From NCBI GenBank assembly GCA_015039365.1, contig WION01000014.1, positions 1 to 64,000 of the forward strand: a stretch of DNA of 64,000 bases, in the 5' to 3' direction. The notes beneath the pieces are model-generated. The model saw only the letters and a list, made by a program, of their open reading frames with translations. It searched no databases and was not told the origin of the DNA. The translations under genes and the position numbers were made by a program. Positions 1 to 64,000 of this stretch are shown here, in pieces (the first letter of the stretch is position 1; every line of letters begins with the position of its first letter). Source of the stretch: Amanita rubescens (lineage: Eukaryota > Basidiomycota > Agaricomycetes > Agaricales > Amanitaceae).

Positions 1-978
1 GGTAATGACCAAGCTGAGGATTCGGTGCACGAAAGCTACGTCAAAGCATTGGAAGAGGTTGCGACCAATATTTGACTGGCTTGATACATTGGAGCCACAG
101 CCAACGTCGGATATCGTAAACCTACACGCTCAATCTCAGGAAATAGAGCGTAGCATTGGAAATGCATTGACGCGTGCATCTCAGCTAGCGAACAAGAAGA
201 AAGAGCTTAACGACATGATCAAACTCGCGGAAGGGAGGCAGATTGGTATGGTCCTACGTCCTCTATAACCGAAAATTGGATTCTGACCAGCGTTCCTCAG
301 ACCATGAAACAATTCCGAAACTACCAAAGTGTTATCACGAAACAGGTCTGGGTACAATCGCCAACCCTGAGGCATAATACGGTGTGCTCTGTGCCAGATT
401 GCTACTCCAACTGCCACGTCCCCTGCCATTTGATTTTCACGTTGGAACCCAAGGGTCTGCTGCAGTGCGCGGCGATGAGAGGAAGGGATACGTGCCAACA
501 TTGCGGGCACTCGTATCTGGACCATCGGCATTATAATTCTCAATGGAAACAGGAAGACGATACGCAGACAACCATCGATAAAGACGCTGAGAAAAAGTAT
601 AAAGAGGCTACAAGGAATAGCACCCTGCAACGGAAGATGTTGGCCGATCTTAAAGGTGCGGTTGCAAGCCTTGACGTGGACATGGAGGAATCTCTCGCTC
701 GAGTTGGTTTTCTCACAGAGTCATATGCCAAGCTGTCCCTGTCGGGTAGTTTTGCTGGTCAAGTCAAGAAGTCTGTCCGGTTGCTTGAGACAAACTTGCA
801 AGCCATGCAAAGTAACAACGCTGATCACAAGTCCGTCGAGGCGGTGGAGAAAAGCTTGGATAGTATGAAGGCGAAGTTGAAGGTGGTTGAAGAAGCCAAA
901 GCGAAAACCAAAGAGCAGATTAGCCGACCGGGATGGTTGTCCAGAATGAGAACCGCTTTGATGGGATACAAGCAGTAG
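1..978 (+). CDS. AIG1-type GTPase, C-terminal part (5' end outside window)
   Basis: Only the region after the G domain is visible. A helical stretch (from about base 5, containing KHWKRLRPIFDWLDTLEP and ELNDMIKLAEGRQ) is followed by a short intron near 251-300. The last exon runs to the TAG at 976-978. It carries a Cys/His cluster (VCSVPDCYSNCHVPCHL, then CQHCGHSYLDHRHY) and a coiled-coil tail ending in GWLSRMRTALMGYKQ. The order of helical linker, Cys/His knot and coiled coil is typical of the tail of fungal AIG1-like P-loop GTPases; the family call rests on that and not on G motifs, which lie outside the window. The donor is weak (GTCCTA), so the exact junction is uncertain. Function is probably nucleotide-dependent assembly, but the substrate is unknown. 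Confidence 0.7.
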
Positions 979-1309
979 GTTAAAGCTTCGACTATAAACT
1001 AATCTCAAGGTCTGGCATCTGCTGTGCACGTGTCGCAACAGCTAGGCGAACCGAATTTGAAGGACTGTGCCTTAGAATGATTGTCACCCTGCGACATGAA
1101 TGTATAGGCTCCTAGTCGTAACGGTATAATGTTGGGCCGTTTCTGGGGCAATTTTGTCAACTTGTGGCTGGTTACCCGTCCTGAGGATTTAATGATGGAC
1201 GATAAAGGTTGAGCAACCATAATTGATTTCGACATGGCGAAAGTTCAGGCAGGTAAACGACCTCGTCAGCCCAGCAGGTGACGATATCATTCATGGAGGC
1301 ATCTGATCT

Positions 1310-1609
1310 GTGTTGCAAGATACCATGACTACATTCAATTATTACCTACCGCGCGATATCGATAAGTCTGCACTCACTAATGGTTCATACTCTCGGTCTC
1401 CCGATCAGGCGAACGCTCTGGGCGGCGCGATCCGTAGAGTACCCCCCACCTTGCCAAGGCCTCGGACTGCCACTGTGTGTATGATTCGTGAACTGCATAA
1501 AGTAGTTGAGAAAAATAACCTTGCCCAAGTCAACGTCAATGTCAGCTATACCGAGCTGAAGAAACTGACAAAAAAAAACATTAACGGTGGGCGTTGCTAT
1601 GCGATATAG
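1310..1609 (+). CDS. short hypothetical ORF
   Basis: A 99-codon open frame with no recognisable domain. It begins MLQDTMTTFNYYLPRD and ends in a basic stretch with KKLTKKN. It lies in the gap between the AIG1-type gene and the convergent gene ending at 1694. No clear intron or family similarity supports it, so it may be chance. The remainder of 979-1693 shows nothing else I can name. Confidence 0.2.
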   Translation: MLQDTMTTFNYYLPRDIDKSALTNGSYSRSPDQANALGGAIRRVPPTLPRPRTATVCMIRELHKVVEKNNLAQVNVNVSYTELKKLTKKNINGGRCYAI

Positions 1610-1693
1610 TTTTATATCAGGCAAGACGTGAATGATATTGAATGAGTGCGCGCAGAGTCAGGACAAGCCTTTCTATACAAAATACGATCTGTA

Positions 1694-2644
1694 CTAGGTA
1701 TCAATCGGATTGAAAACCCCAGTTCCCCACAGGTCTGGCTGCATGTTAATAGTTCCCTGCAATAATGGTAAGTCATCATGATAGCATGGTGGCCATCAGT
1801 TAGAATAATCATAACTTACCTGGGGATCAGTGCAGTAAGCGTATGTCCGACGGTAGCGATCAAGTAGTTCGCCAAGTTGGGCGTCGTCCTGAGGCCCTGA
1901 GCCATCTAAACGGATCCCGAGGCACTTGCCCATTCGGGAATCATTTCCATGAAAATCTTCCATCACACGATCCTCAGCTTGAGCGTCTGTTGCCAGACGC
2001 CATATGGCCTGACAAACCGTGCGCGCAAACCAGAAGCAATTCATCTTCGTTATACGGTACTTTGGCCCGTCATTTGTCTCCCCGATGGTGTATAATAGTA
2101 CAGCCAGTTGTAACAAATTGACTTGGAATTGGTCCGGCGGGTTCGGCAGCGTGATAGTTCTGACCCGAGTCTCGCCATAGAACTGGCGGGGTGGTTCCTC
2201 GGTATGGATAGGTCTAGCATAATCAAATGCAGGTTTCCAGCTTCCGTCAGTAAACGACGACCCAGAAGAGAATGAGCACGGCAAGAGGGAGGTGAAATCG
2301 AGGTTCCTGTCGACGAGCACGTGGAACTGGTTGCCAGATGCAGATCGAAGAGTAAACACGACAGATTCGTGTTGGAAAACGGACCCCTGCTTGTAAACGC
2401 ACACGGTGCGCAGGAGACAGTCGTTTAGGTCAGGTAGCGACATATTTTTCGCATAGTGAATTCGTGTCAAAAGATAGAGAGTCTCGATAGTAAATCTGGC
2501 GCGCTTGAATAGTTCGTTAAAGAGTCGCTGGGCGGGGATCGCAGAAGATTGGGGGAGGGATGCAAAGAGGCGACCCTCCTTTTTATCCTCCCCAGTCTGC
2601 TTCTCCCAAACCCCAATGGCGATCTGAACATCGTATGATGTCAT
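1694..2644 (-). CDS. hypothetical protein, two exons
   Basis: Exon 1 (2644-1820) ends in CAG followed by a perfect GTAAGT donor. The intron closes with TTGCAG, and exon 2 (1756-1694) adds about 20 residues ending NPIDT. The spliced frame is 295 aa. The start is the first ATG of a long open frame (MTSYDVQIAIGVWEK). The central segment contains a KMNCFWFARTVCQAIW motif; an Asn-Cys-aromatic-Trp block of this kind occurs in many uncharacterised Agaricomycete proteins. No signal peptide or membrane segment is visible. I do not recognise a function. Confidence 0.6.
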
Positions 2645-3116
2645 TTACCTATTTAGTAAGTCAATAAATAGTAATGACGAATGCATGTCATACAGTTTTT
2701 TGCAGGTCGTGTTGCCAGTTGAAGACTCGGACGTCGGCTCTCAGACATAGTAGTTAGACAGAAGTGATTACTAAGCTGATCGTGACTAGACCCCCAGTCT
2801 CGTCTGGAGGACGTCTGGTTGACATGGGTCCGAAAGTCCAATGCGCACAAACTGGAACACGGGGTGGGAACCGAACAACGACGGAGGATCAACGTGAACT
2901 AAAACTGGAAGGCAAGGGGGAGCTAGTCGTGGGCAAAAAAATGAGGCCAGCAGACGCGGAACCGAAGGAGGATGGACACATGGCCCAAGACAGGAACATG
3001 GGAACCTAACGAGGGACGACGGATGGACAGGTGGACGTGGACGAAAGCAGGCATGGATGGTTCATGCCGAGGTGGGATATATGCCCCGCGACCCCAGGAA
3101 CTCCTAAACGGTCGGC
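2645..3116. other. intergenic, nothing recognised
   Basis: This is the gap between two minus-strand genes. It is purine-rich on the plus strand in its second half. No convincing ORF, RNA gene or repeat was seen. Confidence 0.5.
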
Positions 3117-4488
3117 TTATGACAAAGGAGCGATAGCTCTCCCTTCAAATTGTAACCAGGCCGCGTCCAGAATGTTGACCTCATCAGAAACAACCCTGCC
3201 TTCCTTCCCGTCCTTGACAACCTCATCGCGCCATTTCATAATATCCATGTACTGGTCGCCATCGAATCCATCCGCTTCCTCGGGACCAATATTGCCGCCT
3301 CCTCTACCTCTGTTGCTCCCATTACTGCTTCCCCCGGCTTCTGTCCGACGACGTTTTCTACTATGGTCAGGACTACGCCACTTGTGGCTCTGGAGTGTTG
3401 TTTCAGTTGGAGTATTCCATGTCTTGAGCTCCAAGGCGAGGGTACCCTGGAGCTCCCTCTCGAGCTTTGAACAAAAAACGTATAGGCGTATCACCTGAAC
3501 AGGGTCGGAGAGATTAAACTGTTGCTTGTGCGCGTAGATGCGAACGAGCTAAGAAAGTTTGAGTTTTTGGCAGCTGATACATAACTATGGACATACCGAG
3601 TCGTCAGTTGTCCAGTACGAAGAGAAAATTTGCACGATGCCACAAGAGGCAATAGCCCCCATGATGATAGATCGCTTGAGTAAGAGAGCTTTCCGCTGCG
3701 CCTGTGCAGTGGCAAGCACCATGATTAGCCGGTTCTTATTGCAGTCGTTCGCATCCTTCTTGAATTCTCCAGCGAACCCAATGATTGAGAAGCCGTCTGT
3801 CGACCCGCTAGTGGACCAATACAGGTGTTCTGAAATCGTTCGGTCGCCTTGAAAGGAAAACCGATCCTCTCCTATTTTATCAGCGATTATCACTGAAGGG
3901 ATTGTCACCAAGGTATCGGATTGCGCATCTGGATTGCCAGCCGACGCCACAAGGCGATAGCTTTCTTCAGTTCTAATGGCAAGGTTATAGGAGATATGTG
4001 CGAGCCCGAGGGGAGAAAACGTACTTGAAGTCACAATGACGATCAAGCCTCGCACTAAAAGCTAATTCGATAATGTCGTCAATACCACGACGCTGACTAT
4101 GTTCTTTGGAGTGATTATCTGACATTTTGCGAACACGACTGAAAGCGAGGGCGAGAGTGGAAAGAACGGGTAGGATTCCATACTCGTCTCCTTCCACAGG
4201 GCGAAGTGTCGAGGCCCATGTACGCACGGCGAGCTGGAATTCGGGTTCGTTGTCTAAAACTGGTGTTGGTAAAGGACCCTACTTAGGAGTTATGAGTGAT
4301 AGATATGCGGGCAGGGGGATACTAACCTGAACCAGAATGCTGGGCACTTCTGCTAACTGATACAACTTATCAAAGTGGTCTGTAACTTCTACCGGGGGGA
4401 TCCTTTTCTCGACAACTTTCGCGCCATCCCTCCAGGCACGAAACAGAGAGGGTGACTTTGCAACCCTTTGCAAAACGATGAAACCCAT
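3117..4488 (-). CDS. hypothetical protein, multi-exon
   Basis: At least four exons can be chained on the minus strand. The first starts at 4488 (MGFIVLQRVAKSPSLF). The next contains EFQLAVRTWASTLRPVEGDE and an Arg/Ser-rich helix. The third contains RTEESYRLVASAGNPDAQ through IMVLATAQAQRKALLLKRS. The last contains VFCSKLERELQGTLALELK, then a nuclear-localisation-like basic run (RKRRR), a Gly/Ser/Asn-rich linker and a C-terminus ending GRAIAPLS. GT donors such as GTATGT near 3598 and GTTAGT near 4328 support the joins. The architecture resembles uncharacterised Agaricomycete proteins, but I cannot assign a role. Confidence 0.55.
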
Positions 4489-4914
4489 CGAAATCGCTGA
4501 GCAATACGAGACGACTCACTTCGATGGTGACGCACTACTGGGGCAGTCGGAGACCAAGGATGGGGTGCCAGGCATTGACGTTAGAGTTCAAAGGAGATAA
4601 ACGTTTACGGAAGCCGAGCAGGGCATGGTCTAGAGATCTATCGTGCTTGCCTTTTTGTTAGGGGGACTTGGAACTCTGTGACAGAATTATTCAGCTTCGG
4701 CATCATGTTGGCCTGTCGGCTTGTCGGCTTGTCGGTTGTTCAACAGTCAGTCGCGTACACATACAAACACATTTTGTCCGATATGGACAGTCATAGGGAC
4801 CCCTTTCTTGATGTCAAAATCTAGACTGCTAGATGTTGATGAATACTGTGTGAACGCCTCGTAAAATTGGTTATCCATTAGTCTATAGGTATTTTGGAGT
4901 ACGATTATTGTGTT
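4489..4914. other. intergenic with a short tandem repeat
   Basis: This gap lies between the start of the gene ending at 3117 and the stop of the YPP1-like gene. The only structure seen is three near-perfect copies of an 8-bp unit (YTTGTCGG type) at 4712-4735. It probably holds the promoter of the first gene and the terminator of the second. Confidence 0.4.
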
Positions 4915-7900
4915 CTAAGCAACCCAACCAATGGCTGCGCTCATCTCTCTCACGCCCCGATGCTCTGATAGCTCCAGCGCGAACGCTAGACACTCGCGTT
5001 CCCGATCCTTGCGGCCTTGCAATCCGTAAGCTTTCGCGAGGAAATACCAGGCCTCTGGAACATCCCAAGCTGGGCCACGTGTCAGGTGAGAGAGAAGACC
5101 CGCAGCGAGGTCAACGTCCTCTTGCTTGACTTCAGTTTGTGACGAATTTCCGCCATTCGATGCAATGTCAGGTGTCAGGTAAAGCCTGGCAAGATGAACG
5201 GTCGCAGAAACGTCCTCAGAGGAGATGAACAAGGCTTTTTGCAAGGCGTCGATGGCATGCTGGCGTTGGCCAAGAGCGATGTAATATAGTCCCAGCTGTT
5301 GCAACGTGAACGTCGTACCTGCTACCGCACGATTTCGATGTGCTTACCTGTACCCAAACAGCCGGATTACTTTCATCGCGCACCTCAGCTTCTTGTATCG
5401 CGCCCTTGGCCTGTTCGATCTTTCCGAGCCGCCTAAAAGTGGCTGCAGACATGAGCCAGACATTGCTTAGCATTTTGTTCTCTCTCGCAACGCGTGCATC
5501 TATCTTCGTCTGTCCAACAGGAGGCACTGGTGGTGGCGGAGGCGGAGGAGATGCCGCCGGTGTACCATCATGTGAATGAATGATTGAGCTCACTCGGCGG
5601 CGTGAATGTATTGAAGACGCCTGATATGATGTTGGGTGAAGTACGGCATGGAGGTCTAGGCCGACGTTAGACATCACGACAGAACCTATTGAACAAGAAG
5701 TCACCTGGGGTTGAATTCGTCCTTCTTAGACTTCCATGTCGCGCAACTCCGTGTCCGATCTTCCTTGAGATTGTTGTGATCCTCTCTTGTCCTTTGTGTA
5801 CACCCGTTTTAAGCATTTTCTGAACTTTTTCTTTCTTCGATACTGAACCGTCGCCTCTTTCCATGGATGAGGATCTCTTTTGACGAGATCCGCCTTTCTT
5901 GTCGGACGAATCCCGGCGTTTCTCCTTCTCCTTCTCTTTTTCTTTCTCCTTTTCTCCTACTTCTTCTATTGGCGGTGGAGGAGAGATGGTTATTGGTATC
6001 GCGGCGCTTGATGTAGCCTGGTCTCCATTGACGTTTACCCCATTGTCAGCATCCTCCGATACTCGTATAATTGTTGTTGCATATGACGCAGCCCCAATGC
6101 TCAGATCGAGGGATGGTCTGCCAACCATTGCAGGTTCTTGTGTCCCTAGATCGGCGGAGAGCCCTCCCGTAATTGGAGGAGGTGGGGCTGAGCAGGAAAT
6201 AATCAAATCGAGGTCAAATCAGTCTTTGGATACTTACTGTCACCAATGGTGGCCTTCTTTGCGGATATCCAGCGGAACACCTCGACCCATTTCCGTTCCG
6301 CAGCTTCCGCTCCATCGACAGCTTCCGCGAGATAAACTTGCGTAAGCCTAAGCTGCAGTGAATTTTCAACGATCTCGAAAGACAATGGCCAACACTGATC
6401 CACGATAGAGCCGAGTAAATCTGAGCTAGGAGGCATCTGTTGAGAGTTTCGTTCCAATACAAGAACTTCATCCCTGTACGGCTGAGTAGGAGTTACCGTC
6501 AGGTCATCTGGTCTTGCAGTTGATGCTGCAAATGAGTCTGCCTCGCCTAGGTTGGTACGGTAGCTTTGCTCCCACACCGGTATACCCAAATGATGATTTC
6601 GATCTGATTCGGGATTGATATCGACCGACTCAGGTACCTCCATATCATCGAGTGCTGCCCCTCGCTCTAGGATCTCTGCCGCAGCTTTCCATTGCTCGGT
6701 AGCAGTGAGAAGAATGCCTAGAAGGTGCCAGTATCTCACTTCGCTCGAGTTATCTTCCACGGCTTGTCCTGCGTAAACAGTCGCTTGTTCCAAATCCTGT
6801 AGCGCGCCTGCCCGAGCTAGCGAAAGGGCAAGGTAAAAGTATCCCAGAGCCGTAGGATATGCCTCGACTGACGAACGAAAGAGGTTGTAAGACTTCTCCA
6901 ATCTCTGTGACCGAGTAAAGGGATCTTGCTCTAAAAATGCGCAGACGAGTTAGATGAGGGTTGGGCGACTTAAACGGTACGCTTGCCTTTCAATGCCATA
7001 ACAGTATTCCATATGCCTTCAGTCATGTCAACGTGCGCCATCAGCCTTTTGTCATCACTATCCAAGCGCGTTCGGGCCTTCTCGACTAATCCCCCTGCGT
7101 CTCGCGCGTCCTTCATTCCTTCCGTACCAGGGGTAGAGACAGCCACCTTGCATAGCATGCGCACGCCAAAGACAAGCAACTCGACCCAATTTTCGTTTGT
7201 ATCCGTTTCTTCGCACATTTGGGCGCCTTGCGTCTGCCATGCTTTCCCGACGGCTTGAGCATAAACTTTAAGGGTACGCTTTCCCAGTGATGCGTCCCCC
7301 GACAGGAATAGAAGGCGAGTCATATGCCTCAGTACCCGAGGTGAATTGAACGTCAGGCGCGTCGCCCACCACATAATCTAAAAGTCGACGTTAGAATCTG
7401 GGACTGAGTCAATGAGAAGGTGCCTTACATCAATAAACCAGTTGGCATGTTCTCCAATAGCTCCCGCCGATTCCCATATCGCTGTACACAGGTCTACGAA
7501 GTCTTCAACCTTGTTATTATGCTTGCCTGCGTGAGGAAATTTTGTGGTGATGTTCAAGATACTACGATAAGTGTTGATAACCGAACGTGCTTCTTCCAGC
7601 CAGGCGGGCACCTTCTTTGCCCGAGACGATACAGGGGTCACTGGCATGGACGAATGAAGAGATCGACCGTGTTTTATTGCTAATGCTCGAAGATAGATCA
7701 CAGATATCGTTGATCGATGAGCTGTGCGAAAGTCTGATGGCCAGTTGATGCTGCATCTCGAATAGTGTTTGAGCCACGTCCATAGACTTTCCTCCGGTTC
7801 AGCGTTTTCCGCATCTTCGAGGAGAGCATTGTTGGTCCGCGCACATATGACGATGGCCCGCCACACGATGCGATCGACCCAACGCCACAGCTCCCGGAAT

Positions 7901-8848
7901 CTCAGGAATGGCGTTAGCTCCGATTTCGTGCCAGATGCTTGCGAGGGTGGAACAAGTGGACTGAACGAAAACTCGGTGGCAGCGACGCTGATCAAGGGTA
8001 ATGCAGCACGATAAGCCGATAATGCCTTCTTGGGATCCGAAGGATACAGTTTCTCGTAGGACATGCCTGTACTTAGTCTTTAGAAAATGGATATATACGT
8101 CGGGTGGAGATGGAGGTGGATGCTGACCTTGTAGACATACGCTGCGCAATGCCTCGACCATAGCCCAACTTCTCCCGTCTTTGATCTCGGTCCACAAAGA
8201 ATCCATCATTGTAGCATACATCGAGCCCCCAGCAGACGAGATCGACGTTCGAGCGGATGAGGCTGGAACGGTAAGTGCTGTTGAGGGTGCCAATGAATTT
8301 GATCTCGACTCTTTCGTAGGTATGTAATCAGAAACGTTGCTTATGTCGTGTACTTGTGGTATATGCGACAGGCATTCGCTTGGATTCCCAAGAGCATATG
8401 CATAATACGCCAGAGCGGAATTTTGTGACTGGATGCGACTTGAATGTTTTATGAGAGGATTATGCTGAGAATTCGAGGAACGTACATTAGAATTGTGAGT
8501 ATGAAGCTTCTTCAAATCCTCATAACAACCCTTGGCCTCCTCAACGTGTTCATGCGGTAACATGCACTCGTCTCCTACAAGCAACGGGAAATCCACATCT
8601 GAACTGGTGTTGTTATCTTCATCGTCCATTGAGCGAGTGGCAAGTAACAAGGCCAAGGTCCGCGTCTGCGATGCCATTTCTGCGACATCTCTGAACCCGA
8701 CGCAGTGCTTGTTGAACTTGCGGAGTAGCTCAGACCAGCTGAGATTAGCGCCTGTTGGTGCTTTCGCTGGGTATTTCGCAGTCCATTGGCCAGCTGTGAG
8801 AGTTGCCCTGAGCTGAGTCCAGTAGTGGACTTCCTTGTAGTTCGACAT
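4915..8848 (-). CDS. YPP1: YPP1/TTC7-like TPR scaffold for PI4-kinase
   Basis: A large multi-exon TPR-type protein. It starts MSNYKEVHYWTQLRATL at 8848 and ends at 4915 after HRGVREMSAAIGWVA. Repeated helical pairs include ALGYFYLALSLARAGALQDL, RYWHLLGILLTATEQWKAA and EAWYFLAKAYGLQGR. A low-complexity basic/acidic insert (Glu-Lys repeats near 5900-5950) and a Pro run (near 5530) sit in the middle, followed by SYQASSIHSRRR. YPP1/TTC7 proteins tether the Stt4/PI4KA kinase to EFR3 at the plasma membrane. An apparent frame break near 5.7 kb is resolved by a 49-nt intron (5704-5656). The gene is divergent from DPH2 across 218 bp. Confidence 0.8.
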
Positions 8849-9066
8849 GACGCGACGTAAATAAACTAGTGATCACACAATTTCCTATTTAGTATAGCTG
8901 GCCAGTACAAAATGTTGAACATTAATATTCTATGACCCAAGCACTAGAAAATGTTGCAAAAGAAGCGTTATCTATCCCTCATTTCTAGCGTTTAACTTAG
9001 CTGAAGAAAGTAGACAAGTCTGCCGCAATGTGTGACGGAAGTGTGACACGGTCAACTATCTAATCT
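8849..9066. promoter_or_regulatory. shared divergent promoter region (YPP1 / DPH2)
   Basis: There are 218 bp between the two divergent start codons. The segment is AT-rich relative to the flanking exons. No specific factor site can be asserted; the call rests on position only. Confidence 0.4.
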
Positions 9067-11096
9067 ATGACAGAACCAATCACTGCCTTCTCATCGTCCA
9101 GCGAGGATGCTATCACGCGGACGATTGATGTCCATCCAGATACAGCTGCAGACAAGCTATCCGTGGAAGAGTTTAACGACTACTACGAGATTGAAGAAAC
9201 AGCAGCAGAGATTTTGAAAAATGATTACAAACGGGTACGGTTTCAACTTCAATGGCTATCAATCAAAGCACATAATGATCTGTTTCACGGCAGATAGCTC
9301 TACAATTCCCGGATGAACTGCTCCACGATTCTGTCCCCATTTACCAGCGACTCAAAGGCCGGATTGGTACCGGAAGAGAGCTATACGTTCTTGCGGACAC
9401 ATCTTATGGCAGGCATGCGAACACGTTTAACAGGTTTTATCGGGTACCCTGACCATCCGTTTTGGAAATATAAGCTGTTGCGTGGACGAAGTTGCCTCAC
9501 AGCACGTTGACGCGGACGCTATGATTCACTATGGATATGCATGCATGAGTCAGTGCGTATCACATCCGCTTTATCTTAGATGAAATGTCTGATGCAATTC
9601 AGGACTTCGCGCTTACCAGTTGTCTACGTTTTTGGCAAGAAAAAGATCGACATTAATCATTGCGCGGAAACGCTCGTGGATGCGCTGAATTCTCAGGTGC
9701 CATGCGATGAGCAGCGCACTGATAGCCCAATACTTTTGCGGCACGATGTTGCATTCACACACCTCGCGGGTGCGTGTAATCCAATTTAAGAAGAACAAAT
9801 GTCACTGAAACCGAGAAAGACGATCTTGTTCATAAGTTGAAGGAGCTACTAAGCCCTCTAGGTCACACTATGCACTATACGAAGCCACCCACTCGATCGA
9901 TTCCAGCAACAGAGGACTCTTCTGAATCTCATGTTCAATTCCCGACGATTTTTTATATCGGACAAGAGAGTCTCGGTCTTACGAATCTCATAATAACCAA
10001 CGCAGCTAGCAATGTAAGAAAGTCCAAATCTAAATTCTTGATATTTCTCAACAACGCTAGATTATATCCTATGATCCGGCGACATCCAACACTCGATTCG
10101 AGTCCTCCAAGACAAACAAGTTACTTATGCGGCGCTATGTTGCAGTCCAGAAGGCTCGAGATGCTGATGTATTTGGAATACTGGTCGGGACCTTGGGAGT
10201 GGGTGAGGCTTTTTAACGTTCGCGATAAAGATTTCGGTTGATCAGATTGCATTCAGCATCGTATCTCCCAATGATAAAACATCTACGGACTCTGCTGGCC
10301 AAGAGCCGCAAAAAAAGTTATACAATATGCGTAGGCAGACTCAACCCGGCAAAACTGGCTAATTTCCTGGAGATCGAGTGTTTTGTCCTCGTAGCCTGTC
10401 CAGAAAATAGCCTCATCGAGGCAAAAGTCGGTTCCCTTTAGCCGAGCTTGATTTGAGCGCTCAAACATATTTACTAGGATTTCTTGCGACCCATTGTCAC
10501 CCCTTTTGAGCTGAAAGCCGCTTTACAGGCTCAACAGACCTGGACAGGGAGATACGTACTGGACTTTGGTCAGCTGTTGGCCGAGCGCGATGACGAGAAA
10601 CCTGTCGCAGGTTCGTACTTGGCGATAATTGTCATGAAATTGTAGTGATCATAGTACGTTTAGACGAAGACGAAGAGAATGGCGTAGAAGAAGATATAGA
10701 TAAACCCATGTTCTCACTGATAACGGGGAAATACAGACACGCGAAACGATACGGAGGTATGTCATCCGATTTCTTAAACGCTTCCTCTACATTGACGCGA
10801 CAACCAAGATAAAATCGAGAGTAGGATAACGGAAGGAGAAGATAGCTCGGCAGTAATACTTCGTAATCAGGAAGGACGAATCACCAGATTAGAGGATAGC
10901 GCGGCAGGTAAGCTACGTGACCTTGCGAACCTTTTTGAGGGTGCTAATGCAACCAATCCCCTTAGCCCAATTTCTTCATAGTAGAACATATCGTGGCCTT
11001 GATCCCCGGGTAGGTCAAGATGCGCCCGGTGTGCTCGAACAAGGTAGAAGCGGGCTGGCCAGAGGTTATGAAGACGTTCGGACATTAAAATCGTAA
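9067..11096 (+). CDS. DPH2: diphthamide biosynthesis protein 2
   Basis: Spliced exons give the Dph2 signature in order. [18 protein letters not shown] joins [20 protein letters not shown], then [10 protein letters not shown] joins [20 protein letters not shown] (a cysteine of the Fe-S site), then [12 protein letters not shown]. Later come [40 protein letters not shown] and [13 protein letters not shown], followed by [17 protein letters not shown]. The C-terminus is [20 protein letters not shown] and ends at TAA 11094-11096. Dph2 pairs with Dph1 in the first step of diphthamide synthesis on the eEF2 histidine, transferring the 3-amino-3-carboxypropyl group from SAM. The junction TATGGCAG/GCATGC near 9413 is best read as a GC-AG intron. 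No frame break was found. Confidence 0.88.
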
Positions 11097-11804
11097 ATTT
11101 GTTTCGTATTTGAATTCAATCCGCGGCGCCGGGATCAGTTCGATACATCTCCGTTGTAAAGCCGTGATTCGCGTGATATTAATAGGCGCGATAGCCATGA
11201 CACGTGCCGGCAATCACAGCACCCACTTCAAGTTCTTGCAAGGTTGACAAGCATCTAGCTGTTCTGTAACTTTGAATGATCAACCACAAACTACATGACA
11301 GATGCTGTCGTTGACGCGTGGCCGAAAATAGACCCGGCAACCATTGTTCTAACGTTCTAATGGGGTCCGCGACTCCGCGCAGCAGATCATCAGTTGAGAC
11401 CGGGGTCCCTCACCTTACTAGTCACTTGCGGCGTCCCTCGCTCACGGACCAACGTTCACTGCCAACTCTCAAGTCAAATCCCGCCCCACTCATATTTTGC
11501 CCCCACAACTCTTCAGCCAAACAAGGCATTAGCATCTATTCTCTCGCCCGTTCCCCCGATCGATCATCGATTATCGCTCGAGCCGGCTGCCTGTATCCAT
11601 TGTTTCACGGTTGATTTCCTCGCGCGCCATCGGTTAACGCACACGGTGACAGTTTGGGCTTCGCACACCATCTGTTGCCTCCGATCACATTCATCCCAAA
11701 TACTACGGTTACCTTGTCCGCTCCAAGTCTGCTGAGCCCTGAGCTTCGTGCTATCCTGCTATCAAATAGGCCTACGGTATCGTTTTGTACTGGCATAAAC
11801 AGGG
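11097..11804. other. intergenic, probable promoter of the microexon GTPase gene
   Basis: About 700 bp between DPH2 and the GTPase start. It keeps normal CG content, unlike the gene that follows. Overlapping short ORFs on both strands look like chance. No repeat or RNA gene was recognised. Confidence 0.4.
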
Positions 11805-14800
11805 ATGTCAGACAGTGAAGTTGAATTCCCACCAAGTATGTCAAAATTTGCGCCTTGGCATTGTTGAACTTTTTCACTGACGTTATCAAATACGTTATAC
11901 AGACGAGGAACAGGTTGCATTGCTCAGGGAGCGATACAGGTGTCCTCACTTCCGTATCCTTGTCATTGGAAGGGCCAATGCAGGCAAAACGACTATTCTT
12001 GAGAAGGTTTGTCGTGTGGCAAGGGGAACAATCCCCATCATATATGACAAGGAGGGTTAGTCAAACCAGATTTCTCGCACTGTTTAATATTGAGCATCTA
12101 TCAGGCAAACCACTGCAACCTACTTTGACACATTTAATACCATCAATTGAAGTGAGTTGAATGGTGCATATTGGCATATAAGTGTGCTTGTTCACATCTC
12201 ACAATGTTAGAGAGGCATACATGATATTGAGCACCAGATTACATACAAAGGCAGCAACTTCATCTTTCATGACTCTCAGGGCTTTGAATCTGGTGCAACT
12301 GATGAGTTGAATGTTGCTTGGGGATTCATTGACAAGAAATCTGCTGAATCAGAGCTGAGAAACCAGTTGCATGCAATCTGGTATCTTGGGTTATTATTAT
12401 TATCTTTTATAACCAGCTCACCAAATATCTCATAGGTACTGTATCCCCATGGACAGTCCTCGTCCACTTCTGCATACAGAACTCCAGTTCTTTCAAAAAG
12501 GAACAGGAAAAGGTTAGTGTTGAAGCTATTTTCTAGTGTATTGATATTTGGTTGGCATTGCAAGTTACTGCTTCACCTTTTTTACTGCTCTGCTGTGCAT
12601 TAATCACACATACATATTAACCAAATACTGACATCTTCACAGTTCCTTTGGTGGTAGTATTTACCAAATTTGATGGTCAAATAGTCAATGAGTATGTCAA
12701 CATGAAGGATGCAGAGAATTATGAAGATAAGTGGGACTTAGCAAGGGTGAAAGCTGATGACAGTTTTCAGAGGATTTATCTTCCCAAAGTCTTGGATACT
12801 GAATATCCTCCCAAAGCATTTGTGCGATTGGCAGGTGAAAATTGTTAACCTTTCTTGCTTAAACAAACTTAGACATGATGATTTTTCACAGATATGGATT
12901 TGGATGAGAATGACTGTCCTGAATTGACTGAGCAGACTGCTGGTGCACTTGATGATGACATCATTCAACAGCTGTTCATCTCAACACAGATGAATAACCT
13001 TGATCTTTGTGTCAAAACTGCCCTTCAGTGAGGACTGTACTTCTATATAATGCTGCTGCAAATGCTGACTGTTCTTAGACATACCCTGTCTTCTGCATGT
13101 CGATATGACACATGGATAAAGCAGACTCCTAGAATTCTCAACAAGTTTCCACATTACTGGGTACAATGATATTTTCTAAAAGTTTTGACATGGATGTGGA
13201 AAACTAAACCGAGGATGCAATAGATTGACAGAGAAGTATGTCTCTTTCATATTAGAAGGGAACTAAAAATGATAAATGTAATAGGATGTGAGCACACAAA
13301 CATACTTTGATGCTCAAGTTCTTTAACCATTGCCCTGATGAGCAGGCTGTAAGTAACACATAATACATTGATTATTTTGCTGAGCCATGGTCCTATTTTA
13401 ACAGCAAGATGAAATAAATGTGAGCAACGTAAACATTCTGTGGTACATGCATTAATATCTTGCATATGTATTAGTGGGTAAATGATGTCAAAGTGGTTGC
13501 AACTTCACTAGATCTGATTTTGTAACCAACAGTTTGTGCGTGATGCATCATTTTACTGCTGGGTTATCTGATCCTAGTCTTACTTAACAGGAAGTAAGTG
13601 ACATTAATCACATTCCTGACAGCATCCTCATCATATTTATTATATGGCCAATAGGAGGCGAGTAGTGCTTCCCTATGGGTAAATTCAAACTCATCTTTTG
13701 AACCATACATATATACAGGCAGTGAGTAGTACTGCACTATTTTATGCCCCACAGTTTCACTTCATCTGAAACTAGAAAGTGAGTAACACACATTTCCACC
13801 AGCCTCATCACCTATCATATGGCCAACAGCAAGTCTGTAACCTAGTGCTTTGTTCCATTAGAAGAGCTCATTAAATGTTGCCCATGATGAACAGGATGTG
13901 GGTGACATTCAAGTTGTCATTCTTTCTGTCTGTACATCTAATTCTATGATAATAGGCAGTAAGTGGCATAACCCATCACTTGTCCTTGATGACCATATTA
14001 CATGTCATCCCATGAATAGGATGTTAGTGGTATTTATTTTGTCCCAGTTAGAGATCTTATGGTCAAAAGGATGTAAGTAGCACTGCACTTCTTGCATCAG
14101 AAAGACTTGGTCATGGATTATTGCATGACTTGCAGGAAGTGAGTAACATGTTATATTGTCAATTCATCTGCAGGAAGCTGATTTGCTCCCAATTTCCTGT
14201 AGAGAGTAGGCAGTTCTACAAAATCTTTTTCTAGAGTATTTGATACTAACATCACCTACAGGATGTGAGTAGCACTCTTGCATAAAGTAAAGTTTGATCA
14301 CACCCACCCATGACCAATGGCAGTTTGTGAGAATTCTGCAATTTTGTTCTAGGTATTCTGATCACCCCTCTTCCTGTGTCTCCAGTTTGTTAGTCCCATA
14401 GTATTATTCCCTGACAGTCTCAGCAAGTTAACACTTTATTTCAAATAGGCAGTGAGTGGAGCTACATCATATATTCCCATGCACCAGATATTAAATGCCA
14501 TTGTAGGAAGTGAGTAATATGCACATTGCATATCATCAAGATCTAACCTATTGTCAACAGGGGGTGAGGGATTTCTTGTTTTGTTTGCTAACCAATGCTA
14601 ATTTATTGTGGTCAACACTGAACAGACAGTGAGTGACACTCCTTCTCCTCCAATATACATAATCTGATTGCATATGACACATGATCGACAGCATGTGAGT
14701 GACAACAGTGGCTTGTCTGTTGCAAATGAATTGATATCATATCCTATTCACAGTGGGTGAGTAACAATAATCTTTTATTTTACAGCTATGTCATAGTCAC

Positions 14801-17392
14801 AATTTCACAGCATGTAAGTTATGACCATTTATTTCGGTCATGCTCATCCATGATCAATAGAATGTGAGAAATACTGCAAGTTTTCTTGTAAATCCTCTGA
14901 TCCATATCATGTGCAACAGATTGTAAGTGATACTTCAACTCATCATGAAACTTCATGGCTCACTATACACAGTCAGTGAGTGAAGCTACAAATTATACAA
15001 GCTAGCCAGGCTGCACATCATTTTCATGACAAACAGAATGTAAGCTTTTATCCCATTTATTCTCTGAGGTTGGCTCATCCATCTCAATCTACTTACCTAA
15101 CAGAATGTGAGCATACATGCTTTTTAGTGACAGTTCCACCTTATCCTGTGATAAATAGATAGTGTGTGACATTGCTTAGTCTTGTTAAGCAGTCCATCTG
15201 ATTATCACATGGGCAACAGAAAGTAATGACATTATCTCAGGCTTTCCTGCTAAGCAGATTAATCTCATCATGAGCAGTTTGTAGGTAACAATACTTTTTG
15301 ACCCAGGCAATTTCATCCCCATTAAACAGGATGTGAGTTTTAACTGCCTTATTTTTTGAAAAATCCTTATCACAACAAACAGAAATATGAAGTGAGTTAA
15401 AACCAGGAATACTTTTGCTGTCTCATCACACAATCAATAGAATGTAAGTAAACAGTTCCAAATTTTGCCCACATACTTCTTACATTCAACCATTGACCCA
15501 TAGGATGTAAGTGACACTGGGTATTCTGCTGCCAGAAAGTCTTAATGGATATCTTATGACTTATAGCCTGTAAGTGACATTCTACTCCTCCAGGAGCTCT
15601 CATTATATCATATAATGATGCCAACAGGGAGTGAGCATTATTTTCTGCTTCTTGAGCCTATTATGTATAATAAATCACATACACAACAGTTTGTAAGTGA
15701 TTTCTCTTGCAGGGTGATTTTTTCACATCTCTTCCACTATTGAACAGAGAGTGAGAGCACTGTACATTTTTCCTGGAAGTAAATCTCATGTATCTGGTCA
15801 TACAACTGACAGGGAGTTAGTAATGTTTCATGATTTTTCAAAGGGAGACTTATCAAAGTCATATCTATCTATCTATCTATCAATAGGGAGTAAGTTGACA
15901 TGTTTTCCTGAGAAGGCTGCAATCTCATCACAAATCTTCTTACAAACAACAGGGGGTGGGTGACATACTATTTGTGTTTATTAAATAAGTTTCATCCATT
16001 TTGGCTTATGACCATCAGTCAGTGAGTGATATTATGCTTTAATCTATGGTGACATATTAATTACATCTCATGTCTTAAAATGTCAGAATGTGAGTGACAG
16101 AAATGCAAGCTGAAGCAGAATTTTCATTGTATGACCATCAGGAAGTGAGTGTCACTTGATTTTTGGTAGTGACATTATTTCTCATGTGTGCAATATTAAT
16201 AAATAGGATGTGAGTAACATTGTAACAGTTTTCTCAAGCTATTTTCACAACTCATACCTTGGTCAAAGCAAGTGAGTTATGTTTGCCCTTATGTCTGTTG
16301 CTTGTCTAATGGTGGACAGTTTGTGAGTAAGAGCACACAATTTAAGCTGATTGATTTTATTCCATGACCAACAGTTTGTGAGTGGCTCACATGATATTGC
16401 TGGGGAGATTTTGTCTCATGACCAACAGTTTGTGAGTAACCCTACACATGTTCTACTAGGTAACTTATGCAATCTTGCACAATGAACAGGGAGTGAGTTA
16501 CATTGTGAATTGATGTCTGCTTTGGCAACTCTCATCAACTGTCATCTCATGATGAATAGGAAGTAAGTGATTATGTGCACTTTCCTGTCTGAGAGTTGTC
16601 TGATTTAAGGACCAACAGCAAGTAAGTGACATAAAACATTTCTTCTTAGTCTCATTTCATTTCATCTGATGAACAACAGAGAGTCAGTAAATTTGCACTC
16701 TTATCAGTATAAAATCCTATCAGAACTCATCCCATGAACAGGATGTGAGCAAGACCCCTTTCTCTGATTAATGCATCCTTCTTATGTAAATTTAACAGAA
16801 AGTGAGACCATCAGCTTTGTACTAGTATTTTATACTGCTGATATTATCATAAATAGATTGTAAGAAATGATGCCTTTGCAATATTCCTTTCTGATGGCTT
16901 TCCCTATTACTTACCTCTCTAGGTAAGTATTGGCAGTTCAAGGTATAGAAAATTTCATGCTAATTTGTATGCAGTTTGTATGTTTGATGTACATGGGATA
17001 TTTTGCTCTTGCTCATGGATAGTCTGTATTTTTCTCCATGTTTGGAGGGAAAAAAACAACAAAATTTTCACCAAAGGTAAGAGGTGCTTATGTCTGTGGA
17101 GTACAAATGATAGTAACATAGACAGCCTTCAACCTGCCAAATCATAGTTGGTAATATAACTGATTCAATTTATATTTTCTTTGGTTAACTCTATGCAGCA
17201 ATGATTATCATTTGCAAGCTGTCATTCTGGATAAATAAGCCATTCAAATATTCAATCATTGAGGCTTTAGACCAATTCAAGAGCCAAGGATATGAGAAGA
17301 AGCTGAAGACTAGCATTACTTCCCTGTCCCTGCCCAAAGATGGTGATGAATTGCTTAAATTCCTGTATGATCTGATTAAGGACAAGTTCTGA
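11805..17392 (+). CDS. P-loop GTPase with a single-codon microexon linker
   Basis: Exon 1 (11805-11835) reads MSDSEVEFPP. Exons 2-8 (11903-12055, 12105-12151, 12211-12380, 12436-12512, 12643-12834, 12892-13027, 13079-13160) give a G domain with P-loop GRANAGKTT, a G3-like HDSQGFESG and a TKFD G4 motif. These eight exons sum to 888 nt, an exact multiple of 3. A chain of microexons (13224-16977) follows, then an exon at 17033-17093 with FSMFGGKKTTKFSPK, and a final exon 17199-17392 with a hydrophobic stretch (IIICKLSFW) and a helical tail ending LIKDKF. The predicted total is about 452 aa. The family resembles expanded Agaricomycete GTPases of unknown role. The last junctions are less certain: donor 17093/17094 keeps frame, while the stronger donor at 17087 would not. 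The gene body is almost free of CG. Confidence 0.75.
15862..15881 (+). repeat. (TATC)5 microsatellite in an array intron
   Basis: Five perfect TATC units lie just upstream of the acceptor of the GGA microexon at 15887. The host intron (15816-15886) is 71 nt, the longest in the chain, so repeat growth probably explains its length. Confidence 0.9.
16921..16928 (+). other. zero-length exon / recursive splice site
   Basis: The tract TTACCTCTCTAG is followed directly by GTAAGT, so an acceptor abuts a strong donor with no exon between. The preceding intron (16860-16922) is 63 nt and the following one (16923-16974) is 52 nt with a TGCTAAT branch-like site. Both sizes fit the array. This is the form of a ratchet (recursive) splice point. 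An alternative reading with a 6-nt TTCAAG exon at 16936-16941 also keeps frame, but would need a 13-nt intron. Confidence 0.6.
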
Positions 17393-18165
17393 TGGTTTGT
17401 ACTCCATCTAATTTTACACCATCTCACTTCACAATTGAATTTTTGAAGCAAAAGATATCACACAAATTGCCATATGGCCCGGGATACAGAGCCTGAAGGA
17501 TCATTTCTTCTCTATGCCTGCCTGGTTTATGCCAATATCTTCTTTTTTCCTATGCCTGCCTTTGTTGTACCAACACTTTTGTCCTTTCCCCAGGCTGGTT
17601 ATTCTTCCTGCCTGGATATATCAATGTACACCATTTGTCTTTTGCTTACTATGATAGTCCTCTTTGGGTACAGACTGTTGTTTACATAAAACTGAATGTC
17701 ACTGCTGTGTGCTTCAGGTTTCAGTGTTTGAGCTGGGGAAGATTATGACAAGCCTGTTTAACAATGAACTTGTTGATTAAAAATGTTCATGAAAGTGTTG
17801 AACATCTCAAACTTGTTCTGAGATCTTTCTCACCTTCTAATCAGATGGCCATGCTAAGATATGCACACCGGGGTTACCTGACAGTGAAGTATGGAATTTT
17901 CCAAGCTGAACAATCAGGCTGGCAACACATAATGCACAAGCAGATCCAAGAGAGAATAGTGAGCAGTGTGTTTGTCTGGCATTGTTATTGCTATCATAAA
18001 GGTGGACTAAATAAGTGATACTAATTACGGAAAACATACGTGCACGCAAACAAGGATAAGAACGGATGAGGTTGTTCAATAACGGATGACATGTATATGT
18101 TAGATGGCGAGCTCTATCGTATGGTGTCAGGGTTGATATATCGACAAGTCGGACGGCACAGCCGC
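17393..18165. other. 3' flank of GTPase gene, weak ORFs only
   Basis: This stretch is CG-poor up to about 18030 and then turns CG-rich at the edge of TOM70. Two plus-strand frames (17474-17689, hydrophobic, and 17764-18018) have no recognised similarity. They could be 3' untranslated sequence or gene remnants. Confidence 0.35.
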
Positions 18166-20657
18166 TCAGAACATGCCCCGCGCGAGCTGGTTAAGCTGCG
18201 CCGCCTGGTCGGGATAATTTTTCTGGAATTCGATCTGTGCTTCTGTAGCCTGTGAATCGACTCCAATCAATAATCGTTCATGACTCAAGTGCAAGGCAAT
18301 CACTCACGTATTTATATGTTAGGGCGTTGTTCAGCTCCGGTTCGTTCCTCGCTAGTTGGACTTGCTTTTCGAACATCTCGGCTGCTTTGTCAATTTTGCC
18401 TTGTTGTAGGTTAAGCTGCGCCAGGGTCGCTATCGCCGCTTCGCACTCGGGGTCAATGCGGAGGGCTTCGTTGCAACACCGTTCGGCAGCTCCAGCATCT
18501 TGTTTCCATTGGAATAGTGTAAGACCCTTGTTTACGAGCGGGAGAACGTTCGCAAGGCGTCTAGCATGAACCTGTCAGAACCAGGACGCAGAACATTGGA
18601 AACACTCACTTGTCCTTTTCCAACTCGAACGACTTGTCAAACTTTTCCGCCGCTTCCTCGAACCTTTGTTGGTCCAACAAAAGCTCTCCGCTACGCCCCG
18701 TCATCAGATTCAACACAAGGTCTGAAAAGAAGATACCCTTACTAATAGTTGTATGGCTCGCTCCTCTGCGGGAACGCTTTCAACGTTTTCCTAAACGTAG
18801 CCATGCCATTTGCCAAGCTACCCGACTTGTACTGTGCAACGGCCAACTGGATATGGCTAAACACGAATTTGTCATCCAACTCCGTCGAACGGGTGTAGTT
18901 CTCCGCCGCTTCGTTAAACTCGTTCATGATAAATAGCACTAGCGCAGGTCAACGGCTGGAATCACACGTAGAGTGCACACTCGTACCTTGTCCTCGGTGA
19001 TAGAAGGCATCAGGGTCGTTCGGGTTTTGGCTGATCGCATCGTCAAAGCATTGGAACGCTTTTTTAGGATCGCCTTGTTCCATGTATACACTGGCCAGCT
19101 TGACGAGACTTTGAGTAAATTCCGGAGCAACTGCGATGGATGCAACGAAGTCGTCTTTGGCCCCATCGACGTCGCCAGTCAAGAACCTAGTCAAAAATCA
19201 GGCATAAAATTCGTAAGAGTGCACTTTGGCAACGTACTTGAACGTTCCACGAAGGTTGAGTGCCTCAGCCTTTCCTGCAGGCCATGAAATCCCCTGCTCC
19301 AGCGACTCGTTGATATACGTCAAAGCATGGGGGTAGTCCGGAGCATCGAGCGCCTCCAGCGCCAGTTTTAGGGTCTGGTCGCCTTGCGACGGATTTTCGG
19401 GCAGTGTAGGGTGTGATCCTGCTCGAAAGAAAACATGTGGTTAACAATGGTTAGCGTTCGCAACACGCCAGGCTTACGGAGACGGAATGCAGCAAAGTAG
19501 GCTTGAATAAAGTTGAACGATGGTAATCGAGGTTCCCGAGTCTGCCGGCCATGCAGAGCAGCGTCAGCTACCAGCTTTAAAAAAGAAACGCAGAACAGAA
19601 ACGCACTGCCATAAGCTCGGCACTTTTTTTCGTCGCCAGTTTTTTCAATACGCGTTCTACAGATTGGGCAGTATTTTGGTTTTGGAACTTGTCCAAGATG
19701 GTTGCGGCGGTAAAATCTGCAGTGGTGTTAAGTGAGGAAGGAAAAGAAGGGGGGGATAGAATTGCATACCTCGCAGAGACTCTTCGTATCTCTCCAACCC
19801 TTCCAACGCCAGCGCGCGCCTATTCAATGCCTTGACGTACGCCGGTTCCAGTTTCAGCGCCTCATCGCAGTCATTGACCACAAGTTCGTGCTTAGGTGGG
19901 GACATGTTGATATAACCTGTAATTCGTCTTGTTAACTGTCTGTATTGTGACGGCGAAGAGCTTCACAAACTCACATGCTGCACGGTTCGAGTAAAATACC
20001 GAGTCAGCCTTAGGCGAGACCTGGATCGCTTGCGTATACAACTCTACAGCCCTTGCAAAGTCCTTGCCCGTGTACGCCGTGTTGCCTTTGGATTTGTACT
20101 CTGAAGCTTTTTTCGTCCGTTCCTACACCATACCCCGCATGTTTAACACATAACGAAAAGGTTGCAAGAATACAGGACCCTTACCTCAGTTGACATCCCG
20201 GCAATCTGAGCCTCTGACAACACTTCGACCTCACCCTCGCCTACAAAAACGAAGTATCCAAGTCAGCATTGAACACCAGGCAGGACAACTGCATATAAGA
20301 CAGAAACTCGCCACTGGTGGATGCAGGCTTCACTTCCTCTAAAATCGGGCCGTCCTCATCCTTCACCGTCTTCTTCTTCTTGCTCTTCCTCTTCTTTCCG
20401 TCACTCCCCGCTTCTCCAGCGGCACCCTCTCCCTTTTCCACATCCACACCTCTCTTCGTCCGCCTTCTCGAGCCACCTGCACCGGCAGACGAAGAAGCCA
20501 CATGGTACTGGTAGGCCGCGACACCACCTACGGCCAAGAGAGCTGCAGCAGTACCAATGAGAACCGCGCGTTTATTCTCAGCAACGAAGCCTTGAATTCT
20601 CTCGATAATCGACGTGCTCTCTTCTACGCCATAATTTGAGGCAGACTGCGAGGTCAT
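18166..20657 (-). CDS. TOM70: mitochondrial import receptor TOM70
   Basis: The start at 20657 ([14 protein letters not shown]) is chosen because a single membrane anchor ([20 protein letters not shown]) follows at residues of about 30-50, as in Tom70. A Lys/Glu-rich cytosolic linker ([15 protein letters not shown]) comes next, then TPR units across about ten exons: [60 protein letters not shown] and [20 protein letters not shown]. The protein ends [12 protein letters not shown] at 18166. Tom70 sits in the outer mitochondrial membrane and receives Hsp70/Hsp90-bound carrier precursors. An in-frame ATG further upstream would place a hydrophilic extension before the anchor and is less likely. Introns are short with standard sites and no lesion was seen. 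Confidence 0.88.
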
Positions 20658-20820
20658 GGTGTTGGTAAGGATGGTCGAGGATGTACGGCTGTTCAATGGC
20701 TTTTTTCGGGATCGTGGGAATATTCGGCATCCCATTCGGCACTTCCTGATTGGTTGCCCGTATGTAAACTCCACACTAGTAGAATACTAATGTACTACAA
20801 TGCAATGGGTATTAAGAATC

Positions 20821-23367
20821 TCATCTGGCACTCCGCTTCTCCTCCACGACTTTCTGCACCCATCTCAGTAGTACAATTTCCAACATATCTTCCCATCCTT
20901 CATCTTTCCTCGCCACGATGCGAGCGTCAAACTCGATGACCGGCTCCGTTGAAGACACCGGTCGTATTTTGGGCGGTGATGTACCTGGTCCAGGCATGCC
21001 AGTGTGACTTGTTGATCCTGGACTGGAAGTAGATTGAATATGCCCAATGAGTTTCAGCGAATTCAGCGACGTCTGATTGAGTGGTTGATTTGGCGTTTGA
21101 ATCGGGAGCAAATACCGAAGCTTCAGTGCCCTGTAAAGTCATTGAATTGCTTAGGACAGAGAACAGACACCAACGAAACACGTACCCGGCCCAGAGTCTC
21201 AAATTATCCGTCCTCCTAAACGTCCATCCCTTCTTTTCACTACTTTCCGTCTCCGATTGGGCCTTTTCAAGCGAAATGATATCGTGTATGCTGTCTTTAC
21301 TGACGTATCCCCACGGCTTCTTGCTCTTGCGCACGCACGTGTTATACGCCATGCACAACAACTGGCCAGAGGACAGACTGCTTAAAAAGTCTGTCCTTGA
21401 ATGAGGAGAACCCAACGCAGACAAAAGTTGCGAAGACAAAAACGCGCCCAGAAGCGCGTGAGCTCTTCCTAACCACAAGCATCAGCATCGATACTTGGCA
21501 TGACGCAAAACTTACCCAGATTGTCGCCAACGAACTTCGTCCTCTTTGCCCAACCGGGGAGATCCTCGTCATCCACACTGTCATCTTCGTCCTCTTCTCC
21601 CTCCGGAATACCAGCCTCCATTTCCTCTGGCTCCTCCGTCAAACTCATCCCCCTCAACAACTCCACCGCACTGGTGCTCACCCTCCTCCGATTATCCGCC
21701 GCCGCCGCCATGATCCGCCCTGCACCATCCCCAGTACTCACTCTCCGCCCTTTACTCCTCGGTCTCATCACCCTCCTACGCTCCCTCTCCCATCCGCGTT
21801 CCATCCCCCTCACAGGCCGCTCCTCTTCCCGCTCCTGCCCCTCCTGCACCCCAAAAATGACTTTATCCACCACATCCAAATACCCCTTCACCACCTCCCT
21901 CTCCCTAGCCAACTCCTCCATCCTCACATCTTGGCGATACAGCCACCCACTCCCCAACACCAGCCTCTCATCCCACAACTCCCGTTTCTTCTCCTCCTCA
22001 ACATCACTATCACTCTCTTCGTTTTCCCAAACAGGAACCTCCTCGAGCCTGTCCCCGACTTGAATCTGAACGAGCGAGTAAGTGATGGATAAATCACCGT
22101 CATGATCATGATGCCGCGCATCCAACTCATGATGATGGTTCAACCCCAAATCCGGGCTCATCGCACGCGCAGCAGCAGCACCAGCCCCGTCGCTCAGCGC
22201 ATCGTACGCGTCATCGCTCAACGGTAACCGATACCGTTCCTCCACCTCCCTCAACGCAGCCAACACCTCCAAAGCCGATTTCCTAACAAGCGTAGAGGGT
22301 TCACCGGCACCTTTCTTTTGATGCTTCTGCGTGACTTGATCGCGTTCCCGACGTAAAAGATCCGGAGCCTTGTCAGGGGGAGGTTTCGCAGACGACGAAG
22401 AAGAAGACGTGTGCGCCTCGTGACCACTCAGGGTATTATGTCGATTCTGTTTACTAGGCGTACCACCTGGTCCGAGCACCATCGGTCTGAGATGAGCTCG
22501 TGAGTGGACCGGGGAAAGTACTGAATCATCCGGGAGCGACACGAGGTAGTTCCTCGTCGATCGGATCGCTCTCGTCGTCGTTTTGAGAAGTTCGAGCACG
22601 TCGACGGGTGTAGATGATGAAGGGTCGCTGATGGTGACGATGGGGCGGTTTTCTGAGGGGAAGGATTGTTGGGTGTAGGCGGAGTGGGGTGGAAGATCAT
22701 CGTTATCGAGGTTCCAGGCACGCGTTACGGCATTGAGGTCGTCGACGACACCTGGGAGGAGGGAATCTGGATCTGTTTCGTACGTCTTGGGTTGGTTTGG
22801 TAGGAAGGTGGGTTTGTTTGGGATGGGGAGGGTGAGCGTGAATGTTTCTGGGAAGAGGGATTTGGTGGTGCTAGGCGGAGAGGACGAGAGGGATGATGTA
22901 GATGTCGATGGGGTGATGCTGGGGAGGTATGAAGCCCCTCCAATGGCGGGAACGAGACCATAGTGTGGTTTTTCGAGTGAACTATAGGATAAATGAAACA
23001 CCGTCAACGTTGAGCGTTCTAATTCTGTTAGGTGATGCCGTCAAAGAAGAGAGACGTACTCTTTATTCGCGACTAGTCCAGTCTTGGTAAAGTAGTGTTG
23101 TAGATGTTCAATACTTCCTAGGGCGAGGACGCTCTCACGTTTGGCCGCGCTTCGGCTGAAAGGCTTGAGCGTCTTCGCATTAAATTTCGAATTTGGGTAA
23201 ACGGCAGTAGGACGGCGATTGGGTCCCGCTCTTTCTTCTGAACCTGGACTTGAGGGCGAAGGCGCTGAGCCAGAGCTCAATGTGCCCGTCGAGTCAGGAG
23301 TAAGACTCATGGGCGAGGGAGAGGCAGAGCCTGAGCTTTCTGCAATCCACGAAGAGGCTCTTGCCAT
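20821..23367 (-). CDS. conserved fungal protein with CH-like block and long disordered region
   Basis: The protein starts MARASSWIAESSGSASPSP. A Ser/Pro-rich leader is followed by STLEHLQHYF-like sequence (GSIEHLQHYFTKTGLVANKE) and a very long exon (to about 21530) rich in Ser, Pro, Glu and Arg. An acidic cluster (EGEEDEDDSVDDEDLPGWAK) comes before a conserved C-terminal domain with GRAHALLGAFL, GQLLCMAYNTCVRKSKKPWG, SIHDIISLE and GWTFRRTDNLRLWAG. The spacing of the last block (helix, SGQLLCMAYN, KKPWG) recalls a calponin-homology-like fold; that is inference. It ends VEEKRSAR at 20821. It lies in the same orientation upstream of TOM70. The exact molecular role is not known to me. Confidence 0.65.
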
Positions 23368-23561
23368 TCGGGCGTGGGAAGTCTCATCAACGTTTGTCGC
23401 GACAACTAGTACGCCGGGTCCAGAGGTTGCCGGACGACTATCATTATTAGTGTAATTTATGTTGATTTTTCAAAATATCCAACTCCACAAAACGTCATTG
23501 TACTTAGTCGTCAACATTCTCAGCCCTTATGCCCTGCAACCGACGTGACCGGCGACTTGGC

Positions 23562-25112
23562 TCACCAGTAGTTGGCGGAGCAGTGGCAACCTAGTACTCG
23601 ATTAGTTTGGCGCTGCCCCCGTCGATCTGCATCTCCCCAGTCAATCAGATGGGCCTGGTACCGCGGCTCTGATCCTCCTTCAGTACTCGGAATCGTCTCC
23701 CAGACGAAGTTAGCAGATCCGTTTTTGTCTCTAGAGTCAAATGTAAGCACAAATGCATCAGTAGGCTGTTCGACTTACAGATGATCCAGATGGTATAGAT
23801 TTCTATAACGTTCCACAGCTTCAGCCTGAAGTCTCTTCGTGCTATCATCATTAATTTTCAACTTTGTTTTCCCAATGGGTACACCCATCTTTCGCATGAC
23901 AATATAGTCGAGGTTTCCACCTCGCTTCTTCCTGCGTCCCCAGCCAAGCAATTGGTTAACTTGTCGAAGGTTAACAACTTCTGCCTTGATCTTAGCTATG
24001 CTTTCAAGACGATCTCGATTACAGATTTTTACGACGGCATCCAGTCCTCGAACTTGCTTTTTTAGGTCAAAGACCCCCAGAGAGTTGCTACCTAGCGGTT
24101 AATGGGAATTGGGGTTGATTTCTGTCAAGGCCTCCAAAAGCTCCTTCTTGTTCAAAAGAACGATGCGCTAGAGAAGATTTTCCCATTATCGTATGCAGGT
24201 ATCCAACTTAGTAAAACACTTACAGTCTGATGAACAGCCTGGGTACTATTCTCGGCGTCGGCTGTGTCGGTTGTTTCGCCAGAGGTATTAAGCGGCTTTT
24301 GTAAAACATATCAGTTTTCTGGGACGGATAACGCATAGTATATCCACTTACGGGTTCTGCCTTTGACTTTCCCCTGCCACTGGTACGGGTTGTCAAGCTA
24401 GTACCTTCAGCAGCCTTGTATTCCCAGTAAGGAAAAATAGGTACTAGCTCATATCATACCCACTTACCCGCTTTCCCTTGCCCTTCAAGCCCCTAGGGGT
24501 GCGAGTAGACCTATCCTTGCGGGCGGCCTTGGTACGGTGAGGAGTCTCGCCGGTTGTAATACGTGATTCCTGGAAAAATATCAGCTTGCCGCATCGTCAA
24601 GAGCCTTCTGGTTGATAACTTACCATAGACTCTGACGGAATATTGTAGTGGGGGTGCGGTTGGGATGAAGGTTTTTGTGAAGTCCGTACTGCGAATAGGG
24701 GTTGGGCAACGGCACCGGTATTCCGGAGTGGCTGACCTGTACCAAAATCTGGTAACAGCATATTGCGTACACCTCTGGCTCTCAGTGTCACTGGGAATGT
24801 AGCTACTTAATTCACACTAACCTCATAGCTGGCACTCAATAAGTATCATCTCCTTGGGCACTACCAGTCACTCCAACGATTGGATACAAGATGATCGTAC
24901 AATGAAGTCGATGACTTGAATATCTCCATTCCGTCTGGACTTTTTGTCCCATCTTGGTTGAGAAGAATAGATGTATGCGCGAATTGGGGACTACAGGTAG
25001 GGCACCACGTGGGGTGGTCTTGAAGGCGCTTGTGATCCAGTGTGCAGCGAAGGCTTGGACCGGGTTGATGCATTTTAGTTATCCCTTTTCTTATACTTAA
25101 GCAAGATCCCAC
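23562..25112 (-). CDS. unclear multi-exon gene, possible nuclear protein
   Basis: A chain of small minus-strand exons can be suggested. A Cys/His segment (RCTLDHKRLQDHPTWCPTC, near 25000) comes first. Then come LLPDFGTGQPLRNTG, a basic AT-hook-like part (RTPRGLKGKGKR and TSGRGKSKAEP), and a helical exon with RGLDAVVKICNRDRLESIAK and NQLLGWGRRKKRGGN. The last exon contains DKNGSANFVWETIPSTEGG and ends at 23562. The join CATCT/GTAAGT...CTAG/AGACAAA near 23740-23780 is good; others are weak and one would need a GC donor. Ser/Thr-rich frames up to about 25663 may be the 5' end. The upstream side is abutted by the displaced LHS1 fragment, so this gene may itself be damaged. Function is unknown. 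Confidence 0.35.
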
Positions 25113-25690
25113 ATATAAATGATCGAGAACGTACCTTTAACTCGATACTAGCCTGCGATTCTGCCAATAGCCATGCATCAGCTGCCGAAGAAAGCCTTCT
25201 CGTCCATCAGCATGTTATCTCTAACGTTGTTCTCTGTTGGGACATACATTCTCCACGGTGACATAGTAGCATTTGAGGACCGATTCGACCATCAAGGGGC
25301 AAACTAGTAAAGCTGGGAGTGGAAGTAGAAGTATGTCTGGACATCGGAGTGGAGCTAGGAATAGGTTGTCTAGAAATTGGGCCATGGCTGGAAGTGGAGG
25401 ATAGTCGGCTTGACGTTGATGCCGGGACCCATTCCGGAACGGTCAGTGAATCTCGCATAGGTCACAGGTGATGGCGTCGAATTGGAGGGAACGACGGGAG
25501 TCGAGGAGTCAGATGCAGACGGCGGAGGGTACTGGGAGCCACCTGACACATGGAGAGTGCGGATGGGATGGGAGGTACTGCGTTGGGAGGAATGCCTGTG
25601 GTGATGTTTGCTGGGAGTTGGGTGGGAAGTTGAGGAATGTGGGGGCGCTAGCAGAAGGCACAAGGCTTGAATTGTTCACTTGTTGGCCCG

Positions 25691-26250
25691 CTCGATCCTT
25701 ACAACACGGAGACGCCATTCAAGAAATGCTCTCAAGAGTCTGAGAGAACGGCGATTTCTGAGAAACTGGACGATTCATTCACATGGCTGTTCGAGATGGG
25801 CGACCTGGCCGAGACATCACAGCTGCTCGATAAATGCGTAGTATTAGAGGCCATGGAACTGGAGCACGCAATTATTCCTGCAAGAAGCGCGGCAGAATTT
25901 AACTGCTGAAGAGTCGGGACAACCCTCTTAGTGGACAAAGGATGAGTTAGAGGGGCTAGAAAAGACTTTGCGAGAGCACGAGGGGTGGTTGAATGAGTGG
26001 GTAGAGAAGCAGAAAAAAGTCAAGTCGTATGAAGATCCAGTGATTGAGACGACAGAGATGAAGGCGCGTGCCAAGGTGCTTGAGCAGCACTTGCAGAGAT
26101 TAGTTCGGAGAAGGGTTCCCAAGGTTAAAAAGACGACGACGAATGGGAGTGCGAAGGCAGGAGAGGAGAGGAATACGAAACAGGAGCACGATGAGTTGTA
26201 GCTGTAGATCAGTAGTAAGTAACTAATAATACTAAACGTGATTTTGATTA
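25691..26250 (+). pseudogene. displaced 3' fragment of an LHS1/HYOU1-type Hsp70 gene
   Basis: This segment matches, in reverse orientation, the tail of the locus at 34142-37130, including about 40 bp past the stop codon. It spans LDPYNTET through to the ER-retention end HDEL (stop at 26199-26201). It has lost 71 bases after GCCATGGAAC; the loss is flanked by a 6-bp TGGAAC repeat and shifts the frame. It also carries a nonsense change (TCT TAG where the locus has TCT AAG) and a 3-base loss. At the start it keeps an open reading (KKCSQESER) where the other copy has a TAA. It is not expected to be functional. It lies directly before the Munc13-like relic. Confidence 0.8.
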
Positions 26251-26439
26251 TGTATTATTACGCCCTGCTCAATAAAGACGCATCTCAAGGCATTTCGTCT
26301 CAGACGACGACCTCTACAAGTGTGTCTGTCTTGACCCAACACCCACAACATTCTCATTCCTTCATCTTTTACCAGCTATGTCCTCAGGGTAGCGTCAGTA
26401 GTTCTCTATTCTATTTATCTTTTTCATCTTAATCCAACC

Positions 26440-29400
26440 CTTCTCCAGAGTCCTCAGTTATGTACTGCTTCCAAAAGAATCACCCAAGCCTTCGAGAACA
26501 TCATCTACGACTTTCCGCTCTCTCAAACTTTTCTATTGGCGATCTATTCGGGGATTTTAGAGATGGTTCAAAGAGTGTTAAATTTCCCGAAAAACTCAAG
26601 GTCCTCAAAAGTTGCAGGACATAGCTCTGGGCAAGAATCCTGCGTACGTCGCTTCGATCATCCTCTCCGTTGCCATTGTCCTGATCAAGACATTATCACC
26701 TCTAACTACTCGGATCAACTCGTCCGACGTACCATGGCTAAATTCTATGGCCAGTTCCTCGACGACTCGTTCAAGAAGCAGATGAAAGAAAACCGGAAAA
26801 TCGAAGAACTCATTCTCATGTTCGCCACTCATGCCACGGCCGTACTCAAGAAGGAGCCGGCGCTCGCGCTCGATGGGTGGAAAATGGAGCTCAACAACCA
26901 TATTGCGCAGTTTGTCAAGATGTTCGGGGAGTGTTTGCGGGATGAACCATGTTTCGCCGGAGCTGTTATCGCGGTTGGACGATTATGCAGCCAAGTTGAC
27001 CCCGAAATCTTCTTCCTCGGCGTATAGTGACTCTGGATATGACTCGGCGTCGACGTCGAGGGATCGGGACTCTTATGTTGGTTCTTCGCTTACGGTGCCA
27101 CCAGCATCTGGGTTGAGCGTGGCGGATATGCGGCTTGGTTTCGGACTTGTTCAAGATTCCAGAGCAAGCGATTCAGAAAGAGGTAGATCAGATAAAAGGG
27201 ACAGTGACGGAAAAGGTGAGAGTCTTCATGATGCCTCAATGTTCGTTCACCGACTCTTTACATTGCAGGCGATAAATGATCTCAAGGTGCCTTTTTTTCC
27301 CCTATCGCATACTAAAGTTTGAATTGTCAATAGACATGTTTGAAAAACATCAATGCAGGCGCCGCCTTCCCAGGCCGACGAGAAGATTTCGACAGTGACA
27401 CCGGATGGCAACACTGGCGGTCTCTCGAGACATCAGTCCTTCAACAACTCATGGTAGCGATGGTTCAAGCCAAACCGGAACTTGCCAAGACCACCTCTGA
27501 CTCGACATCACCCACTTCTGGATCAGGCCGACCTGGATCCATATACGGCCCCAGTGGCATCGACTCCCCAATCGAATGCACAACGTCGAGAACTGCATCT
27601 GTCAAACGGTCAATGTACAACTCCCTCGAGTTCACACACTCTAGCGGAATGGAGGACAGTGACGATGAGTAACTCGAGGTTGGGCACCACTTTACTTTTA
27701 TCCCGCCAAGTCCGCGCAAGTACTACAAACGTCTTCTCGAGCTTTGTCTTCAAGAGGACCTTGACAAGATGTTGAGCCCTGATGTGCCGGACAACGAGGA
27801 AGTCTCGCTGGGTATCCTGACCCAGCCTCATTTAGACTTGTTGTCAGAGTGTGCGTTGCGGTGGAGGATAGGGCATGCGTATAGAGCCGTGTGCTTCTTG
27901 GACCTTGTGAAAGACTTTTTCGAGAGGGAAAGTATACCCATCCAGTGTGTCCCCCGAGGCGTTGAGTGGTGTGGTTAGAACAGTGGGCGATACCGATGTT
28001 GATAACCTCATGGTTCAGGATGTGCGTCCCTTTCTTTCTTTCTCTCCCTTTCTCCAACAAATCTCGACGATCTCGTTCACAGTACGAATACCTATCCAAC
28101 GTCTACGGAGCTCTCTTTACCCTTTTCATGTCTTATTTGTATCACTCTATGGACCAGCTTCCTTCATTGAAACCTTCCTTCATTGAACACTTTCTCACAA
28201 TTTTGGATCACGTCACGGACAGTGGCTTGCTGGACAAGTTTAATCTTGACGTCGTAGCGCGATTTGAAGATATCCGGGACCACGCGAGGCAAATGTCAGC
28301 GGCCTGGTACGATGCCAAGATGGACGGTATAGTCAAGGAAAACCATGGCGTGAACCAGGCGCTGCCGCTTCTGATGATGACGGATGAGATTAAGAAGAGT
28401 CAGAAGTTGATAGGCAAGAGGTTCCCGGATCCAGTCTTGGGGTACGTCTTTTGGATCCTTTCCGATTGTTTTTTCTTTCTTGGACTGAGTAATTGGGACG
28501 TTTTGCAGCCAACTCGACTTTGCGTCATTGTTCGCACATGTGTTCGTGCCGCGGTTCATCAACGACTTGAGCAGCTCGCAGAAGCGATTGTACGAGTCAT
28601 CGATGAATGGGCCAACGCCGGACGTGCCGATCCAGGACATCTTTTCGCTTTACAGGAGGACGAAGATGCTTATTGAGATTCACGACGCGTTTTGCCCACA
28701 GTAAGCCATCTAATGTTTATAAGGTTTTCCGCTGATAATGAAGGGTCACAGGGTTGATCTACAGTTTGATCTTGGAGTGTTCTTCGAGCCCTATGTGAGA
28801 CAGTGGTTGGTAACGACGGACAACAGGACAAGTCAGTGGGTTGAAGCAGTGAGTTTTTACGATTGTCTGTCATTTGCTCCCCCAGCTTACATTGCCATAG
28901 GCTATTGCAGCCGACAAGGTATCAAGATCATCTCCCCTCTTTGAAAAGCATCATCTTCTCATTTGACCTTCTAGTTTGAACCAGATGGAGAACAAGGGCA
29001 TCATAGCACATCCATTGCTGATCTCTTCGACTCATTGCGCAGTCCAATCAACATTTTGCAAGAACTACACTGGGCAGACGAATACCAAGAAGCCAGATTC
29101 TTTACCAGCCTTTCAAACGTAGGTATCCATCCATTTATCCCAAGGCTCATCCCGATTGAAACATTGATCCAGAGCATCTCCAAAGCTATCGACATTTATT
29201 GCCGTACCGTGGAGAGCCTATTCCTAGCGGAAATGTTCCCTCGACCGAACGACCACCTACAGCCTCAAAAATCCTCCGCGTGGCTTGAGAAAGCGCGGCA
29301 GCTCGCCGTCACAGGCGAGAAACGCGTCGAACCGTTTAATTTCCGGCCTGAAACGTGCGTGAAGCTGAATAACGTTGAAGCAGCCCGCAAGTTGCTGGAT

Positions 29401-31061
29401 AACATGTATAATCAAATGCAGGCAGACCACGTGGCGGTCGTGCTGGAGCATTCTGCTCCGCCCGTGCCGGAGAAGGTGGTCAGGGGCGACCGGTTCCTGT
29501 TCACGGTGAAGGTCGTGATTGCGGAGGGCTTGGTGCCGGAGTACGTCGACAAAGTTGGATACTTTTGTCACGTTGAGCGATGAAGCGGGGAATAGGCTGG
29601 CGAAGACGAGGACGATCTACGAGACGACGAATCCGAGATGTGAGTGTTTTTGTTGACGAGGATGGTAGTTTAATCTTACTCCCTCTATTCCAGGGGAGGA
29701 AGCGTTTGATATTTCGGTGGAGAAGCCTCTCTGGTTGATGGTGAGCGTTCGGGATCGCGCTCTAGTGGGAAAACATGATACCGTTGGACGGGCGTACTTA
29801 TGCCTTGATCCACGCCGGTTTGGAGATTTCTTGTCGCATGAGCTGTGGATGGATTTAGACTCCAGCGGACGGATATTGGTCCGTGTGAGCATGGGGGGTG
29901 AAAAGGATGACATTTTGTTCTTTTTTGGAAGGGCATTTAGATCATTGAAGAGAGCTGAAGGGGATATGTTGAGGATCTTTATTGATAAGGTACGTGGCCC
30001 TGGGTATTTTTGTACCGAGGTGGCGACGACGATTCGCGGCTTAGATGTCACCCTTTATTCGACAATGTGCCTCTCGGAACATTGTCAAAACGCTGCTCAA
30101 ATCTCGCGATGTTGGTTTGGACTATAACAAGGTGCTGGGCAACATGACGGCGTTTTACAAGTCTGCTCTCGGTGGCGGTAGCTCTTTGGGCGAAGTGCAG
30201 ATACCCCTGCCACTGTCCGAGAACCCCTGCGTGAGACCGGACGAGTTGACAGATGTCGAGATTGAGCAGGCGATCGTGCCTCTGTTTGACTATTTTGATG
30301 CTAACCTGCAGACGCTCAACACGTACCTAAGTGAAACAGCCAAGGTGATGGTGATGAGCCGGGTATGGAAGGTGCTGTCGGTTATTGAAAGTTTGTTGAT
30401 CCCTCCTCTGTCGGAGGTGTCGAGCGAGATGAAGTCTTTGAGTGAGAAGGAAGTGGATATCGTGTTCAAGTGGCTCAAGGTGCGTGTCTCGAACGTGTTG
30501 AAGAACTCGAGTCTGCTGATGGTTGTCTTGTCAAGTTCTTGCGGGACTACTTTTATGCCGGCGGAGACAGCTTGAATCTATTCAGAATCAGAGGTACCGT
30601 GACGTGATGTCAATTCGGTTGTACTACGATTGGCATACGTGAGTCTTTCTTTCATTGCCTTGCTCCGTTGACATTAAAATTGGAACAGGGACGAGTTAAT
30701 GGAAGAATGCGTCAAAATGACGCAGCAGAGCCTTGGCGCGGACTCGACTTTCGTCAAGAAACGCGCCAAGAGTGTGTATTCTCAACAGAACCTTGGTACG
30801 ATTAGAAGGAGCGGAAGCAAGAGAAAGAGGTGGCGGGGAGCAAGGAGATTATTTTAAGGATATTGCGTATGAGGTGCACTTTTTTTTGGCTTTGCGCTAC
30901 CAGGTTTACTAAATGCTCTTGATAGACCTGGGATGTCCAATTTTATCTCTCAGCAGATATGGATTATGGCCAAGATGCAGCAAGAGCAGGAGAAACGCGC
31001 AAAGGAGCTGGAACAGCGCAAGTCGAAGCGGGCCTCCGCTGCGCCGCAGCTTCCTGCATAG
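26440..31061 (+). pseudogene. broken Munc13-like (MHD/C2) gene
   Basis: Recognisable blocks in order are FSKLKVLKKLQDIALGKNP-like sequence, RTMAKFYGQFLDDSFKKQMK, VSPELLSRLDDYAAKLTP, HFTFIPPSPRKYYKRLLEL and EALSGVVRTVGD. They continue with DLCSLRSPINILQELHWADE-type sequence, a C2-like block (FDISVEKPLWLMVSVRDRAL) and a coiled tail ending RKSKRASAAPQLPA at 31059-31061. This fits fungal Munc13-related proteins of vesicle tethering. Frame changes are needed near 26.69, 26.94 (CLRD/NHVSPEL), 27.94 (five C where four would keep frame) and 29.55 kb, and an in-frame TAA lies at 27670-27672 before LEVGHHFTF. There is no room for introns at these points. I read it as a pseudogene; sequencing error is the alternative. 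Confidence 0.65.
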
Positions 31062-31204
31062 GAATAATAGGAGTCTTTTGAAGTTGAATGAAAGGCTTGC
31101 GTTCTTGTCATTCATTGACTTTTCCTATCATCAATTCCACATTCTCTTTTTTGTTATCAATTGGGACCTGCCTTAAGGTGTCTTATCTTTTAATTCAAGT
31201 CACC

Positions 31205-33254
31205 TAAGACACACATTGCATGTCTTAAAACTGTCTTTTAAATTTAAGTTGTACAAGTAGTTTAAGTCCAATATAAGTCACTCAAGTCAGACCACAAATT
31301 CCTGATGGCCAGTTTGGCAGTTATATACTACTACAACTTGTGTAAATTCACTATGAATATAAATATTCACAGCCCTCTATTCTAGAGTGACATGCAACAT
31401 GTTTGGATAGATCTATTACCACAAGTTTCACAAGACCAATTTCTTCAAATGCTGTCAAATCTTTCACCTGCTGTAACAGTTTGAGATATGACTGAGATCT
31501 ATCACTGGGTTCAGGCCAAGTACCCATGATAATCTTGATTATCTTCAGATTTGGGAACCTGCACCTTAACTTGTGAAGAAGATTTGGGGATTCAAAAAAT
31601 CCTAGGCATGACAAATCTTCTACCAAATCTTGATAGGGAGTGATCCTGAGCCAATATTCCTCTAAAGTATTTGGAGAAGGAAGGGCCAGTAACATCTTCC
31701 ACATGGCCACAAAATGAGGCTGTTGAAGAGCATCCAGTGGAAATGTAAAGTATACAATGCGAACATTGATGCATTGGGTGAGTTGAGCAGGGTCCAAATA
31801 AAGTGGTAATCCATCTGTTGAAAGCCTCAGATGTCATATGTTCAACATGAAAATACGCATACCATGCATTTGCATCCAGGTGGTAGTAAGGAAATATTCA
31901 TTGAAGAAGATGAAAAGTTGCTCTATACAATGGCCCATGTGATGTAAAAATCTCCGGGTCAAAGGAACATGTTCATCATAAGGTCGGATATAGAATGTCT
32001 GGACCATAATATTGACACCTGGGTTAATTGATGGATCCAATACATCTCCTAGAAGTGCAAGCGAGATGTTATCGAGCATCCTGAATTGGAAAGAGCGAGG
32101 AAATATGGATAAATGGCGGGAGAGGTTTGGCTTTTCGAGGTATTTGAATTTCAGCTTTCGGAAGGCAAAGGTTTTTATAGAAGGTGGAAGCCGGCTGAAA
32201 AACATCTTGGTTTCTCCCCGGAGCCAGTAACCCACACCGTCCAGCTGCAGATCTTGCAAGTTCAAGTGGAAGATAACTTCCAGAACTGGAGGTGGTACAA
32301 CCTTCCATCCAATTTTCGACATCTCATGTGCCGATATGCTTAGTGACTTGACGTTACAGAGGTTTGATGCAACTTGCATAGGGTCCCATTTTTTACGATA
32401 ACGGAAACGGTGGTGGAACACATCCTGGAGGTGGATTTCTTTTACGGCCAAAGTAAAGCTGGTCCATGGCGCACCAGCACGGTGCAAAAACCGGTCAAAA
32501 GTTTTGTGGTTGGTGAACTCGAGGGAGGAAAACAGACAACGTCGGGTTTTCACAAGGGCTCGTCTGCAAACGAGGCCAAGGGAAAGCAATGTTGATTTGT
32601 CATCAAGATTATCGATGATCTCGTCGAGAATCTCTGGAGGGAACACTGGGACGGGGTGGTTAACTGTGAGCATGATGGCCGGAAGCATACACAGCGCCGA
32701 TTGTAAAGAGTCTCGGTTCAAGTTGTTCCGTCGTTAGGAGGCGAAAGCCTTGAAAGGGGTCACCGGATATGTTCAAGGATCCCAATCAGCGGGCCCAGTC
32801 ATATGGCAAGAAGGGGAAAAGGGGGGTAGTATCAGACGTACGAAAAACTCCTTAATACTATCTAACTGTTAATGTGATTAAAAAAGCATAATATAACGTG
32901 TATTGCTGATAGAGACTACGAGGACTCGGATGGCATACTCATTGACATGTTGTGGTCCCATAGGACGTTTGCTCAATTAGTGGCAGAGAGGTGATATCCG
33001 GACGACAAATGCACGCCCTGCTCGACGGTCTGCGTGCTGATCGTTCGGCTGTGATGAGTGGAACAATGGTGTACATTCAGCCCATGAAGTTTGCACGCAC
33101 GCATCAGAGCGCGCCTACATCTTTCGATCGAATCCGCCCCTTTTCCCACTTTGTAAGTTCATGCTGACCAAAAAGGATGCCAAGTGCTTACCACCTTGAA
33201 GCTGCCCTCACGAATCACGCGGTTGCTATGACGTCCTCCTTCCCCGACAACCTG
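31205..33254. repeat. segmental duplication, copy A (partner 38476-40531)
   Basis: About 2.05 kb is nearly identical to the downstream copy in the same orientation. It runs from TAAGACACACATTGCA to TCCCCGACAACCTG and includes the whole F-box gene and about 0.5 kb upstream of it. Sequence outside these points is unrelated between the two places. Confidence 0.92.
31351..32721 (-). CDS. F-box protein, copy A
   Basis: Exon 1 is 32721-31863 and exon 2 is 31814-31351, joined by a 48-nt GTATGC...CAG intron; the product is 440 aa. The N-terminal F-box reads FPPEILDEIIDNLDDKSTLL followed by SLGLVCRRALVKTRR. The rest is Leu-rich, as in Agaricomycete F-box families with degenerate leucine repeats (for example NLQDLQLDGVGYWLRGE and FPNLKIIKIIMGTWPEP). 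Such proteins link Skp1-cullin ubiquitin ligases to substrates; the substrate is unknown. The frame is intact. Exon 1 has normal CG content, while the last part of exon 1 and exon 2 are nearly CG-free. A second start at residue 13 (MLPAIML) is possible. Confidence 0.8.
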
Positions 33255-34098
33255 GATAATGGTGGGTTGTGTGGTGGCACCTGCGAGCGACAGTCGCTGG
33301 GTGCGATGGGTCATTAATTCATTGACGGTGACGATGCACGTTGAACGTCGAGTGCAGACTCCTACCCAGTCCCTCGGAGCTCGCTTGACGATGTTATGTA
33401 AGCATTCCAGAGCGATGTTGGGACTGGGTAGTCTGCGTCGAGTGTTGAAAATGCCAAGTCCATTGTTTATCTAATATCCGTGTTTGACATTTGTGTTTCT
33501 TCAGCGCAAAATACTACGGTGCTCAGCGTCAGCCTCGGCCCTTGACACCCAACCAAGATACGTTTGTCCCTTAGCCTTTTCCTCGCACACAGCTTGTCCG
33601 CGCTCAGGAATGCCACAAGCCCCCATACACCAGTTCCAGCGTATGGCTGTGTTCGTTGATGAACGTTCACATGCACGGACCGTGTAGCTGAACATAACCG
33701 TGACGGTTCAAGTTGAATATAACCTTGGCATCCATCATTGGCCCCCGCTGGCTTTCAACGTTGACTTTCTCCACCATCTGGTGCTACTAACACTGATGAG
33801 TGATGAGAATCAAGTGTTGCCATCCACATGTTATGTTGAACTCATGTCTAATGGTAAAATTAGGCTAGGTAATTTTAACTGTGTCTCTTACGGGCTAATT
33901 ACATTTATTTATCTCTAATTAATGAGATACATTTTTCCTGATGACAATGGCCACTAGCTTGAACACCCGGTTAGTTCGATTCATCATTCACATCTTTATC
34001 CAATCTGACTACCGAGCACGCATTCATCGCTCACCAGCACCCGGCATCCTTTAGTCTCGCGAGTCGCGACTGACGACGTCCAGTGACGCCGGAATAAT
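33255..34098. other. intergenic, nothing recognised
   Basis: Between duplication copy A and the LHS1-like relic. Short overlapping frames on both strands (33.26-33.9 kb) show no family signature. Confidence 0.4.
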
Positions 34099-34141
34099 AA
34101 TCAAATCACGTTTAGTATTATTAGTTACTACTGATCTACAG

Positions 34142-37130
34142 CTACAACTCATCGTGCTCCTGTTTCGTATTCCTCTCCTCTCCTGCCTTCGCACTCCCAC
34201 TCGTCCTCGTCTTTTTAACCTTGGGAACCCTTCTCCGAACTAATCTCTGCAAGTGCTGCTCAAGCACCTTGGCACGCGCCTTCATCTCTGTCATCTCAAT
34301 CATTGGATCTTCATACGACTTGACTTTTTTCTGCTTCTCTACCCACTCATTCAACCACCCCTCATGCTTTCGCAAAGTCTTTTCTAGTCCCTCTAACTCA
34401 TCCTTTGTCCACTTAGAGGGTTGTCCCGCCTCTTCTTCAGCAGTTAAATTCTGCCGCGCTTCTTGCAGGAATAATCGCGTGCTCCAGTTCCACATCTGAC
34501 TGTTATTGAGCGCCTGTGGGAACGCTTCTATCTCTTGGTATCGGTGAATGATCGGTCGTTCCATGGCCTCTAATACTACGCGTTTATCGAGCAGCTGTGA
34601 TGTCTCGGCCAGGTCGCCCATCTCGAACAGCCATGTGAATGAATCGTCCAGTTTCTCAGAAATCGCCTTTCTCTGACTCTTAAGAGCATTTCTTGAATAG
34701 CGTCTCTGTGTTGTAAGGATCGAGTAGGTCGCGTAGTCGATAGAGATATCCCTCGAAAGAATCCCGTGGTTCCTCTCGGCGAACTTTGCTCGCTTCTTCG
34801 GCATCCAATGCACGAAGCCTGACGAACATGAGTTGATGACAGTGACACAGCGTACCACTCACCTGTTACGGGATTCCTTCTTCTCTTCTACTGACATCGG
34901 TTGTATAGATATAGAGTAGGTATTAATGGTCAACGGAATCGTTTGCTCTTTCTGTAAGATCTTTTGGACTTCCGCTAAGGGCGAGGGACTGGGTATTGTT
35001 GCTTCACAGAGCCTGATGGCTCCGCTTCCGCAGAGGAAGATGATGAAGGAGACGCCGCGTCTGAATCAGAATCCGATTTTCTAGGCGGCCGATTAGCGAC
35101 CGATTCCGTTGTTGTGTCTTCAGAGGAACTTGCTGCAAACAGTCCTTTCGGTTTTCCTATCCAATCGTTGGCATACTCCGCAGCCTAGACACCGTACACG
35201 TACCTGTGAGGCTATCATCCTTGATCTCTCCGTACGCAATCGCATCGGACACAGATATAAAGCCAGACTCGGAGAGCGTCACAGTAGTTTTAACAACTGG
35301 ATCAACGACTCCCAACTCGGTCAAATTCGCGATAGCTTCAGCAACTCCAACGATTTCCGCCTCGAGTATGCGTTAAGGGAAGTCACTGCAATGTAATGAG
35401 TAATTCATCAGAGTTCACCGGCTAAGATCAACGTACGGTGCAACATCCTTGTAATCAAGACTGATTGTGAAGTCGTCCCTTCTCTTGAATGTCATCGTCT
35501 TTTTCGTGCCCACCCTAGATCCAGCAGGGAAGACAAGGGTCGTGATTGTGCGAGGCTTGCCCGAGGTAGTAGTGGATCCTGCAGAGTAGGATGCTTGCAC
35601 GTCATGCGTTGCCATGTCGGATACTTTCATGTTCTTTGTCCTGAACTGCGCGCTTAGACTTGCACCGCGAAGCGCAGCACCTATAGACAACATTGGTTAG
35701 CTTATTGCTGAAGCATCGGGAACAGATACTGACCAAGGACGGCTGCTTCATCGGCATTGACGTTTTGGGCAATTTTGCTTCTGTGGGCGAATAGGTAAGC
35801 TTGGAACGGGGATAAAGAGAAGGTAGGACATACTCCCCGACAGCTCCTCTTATGGCAGCCTGAATCATCGGCGTTCGCGAGGCACCACCAGTCAAAATAA
35901 CAGATGACACGTCGTTCTACCAAGCCTTGTTGGCAAAGTGAAGAAAACATCAGAAAGACATTACTTACCATCGTCAAACCTGCACTAGCCACCGCGTCGT
36001 TCGCAAATCGCCCCTTCATATCATCGCACGACTTCTCGAACATTTCCCTCGTCACCTCGGTCTTCAAATCTAAATCCCAAGCGATACTCTCGACCTAATC
36101 CAAAAAAAACATCAGAACACCAACGCAGACCTGACTGGCATGTAATTCCTCACCTGTGCAATAGCATCCGAATTCGCGCTCAGGATCACCTTGACGCACC
36201 CAGCTTCTTTCCAAAGCTTCGCCATCCCCTTCGCGTCCTGACGAAGATCCATCCCATCCTTGGCATTAAAACTCCCTCATCCGCCTATCCCACCCATCCG
36301 CCTATCATACCCAACACCCATAACCGTCACCTGCGGCCCCTCCACGCCAGAAGACCAGCGCTCCCCTTCTTCCCATTCCCATCCAAACTCCCCGTCGAAA
36401 ACTGCACGACCGTCGCCCTAATCGACGACGCGCCCGCGTCGTATATCACATGAACCTCCGGCTTTGCAAACGTCCTCGTATAGCGTAGTTCACCGCAACA
36501 GCCGTTCCGTCATTGATCAACGCAAGAGTTTTGAGCCCCGCGATCTCGATGGCGTCCACCATCGCGTCCCGCTCAAATTGGGTATAGAAAGGGGGCACAG
36601 TGACGATCACGTCTCGCACTTTTTCACCGTCGGCGTAGCTCTCGGCGAGATGCTTCACGTACGAAAGTTGCATTGCGATCAGGTCCTCCGCCATGAATGG
36701 TTCCCCGGAGGACGGCAGAAGACTGACGGTTTTGCGGGAGGTAGGAGAGAGGGCAAGTCTGTATTTGTCTATAGAACCGTGTTATTTCCGAGTCGTATGT
36801 AACGCCTTGAAGGTATTTCACGTATGAAAAAGAGTCTTGAGGGAATCGAGCAGCCTAGTGAAGATTAGAAGGTTAGTATTTTTTTGGGGAGTAGATGAGC
36901 GACGGACGAGGTTGAATGCCTTGACCGAAAACCCGGTCATCCCTTTTCCATCCTACGGAAGCTTGGATCTTCCTTTTCGAGTCCTTGTTGAGGAGAACGT
37001 CAAATGGAGTGCCAGGTTTTACGAGCGAAGCTTTAATCCATTCCGAGCCGTAGTCGACGGCTAAAATGGCCGCGAGGGCCGATTGGGTATTAAAAGAAGT
37101 GGTAAGAGGGCGAAAAGCCGCATGTGCTGT
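34142..37130 (-). pseudogene. broken LHS1/HYOU1-type ER Hsp70 gene
   Basis: Hsp70 blocks in order are AAILAVDYGSEWIKASLVKP, AARFPQDSFSYVKYLQG, GLKTLALINDGTAVAVNYA, VTVMGVGYDR, KDGMDLRQDAKGMAKLWKEA, VILTGGASRTPMIQAAIRG, and a C-terminus KQEHDEL. The HDEL end and the lid composition identify the ER Hsp110/Grp170 class (Lhs1), a nucleotide-exchange partner of BiP. Lesions: the leader (MRLFALLPLLLI) and the first domain are in different frames; a shift lies after RVFG; the VTVMGVGYDR segment has lost sequence around a short repeat (36281-36305) with a stop; a shift lies near 35.0 kb; and a TAA interrupts KKCS near 34.68 kb with a 2-base loss after it. The middle exons are clean. A working copy is presumably elsewhere. 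Confidence 0.75.
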
Positions 37131-37837
37131 TGAGTAAGATAGGTTAGTTGGTTGAAGGAAATCCGGTCATCGACAACGGTCGAGCACTTGAAATCTGTGT
37201 CGTGGCGGACAAGAGTCCCGTAGCATGGTTAACTCGTATTTTCACAGGGCAGCTCAATCCTTCGAACTCGAGTTCGCTGCATCAGCAGCCCGAGGCAGGG
37301 GTAAGGGGAGTGTGGGAGAGTAACACATCACGACGTCGAATTTCGACGCGTCTTTTGACACTTCCCTTTTCGAGCGTCGCATTTCCGCCGTCCCTCAATA
37401 TCTTCCTCACCCTCCGCATCACCCGGAAAATCAGCTGATGTACGTCATGACCAGTAACGTTGCCAGGTGGCACCTTCTGCGATCAGTATGGTCATGCATT
37501 TGCGGCCATTTTTGTGCTCGCAATGTAATTTACCAGTCCCGGACTGACGGGTTTGCATTGACGATTTTTGACAGGTGCTAGAAGCCTTAAAACAATGGAT
37601 AGAACCATTCCTGCGGGAATGCGCAACTTGCTAATCCCGCCTCCGTAATCTCCAAACAGGTCTGTTCCATTCATGTCGCCTCCGTCCTCCGCGCCCTTCC
37701 ATCAATCTTCGCTATTACACATTATTCAGCATTTAATCATAGCTCTTTTTCTACGTGAAATGCACCTGAACCTCTGACTCGTCCAAAGCATCAGAGAGTC
37801 GTGCATCCACTAGTCGCTTGCGACTCACCTGCTCACT
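37131..37837. other. intergenic, nothing recognised
   Basis: Upstream of the LHS1-like relic. No supported gene, repeat or RNA was seen. Confidence 0.4.
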
Positions 37838-38400
37838 CCCAAGGTTTTGAAGCTGGTGGAAAGAATGAGTTAGATATTGTTACAGAGTTTATTGAGATAA
37901 TTCCACAGCAATGAAACTGGGTATTTCAAATAGCAGATGCAGGGCTGAAACATCTCCAGAATTAAATGTTTTGTGTTTCATGGAAGATGAAGTTGCTCCC
38001 TTCATACTGATACATATGTATGTAATCTGATGCTCAATATCATGTGTACTTTCTTAATAATTTAATATGAATTAGTAGTGAATACATGATATCAATTTAA
38101 CTCACCTCAATTGATGGTTGACATGGGTCTCAGAGTCATCAGGTGATAGTCTTTCACCTAAAAGATTTTGCAGACAGAGAAACTTTGATGTGACAGCAAG
38201 ACTGACCACTCTTATCATACATATATGATGTGGCTCTGTTCCCTTTGCTACACCACAAACCTTCTCAAGAATGGTAGTCTTGCCTGCATTAGGCCTTCCC
38301 ATGACAAGAATATGAAAATGGGAACACTTGTATTGTTCCCTAGTATCTGCACCAACTTCTTTCACATTTAGATCTGTCACACATTCTTTAAACTTTGACC
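37838..38400. pseudogene. inverted relic of a P-loop GTPase gene
   Basis: On the minus strand, 38400-38217 encodes HFHILVMGRPNAGKTTILEK, closely matching exon 2 of the GTPase at 11.9 kb. Further exon-like pieces match its exons 3 and 4 (DSETHVNHQ, HDIEHQITY, GSNFIFHET down to about 37960). The continuation of that exon (SQGFEAGGKNELDIVTEFIE) is instead on the plus strand at about 37842-37900. An inversion breakpoint therefore falls inside the G3-like motif. No G4 motif or C-terminal part is present. The piece is nearly CG-free, like the intact gene. Confidence 0.75.
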
Positions 38401-38475
38401 AGTTGATATGCTAGTGGGTATGACTTACAGGATAGTACAGGTGCACTGGCAATATCAGCCATTGGGGGCATTACT

Positions 38476-40531
38476 TAAGACACACATTGCACATCTCAAA
38501 ACTGTCTTAATATACTTAAATTTACTTAAGTTGTACAAGTAGTTTAAGTCCAATATAACTGTCACTCAAGTCAGACCACAAATTCCTGATGGCCAGTTTG
38601 GCAGTTATATACTACAACTTGTGTAAATTCACTATGAATATAAATATTCACAGCCCTCTATTTTAGAGTGACATGCAACATGTTTGGATAGATCTATTAC
38701 CACAAGTTTCACAAGACCAATTTCTTCAAATGCTGTCAAATCTTTCACCTGCTGTAACAGTTTGAGATATGACTGAGATCTATCACTGGGTTCAGGCCAA
38801 GTACCCATGATAATCTTGATTATCTTCAGACTGGGGAACATGCACCTTAACTTGTGAAGAAGATTTGGGGATTCAAAAAATCCTAGGCATGACAAATCTT
38901 CTAACAAATCTTGATAGGGAGTGATCCTGAGCCAATATTCCTCTAAAGTATTTGGAGAAGGAAGAGCCAGTAACATCTTCCACATGGCCACAAAATGAGG
39001 CTGTTGAAGGGGATCCAGTGGAAATGTAAAGTATACAATGCGAACATTGATGCATTGGGTGAGTTGAGCAGGGTCCAAATAAAGTGGTAATCCATCTGTT
39101 GAAAGCCTCAGATGTCATATGTTCAACATGAAAATATGCATACCATGCATTTGCAGGCTGGAAGTAGTAAGGAAATATTCATTGAAGAAGATGAAAAGTT
39201 GCTCTATACAATGGCCCATGTGATGTAAAAATCTCCGGGTCAAATGAACATGTTTATCATAAGGTCGGATATGGAATGTCTGGACCATAATATTGACACC
39301 TGGGTTAATTGATGGATCCAATACATCTCCTAGAAGTGCAAGCGAGATGTTATCGAGCATCCTGAACTGGAAAGAGCGAGGAAATATGGATAAATGGCGG
39401 GAGAGGTTTGGCTTTTCGAGGTATTTGAATTTCAGCTTTCGGAAGGCAAAGGTTTTTATAGAAGGTGGAAGTCGGCTGAAAAACATCTTGGTTTCTCCCC
39501 GGAGCCAGTAACCCACACCGTCCAGCTGCAGATCTTGCAAGTTCAAGTGGAAGATAACTTCCAGAACTGGAGGTGGTACAACCTTCCATCCAATTTTCGA
39601 CATCTCATGTGCCGATATGCTTAGTGACTTGATGTTACAGAGGTTTGATGCAACTTGCATAGGGTCCCATTTTTTACGATAACGGAAACGGTGGTGGAAC
39701 ACATCCTGGAGGTGGATTTCTTTAACGGCCAAAGTAAAGCTGGTCCATGGCGCACCAGCATGGCGCAAAAACCGGTCAAAAGTTTTGTGGTTGGTGAACT
39801 CGAGGGAAGAAAACAGACAACGTCGGGTTTTCACAAGGGCTCGTCTGCAAACGAGGCCAAGGGAAAGCAATGTCAATTTGTCATCAAGATTATCGATGAT
39901 CTCGTCGAGAATCTCTGGAGGGAACACTGGGACGGGGTGGTTGACTGTGAGCATGATGGCCGGAAGCATACACAGCGCCGATTGTAAAGAGTCTCGGTTC
40001 AAGTTGTTCCGTCGTTAGGAGGCGAAAGCCTTGAAAGGGGTCACCGGATATGTTCAAGGATCCCAATCAGCGGGCCCAGTCATATGGCAAGAAGGGGAAA
40101 AGGGGGGTAGTATCAGACGTACGAAAAACTCCTTAATACTATCTAACTGTTAATGTGATTAAAAAAGCATAATATAACGTGTATTGCTGATAGAGACTAC
40201 GAGGACTCGGATGGCATACTCATTGACATGTTGTGGTCCCATAGGACGTTTGCTCAATTAGTGGCAGAGAGGTGATATCCGGACGACAAATGCACGCCCT
40301 GCTCGACGGTCTGCGTGCTGATCGTTCGGCTGTGATGAGTGGAACATGGTGTACATTCAGCCCATGTTTGCACGCACGCATCAGAGCGCGCCTACATCTT
40401 TCGATCGAATCCGCCCCTTTTCCCACTTTGTAAGTTCATGCTGACCAAAAAGGATGCCAAGTGCTTACCACCTTGAAGCTGCCCTCACGAATCACGCAGT
40501 TGCTACGACGTCCTCCTTCCCCGACAACCTG
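38476..40531. repeat. segmental duplication, copy B (partner 31205-33254)
   Basis: Direct repeat of copy A with scattered substitutions and a few 1-7 base indels, for example in the short tracts near 38510-38550 and 40345-40370. Both copies end at the same CCTTCCCCGACAACCTG. The insertion context differs: copy B follows the GTPase relic. Confidence 0.92.
38632..40002 (-). CDS. F-box protein, copy B
   Basis: Same two-exon structure as copy A: 40002-39144 and 39095-38632, 440 aa, both frames open. The F-box is identical except Lys-Leu for Lys-Ser (DNLDDKLTLL). Other changes are scattered and mostly conservative (HRAGAP/RHAGAP, DALQQPH/DPLQQPH, RFPNLKI/MFPSLKI). Preservation of both reading frames after duplication suggests both are expressed or the event is recent. 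The upstream 0.5 kb is also duplicated, so the copies probably share a promoter. Confidence 0.8.
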
Positions 40532-40963
40532 CGTCCGAGTCAGTGACGTGCGTTACGATCGCTCTTTGTCTTCGCGCTCCCACAGAACCAAAACGAATGA
40601 ATGCGAAAGAATTGAACGGAATGGATAGTGCTATCAAATGATTTCAAATCCTGACACGGACCCCAGAAACTTCCGCTACGTGACGAATCTCGCTTTTTCG
40701 GACGAACGTCTTGCGCTTGCCCCATCTAGTAGGAAAACCGCCACATTACAATCTACCTGGTGCTGGTAATCGCTAATTATCCCCTCTAGAAAAGATTCAA
40801 ATGGCATAGCACCCTTCGAGACCAGTATTAGTATGAGGTAATCAGAACTTCACCAGCGCATCACCAAAAACATGACTGGATGGACGTTGTTCACCTTTCC
40901 GATGAAGAAGCCATGTTCATGTACAACAAAGAGATACGGCAGAAGTAACCATCGAGACATGAA
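40532..40963. other. intergenic
   Basis: Between duplication copy B and the membrane protein gene. No supported feature was seen. Confidence 0.4.
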
Positions 40964-42022
40964 TCATAGTCTTTCTATCGGCGGATTTGCTTCCGGTGCC
41001 CTCTCTGAAGCATCTTGTCCACGCTCCAAAACCTCTTCCGATTCGTTGGCGACCCCCGGTGCAGCAGTTCGGTCGAGTCCATCCCTATCATTGGCCTCTG
41101 CTGCAGCTCTCAATCGGCCCATCATTATTGCCCCGTCCAACGCCATCTCCAAATCCATGTATTTCGGAGGTCCCCCGTACCTATCGTACGCGGGCAACGC
41201 ATCCTTATCATCCAACGAATGCTGGTCTGGATCCCGTCCGCTATCCAGCCTGCGACCTTGTTCGTCAACGCCCACAGCCCTAGTTCTTCGTGTTCCCGTA
41301 TGGTAACCAAATGGAAAGTACGATAACGGTATGTGACGTAAGTCAGGGGAGAGATGCTGAGATGCGGTGATAGGATACCGAACATCGTCGAATACGGATG
41401 GGTTTTGGAAAGATGTATCATCATCGAGGTCGTAATGCGGTCGTAGGCGGGACCGAGAATAGGACCGGGCTGGGAAGACTAACGAGCTTCCGGAGCGGGC
41501 ATATATGCTGGATGAGCTGGATCGAGGGGAAGAAGACCACCTGAATCGGAAAAAGTTAGAGAGAGGTTGGTTGTTTCGTCGTAGATAATAAAATCTGAAT
41601 GGTCGAAAATGGTACGGTTTAGTAATGCATTGCGTAAGAAAAGTAAAGTTAGACAGTACCGTCGGAGCAAGATGAAAAGTATGATAATGAGCACAAGTGC
41701 GAGGACAACGTATCCGACTATGTTCTTGGCGTGCAATGAGGTGAACGATGTAGAAGACAAAAAGTAGAATGCTGCTAACCTTGGCTAGATTACGGTTTGC
41801 CTCTTCCGGATCCGGGGGTGGGTGGAGGGTGCTTGGTTCAGGGAAAAATGTGAAAGTATTAGTGGGGGAAGAACTCGTAGAAGGCATTGCTCGACTGGAG
41901 GATGCAGAGGCAGTGTTTGTCGTGGTTGATGAATGGGGAGGAGTGGTGGACTGCACAGCAGCAGCACCGAAAATAGCCCTGTGTTGAACCGGCGGCGGCA
42001 AGGTCATAGTAGCATCGATCAA
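40964..42022 (-). CDS. single-pass membrane protein of unknown function
   Basis: Exon 1 (from 42022, MIDATMTLPPPVQHRAI) is Ser/Thr/Pro-rich and ends EEANRNLAK. Exon 2 encodes a membrane helix (NIVGYVVLALVLIIILFILL) followed by RR. Exon 3 encodes a long cytosolic tail with DEQGRRLDSGRDPDQHSLDD and KDALPAYDRYGGPPKYMDLE, ending EANPPIERL at 40964. The PAYD..GGPPKY motif is common in uncharacterised Agaricomycete type I membrane proteins; Pro-rich PPxY-like sequences may bind WW domains of ubiquitin ligases (inference). The joins are phase-consistent (AAG/GTTAGC...CAAG/AAC; CG/GTACTG...TCAG/GTGG). A start a few residues downstream (MTLPPP) is equally possible. Confidence 0.65.
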   Translation of the reverse strand: MIDATMTLPPPVQHRAIFGAAAVQSTTPPHSSTTTNTASASSSRAMPSTSSSPTNTFTFFPEPSTLHPPPDPEEANRNLAKVSSILLFVFYIVHLIARQEHSRIRCPRTCAHYHTFHLAPTVLSNFTFLTQCITKPYHFRPFRFYYLRRNNQPLSNFFRFRWSSSPRSSSSSIYARSGSSLVFPARSYSRSRLRPHYDLDDDTSFQNPSVFDDVRYPITASQHLSPDLRHIPLSYFPFGYHTGTRRTRAVGVDEQGRRLDSGRDPDQHSLDDKDALPAYDRYGGPPKYMDLEMALDGAIMMGRLRAAAEANDRDGLDRTAAPGVANESEEVLERGQDASERAPEANPPIERL

Positions 42023-43749
42023 CTTGGCAGAGAATAATCGTAGTGGAGCGCAGCACGCTATAGATGCGCCGTGGCTTAGGAAGGGGGTTAGAACGTGGGA
42101 TGAGGGCGTGTAGGGAAAATACGGATCGGAGGGAGAGGGTTAATTGCAGTATGCTCACCTTATAACCGAGTATAGGAGACGACTCGGTTCGATCACATCG
42201 TGTAAAGGAGAATTAAAGTTTCTCGGCAGCAGCCGTAGGCCTCAATTCGTCCAGCTCAATGGTTACTCCTGACAAGGATCTACCGTGTCAAAACGGCCCT
42301 GCCAAGCACCATAAGCGTTCAGGTTCCCGGTTGCGGTTCCAGTGGGGGTTGTCTGTTTATTTGATATTTGATGATATTTATGGTTGATTGCGTCCTATAT
42401 TACCTTCTCTCATGCGTCCCACGCTATTGCTGCAGAAGTCGGGGCGCTCAGCCTGGAAAGGTGCATTCCTCCCCCGTTCCTCACTCATTTTCATAAACTC
42501 GGAAACACAGGCCCGTACTTTGTCACATTTCCTAACCTTCGGGAGGCACTCACGAATCATGTGCCGATTCAAACAAAAGCCCGATCGTGCACCATCCTGC
42601 CTAACTTTGTAGGGTGAGTGAGTAGTGGGTATGTTACCTTGTCAATAGCTTGACAGCATCCCTTGATAGTATTCGTTTTATGGTACATAATGGGAAGGAC
42701 TATGTGCCAGTGCTCGTTACGCAAGACATGGTAGGACACAAGCTTGGCGAGTTTTCGCACACGAAAAAGAGGTTTAGCTTCAAGTGAGTAAAGAAAAACA
42801 ATGTATGCAGAATTTTTCGCTGATTTTCGAACGACAGGGGGTCAAAAGGACGGTTGTAGATTCGCAAACGCAAACGTAGATTTTATCATTATACACGGTA
42901 TTTTATCCCCCGGTCCCGCTCGGCACGCCTTATCAGTCGCTGTATGCCAAACAGCACATTATGTATTCGTATCGTTTCTCCCCCCACTACCACACGTCCA
43001 AATTTGGGAGGCTATTATCAAGTCCCCGCCTTCTTCATGTCAGTCAAGCTTTTGATCTACTTCGGTGAAACGGCCGGCAGATGCATACTTGAGCCCCTTG
43101 ATACCTATGCTGGCCGCCATCCTTTCTTAGCCAAGACCAAAATGGGCGCGTTCAGCCAATGGACGAGATCCTTGAATAGTACCCCTGAACTCAGAGTCTC
43201 ATTCCTCCTCTCTAGTTTCAACGCATTTCTCATTACCTGTTGTAGGTCAATGTTATGCATCCCACGATAGTCGTTTCAACTAAAACAACCGATTTATATA
43301 GCCGGCAAATCCCAACAATAACATATTATATAGTCACGGCACATGTCCTTCAAACAGGGACTTTGCCCGATCAATGTTCCAGAATGAAGGAACGTTCTCA
43401 TCCCCATTCACTCGTCCATCATATGACGTAAAAAAGGATACTCTGCGGAGACATCCTCTGCAAATCTGGCACAACGCCAACGCGGTTGATCTTCGAAGTT
43501 AATCATAATCGCCAATCACCAATCGTCAAGTGTTGTATAATTCAATTGTATCAAACACCCTCAATATCAGATAGACGCGCTAGATCATACGGCATCTTCT
43601 GGATGAGAACCTTATTTTGTACGAACAATTACTACTGTTCTTCGTAGAAGCACGATCAGATAACGGAGAGCCTTCTATGGATAAAAGACTAATCCTTCCA
43701 TTAGGAGCATTTTGAACCCCCCATTTTATACCACTGCCCTTTATCCGAT
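42023..43749. other. intergenic, weak ORFs only
   Basis: About 1.7 kb with several short frames on both strands (for example 42378-42617 and 42801-43270). None shows a domain or a convincing splice chain. No RNA gene was recognised. Confidence 0.35.
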
Positions 43750-43997
43750 ATGCCTTTCTTCCAAGGCGCGACCGATTTCAAGCTTGAAAACAGCGAGCTC
43801 AATGATGTCGCTGGTAATATGACTAGGAACGTCACGACTACCACCACGAACAACACCGACTCTAATAATGTCGCTCACGGGTCCAACATTAGTAAAGGGA
43901 ACACCGTGACACAGAATACTACGGCTGGTGAGTCGATGGGTTTATGATGAGGTTCTCGGCTAATTTAGTTGTTGCAGGACCTGCTAGCGGCAATTAG
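43750..43997 (+). CDS. small Asn/Thr-rich protein with FFxGAxxF motif
   Basis: Exon 1 (43750-43927) and exon 2 (43978-43997) are joined by a GTGAGT...GCAG intron to give 65 aa. The N-terminus MPFFQGATDFKLENSELNDV, continuing AGNMTRN, matches a motif (FFxGAxxFxIxxSxFNDVAGN) that recurs in Agaricomycetes at the N-terminus of NLR-like proteins and as stand-alone small proteins. The rest is a low-complexity Thr/Asn stretch ending NTTAGPASGN. There is no signal peptide. It could be a solo version of a signalling motif; that is inference. Confidence 0.55.
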
Positions 43998-45705
43998 ATT
44001 TACTTTGCTCGAATGACGAGGCTTGATGGTATGTTTCTATCCTGGCTGACGTTGAGAAGCAGACCATTAACATTAGTGTAGGTTACCTGTGCATTCTGTG
44101 ATTAAGCAGTTCGATGTGTGTAGGATAACCAGTATCGCGCTGTTGAATCATCGTATCGCCAGTAAACAGTGACTTCACGCGCTCTGTCTTCTATGCCAAT
44201 CTTGAAATCTTTATGATCGCTTTCATGCCATATAGATGAAGTGCTGAGTAAGCATGAGCGTCGAGGCCTGTAGGAGTCCACAACGTTCATTGTGAGGCTT
44301 TAAGTTGAGCTGATCAGCGTGATGTACAGAGATTAAAATTCCTTACCGGTTCGCACGGACAGAACCTTATCGATTTATCTGAAAATGAAGAAATTGCGGC
44401 ATCTTTGAATTCAATAGCATCAAGTTTAATTATCAGAAAAACGCGACACATCATAACCTTATCTGAGCCTATACCTGGGCCTAAAGTTTAGACAACCTGT
44501 GTATGATCACCTGCCAAGGCCCAACAGCAACTTTGAATTCAAAGGCATCTGTGCGCAATCGCGACATCGTGGCATGAAACTCTAGGGTCTGACAGTTGAA
44601 GCCTACAACTTGGAATTATCCACAACAGCAACCATGTATCGACATAAAACAAACATTTGATTGAAAATAGAATGTTTAAAATTGCAATGGGCAGCTAAAC
44701 AAATTATATTAAGTAATGTACTACCCCCATTGACGAATTTCGGATTGCTTTGGACGCGCGCTCACAGCCCTGACGTATTGCCGGTAACACCGGCGATCAT
44801 GAGCCCGCTATCATACCTAACGCGCTCTGCGTGCGGTAGGCATCTCTAGGATCGCATTCCTACGTGAATTTCGATTTCTTCAGGATCGCTGGTACCTTAC
44901 ATAGGTTAAGTGCGAGCGTCGAGATCTGTAATAGCCCACAACGTCAACATTCAACGTTTAACTATAAGTCTCGAGCGGGTCAACGGGATCCCTACAGAAT
45001 TTCCGGAATATTTTCCTCCCATTTCAGTTGGCAATGGCACGACGTGGTACATGATCAGAATCATCAGATGCTGCAAGCTGCGTGCATTGATCTGCTCCAC
45101 TTTGCCAGTTCGGAACAACAACAACTTACTTCTCACGTATACAGTACTTGATTGTTACATAACGGTCGCTATCACTCGTTTTTGGTTCAAAGCAAAAGGT
45201 CGGTCCCTTCAAGCACACGCTTCTTCATTGTCGCCTTCGCTGCCGCCTCAGTCTGGCGAAGCTCATCCGGAAAAACCTCTACAGCTTGATCGACCGACAA
45301 TACACGTGACTGGGGGCGTTATTGCGCAGCTTACGCTCATTTTTCCTTCTTTCGTTTTTGGAGCTCCTTGGAAAGGGTGGTCAGCGGCAATTGCAAGGTA
45401 TACTTATCTTGTCTACTCGGGGAAGTGACTAATCAAAGCATGCGTTTTAGGTGCACCGCGGAGACAATTATACCAAACACAATCACTACTAAACCGGCCC
45501 TTTGTTCCCTTGCGCATACTTGACTACTTACAGACTCGGAGCACTGCCCAGCGCAGTGCCTGTCTTCTCCAGCCGTTTCACTTACGTTATATCTCAAATC
45601 ATCTCTCACACATACCATCTACCTGGAAAGCCAAATCTATACCGAATACCAAACCCAACGGCTATCCAAATCGGACATTATTGAATACTAACTAACCAAG
45701 CTGAA
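43998..45705. other. intergenic, weak ORFs only
   Basis: The longest frame (44910-45428, plus) has no recognised domain or clear start context. The stretch seems non-coding or heavily decayed. Confidence 0.35.
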
Positions 45706-47171
45706 ATGTCAACAAATAGTACTACTTGTCCTTCTCAAAACTCTGTCTATATCGATCAATCGAGGTTCTGGAACCAAGATGGGGTGAATTGGGATTCTCA
45801 CCGTATTGGATGGGTTGTTGCGGGTGCTTGTGCCCTCGTTGTACGTTTCCCTCTTTCATTTCTCTCTTGATGTGTCGAATTCTGAGATGTGCCATTAGAC
45901 GGTGATTATCTCGATCATATCGGTGATGCTGCATTGTAGGAATTATAACAAGCCGAAGGAGCAGAGGCAGATGTAAGTCCATTGATGTTGCGAGTAGCTT
46001 CAGGTGTTGATGAGTTTGGATAGCATAAGAATCTTGTATATGCCACCAGTATATGCTGTGATATCATTCTTTTCGTATAGGTTCTTTAGGTCTTTTACCT
46101 ATTATTCTTTAATCGAAACAGGTGAAGGTTGAGCACTTTTTCTTTTATGTGGATGCTGAGATGCATTATGCTAGTCTATGAAGCAGTGACGCTCAGCGCG
46201 TTCTTATTGCTTTTGGTTGAATATGTGGCTGTTACTGCTACGGAACATAAACCGGAGAATGCAATAGCAAGGAAAGATAAGCGGTCGCTTCCGATACCAT
46301 TTTGTTGCTGGAGGTACAGACCGACCAAACCGTACTTTATGCACACGGTTAAGGTACGCGAACGATGATGTCAGTGTCCGGCGGAGAAACTAACGAGTAG
46401 CAGTGGTCGGTTTTGCAATACGTCATCGTCCGTCCGTTGGGATCCATAGCCGGGATCGTATGTGAAGCTCTAGGGGTGCTGTGTTCAACTGCTGGGTTTA
46501 ATATACACTATGCGAATGTATGGATCGAAGCGATTGAATTCGTTAGCATCAGGTGGGGTTTCATTTAAACGATCATGACGTTTGATGGATAGGGGGCTAA
46601 CCGAACAGAACAGCGTTGCTTTGTATGGCCTGTTAGTATTCTATGGGCTGATGAAGGAGGAACTCAACGGCCGGCGTCCGATGGCCAAGTTCCTATCTAT
46701 CAAACTCATTGTCATGTTCACATTCTACCAGTCGTTTGTGGTACGCATTATGATTACAAGTTGGTTTCTTGTTCTGACTCGTCGCAGTTCAATGCCCTGG
46801 AGAGTCGCGTGATCCATGCCACGCGGTACTGGACTGCGACAAACATTGCCGACGGGCTGAATGCACTGGCGATCTGCATTGAAATGGTGTTCTTTTCATC
46901 TATGATGATATGGGCATATCCATATTCCGAATATAGGAAAGAGGGGGAGCCACACACATCCGTTGGAAGGCCCCTTTGGGATTCGTGAGTTTGTTTTATG
47001 CTAATAATAGCGTTGCTTATCGGAGCTTGCAGAATCAATTTCAGCGACTTTGTATACGAGATATGGCTTTCTCTACGTTATTATGCCACGTCCCTTCGGG
47101 GTCGTCAGCAGCCAGTTGAGGATAAGGGGTGGAACGACGAGATGGTTGCGTTGCGAGCGAGCGGGCCGTAG
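45706..47171 (+). CDS. Ost-alpha / TMEM184 family membrane protein
   Basis: The protein starts MSTNSTTCPSQNSVYIDQ. Spliced exons then give several membrane helices: RIGWVVAGACALV with TVIISIISVML, then RILYMPPVYAVISFFSYRFF, VYEAVTLSAFLLLLVEYVAV, WSVLQYVIVRPLGSIAGIVC, SVALYGLLVFYGLMKEEL and KFLSIKLIVMFTFYQSFV. The segments IRILYMPPVYA, VLQYVIVRP and KFLSIKLIVMFTFYQ are the hallmarks of the organic-solute-transporter-alpha / TMEM184 (LAZ1) family. About seven helices are expected in the plasma membrane or vacuole. It ends EMVALRASGP at 47169-47171, only 65 bp before the histidine kinase start in the same direction. The transported substrate is not predictable. Confidence 0.8.
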
Positions 47172-47236
47172 TTCCGAGTAGATAGAATGTCACAGTCACG
47201 TCACAGAAAGGCTCTGCACCATCACCGTAGAGCGAC

Positions 47237-50200
47237 ATGGCGGACACTGAACCGTCCCCAACGCCCGATGCCTTTCGTTCACACCTCATCGCTCTCATAT
47301 CTGCTTACCAGCTTGGGCCCACATCAGGCGTACCAGTTCCACGCTACGATGGCACCCGCGACTGGCAGACTGAGACCATTCTCGTCTGCTTGAGCGAGTT
47401 GGCGAGACGCATGTGGATGGCAGAAGAGACAGTCGCACGGCTTCAGAAAGAAGCCAGGAGACGGGACAGGAGACGGGCGAGAAGTAACCGCAGCAGTGGC
47501 GATGGCACTGGTGCGGCGATCGACGAGAGCAGCTGGGACGAATGTAACAGCCATGAAGATTCAGAAAGCGAAGACGAGAACGTGGTTTTGAGAGGAACCC
47601 CGAGACACGAGCACGAGCCTTCACTCGTAAAGCCAAACGGAAACGGTGTCGGCGTATACGGATATGGCAACGGTTTATCGTTGAGGGATGTTAATCGAGA
47701 CCATCACCTCAACCACCATCATCACAGTCACCAGAAACAGAATACGAACACTATAACTCCAAAACCCACAGTTACGACGACGACAGGCCCGGGTGGATCT
47801 TTCCAGGTGTCTTGTCCTACTTGTGGGAGGTGCTGGATATACCCTCCTTCATCTACGTCTGCGACAACAGGGACTAATGCTACCGGCGAGAAAGGTGCGG
47901 TGGAAAGCGATCCGACATTGATGGGCATACCCTCAGGCCCTGCTATACCCGCGATAAGCGACAGTGGTCAATCCGTCGAGGAAGAAAACATCTGGCTCCG
48001 TGCTCTCGTCGTAGATGCTGCTCGCGTCTGTGGTGCCGTATCCAAGGGTGACCTAAACCAAAAGATCACTGCACCTGCCAAAGGCAGCGCTATGATAAAC
48101 CTAAAGGAGATCATAAACGTCATGGTTGATAAATTGGGCCAGTTTTCGGACGAGGTTACGCGTGTTTCTCAAGAGGTCGGTACAGAGGGGAAGTTGGGTG
48201 GACAAGCTGTCGTGATGGACGTAGAAGGGACGTGGAGACAGTTGACGGGTGTCGTAAACAATCTAGCGGCCAACTTGACGGCGCAAGTGCGGAGTATCGC
48301 AAAAGTGACCAAGGCCGTCGCGCTTGGAGATTTGAGTAAGCAAATTGAAGTTGAGGCGAGGGGTGAAATCTTGGACTTGAAGAACACGGTAAATGGAATG
48401 GTTATAAGGTTTGTTTTCTCGTTTCTTGTGTTGCCTACATCCGCTTACGCACTGCACAGATTGCGAGCACTGGCAGCTGAAGTCACTCGTGTTACATTGG
48501 AAGTCGGCTCACAAGGAAAATTGGGAGGACAAGCCGTTGTTCCTGATGTTGAAGGTGTCTGGTTCGAGTTGGTCCGAAATGTCAATAGGATGTGTTCGTC
48601 CTTGACGGACCAAGTGCGATCCATCGCTCTCGTCACCACTGCAGTCGCTCAGGGTGACTTGACACAAAAGATTGAGATCCAGGTCGAGGGAGAGATGTCC
48701 ACTTTGAAGAGTAAGTGTCTCTTGTACTATACCGCCGACGACCGTTTTAATGCCAGTCACAGGTACGGTTAATTCCATGGTAGACCAATTGTCTGCATTC
48801 GCCAGCGAGGTAACTCGTGTGGCATTGGAAGTCGGCACATTCGGTATTTTGGGAGGACAAGCCACAGTCGAAGGAGTACAAGGAACATGGGCAGATTTGA
48901 CGAGGAACGTCAATGTAAGTCACGATCTTTGCGATAACGATAAGTTATTGACGAGCATAAACTTTGTAGAAAATGGCGTCGAATTTGACTGCTCAAGTGC
49001 GCTCGATCTCCGAGGTCACCAAGGCCGTTGCCATGGGTGATTTGAGTAAACTCGTCGACGTCGACGTGCAGGGTGAGATGTTGGATCTAAAGGTGCGTTT
49101 CCCCCCCACTTCTGCCGTTCCACACTGAAAGGGGGTTACAGATGACCGTCAATTCCATGGTTGCCCAATTGAGTACGTTGGCTAATGAAGTCACTCGCGT
49201 GTCTTTGGAAGTCGGTACCGAGGGTATATTGGGAGGACAAGCTACCGTGCCGGGCGTACAAGGAATGTGGAAGGTACATATCGTCTACTTCTTTGATTCT
49301 CCCGGGTTTCTAACACCCCGTTCTCCCAGGTCTTGGCTGACAATGTCAATCTTATGGCCATGAACTTGACTAACCAAGTCCGATCCATCGCTGCTGTAAC
49401 GAAAGCCGTCGCAAACGGTGATTTGACGAAGAAGATTGAAGTTGATGTGCGGGGAGAGATTCTCGAGTTGAAGGAGACCGTCAATGGCATGACAGAGAGT
49501 TTGAACCTCTTTGCGGATGAGGTGACGCGTGTGGCAAGAGAGGTCGGAACGGAAGGTAAATTGGGTGGACAGGCTCGGGTGACGAATGTCGGAGGGACGT
49601 GGAAAGACTTGACGGACAACGTCAACGTCATGGCGGCCAATTTGACGCTCCAAGTCCGGACGATCGCAGTGGCTACGGTAAGCAATTGTCTATTGGTCTG
49701 TTGTTCTTTTAGTTCCGGACGCTAATGGGACTACTACCAGACGGCTGTCGCACGTGGTGATTTGACACAGAAGATCACCGGTGTATCGGTTTCAGGAGAG
49801 ATGCTCGAGTTGGTAAACACCATCAACGACATGATTGACCAGTTGGCCATATTCGCGGCCGAGGTCAAGAAGGTTGCAAGAGAAGTCGGTACGGAGGGCA
49901 AACTCGGCGTGCAAGCAGAGGTCGGAAACGTACAGGGTATTTGGCAAGAAATTACGTGAGTTCATCCATCCCTTGTATATCTAGTCGAATGTCGGACTAA
50001 CGTACCATTGTAGATTGTCGGTCAACACCATGGCAGGCAACTTGACCACGCAAGTGCGTGGCTTTGCGCAGATCTCTGCTGCAGCGATGGACGGTGACTT
50101 TACTCGGTTCATCACTGTCGAGGCGAGCGGTGAGATGGATTCGTTGAAGACTCAGATCAACCAGATGGTGTTCAACTTGCGCGATTCGATACAGAAGAAC

Positions 50201-52303
50201 ACAGCTGCGAGGGAAGCCGCCGAGTTGGCGAACAGGAGTAAGAGTGAGTTCTTGGCAAACATGTCGCATGAAATTAGGTGGGCTTTTTATATGAATGCAG
50301 TGGGGGACGGGTTACTGATGACGCTCGGTGTTTTTGACAGGACGCCCATGAATGGTATCATTGGAATGACGGAGCTGACACTCGACAGCGATCTGAACAG
50401 ATCGCAGCGGGAGAGTTTGTTACTTGTCCACAGTTTGGCGAGATCCCTCCTTTTGATCATAGATGATATTTTGGATATCTCAAAGAGTGAGTGGTTCCCG
50501 TCGTGCCCAATATGTTTTTCTGATCAGTCGGATTATAGTTGAAGCCGGGCGTATGACGATGGAAGCTGTGTCTTACTCGTTACGTCAGACGGTGTTCGGG
50601 ATCCTGAAGACGCTTGTTGTGCGCGCCTCTCAAAATAACTTGGACCTGACATACGACGTGGAGTCGGATATACCTGATCAGTTGATCGGTGATTCTCTCC
50701 GTCTCCGACAAGTCATTACCAACTTGGTCGGTAACGCTATCAAATTCACCCCCTCCAAGATGACTCGCAAGGGACACGTCGCGCTGAGCACGCGTTTACT
50801 GGCTCTTGATGACCAGAGCGTAACCCTCGAGTTCTGTGTCATGGACACGGGTATCGGTATCGCAAAGGACAAGTTGAACCTTATTTTCGACACATTCTGT
50901 CAAGCAGATGGTTCTACGACACGAGTATGTTCTTCTCTTTTTGCTTATTTGCGTGGCCCTGACTGTTTGAGTAGGAATACGGAGGAACCGGTTTAGGACT
51001 TTCCATCTCCAAGCGACTCGTGAACCTCATGCAAGGCAATATGTGGGTCGAGAGTGAAGTGACCAAAGGCAGTCGATTCTACTTCACCATCACGTCCCAA
51101 ATCAGCCATAGCACGCTGGAGATCACGTTGTCCAAGATGGCGCCTTTCGCCAAGCGTAGCATCTTGTTTGTCGACACACTCCGTGATACTACCGGTGTTG
51201 CGGAACGGATTAGGGAGCTCGGGCTCAGACCGTATGCCGTTCACGAAGTTGGCTGTTTGGCCGATAAAGAGAAGTGCCCTCATTTCGACACCATTGTGGT
51301 CGATTCATTGAGCATCGTAAGCAATTTCCATGCTGCGTTAAGGCAGAGTCTAACGAATAACGCTTTAGACGGAATGTATTAGAGAGTACGAGCATCTGAG
51401 ATACATCCCGATCGTCCTCTTGGCACCCTCATTGCCCAGATTAAACCGTAAGTCGTGCTTTGGCCTTCACACTTGAGGGTGTTCACGTCCTTTTAGTCAA
51501 ATGGTGTCTCGACAACAGTATTAGCTCCCAAATCACTACACCTGTCTCTGCACAAGATCTCGCCTCGGCCCTCATCTCGGCTCTCGAATCCAACACCGTT
51601 AGCCCCGTTTCAGCGCCGAACGATGTCATCTTTGACATCTTACTCGCCGAAGACAATCTTGTGAATCAGAAACTGGCTGTGAAGATCTTGGAGAAATATG
51701 GCCACTCGGTCGAGATTGCGGAGAACGGCAGTCTGGCGGTGGACGCGTACAAGGCTAGAGTGCTACAAAACAAGCCGTTTGACATCATTTTGGTGAGTGA
51801 CGTGTCAAATGATGGTTCTGAGATGTGAGCGCTGATGGTGGCGTTTTAGATGGATGTGTCCATGCCGTTTATGGGAGGCATGGAGGCCACCGAGCTTATC
51901 CGATCCTACGAAAAGCATCATGGATTGCCTCGTACACCAATCATTGCGCTTACTGCGCATGCAAGTGCGTTACCTATGATTATCAAAGATGAGATATGTG
52001 CTAAACGTCTATCCTCACAGTGATTGGCGATAGAGAAAGATGTTTGCAAGCCGGAATGGTTCGTACCTTGCCTTATCTTGATGAAAATGTTGCTGATGAT
52101 CGTTCTTCCATAGGACGATCACATTACCAGTACGTTACTCCTGGATGTAGGTCGATTCACTGACTGACGTTGGCTTGTTAGAACCTCTGAGACGCGGCGA
52201 TCTTCTCAATGCGATCAACAAGTTGGCCGGCGAGCGCGGAGCAGCCAAGCATCATCACTTGCTACGCCGCTCACCCGCCATCGCCCAATTGCCAGCGTTC
52301 TAA
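47237..52303 (+). CDS. group III hybrid histidine kinase (Nik1-type, HAMP repeats)
   Basis: After an N-terminal region with a coiled, Arg-rich segment, seven HAMP-like units follow one another. Each carries a GDL/GDF element and most end in EVTRVxxEVGTEG-like sequence (for example [20 protein letters not shown]). Then come HisKA ([21 protein letters not shown], with the phospho-His exon pair split by an intron at 50279), HATPase ([44 protein letters not shown] across an intron) and a receiver domain ([20 protein letters not shown], the phospho-Asp in [27 protein letters not shown]). It ends AIAQLPAF at 52303. Such kinases are cytosolic sensors upstream of the HOG pathway and targets of phenylpyrrole/dicarboximide fungicides. 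About 15 short introns; the frame is intact. Confidence 0.9.
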
Positions 52304-54343
52304 ATCATGGACATGGACACCTTCACTACGTCTTGTCTCGCTGATACCCTTCAATCGACCATTGACTGCTCCAGATCTTGCGCACTTCAATTTACCCTGC
52401 AAACACTAAATATTTAATGACGATGTGCTTAGCGAAACGTCGCCCGATATCCTTGTCCCACTACCCTGCCGTTGTACCTCTGCTAGCTCATACGACATAA
52501 CTTGCGTGTTTATAACTGAAATCTGCAACAGTTTTTTCTTCTGTACATTACGTTTTGTGATGCTATATATATGCCCATTTTTTTCGCATTACATTTGACG
52601 TGAAACTGATAAGTTTTTGTTTTGACAAGAGCATAGGTTTACAATGTTTCATAACTTTTAGCATTTAAAAATGAATTCTACTACTACAACATGACGATGA
52701 TTGTCTTGCTCAAAAGCATAACATGAACTATTAGTACATATGGCTGATGAACGGTCAATGGACGGGGGATCAGAGTATAGCGCAGCATGTGGCGGTCCTG
52801 CTCGCAGATCGTGGCGATATTGGTCAATATTGGTTAACGCTGACGTGGAAGCAGTTTGGCCTGGAAGTGGCAGCGATGGGCATGCACGATTGGTCCACAT
52901 GATTCTAATCATAGGACCATCGATAAAGGTGATCGCGTAACCATAGTTTGGTGCCCAGAAACGTTTTGAAATTGGGTTATGGTTGTGCGGACGACGAAAC
53001 CAACACGATAGTGGTCGGGTTTGGAGAAGAAAACATCGATGTTTTGTCAGGCGTGTTAATGGTAATGGTAAGTGTCTTCCCCAGCTACGGGTGTCCCAAA
53101 TCCTGCGAAAGCCAAAGCTAAGGATGAGTTACATTGGGTTTTTGTTCGACAAAGGTCGTCGGTATACAATATTAGCTGGGCCAAGCTGGGATGATTGTGC
53201 GGTAGCCTAACCGTCGGGGATTTATTGGCCTCCTTCGATAATGGGGGAATAGTTTCTCGGGCAGCTAGCTGGTATACTTTTCTAGACTGGATCCGTACGT
53301 CAGAATATGAGGGAAAGTAAGATGATTAATAAAGCACCTCAGGAGGAGACTCCGTCTGCTATGCATGACGCAGTCTTTCGGTCGCTCCAGCCATCGGTTG
53401 GTTGCCAAGTACTAGCTCGTTACAGTCCCCGCAATGGCATAGGCTCGTGCATTAGTGCAAGATCTTGAAGTTGCTTGATGAGAGCCTCGTCATATTTGGT
53501 CCACCGAGTCTTTACGGAAACAGGTGCGCTAGCACAATGCTATTCTGGCACTGCTTGAGGACGACCCTCTTCAAATTCGACGTATGTCAGGTAGTTCCCT
53601 AGTTTCCTAGCCGCGGCTGCTTATCGAGGATGTGGTGACTGGCCCATTGCAAGCCCAAGACGTAACCAGTTAGCATAGCTCCTGTCCGGAGTCTGCTGCG
53701 CCTCACAACGCCTATCTAAGAGCTTCCTTCCGCACTCCCCCACTGCTGAAATGCTTGCATCCGGTAAGCCAATTGCGTCACAACTTGGGTCAAAGTTTAA
53801 ACCTTGAGCCTGAGGTAGTCACTGATATTATCTGTTTGCGCCGCGTCGATTTTACTGCTCTTGTGAAGTAGCAGCATAGCTTACCGTATACTATGCGCAA
53901 GTACACGTTAAGCCCCGTTAAGCCCGGAAGATATGTACAGTCACGTAGGCGACGGATCCGGCTCGGGAATCTGTTCAAGTTGTTCGAAGCCGAGATAGGC
54001 TCTGGGTTATATTTAGCCGGGCTAAATTTGTATTGAATGCTCAACTGTCATGCATCATGCGTCAGTGACGGAGGGTTTCCATTAGAACAATGGAAGTCCA
54101 TATGACTGGGAGAACATTATGCGGACACCTCATGAATATCCTGCGCTCGTGAATCCAGGCTCGAGAGTGGATTAAGTGTCGCAGGTCCTTAACACTATAA
54201 TACTCGTGTGCAACTTTACTGGCGTAAAAATTCATGAAATCAATTAATAAGTAATTAAGCATAGCTATAAAACTACGAAGAAAGAAAGTGTTTCTCAAGT
54301 GAACGAAGATAACGCATATATCCAAGCTGTGCAAATAAATATA
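52304..54343. other. intergenic, nothing supported
   Basis: About 2 kb with no convincing gene. A short plus-strand phrase near 52920-53000 (DRVTIVWCPETF) faintly recalls retroelement RNase H, but no neighbouring motifs support it. Confidence 0.35.
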
Positions 54344-55156
54344 TTATGCCAGCAGAGGCGCAAGGAGGGCGATGATAACACCGATCGATCCATATCCAAC
54401 ATTCGACTGTTTAGCCGCCGAGGTTGATACTGTTGTTGCTGTTGGTAAAGAAGTAATAATAGTCGGTGACCCCAGTTGCGTGACGGTCGTCGTAGGACCC
54501 AGGGAGAAGCTGAACGTGCTCGAAGCCGTCGCATTGGCGGAAAGCGAAGCTGTAACCGAAAGGCTAAGAGTGGAGACGTTGGTGCCTTTACAGAAACTGT
54601 TGTAGGCTATAGAAAGAGCAACATTAGCCGGGTCGGGCTAGCATAGTCCAGCAGTGGCTTACTGTCCAGAACTTGTTGACCACTAGAAGCTGAAGCGAGT
54701 GAGGGGTCGGCATTTACACTACAATTAATGCATTGTCCTAAACTTTTGTCCACACTCGTATTGCAGAGGCATGTGGCGGAAGAGCATGTCTAGCGATGTA
54801 TGAGTAAACTCCGGTAGTGGAGGTAAATAGTACATACATTTAGTGCATTGACGGCCGTTGCACATCCACTTTGACACTAGGAACACAGGACCGTTTAGTA
54901 CACGAGGTAAATGATCGATGATCAGCCGGAGTACCTGTTGAGGGAATTGGCTCAAAGAGATATTCGAGCTGCTTTGACGCTTCGGTGTGATGAGTTGAAT
55001 TTGGTTTAGTTTTTCGAGAAGAACTGTGAAAGGCGTAGTAGGTCTGGTAAGTCGGCCGAATATTGATAAGCTGTATAACTCACGGCCTGTTGAGCTTGCT
55101 TGTACGAGGGCCACCGTGGCCAGCAGCATCATGGACAACAAAATCCTCGATAACAT
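54344..55156 (-). CDS. secreted Cys-rich protein with GPI-like tail, paralog 1
   Basis: The signal peptide MLSRILLSMMLLATVALVQA is encoded by exon 1. Short exons follow with LITPKRQSSSNISLSQFPQQ, CQSGCATAVNALN, then a Cys-rich part ending in an INCSVN-type motif, then AYNSFCKGTNVSTLSLSVTA. The Ser/Thr-rich C-terminal stretch and final hydrophobic tail (GSIGVIIALLAPLLA) before the stop at 54344 look like a GPI-anchor signal. The exon pattern and motifs match the next gene (55737-56648), so the two are tandem paralogs. It is likely a cell-surface or wall protein. Cysteine spacing is somewhat CFEM-like, but not enough to assign that domain. Confidence 0.65.
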
Positions 55157-55736
55157 AACGTAAGCTCTTTTTATCCTTGTATCGGGGGACGACCTAGGTA
55201 GCGCCGGAAGCCAGAGGGAAGGGGTGTGAAAGGAGGATGTTGTCCAGTTTACAATTACTATTAGCTAATGCTGTGGGAAAGGATCTCTGATGCAAGCGTA
55301 GAAGCCGTACTTGGCCGGCGTAGCGCCCACCATTGCCAACAATGTTTCAATTTTGCAGAGCTTTGGCTGTGTCTCCCTGTGTAGCATCCTAGCCCAAACG
55401 ATCCGCCTGATCACCTAATTCCAATTCGTCACACGTAGAAAGGCTTTTCGGAATGCTTAGTTTGGGGTCCGGTTTATGTAGAATCTTAGACAACGTAGGT
55501 TGTCCTGATTTGGAAAGATGATCGATGATCGATGAAGAATCCGGCATGAATTTGTTGCACATGGTACAGGCCCACAGGCTGGACCGCATTGTGATGTATT
55601 ATGACTTCTTGCAGCACAGAGGAAGGCGCTCATAGTGGCACTCTAGTAACCCCAAATAAAAGTACACCCTCCACACATCCCACAAGAATAAACTGCCCCG
55701 GTCATACTTGAAATAACTGTTATATAATGAATATTT
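55157..55736. other. intergenic between GPI-type paralogs
   Basis: Promoter of paralog 1 and 3' flank of paralog 2. A short minus frame (55389-55589) has no support. Confidence 0.4.
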
Positions 55737-56648
55737 TCAAGATGAGAAAATATCAGGTAGGAGAAGGGGAATGATGAGAGCAATAAATGCGTATCCAACA
55801 CTTGCTCGAGTTACAATAGTGGTACTTGCTGATGATCCGCTAGTTGATTGTGCTGTAGAGGCGCCAGTGGCAGCCGTGCCTCCCGTCGGTAGCGGAACCG
55901 TAATCGTGGTCGTAGGACCATTGGCGGTGGTTGGTGCGGAACCTGAGCCAAAGCCGGCACTCGTCGCACCTCCAACACTTGGGGTCGACGTGGTCATAAT
56001 CGGAGCCGTGATATTAAGGCTGATAGAGGACACATTAGTACCTTTGCAGAGGGTGTTGTAAGCTAAAGTTGGGAATTGATCAGACGAGCAGAATCGAGTG
56101 ATTGAACGGTAGCTTACTGTCTACGACTTGTTGACCGCTTTGGATGACCGAGGCTGAAGGGATGGTGTTTACGCTACAATTGACGCAAAACGACAAACTG
56201 CTTTCTACAGGCGCGTTGCAAAGACAAGTAGCGGCAGAGCATGTCTGGGGTGAACAAGTTCAGTTCTGGGTGCGGAAAATGGCGGTAAATTATCCGTACG
56301 TTGAGCGCGTTGACAGCTGTCTTGCATCCTGGTTGGCACTGTAAAAGTCGGCAAGTCAGAATACAAGGAAGGACAAGCGCTAAATAAGGATGCACCTGAA
56401 TAGGGAACTCGGACAATGAGACGGTAGTGTTAGATTGACGCTTGGGTGTGAAGGCTTGAAAGTAATGCAATCGTTCGAGAAGAGCGATGGATACTGGGGA
56501 AGAATCGTCAAGCTCACGAAAAAACTTAGAGCGCCTATAAATTGAAGAACCCACTCTGATCTGGTCTCAGGCCCACACCCTGTGCCTGCACGACAGCCAT
56601 CAAATTCATAGCCAGGAGCACGACGGAAAGCGAAAATCGCGTCAACAT
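55737..56648 (-). CDS. secreted Cys-rich protein with GPI-like tail, paralog 2
   Basis: The start at 56648 gives a signal peptide (MLTRFSLSVVLLAMNLMAVV, then QAQ). Exons then encode FTPKRQSNTTVSLSEFPIQ, CQPGCKTAVNALN, a Cys-rich part with TCSAATCLCNAPVESSLSFC and VNCSVN, then AYNTLCKGTNVSSISLNITA. The C-terminal region is Gly/Ser/Thr-rich with a hydrophobic end (YAFIALIIPLLL). The Cys pattern CxxGC...C...CxC...CxxC shared with paralog 1 suggests a disulfide-bonded extracellular domain on a GPI anchor. The intron between NALN and TCSAA (GTACGG...CCCAG) is needed to keep frame. Function is unknown. Confidence 0.65.
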
Positions 56649-57139
56649 GCTGTCTGCCTCGTTTCTCGGGCGCGGAGGACAACGCAAGGCGCGGGGAAAA
56701 AGAGGAGATGTGCGTGGTCACCGGTATTACCTTTTATTCGTTCCATCAATTGGCATGCGGAACCCATCGCTCAAGCTGTGATCATGAGAACAACGTACGG
56801 TCGACCCTGGTGCGGCCGTATAATATGGACAAATTCGGAAAAAGATAATCTGTCGTTGATTATCAAACTTAATTTCCCCTGTTCGGGGCAAACCTGAAGC
56901 TTCGAGGTAAAGTACTTACGGTGCCTATTGTTCGAGGGGAGGCCCTAAATAGCTAGTAGTCACTATGTGGTATGTCCTAATAGCTATGCGTTTAGGGCAG
57001 GTTTCGGAGGCGAGATTCCGTTCCACTTTCATCGGTTCTTTCTACAGCGGCTTGATGCAAGGATCTATGGGCCAACGGCAAGGGGTCTAAACGGCTGTCC
57101 GCCTAGTGCATTGGTTACTGTCCTGCAGAGGCTGCGGTC
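56649..57139. other. intergenic
   Basis: No supported feature was seen. Confidence 0.4.
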
Positions 57140-57693
57140 TCACAACAACACCCTCCCAAATCCGTAAATGCCCAACGCCAAAAGCACATCCAACAGGAAC
57201 CAAGTAATGAGGTACAGGAACTGCTCTGTCCTCCGTCGTCTGGCTCTCGACTCACTACACGTACAACAGCAGAACGGGATCACAGCCAACATCGGAATGC
57301 CTGAAACGTCAAGATCTGGGACTTGGCGTGATCCTTGAATTGGAGATCGTGGCAGCACTCTCTCGATATCCGGCCACTGATCTCGATTCGACTCTACACT
57401 GTTCCGTTCATCTGTCGCCTTATGCTCTTCGTCCTTGTTTCGTCTTCTAGGACACAACGATAGAGGTAGGACTATACGCTGGAAACCAGGAGTAGCGTAG
57501 TTGCAATCCTGCACAATTTGACGAATATGGTCTATTGTTACATCTTCGACTCGTCATCTCAATGAAACCGAGAAAAGAGACGACACTCACCGGCATCGGA
57601 TGACGGCGCATCTGAGAAGGGCAGAGTCCAGGAAGAAGAATGGCAGAGACAAGAAAGCGGTTGGGCTCTCGTTTCTTCAACGGAGGACGACAT
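57140..57693 (-). CDS. small membrane protein, model uncertain
   Basis: A minus-strand frame (57514-57140) encodes PRRRNKDEEHKATDERNSVE, a short Cys cluster (FCCCTCSES), an Arg run and a C-terminal membrane helix (FLYLITWFLLDVLLALGIYG). An upstream exon beginning MSSSVEETRAQPLSCLCHSS (57693) ends at a GTGAGT donor. The simple join enters a different frame and stops after about 54 aa, so the true splice chain is unresolved. The membrane helix and charged region argue that something is encoded here. Confidence 0.35.
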
Positions 57694-58914
57694 TCCTCGA
57701 ATACTAGTCAGAATCTGACGGAGATGAGAGGGAACGGAATGGGTCGTTCGAAGGGTTGTGGAACTATACGGTAGGTGAGACAACAAATTTAAATTTCTTT
57801 GCAGCTGAATCTTATGAGCACTTGGCAGGTGACAAATTGAAGAGACTCCCGAACGGATCACGAGTTCAACAATCGTAGCCTTGAGTTCATATCACGTAGC
57901 AGTTGAGACTCCTGATTTTGCGCATGTACAAAGGAAGATATTGTACCAGCAGAACATAAGAAATGCACCTTCTCTACAACAAGACGTCTAAGGGCAGGAC
58001 TTGACAGGTATTTCTCTGGACGGCTTAACCATCACGATGACAGACAATTGCATATCAATGTCTTGGAATAGATGTGAACTCTGATGATTAGCGCAAGATC
58101 GAGTAAAGCATTTATTCCCATCAAGGCAAACTTGCTGGCTTTGCTCGGGATGCTGGATCCTGCGGAGCAGGACAAAATAGACTTGCTAGTGCTGACCCTC
58201 CATGTTTTGGGTCTTTATCCCGATATGTACAAGGGACCGGAGGGATTCGTTGACATGAAGATGCCTAGTTTCAGCCCGAGAGTCAGCCTGTTATACGAGA
58301 AGGTATAAAGAATTACTTGCTGAATCCCTCAGTGAAGAGATTTTCGCCGTGAATGATGATCGCAAATGGGTGGACGATGGTACGGTCCTGACCTCATAGT
58401 GTATCGAGATGTGACCAGTGGATGAAAATTAAGTATCATCACATTAAAAACTACAAAAAATGTTCCGCACCTGTAGCCTCCTGCCACCAGAATTCTCACA
58501 TTGACTGGCTGGTCACGGATGTGTTGTACGATCTCCAGGATTCGATCGTCAAGTTACCCAGAGGAGGGTAATTCGAGAAATCCAACTCTTCTCGCTGCGT
58601 AAACAATATGTATATTACGAGATATGTTGCTTTTCACCTACACTCAGAACTCTATATAACTTGTTGCGTGTATATATACCGGTGCCAGAATTTCTTATCC
58701 TCACTCTGATGGCATGTGATAACGAACTCAACTGAGCCATCTCGCCAGAAGCGCGATGTAATGCTCCTGGTTCTATTAACTACGGCGTTCTGGGTACTAA
58801 GAAAACAATGTACCCTTCAACGAGTGTATATAGTACTGTATGTCACCTGGCGCCATAGAGAAAACGCCACCAAAAATATACAAACACAGCAATGGGCCAA
58901 TGAGATAATGCAGA
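57694..58914. other. intergenic, weak ORF only
   Basis: A 74-codon plus frame at 58084-58308 (contains DLLVLTLHVLGLYPDMYKGP) has no recognised family. Nothing else was seen. Confidence 0.35.
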
Positions 58915-60836
58915 TTATAACGTACCAGACGACAGGAGATATTTTCGGAGTACCGAATCATGGACTAGTACGATCATCAATCGTCGTGGCTGACAGGTCT
59001 GTCAAAGCGTCTTACCGCTTGCAATGATAAGTTGCGTTGCTTTGGTATCCTGTTACAGATATAAAACAAATACACTGTTGTTCTGTTAATGATCTCCCTA
59101 CCGTAACGTTGGTAAAATGCGTATACAAAAAACGTCTGCGTTCATTTTCATTGTTCTGCTTATATATGTTCACAAAGTGGTCGCAGAAGTACTGCACAAC
59201 CGTTTCGTACTCATTCGATCGTTCCCCGAATGATGTGATACTGCATTTAATCAGCTGATTGGCGAGATTCATGTTGCAAGGCATATCACTGACTAATTCC
59301 GAACTTGCAACCCCTCGTCCAACTTTGATTTCAATAAATCAGTCTTGTCTGCCACCCGAGAAGAAAAGAATCAGTATCCTGTTCGGAACGCAGAGCAGTC
59401 GAACTTACTCAGGAAAAGCAACAGATGTACACCTTTGAGCAAGCGATTGGAACAAACTCGCGTGAATAGTTCAAGGGAGTCGTCAATCCGGTTCGTTTGG
59501 GGATCTTCTTCGAGATACTAGGATCGCGATTCGCAAACAATGATGACAACGCCTTCTGCAGAAGCTTACCTGATCGAAAGCGCTGACAGGGGCGAGAAAA
59601 ATGATGGCTTTTGCATCATCAAAGTATGGAACCCATGAATGGCGTTGCCCTCTTGCACCACCAACGTCAAACAAATGCCACGTAATGCCTTTATCGTTAG
59701 TTTCAAAAGTGTGTTCCACAACACCCATTGTCTCAATTCGCGCATGCAAGATATCGTCTAAGAATGCGTCTGTTATGCTGTGCGATAAAAACCTGTGGAC
59801 AGAAATATTACCCGTGGTGGGAATGTGGTCCGGATCAGCAACCCGTGAAATGTGCTTCAGGAAGCTGTACATAGGGTGGCAACGTGTCAAAGAAGCATGG
59901 ATCAAATTACACCGCGCAACCTACAATTCAGACCATTCATCCAATTTTAATCTTCGCTTCGCCACCAGCGCCTTGACAGTGGGGTGATTCCACAACTCTT
60001 TGACGTCCCGTTCCGAAGCCCTCAGCATTTGCGCAACATCTCGAACCAAAGTATCCTGTCCGAGATCTTGGGATAGGTTGTCGTGGCCCTTGCCATTGTG
60101 GCCGTTCTTCTTTTGTCTGATTTGCCTTAAAGCATTTTGGATCATTCGAGCTTGCCAGCCGCTACGAACGAAAACGCCACCTTTCCCGGACCCCGACACC
60201 GTAACCCCTCCGCCTAGGCGATCGGCGAGCTGAGCATCAGTAGCGACCAAAGGTGATAATCTTCGCCGAAGATTAGCGATCTGTATTGGACCACTATCCC
60301 TGGGAGAGGCTGCAAAATGACTCGTAGAGGAGGAAGCCGAGAAGGATGAGGGGGGCCCATTTGCAGTCAGAGGATTCACGAGAACTGGCGATGGGGAAGG
60401 TTGATTTGCGAATCCACGTCCGTTTGATCGCGAGTAAGAGTCTGGAGGAAAGTTCGGTTCGTCGTCTGCAGAGTCATCCCATGCCTCCAGCGTATTTAGA
60501 ATGTACTTTATTGAGCGGACTATGTTAAAGTATATGACAGTTTTCCAAGAAATGCGTTCCTGATCGAGGGAATTGGGTTTGTACATGAGCTGGAACTGCT
60601 TTAGTAGGGTAGACTTTCCGCTCTCGGCCTGACCGAGGAGAAGCAGCTGGAGGAAGCCAAGAAGACATCCACGGGTTAGTATAAGTTATGCGCATCCATA
60701 TAGACTGGCTGACCCCCACCTTTATATCAACCTTCTTTCGTTTTATTATTAGGCGCCCCTGCTCTTTGAGATCTTCGTCGATTTGCTTCGAAACGCGCTT
60801 TGCATTGGCTTCAGGACCCAAGAAGCGCTGCATCAT
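58915..60836 (-). CDS. heterotrimeric G protein alpha subunit, Gln-to-Ala switch II variant
   Basis: The start at 60836 reads MMQRFLGPEANAKRVSKQID. The P-loop is LLLLGQAESGKSTLLKQFQL. A basidiomycete-type insert (about 100 residues, Ser/Pro-rich) lies in the helical domain. Switch I is ARIETMGVVEHTF (catalytic Arg kept). Switch II is DVGGARGQRHSWVPYF, with Ala (GCA) at the position of the usual catalytic Gln. Then come FLAPVSAFDQYLEEDPQTNR, an NKTD motif formed across an intron, and SFGERSNEYETVVQYF. The C-terminus is IIASVHDSVLRKYLLSSGTL, reached through a 51-nt intron (59015-58965). The missing Gln predicts slow GTP hydrolysis. There is no N-terminal Gly for myristoylation. Apparent frame breaks are all explained by introns of 50-55 nt. 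Confidence 0.85.
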
Positions 60837-62146
60837 GGTCGTTTTCACAGTTGTCAAGGTCGTGACGCGTGACGCGTGACGTTTTGTTGCCCCGTGAGAA
60901 TTGTCAATGAAAGGGGCGCGAACGCCCATACTTAGCCCCTCTACCAAGCAATGATGAGGTGCCAAATATGTTGGAAAACGAGGGATGTGGACGACTGACG
61001 AAGGTGCGGATGTCATTCTATATGCGTGGGGTGATCCAGTTCCGTAGCCTGCCTCATCCATCGACATCCATCACCCGGACCTCTCTTGTGATGGTCTTAA
61101 TAGTCGTGGTTGTTCGACTATACGATTCATCCTGTTTAATTCCAGACGAAAGTACATGCCGTCCGTAGGGCCGGTTTTCACTGGTCTCTGGGGCTACAGC
61201 GCACATCTTGCCTTCTTCCGCTTTTTCTGTTATAGTGGACTCCCCTAGTTTTTTCGCCGCTTCTGCAGCTCGAGGTTTTGTAGCATTTGGCCTTCATTCT
61301 TAATTCATTATTACTTTGTTAGATAAACACACGATGGCAGTATAAAAGCTATTATCCTCCATTACGCAAAGGGGCAGGACTAGGACTAAAAGAAGCACCG
61401 TAAACAACTTCGAACGGCTATTATCGTAGAACGCAGAGGAGGTCCGCACCCAACCACAATCACTTTCCCTTCCTCTTTCCCTCCTGCTCGATGACGATAA
61501 CCAGCCCCCTAGTACCCATGCTTTGTAGACCCCCATATCGGTGGAATGTTTAATCCTGCCCGGTGTGACGATTACGACGGGGAGGGCCACTCCTGAGCTC
61601 GATCATTAGTATGCTCGCCTGCTGCTGGCGCGACGCGATGACGGCCGATTCTCTACGGCCCGTTCGCTACTTGAAATTTAAGAGGTATTGAAGGAATTGC
61701 GGTAGGTTTCGGGGCGAATATGGATACCTGAGGTTGGGGCTGTTGTGTTTGCGAGGAGTTGCAGTCGGAGATCTAGAGCCGTAGGCGATAGGTCGTGGAA
61801 ATGTGAGAGAGTGACCGTGACACGTTTGTCAGTTGCATCTTGATCTTGTACTTTGAACATCACTGTGCATTTCCCGACCTGGATGGATATCAATATCAAG
61901 GGAAGTACTGTTATTGATGTTGGTCGTGACTATATAGTGCGTGTTCGGCTGTGCTCATTGCATTGCAAATGTGGATCTTTCTCAAACTAGACACATAATG
62001 AAACTACACTGAACAATATCAATGTCATAAATGGTATGAGATGTCTTGTGATTGAAAGGATGACTAAGCTAAAGTGTTTGTGTAGTAAATTCTGAAGAGC
62101 TCCTTGGTTTGTTGTACTTAGCCTCAATTTCTGCATTGACTTAAGC
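60837..62146. other. intergenic
   Basis: Contains the Galpha promoter side and a short GACGCGT-type tandem near 60862-60880. CG content falls sharply after about 61950, at the approach to the NACHT gene. No supported gene was seen. Confidence 0.4.
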
Positions 62147-64000
62147 ATGCCTTCCCCAGCCAAGTTCAAACAGTGGCTAAATGTGCCTGACCCATCAGTT
62201 AACCATAACAATGCTAGAGAGAAGCACTTAGAAGGCTCTTGTCAGTGGCTCCTTGAGGACAAGAGGTACATCAAATGGAAAGAACAATCCAATTCTTTCA
62301 TGTGGATCAATGGCATTTGTGAGTGGCATAACCACAACTTAAACCAAGATTGGTTGTATCTCAAGTAAAACTAGCTGGTTGTGGAAAGACACTTATTTGG
62401 TTAGTATCACTTGTTTTACTCATATGTAACTGCTTATAGTAAGGATAGTTCCACTATCATTGAGGATATTAAAGCCATTGTGCAGGCTCAGCCTGAAACT
62501 GGTTTGGCTTATTTCTACTTTGATATCAACGATGAGGCAAAGCAGACTGCCAGAAGTCTCATTTCATCATTAGTCTTTAGTCTTACAGCCAAGTCAAAGA
62601 ATTATCTCCCCATGGACAAACTGTATGACAAGCATGACAAGTCATCTCTCCCAACCAAGGATGAACTTCTTACTTTGCTTATGAAGCTTCTGGAAGGCTT
62701 CAGACAGACCTATGTGGTTATTGATGCTTTGGATGAATGTGATGATGATTATCACAAGTTATTTGATCAAGTGATTAAAGTTATCCATAAGTGGCAATTG
62801 CCCCACTTTCACCTCTTGGTGACCAGCAGGAGGGAGCAAGATATCATCATCAACATGGAAGAATTGGTCCCAACAGAACTGCACTTGGCTGCAGAATTAG
62901 TTGACTCTGACATCATATCCTATATCAATTCAGCTGTTGAAAATGATGTTAGATTAAGAAGATGGAGTCATGAAATACAACAGCATATAAAGAATGCACT
63001 AATTGGCAGTGCTAATGGAATGTATGTATAAGTTTATAACCATATGTCTTTATGATAAAGGAGGAGCTAAGGTATTTGAGCAGGTTCCGCTGGGTTGCAT
63101 GCCAAATTGAAGAGCTAAAGCATTGCCCAAGCCAGAGTGTGCTCATGGAGACACTGAAAAGCCTGCCAAAGGATTTAGAAACAATATATGATCAAACACT
63201 TCAGAGAATTAATGAAAAACTGCTACCAATTGCAAAAGTTATTCTACAATGGCTGATGTTGGGAATGAGACCTCTGACACTGGAGGAACTAGCCATTGCT
63301 GTGACATTTGATGCTACCAGTGGCAAATTTGATTTCAACTTGGGATTGGCTCATCCTGAAGATGGGATAAATGTTTGCTCCAGTCTTGTAACAAAGACAG
63401 CTGACAACAGAGTTCAACTGGCACATGCATCTGTAAAGGAGTATTTCCTGCAGAAACCAAGAAAGATTGCTTTGTCTGATGTACAATTAGGCCATGGTGC
63501 CATTGCACAGTGCTGTCTGAGTTATATTCTGCTGCAATCTGAGGCAGGAAGAGACAAAATCTCCAAATATTATTATCCAGCTGAATTTTGGTCCAATCAC
63601 TACCAGCTTAGCAGCAAGAATGCAATTCTCCAGGATCTAGTGACAAGGTTTTTATGGGATCAACATGGAGCTTTTAAGACATGGGGAAAATTAAATCATG
63701 ATGCCCACATGCTTGAAGCTATATATACTGTGCTATCACCACTCCATTATGCTGCAGTATTTGGATTGCAGGACATTATAGAGACAACAATCAAAAACAA
63801 TAAATGGAGAAATGAATGGAGTTGGACATACAGTTCACTGATTGAAATTGCATCAGAGAAAGGATATACTGGTATTGTTAGGCTGCTCTTGGACAAAGGT
63901 ACAGATGTGGAACAGGGTGGAGATTATGGGAATGCATTGCGAGTTGCATCATATGGAGGCCATGCTGAAATTGCCATGCTTCTATTAGACAGAGGTGCAT
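62147..64000 (+). CDS. NACHT-ankyrin NLR-like protein (3' end outside window)
   Basis: The N-terminal linker FKQWLNVPDPSVNHNNAREK leads to FMWINGI, which splices to SGCGKTLI to complete a Walker A motif. The Walker B region is TYVVIDALDECDD and the sensor segment is HFHLLVTSRREQD. Winged-helix-like sequence FRWVACQIEELKHCPSQSVL and RPLTLEELAIAV follows, then VQLAHASVKEYFL, and ankyrin repeats begin (LSPLHYAAVFGLQDIIETTI, KGYTGIVRLLLDKGTDVEQG, GGHAEIAMLLLDRGA). The window ends inside the repeats. Fungal NLRs of this type act in non-self recognition and regulated cell death. An N-terminal effector domain, if any, would be upstream of 62147, but none is seen. The gene is almost free of CG. Confidence 0.82.

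Follow-up and report, generated by a model that had tools for sequence, protein, structure and literature searches.

We identified a gene in Amanita rubescens in which 59 of the 73 exons of the final model are exactly 3 nt long and in which, judging from a matching protein, the codons of this array are joined in order in an intronless sequence. The gene lies on the + strand of contig WION01000014.1, within the 64,000-nucleotide stretch of DNA that we analyzed (the window). As read from the model, the array encodes a linker of about 70 residues between a G domain and a C-terminal part. An earlier note on this DNA had presented the array as a feature of one gene, which is right for the window gene but too narrow, because the one-codon-exon layout is widespread in a GTPase-like gene family. 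We consider our overall reading highly probable: a protein-coding family with one-codon exons whose genes would be spliced intron by intron, with units reshuffled by recombination within introns, codon diversity most likely kept by selection, and the array as a probable recognition-type linker. Splicing of the array is seen only at the protein level; the order of splicing, the cause of the codon variability, and the role of the protein are what we infer.

The N-terminal GTPase-like part is encoded by eight exons (11805-11835, 11903-12055, 12105-12151, 12211-12380, 12436-12512, 12643-12834, 12892-13027, and 13079-13160) that total 888 nt, or 296 codons, as the earlier note had it. This part matches P0001, the annotated A. 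rubescens protein, which equals the model to residue 296 and ends about where the array begins, after exon 8; the existing annotation of the window gene (F5887DRAFT_960972) ends at residue 298. Gene prediction thus missed the array, the annotated protein ending just ahead of it. The window protein starts with MSDSEVEFPP and contains the P-loop GRANAGKT, and DSQG was seen as a further motif. P0001 scored 21.3 bits against MMR_HSR1 (PF01926), for which the curated cut-off is 21.9, and four other family proteins (P0020, P0024, P0070, and P0098) had no PF01926 match. There were weak profile matches to GTPase Der, EngA, and Septin-11.

The array opens with a 12-nt exon encoding IDRE (13224..13235). 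Its body (13285..16859) consists of 58 3-nt exons, a 15-nt exon, and a 9-nt exon at a spacing of approximately 60 bp, and corresponds one-to-one with P0098 except at one residue (F358Y). The 15-nt exon (QDEIN, 13405..13419) is like KHNEVD of locus L055 and ASSNEIK of locus L056 in both place and sequence; the 9-nt exon (15383..15391) encodes KYE. The exons TGG (W, 13475-13477) and TTT (F, 13533-13535) open a W-F-x-x-A-x-x-x-A-D-x-E-R motif that is encoded one residue per exon and is common to the window gene, L055, L014, and L056 (in L056 the decoder misplaced the W). The GAG exon (13655..13657) is followed by the sole GC donor of the gene (gcgagt). The last single codon of the body is ATT (I, 16857..16859), and the final 3-nt exon, TTT (F), is at 16975..16977. 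IDRE, QDEIN, KYE, and this F are all present in P0098. The 62 array exons of 3-15 nt are all in phase 0, and both the final model and P0098 agree with the count first proposed, of 59 single-codon exons plus 9-, 12-, and 15-nt members.

Downstream of the array are a 54-nt exon (SVFFSMFGGKKTTKFSPK, 17023..17076) and a 25-nt exon (PSTCQIIV plus 1 nt, 17126..17150), both found in P0098, and in the final model a last exon (17199..17392) with 2 nt of a split codon followed by MIIICKLSFWINKPF...LIKDKF and a stop. The C-terminal exon described in the earlier note does not follow the array directly, as the 54-nt and 25-nt exons intervene. Likewise, exon lengths are all divisible by 3 between 13224 and 17076, as the note stated, but not beyond, where the 25-nt exon is found and the last exon starts out of phase. 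TTG at 17148, once listed as a possible 60th unit, is ruled out as a microexon by the frame and by P0098, and is the end of the 25-nt exon. Of 150 places at which the last-exon peptide was scored (219 candidates, among the matches listed), two, C46 and C124, had an identical peptide, and identity at the remaining 148 was 46-70%.

The density of splice signals in this block far exceeds that in shuffled sequence. There are 49 strict YAG-NNN-GTRNG sites on the + strand of 13161-17198, compared to a mean of 0.84 and a maximum of 5 in 300 first-order Markov shuffles of the block, and 0-2 such sites on either strand in each remaining 4-kb bin of the window. A first splice-chain program, applied before any homologous sequence was in use, recovered the 3-nt exons with one exception (58 of 59). 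A later decoder, trained on the finished window-gene model, gave the block a score of 870 with 60 exons, whereas 60 shuffles scored at most 26.9 with at most 8 exons. The array introns are 45-115 nt long (median 58), and the whole gene has 71 GT donors, the one GC donor (13658), and 72 AG acceptors. Information in the array introns is mostly at the donor and acceptor; a search for a fixed branch-point distance in these introns gave no clean peak. Each array intron has its own donor and acceptor, 3 nt from the next; unlike in a stwintron, no splice element is split by an intron nested within another.

The array codons of the window gene appear joined in P0098. Its protein aligns without gaps to the spliced window model over 295 residues, with 286 identical (97%) and 9 differences; in the array part, 70 of 71 residues are identical. 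A query with residues 290-457 had P0098 as its sole match (E 7e-105). P0098 comes from a contig of 1,107 nt tagged 'jgi', which is too short for the introns; it is known by its protein, this length, and the tag, and its status as a transcript is read from nucleotide length relative to protein size. The earlier note had expected the codon string in a spliced product, and at the protein level this is what was found. P0098 corresponds neither to retention of the block nor to its excision as a single intron, the two outcomes that were said to speak against the array.

Two further proteins were informative, giving three sequence-genome pairs in all. P0024 aligns without gaps to L055 across 50 single-codon exons, 42 of them identical, so that residues from microexons are found in the mature product, at protein level, in both P0098 and P0024. 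P0003 aligns to L056 with gaps, with 28 of 51 single-codon exons identical, and its tail (EVCDIAQFSECQSHLN) resembles what translation through the intron following GAA would give (EVCEMPQFSEIPTHPN); P0003 thus appears to retain one array intron. P0012 matches L014 over its first ~27 array residues and the remainder matched none of the arrays compared; it may be the product of an array with near-identical introns. A search with its residues 285-386 for further sequences from such arrays returned only P0012 itself. P0020 and P0021 match L055 with gaps, and P0009, P0066, and P0070 had no useful match among the arrays compared.

These sequences could instead represent genomic genes that lack introns, either because they are ancestral or because they arose by reverse transcription, with the array copies being untranslated relatives. 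Contigs of the P0098 type, being known by protein and size, would allow this explanation. Against it are the 97% identity of P0098 to the window gene, the origin of the JGI relatives (among the matches listed) in many contigs of 0.9-2.1 kb, the array intron that P0003 seems to contain, and the avoidance of stops by array codons in 58 loci. We regard it as highly unlikely, and a retrocopy would still record a spliced mRNA.

It has also been considered that different subsets of codons are included in different cells, giving many linkers from one gene. Because exons in intact arrays are nearly all multiples of 3, any subset would stay in frame. Yet no exon was skipped among the 108 single-codon exons of the two ungapped alignments (P0098 with the window gene and P0024 with L055), and the one failure observed in the three pairs, that in P0003, resembles intron retention. 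Combinatorial splicing is therefore unlikely. The absence of skipping and the probable intron retention fit the suggestion in the earlier note that exons of a single codon require either intron definition or splicing in sequence.

Near its 3' end the array contains a putative zero-nt exon. Within the 115-nt intron 16860-16974, an acceptor (CTCTAG, to 16922) directly abuts a donor (GTAAGT, from 16923), and P0098 has no residue between the flanking I and F. After removal of near-identical copies, 34 loci had YAG|GTRRG in the corresponding position and 23 did not; the chance of finding it there was 0.003 per shuffled stretch. The segment that it divides is roughly 105-135 nt long. Among the 34 loci, the preceding codon is ATT in 26 and the following one is TGT in 17. 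In recursive splicing, an AG|GT ratchet point recreates a donor following the first splice, and the conserved adjacent AG|GT in these loci is of this kind. The zero-nt exon would then act as a ratchet, with removal of one intron recreating the donor of the next, in two steps.

The array layout was found throughout the gene family. At least ten 3-nt exons were present in 66 of 70 sampled loci, alleles counted; the sample comprised the first 30 matches and 40 of 120 lower ones chosen against obvious duplicates, with some alleles remaining. For codon analysis we used 58 loci, selected by hand to leave out alleles, duplicates, and six loci (L058, L067, L071, L072, L080, and L095), and dropped every unit in which either splice site, donor or acceptor, scored below 4. 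There were no stops among the 1,055 good-site single codons. T was never the first base before AA, AG, or GA (0 of 473), compared to 149 of 555 codons elsewhere (Fisher p 4e-45), indicating that array codons are under selection against stops. The third base was A or T in 969 of the 1,055. With no units dropped, the 70 loci had 2 TGA in 1,129 codons, at two loci; the TGA of L072 is flanked by good splice sites. There are 4-nt exons in L057 and L055, and given these and the TGA codons, several array copies may be broken.

The lack of stops bears on whether the array is a satellite, that is, a non-coding tandem repeat of intron origin that is excised as one long intron or is untranscribed. The units are akin to each other and to a 62-mer, and the P0001 annotation ends just past exon 8, both consistent with a satellite. 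However, codon strings are present in P0098 and P0024, stop-forming T is absent across the family, and information in the window introns is concentrated at splice signals. We give a satellite almost no chance of being correct.

Some arrays appear young, in that one 62-nt intron is repeated and the codons differ. Letter-identical introns occur in several paralogues. In L062 the introns had 1 mismatch in 1,054 bases, compared to 21 of 51 codon bases that departed from the codon consensus. Among 640 non-independent pairs of units with flanks at least 95% identical, 19% had the same codon; equal change in codon and intron would have predicted 96%. Two haplotype contigs (L041 and L031) differ by a 124-nt indel equal to two complete units; its breakpoints lie within introns and carry an 8-bp repeat. 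Such arrays are tandem exon-intron repeats of 65-bp units with variable copy number, as judged by this two-unit allelic indel at one locus. In the near-identical paralogues L057, L062, and L094, the codon strings align no better than shuffles. L062 and L094 were considered as alleles and rejected: they are 99% identical over 227 bp and 97% over 420 bp downstream, with no more match within 2.1 kb per side, and since the similarity ends there they are probably dispersed duplicates.

We also considered duplication of neighboring units as the origin of the window array and found weak traces, with adjacent introns at 0.151 compared to 0.126 overall and 0.087 when shuffled. Adjacent identical residues numbered 8 in the window array (4.06 expected, p 0.05) and, clearly, 10 in L014 (3.59 expected, p 0.001); the test was not significant in L012, L013, L016, L055, and L056.

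An alternative origin is a mobile intron of ~62 nt that inserted into a coding stretch already present, separating its codons and perhaps duplicating 3 bp of target each time, the identical introns marking a recent burst. The letter-identical introns in several paralogues would fit, as would runs of a single codon (GGGG, RRR), and duplications of 3-9 bp are described for introners in the relevant part of PMC9860276. Neighboring codons, which bear on target site duplication, were often unlike. Against an introner origin, the 62-mer matches were nearly all tandem and near family matches, with none in another gene (among the matches listed; 40 of 158 candidates scored, part of 410), and the shuffle-like alignment of codon strings in L057, L062, and L094 means that no common pre-existing coding stretch is visible. 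On balance we find an introner origin rather unlikely.

A different possibility is that selection is not the only force keeping codons diverse and that the 3-nt exon has a higher mutation rate, for both substitutions and indels, than the intron. The low frequency of shared codons in near-identical units points this way, as does the 4-nt exon amid near-identical introns in L057. In contrast, the predominance of A or T at third bases and the lack of stops are what selection or splicing constraint would give, and we know of no enzyme or mark that would target codons. We consider such targeting doubtful, with a modest chance of being right. Codon diversity comes most likely from diversifying selection on the linker. 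Selection alone would need an unusually large lead over intron change, which is difficult to credit unless gene conversion or a mutational bias also acts.

In our preferred reading, each short intron would be recognized as a unit (intron definition). U1 and U2 cannot both be held by neighboring introns across 3 nt, and removal would thus be sequential or alternate, with failure leading to intron retention rather than exon skipping. Units of intron plus codon would be gained and lost via recombination within introns, which leaves the frame intact. Concerted evolution would homogenize the introns, with codons kept diverse, and the linker would be a fast-changing recognition or interaction segment on a GTPase switch. 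A more specific version is that single amino acids are gained, lost, and exchanged in frame through recombination or copying in near-identical introns, that codons change much faster than introns, and that the ordinary spliceosome and the zero-nt ratchet assemble each new linker, perhaps for self/non-self or partner recognition. This version is tentative, and we put it at somewhat less than an even chance.

The results point to a spliceosome that works its way codon by codon along a single message with ~60 introns in succession, and no skipping was apparent in the sequences compared. Because exon definition is impossible at 3 nt, the arrays offer a ready-made way to test intron definition, the order of splicing, and ratcheting. 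They also suggest a route to protein diversity, in which one-codon exons lie within near-identical introns and recombination proceeds in frame.

We found no comparable array of one-codon exons among the open-access full texts searched. The aphid bicycle and megacycle genes, as described in sections of PMC9168663, are similar in having many very small same-phase internal exons (more than 100 microexons in one gene) in a fast-changing gene family. Their internal exons are almost all in phase 2, whereas the Amanita array exons are all in phase 0 and 59 are one codon, and the near-identical introns of young Amanita arrays have no counterpart mentioned in those sections. Exons of 1-3 nt, spliced or inferred, are reported for Arabidopsis APC11 (1 nt; PMC4674806), Fusarium CYP621A (1 nt; PMC12940212), Drosophila homothorax (3 bp; PMC7392893), and lipS of a Dactylellina (two of 3 nt; PMC5639578). 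As described there, each gene has one or two tiny exons, in contrast to the dozens in the family-wide, hypervariable Amanita arrays.

Repeat units of exon plus intron have precedents in excerpts on the Schistosoma SmPoMuc mucins, where tandem repeats are put down to recombination or repeat expansion (PMC2576457), spider silk, whose introns the same paper says are more homogenized than exons, and Cryptococcus CNN00420, with identical introns (PMC2395259). The repeated exons in these genes are, as we understand those accounts, far larger than one codon; in Amanita the variable part is an exon of a single codon. For large animal introns, recursive splicing and zero-length exons are presented in PMC5126111 and PMC2773006. 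The putative Amanita zero-nt exon, known here from sequence, shares the AG|GT ratchet point with these but lies in a fungal segment of ~105-135 nt. Finally, introners and introner-like elements are near-identical short introns inserted in many copies in many genes, according to the relevant parts of PMC9860276 and PMC4457414, whereas the listed Amanita copies sit in arrays of one family.

The earlier note had proposed 59 single-codon exons at 13224-17198 within one fungal gene. We found this array to be present by a count of strict splice sites, by a splice-chain programme and by comparison with P0098, the protein matching the window gene. The interpretation given to the array was also supported, and its 3' end needed correcting. 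There were 49 strict YAG-NNN-GTRNG sites within the block, compared to 0-2 in other 4-kb bins of the window on either strand and a mean of 0.84 (maximum 5) in 300 Markov-1 shuffles of the block. The programme took its weights from the strict sites and was run before homologue sequences were fetched. Its output included 58 three-nt exons between 13285 and 16859, all unchanged in the final model; its first exon and last few were corrected by hand from P0098 (13224-13235, 16975-16977 and 17126-17150). A second decoder used the finished window model for training, making its scores partly circular for the window and not for paralogues.

P0098 has 295 residues, comes from a single 1,107-nt contig (source tag 'jgi') and is known here from its protein. 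From VVVFTKFD to the end, P0098 and the model are of equal length (295/295) with 9 differences, one of them (F358Y) in the 71 residues of the array part. Because the genome needs about 4.7 kb for the matching stretch, an intronless sequence carries every array codon, in order. Its source is a close relative or another strain. In a protein search with residues 290-457, P0098 was the sole match among 220 candidates (E 7e-105). In a second pair, the protein P0024 (contig of 1,486 nt) and locus L055 align over 66 residues without a gap, and 42 of 50 single-codon exons are identical. A third pair, P0003 and L056, has gaps and 28 of 51 single-codon exons identical. The end of P0003 reads like a translation of the intron following a GAA exon, probably a retained array intron. 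G, L, R, Q, P and H abound in the linker of P0012 (1,446-nt contig) from about residue 320, a composition like that of young-array codons; its contig may be the transcript of a young array.

The annotated A. rubescens protein P0001 (F5887DRAFT_960972, 298 aa) stops two residues past exon 8 (13079-13160). A P-loop (GRANAGKT) lies in the N-terminal part, which scores just below the Pfam cut-off against PF01926 and gives weak profile matches to solved structures. Annotated relatives in Hebeloma and Mycena (P0104, P0118, P0119) end at or soon after FPN.W/FPH.W, the point where the Amanita array starts, and may also have one-codon arrays.

Exon definition over 3 nt is sterically impossible, given the footprints of U1 and U2. 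The array introns, of about 58 nt and each with its own donor and acceptor, would be suited to intron definition, and neighbouring introns would have to be processed in turn. The failure mode observed is probably intron retention.

The 115-nt intron between the last ATT exon (16857-16859) and the TTT exon (16975-16977) holds CTCTAG/GTAAGT, a zero-nt exon at which P0098 has no residue between I and F. YAG/GTRRG was present at the matching place in 34 loci and absent in 23, after 13 of the 70 loci examined were removed as near-copies (some allele pairs, such as L022/L023, were kept). The chance of this motif per shuffled 80-nt window is 0.003. In 30 of the 34 loci, a 3-nt exon pattern lies 49-57 nt beyond the site. 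The first distance exceeds 100 nt in L028, L060, L073, L083 and L090, probably because the decoder lost the last exon. We read the zero-nt exon as a conserved ratchet point that would be used in two steps.

The last-exon peptide had at least 150 scored genome matches among 219 candidates, counting both haplotypes. At least ten three-nt exons were found in 66 of 70 such loci whose upstream DNA was analysed (alleles included), and we estimate some thousands of single-codon exons genome-wide. The more complete arrays have 46-70 per locus (L012, 53; L013, 70; L014, 46; L016, 47; L055, 50; L056, 51). The window and L055 show the motif W-F-x-x-A-x-x-x-A-D-x-E-R one exon at a time; L014 has a changed form of it, L056 has it exon by exon apart from a W misplaced by the decoder, and in L012 and L051 it was read as a string only. 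Below ten were L030 (4), L058 (1), L046, near a contig end, and L025, whose array carries a transposon-like insertion. L025 (on contig C439) is an allele of L024 (C31) in which the array region is replaced or interrupted by an insertion with inverted ends, presumably Tc1/mariner-like; downstream, the two are 98.8% identical.

Several loci look broken: L055 has a 4-nt exon and a shifted last-exon frame, and L066, L072, L083 and L051 have stop codons in the array or neighbouring exons. There are 4-nt exons between near-identical 62-nt introns at L057 632 and in C254 and C599 (spacings of 66), reflecting either real frame breaks or assembly errors. The donor seems to be ATGAGT in place of GTGAGT at L013 3099, L013 4930 and L019 942. 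Two contigs start inside a copy of the 62-mer, the 62-nt intron repeated in young arrays (C650:4-65, C88:4-65), so arrays may be points at which the assembly breaks and may be longer than they appear.

The array codons show selection against stops: among 1,055 single codons flanked by good sites (58 loci) there was none, and 2 TGA were found in 1,129 codons of the undropped set (70 loci), one with a poor donor. T at position 1 preceded AA, AG or GA in 0 of 473 codons, compared to 149 of 555 with the ten other suffixes (Fisher p 4e-45). Third bases of the 1,055 codons were A (544), T (425), G (74) and C (12), with A or T in 969, indicating avoidance of C or G beside the donor; in the N-terminal codons of the window gene, unlike array codons, C+G is 41%. 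A codon ending in AG would offer a second acceptor, which would not account for the avoidance of C.

In young arrays the introns are nearly frozen. Some 30 successive introns of L014 are alike, and the codons there read TSLPLLQQQEFPQPHPIIFFFVPPQLLQQRK. The 62-mer was found on many contigs among the matches listed, typically at 65-bp spacing, and is letter-identical to 16/17 introns in L062, 15/17 in L094 and 11/17 in L057. Intron mismatches were 1/1,054 in L062 and 1/992 in L094, versus 21/51 and 13/48 against the codon consensus. Where flanks were at least 95% identical (640 unit pairs, not independent of one another), the codon was shared in 19%; equal change of codon and intron would give 96%. 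The 3' tails of L057, L062 and L094 are 99.0-99.7% identical, and their codon strings align with one another no better than shuffled strings. Codon variability could arise from change aimed at the exon; for variable codons between frozen introns, we favor concerted intron evolution with diversifying selection. The window array is old: its introns retain a resemblance to the 62-mer (mean z 1.75, 43% above 2, n = 61), versus an average of about 0.2 for ten other introns of the gene.

Contigs C73 and C737 look like collinear haplotypes: each has three family members in matching order and strand, and two of the pairs are nearly identical. A 124-nt difference between their copies, L041 and L031, holds two units with codons GTA and AAT. 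TCTGAACA lies at both breakpoints, inside introns, and splice sites and frame are intact in both forms. This is direct evidence, from a single locus, that whole codons are gained or lost through change between introns. Within L013, internal copies recur at distances of 27 and 29 units.

The variable linker is attached to a G domain, and the family is large, dispersed and partly broken, which suggests a role in recognition. Our literature search of an open-access library returned no array of single-codon exons and no paper on Amanita and microexons. We found no known gene structure to match this family, whose arrays have exons of one codon and, in some members, nearly identical introns between variable codons; it is this whole family that carries the finding beyond the single gene of the earlier note.
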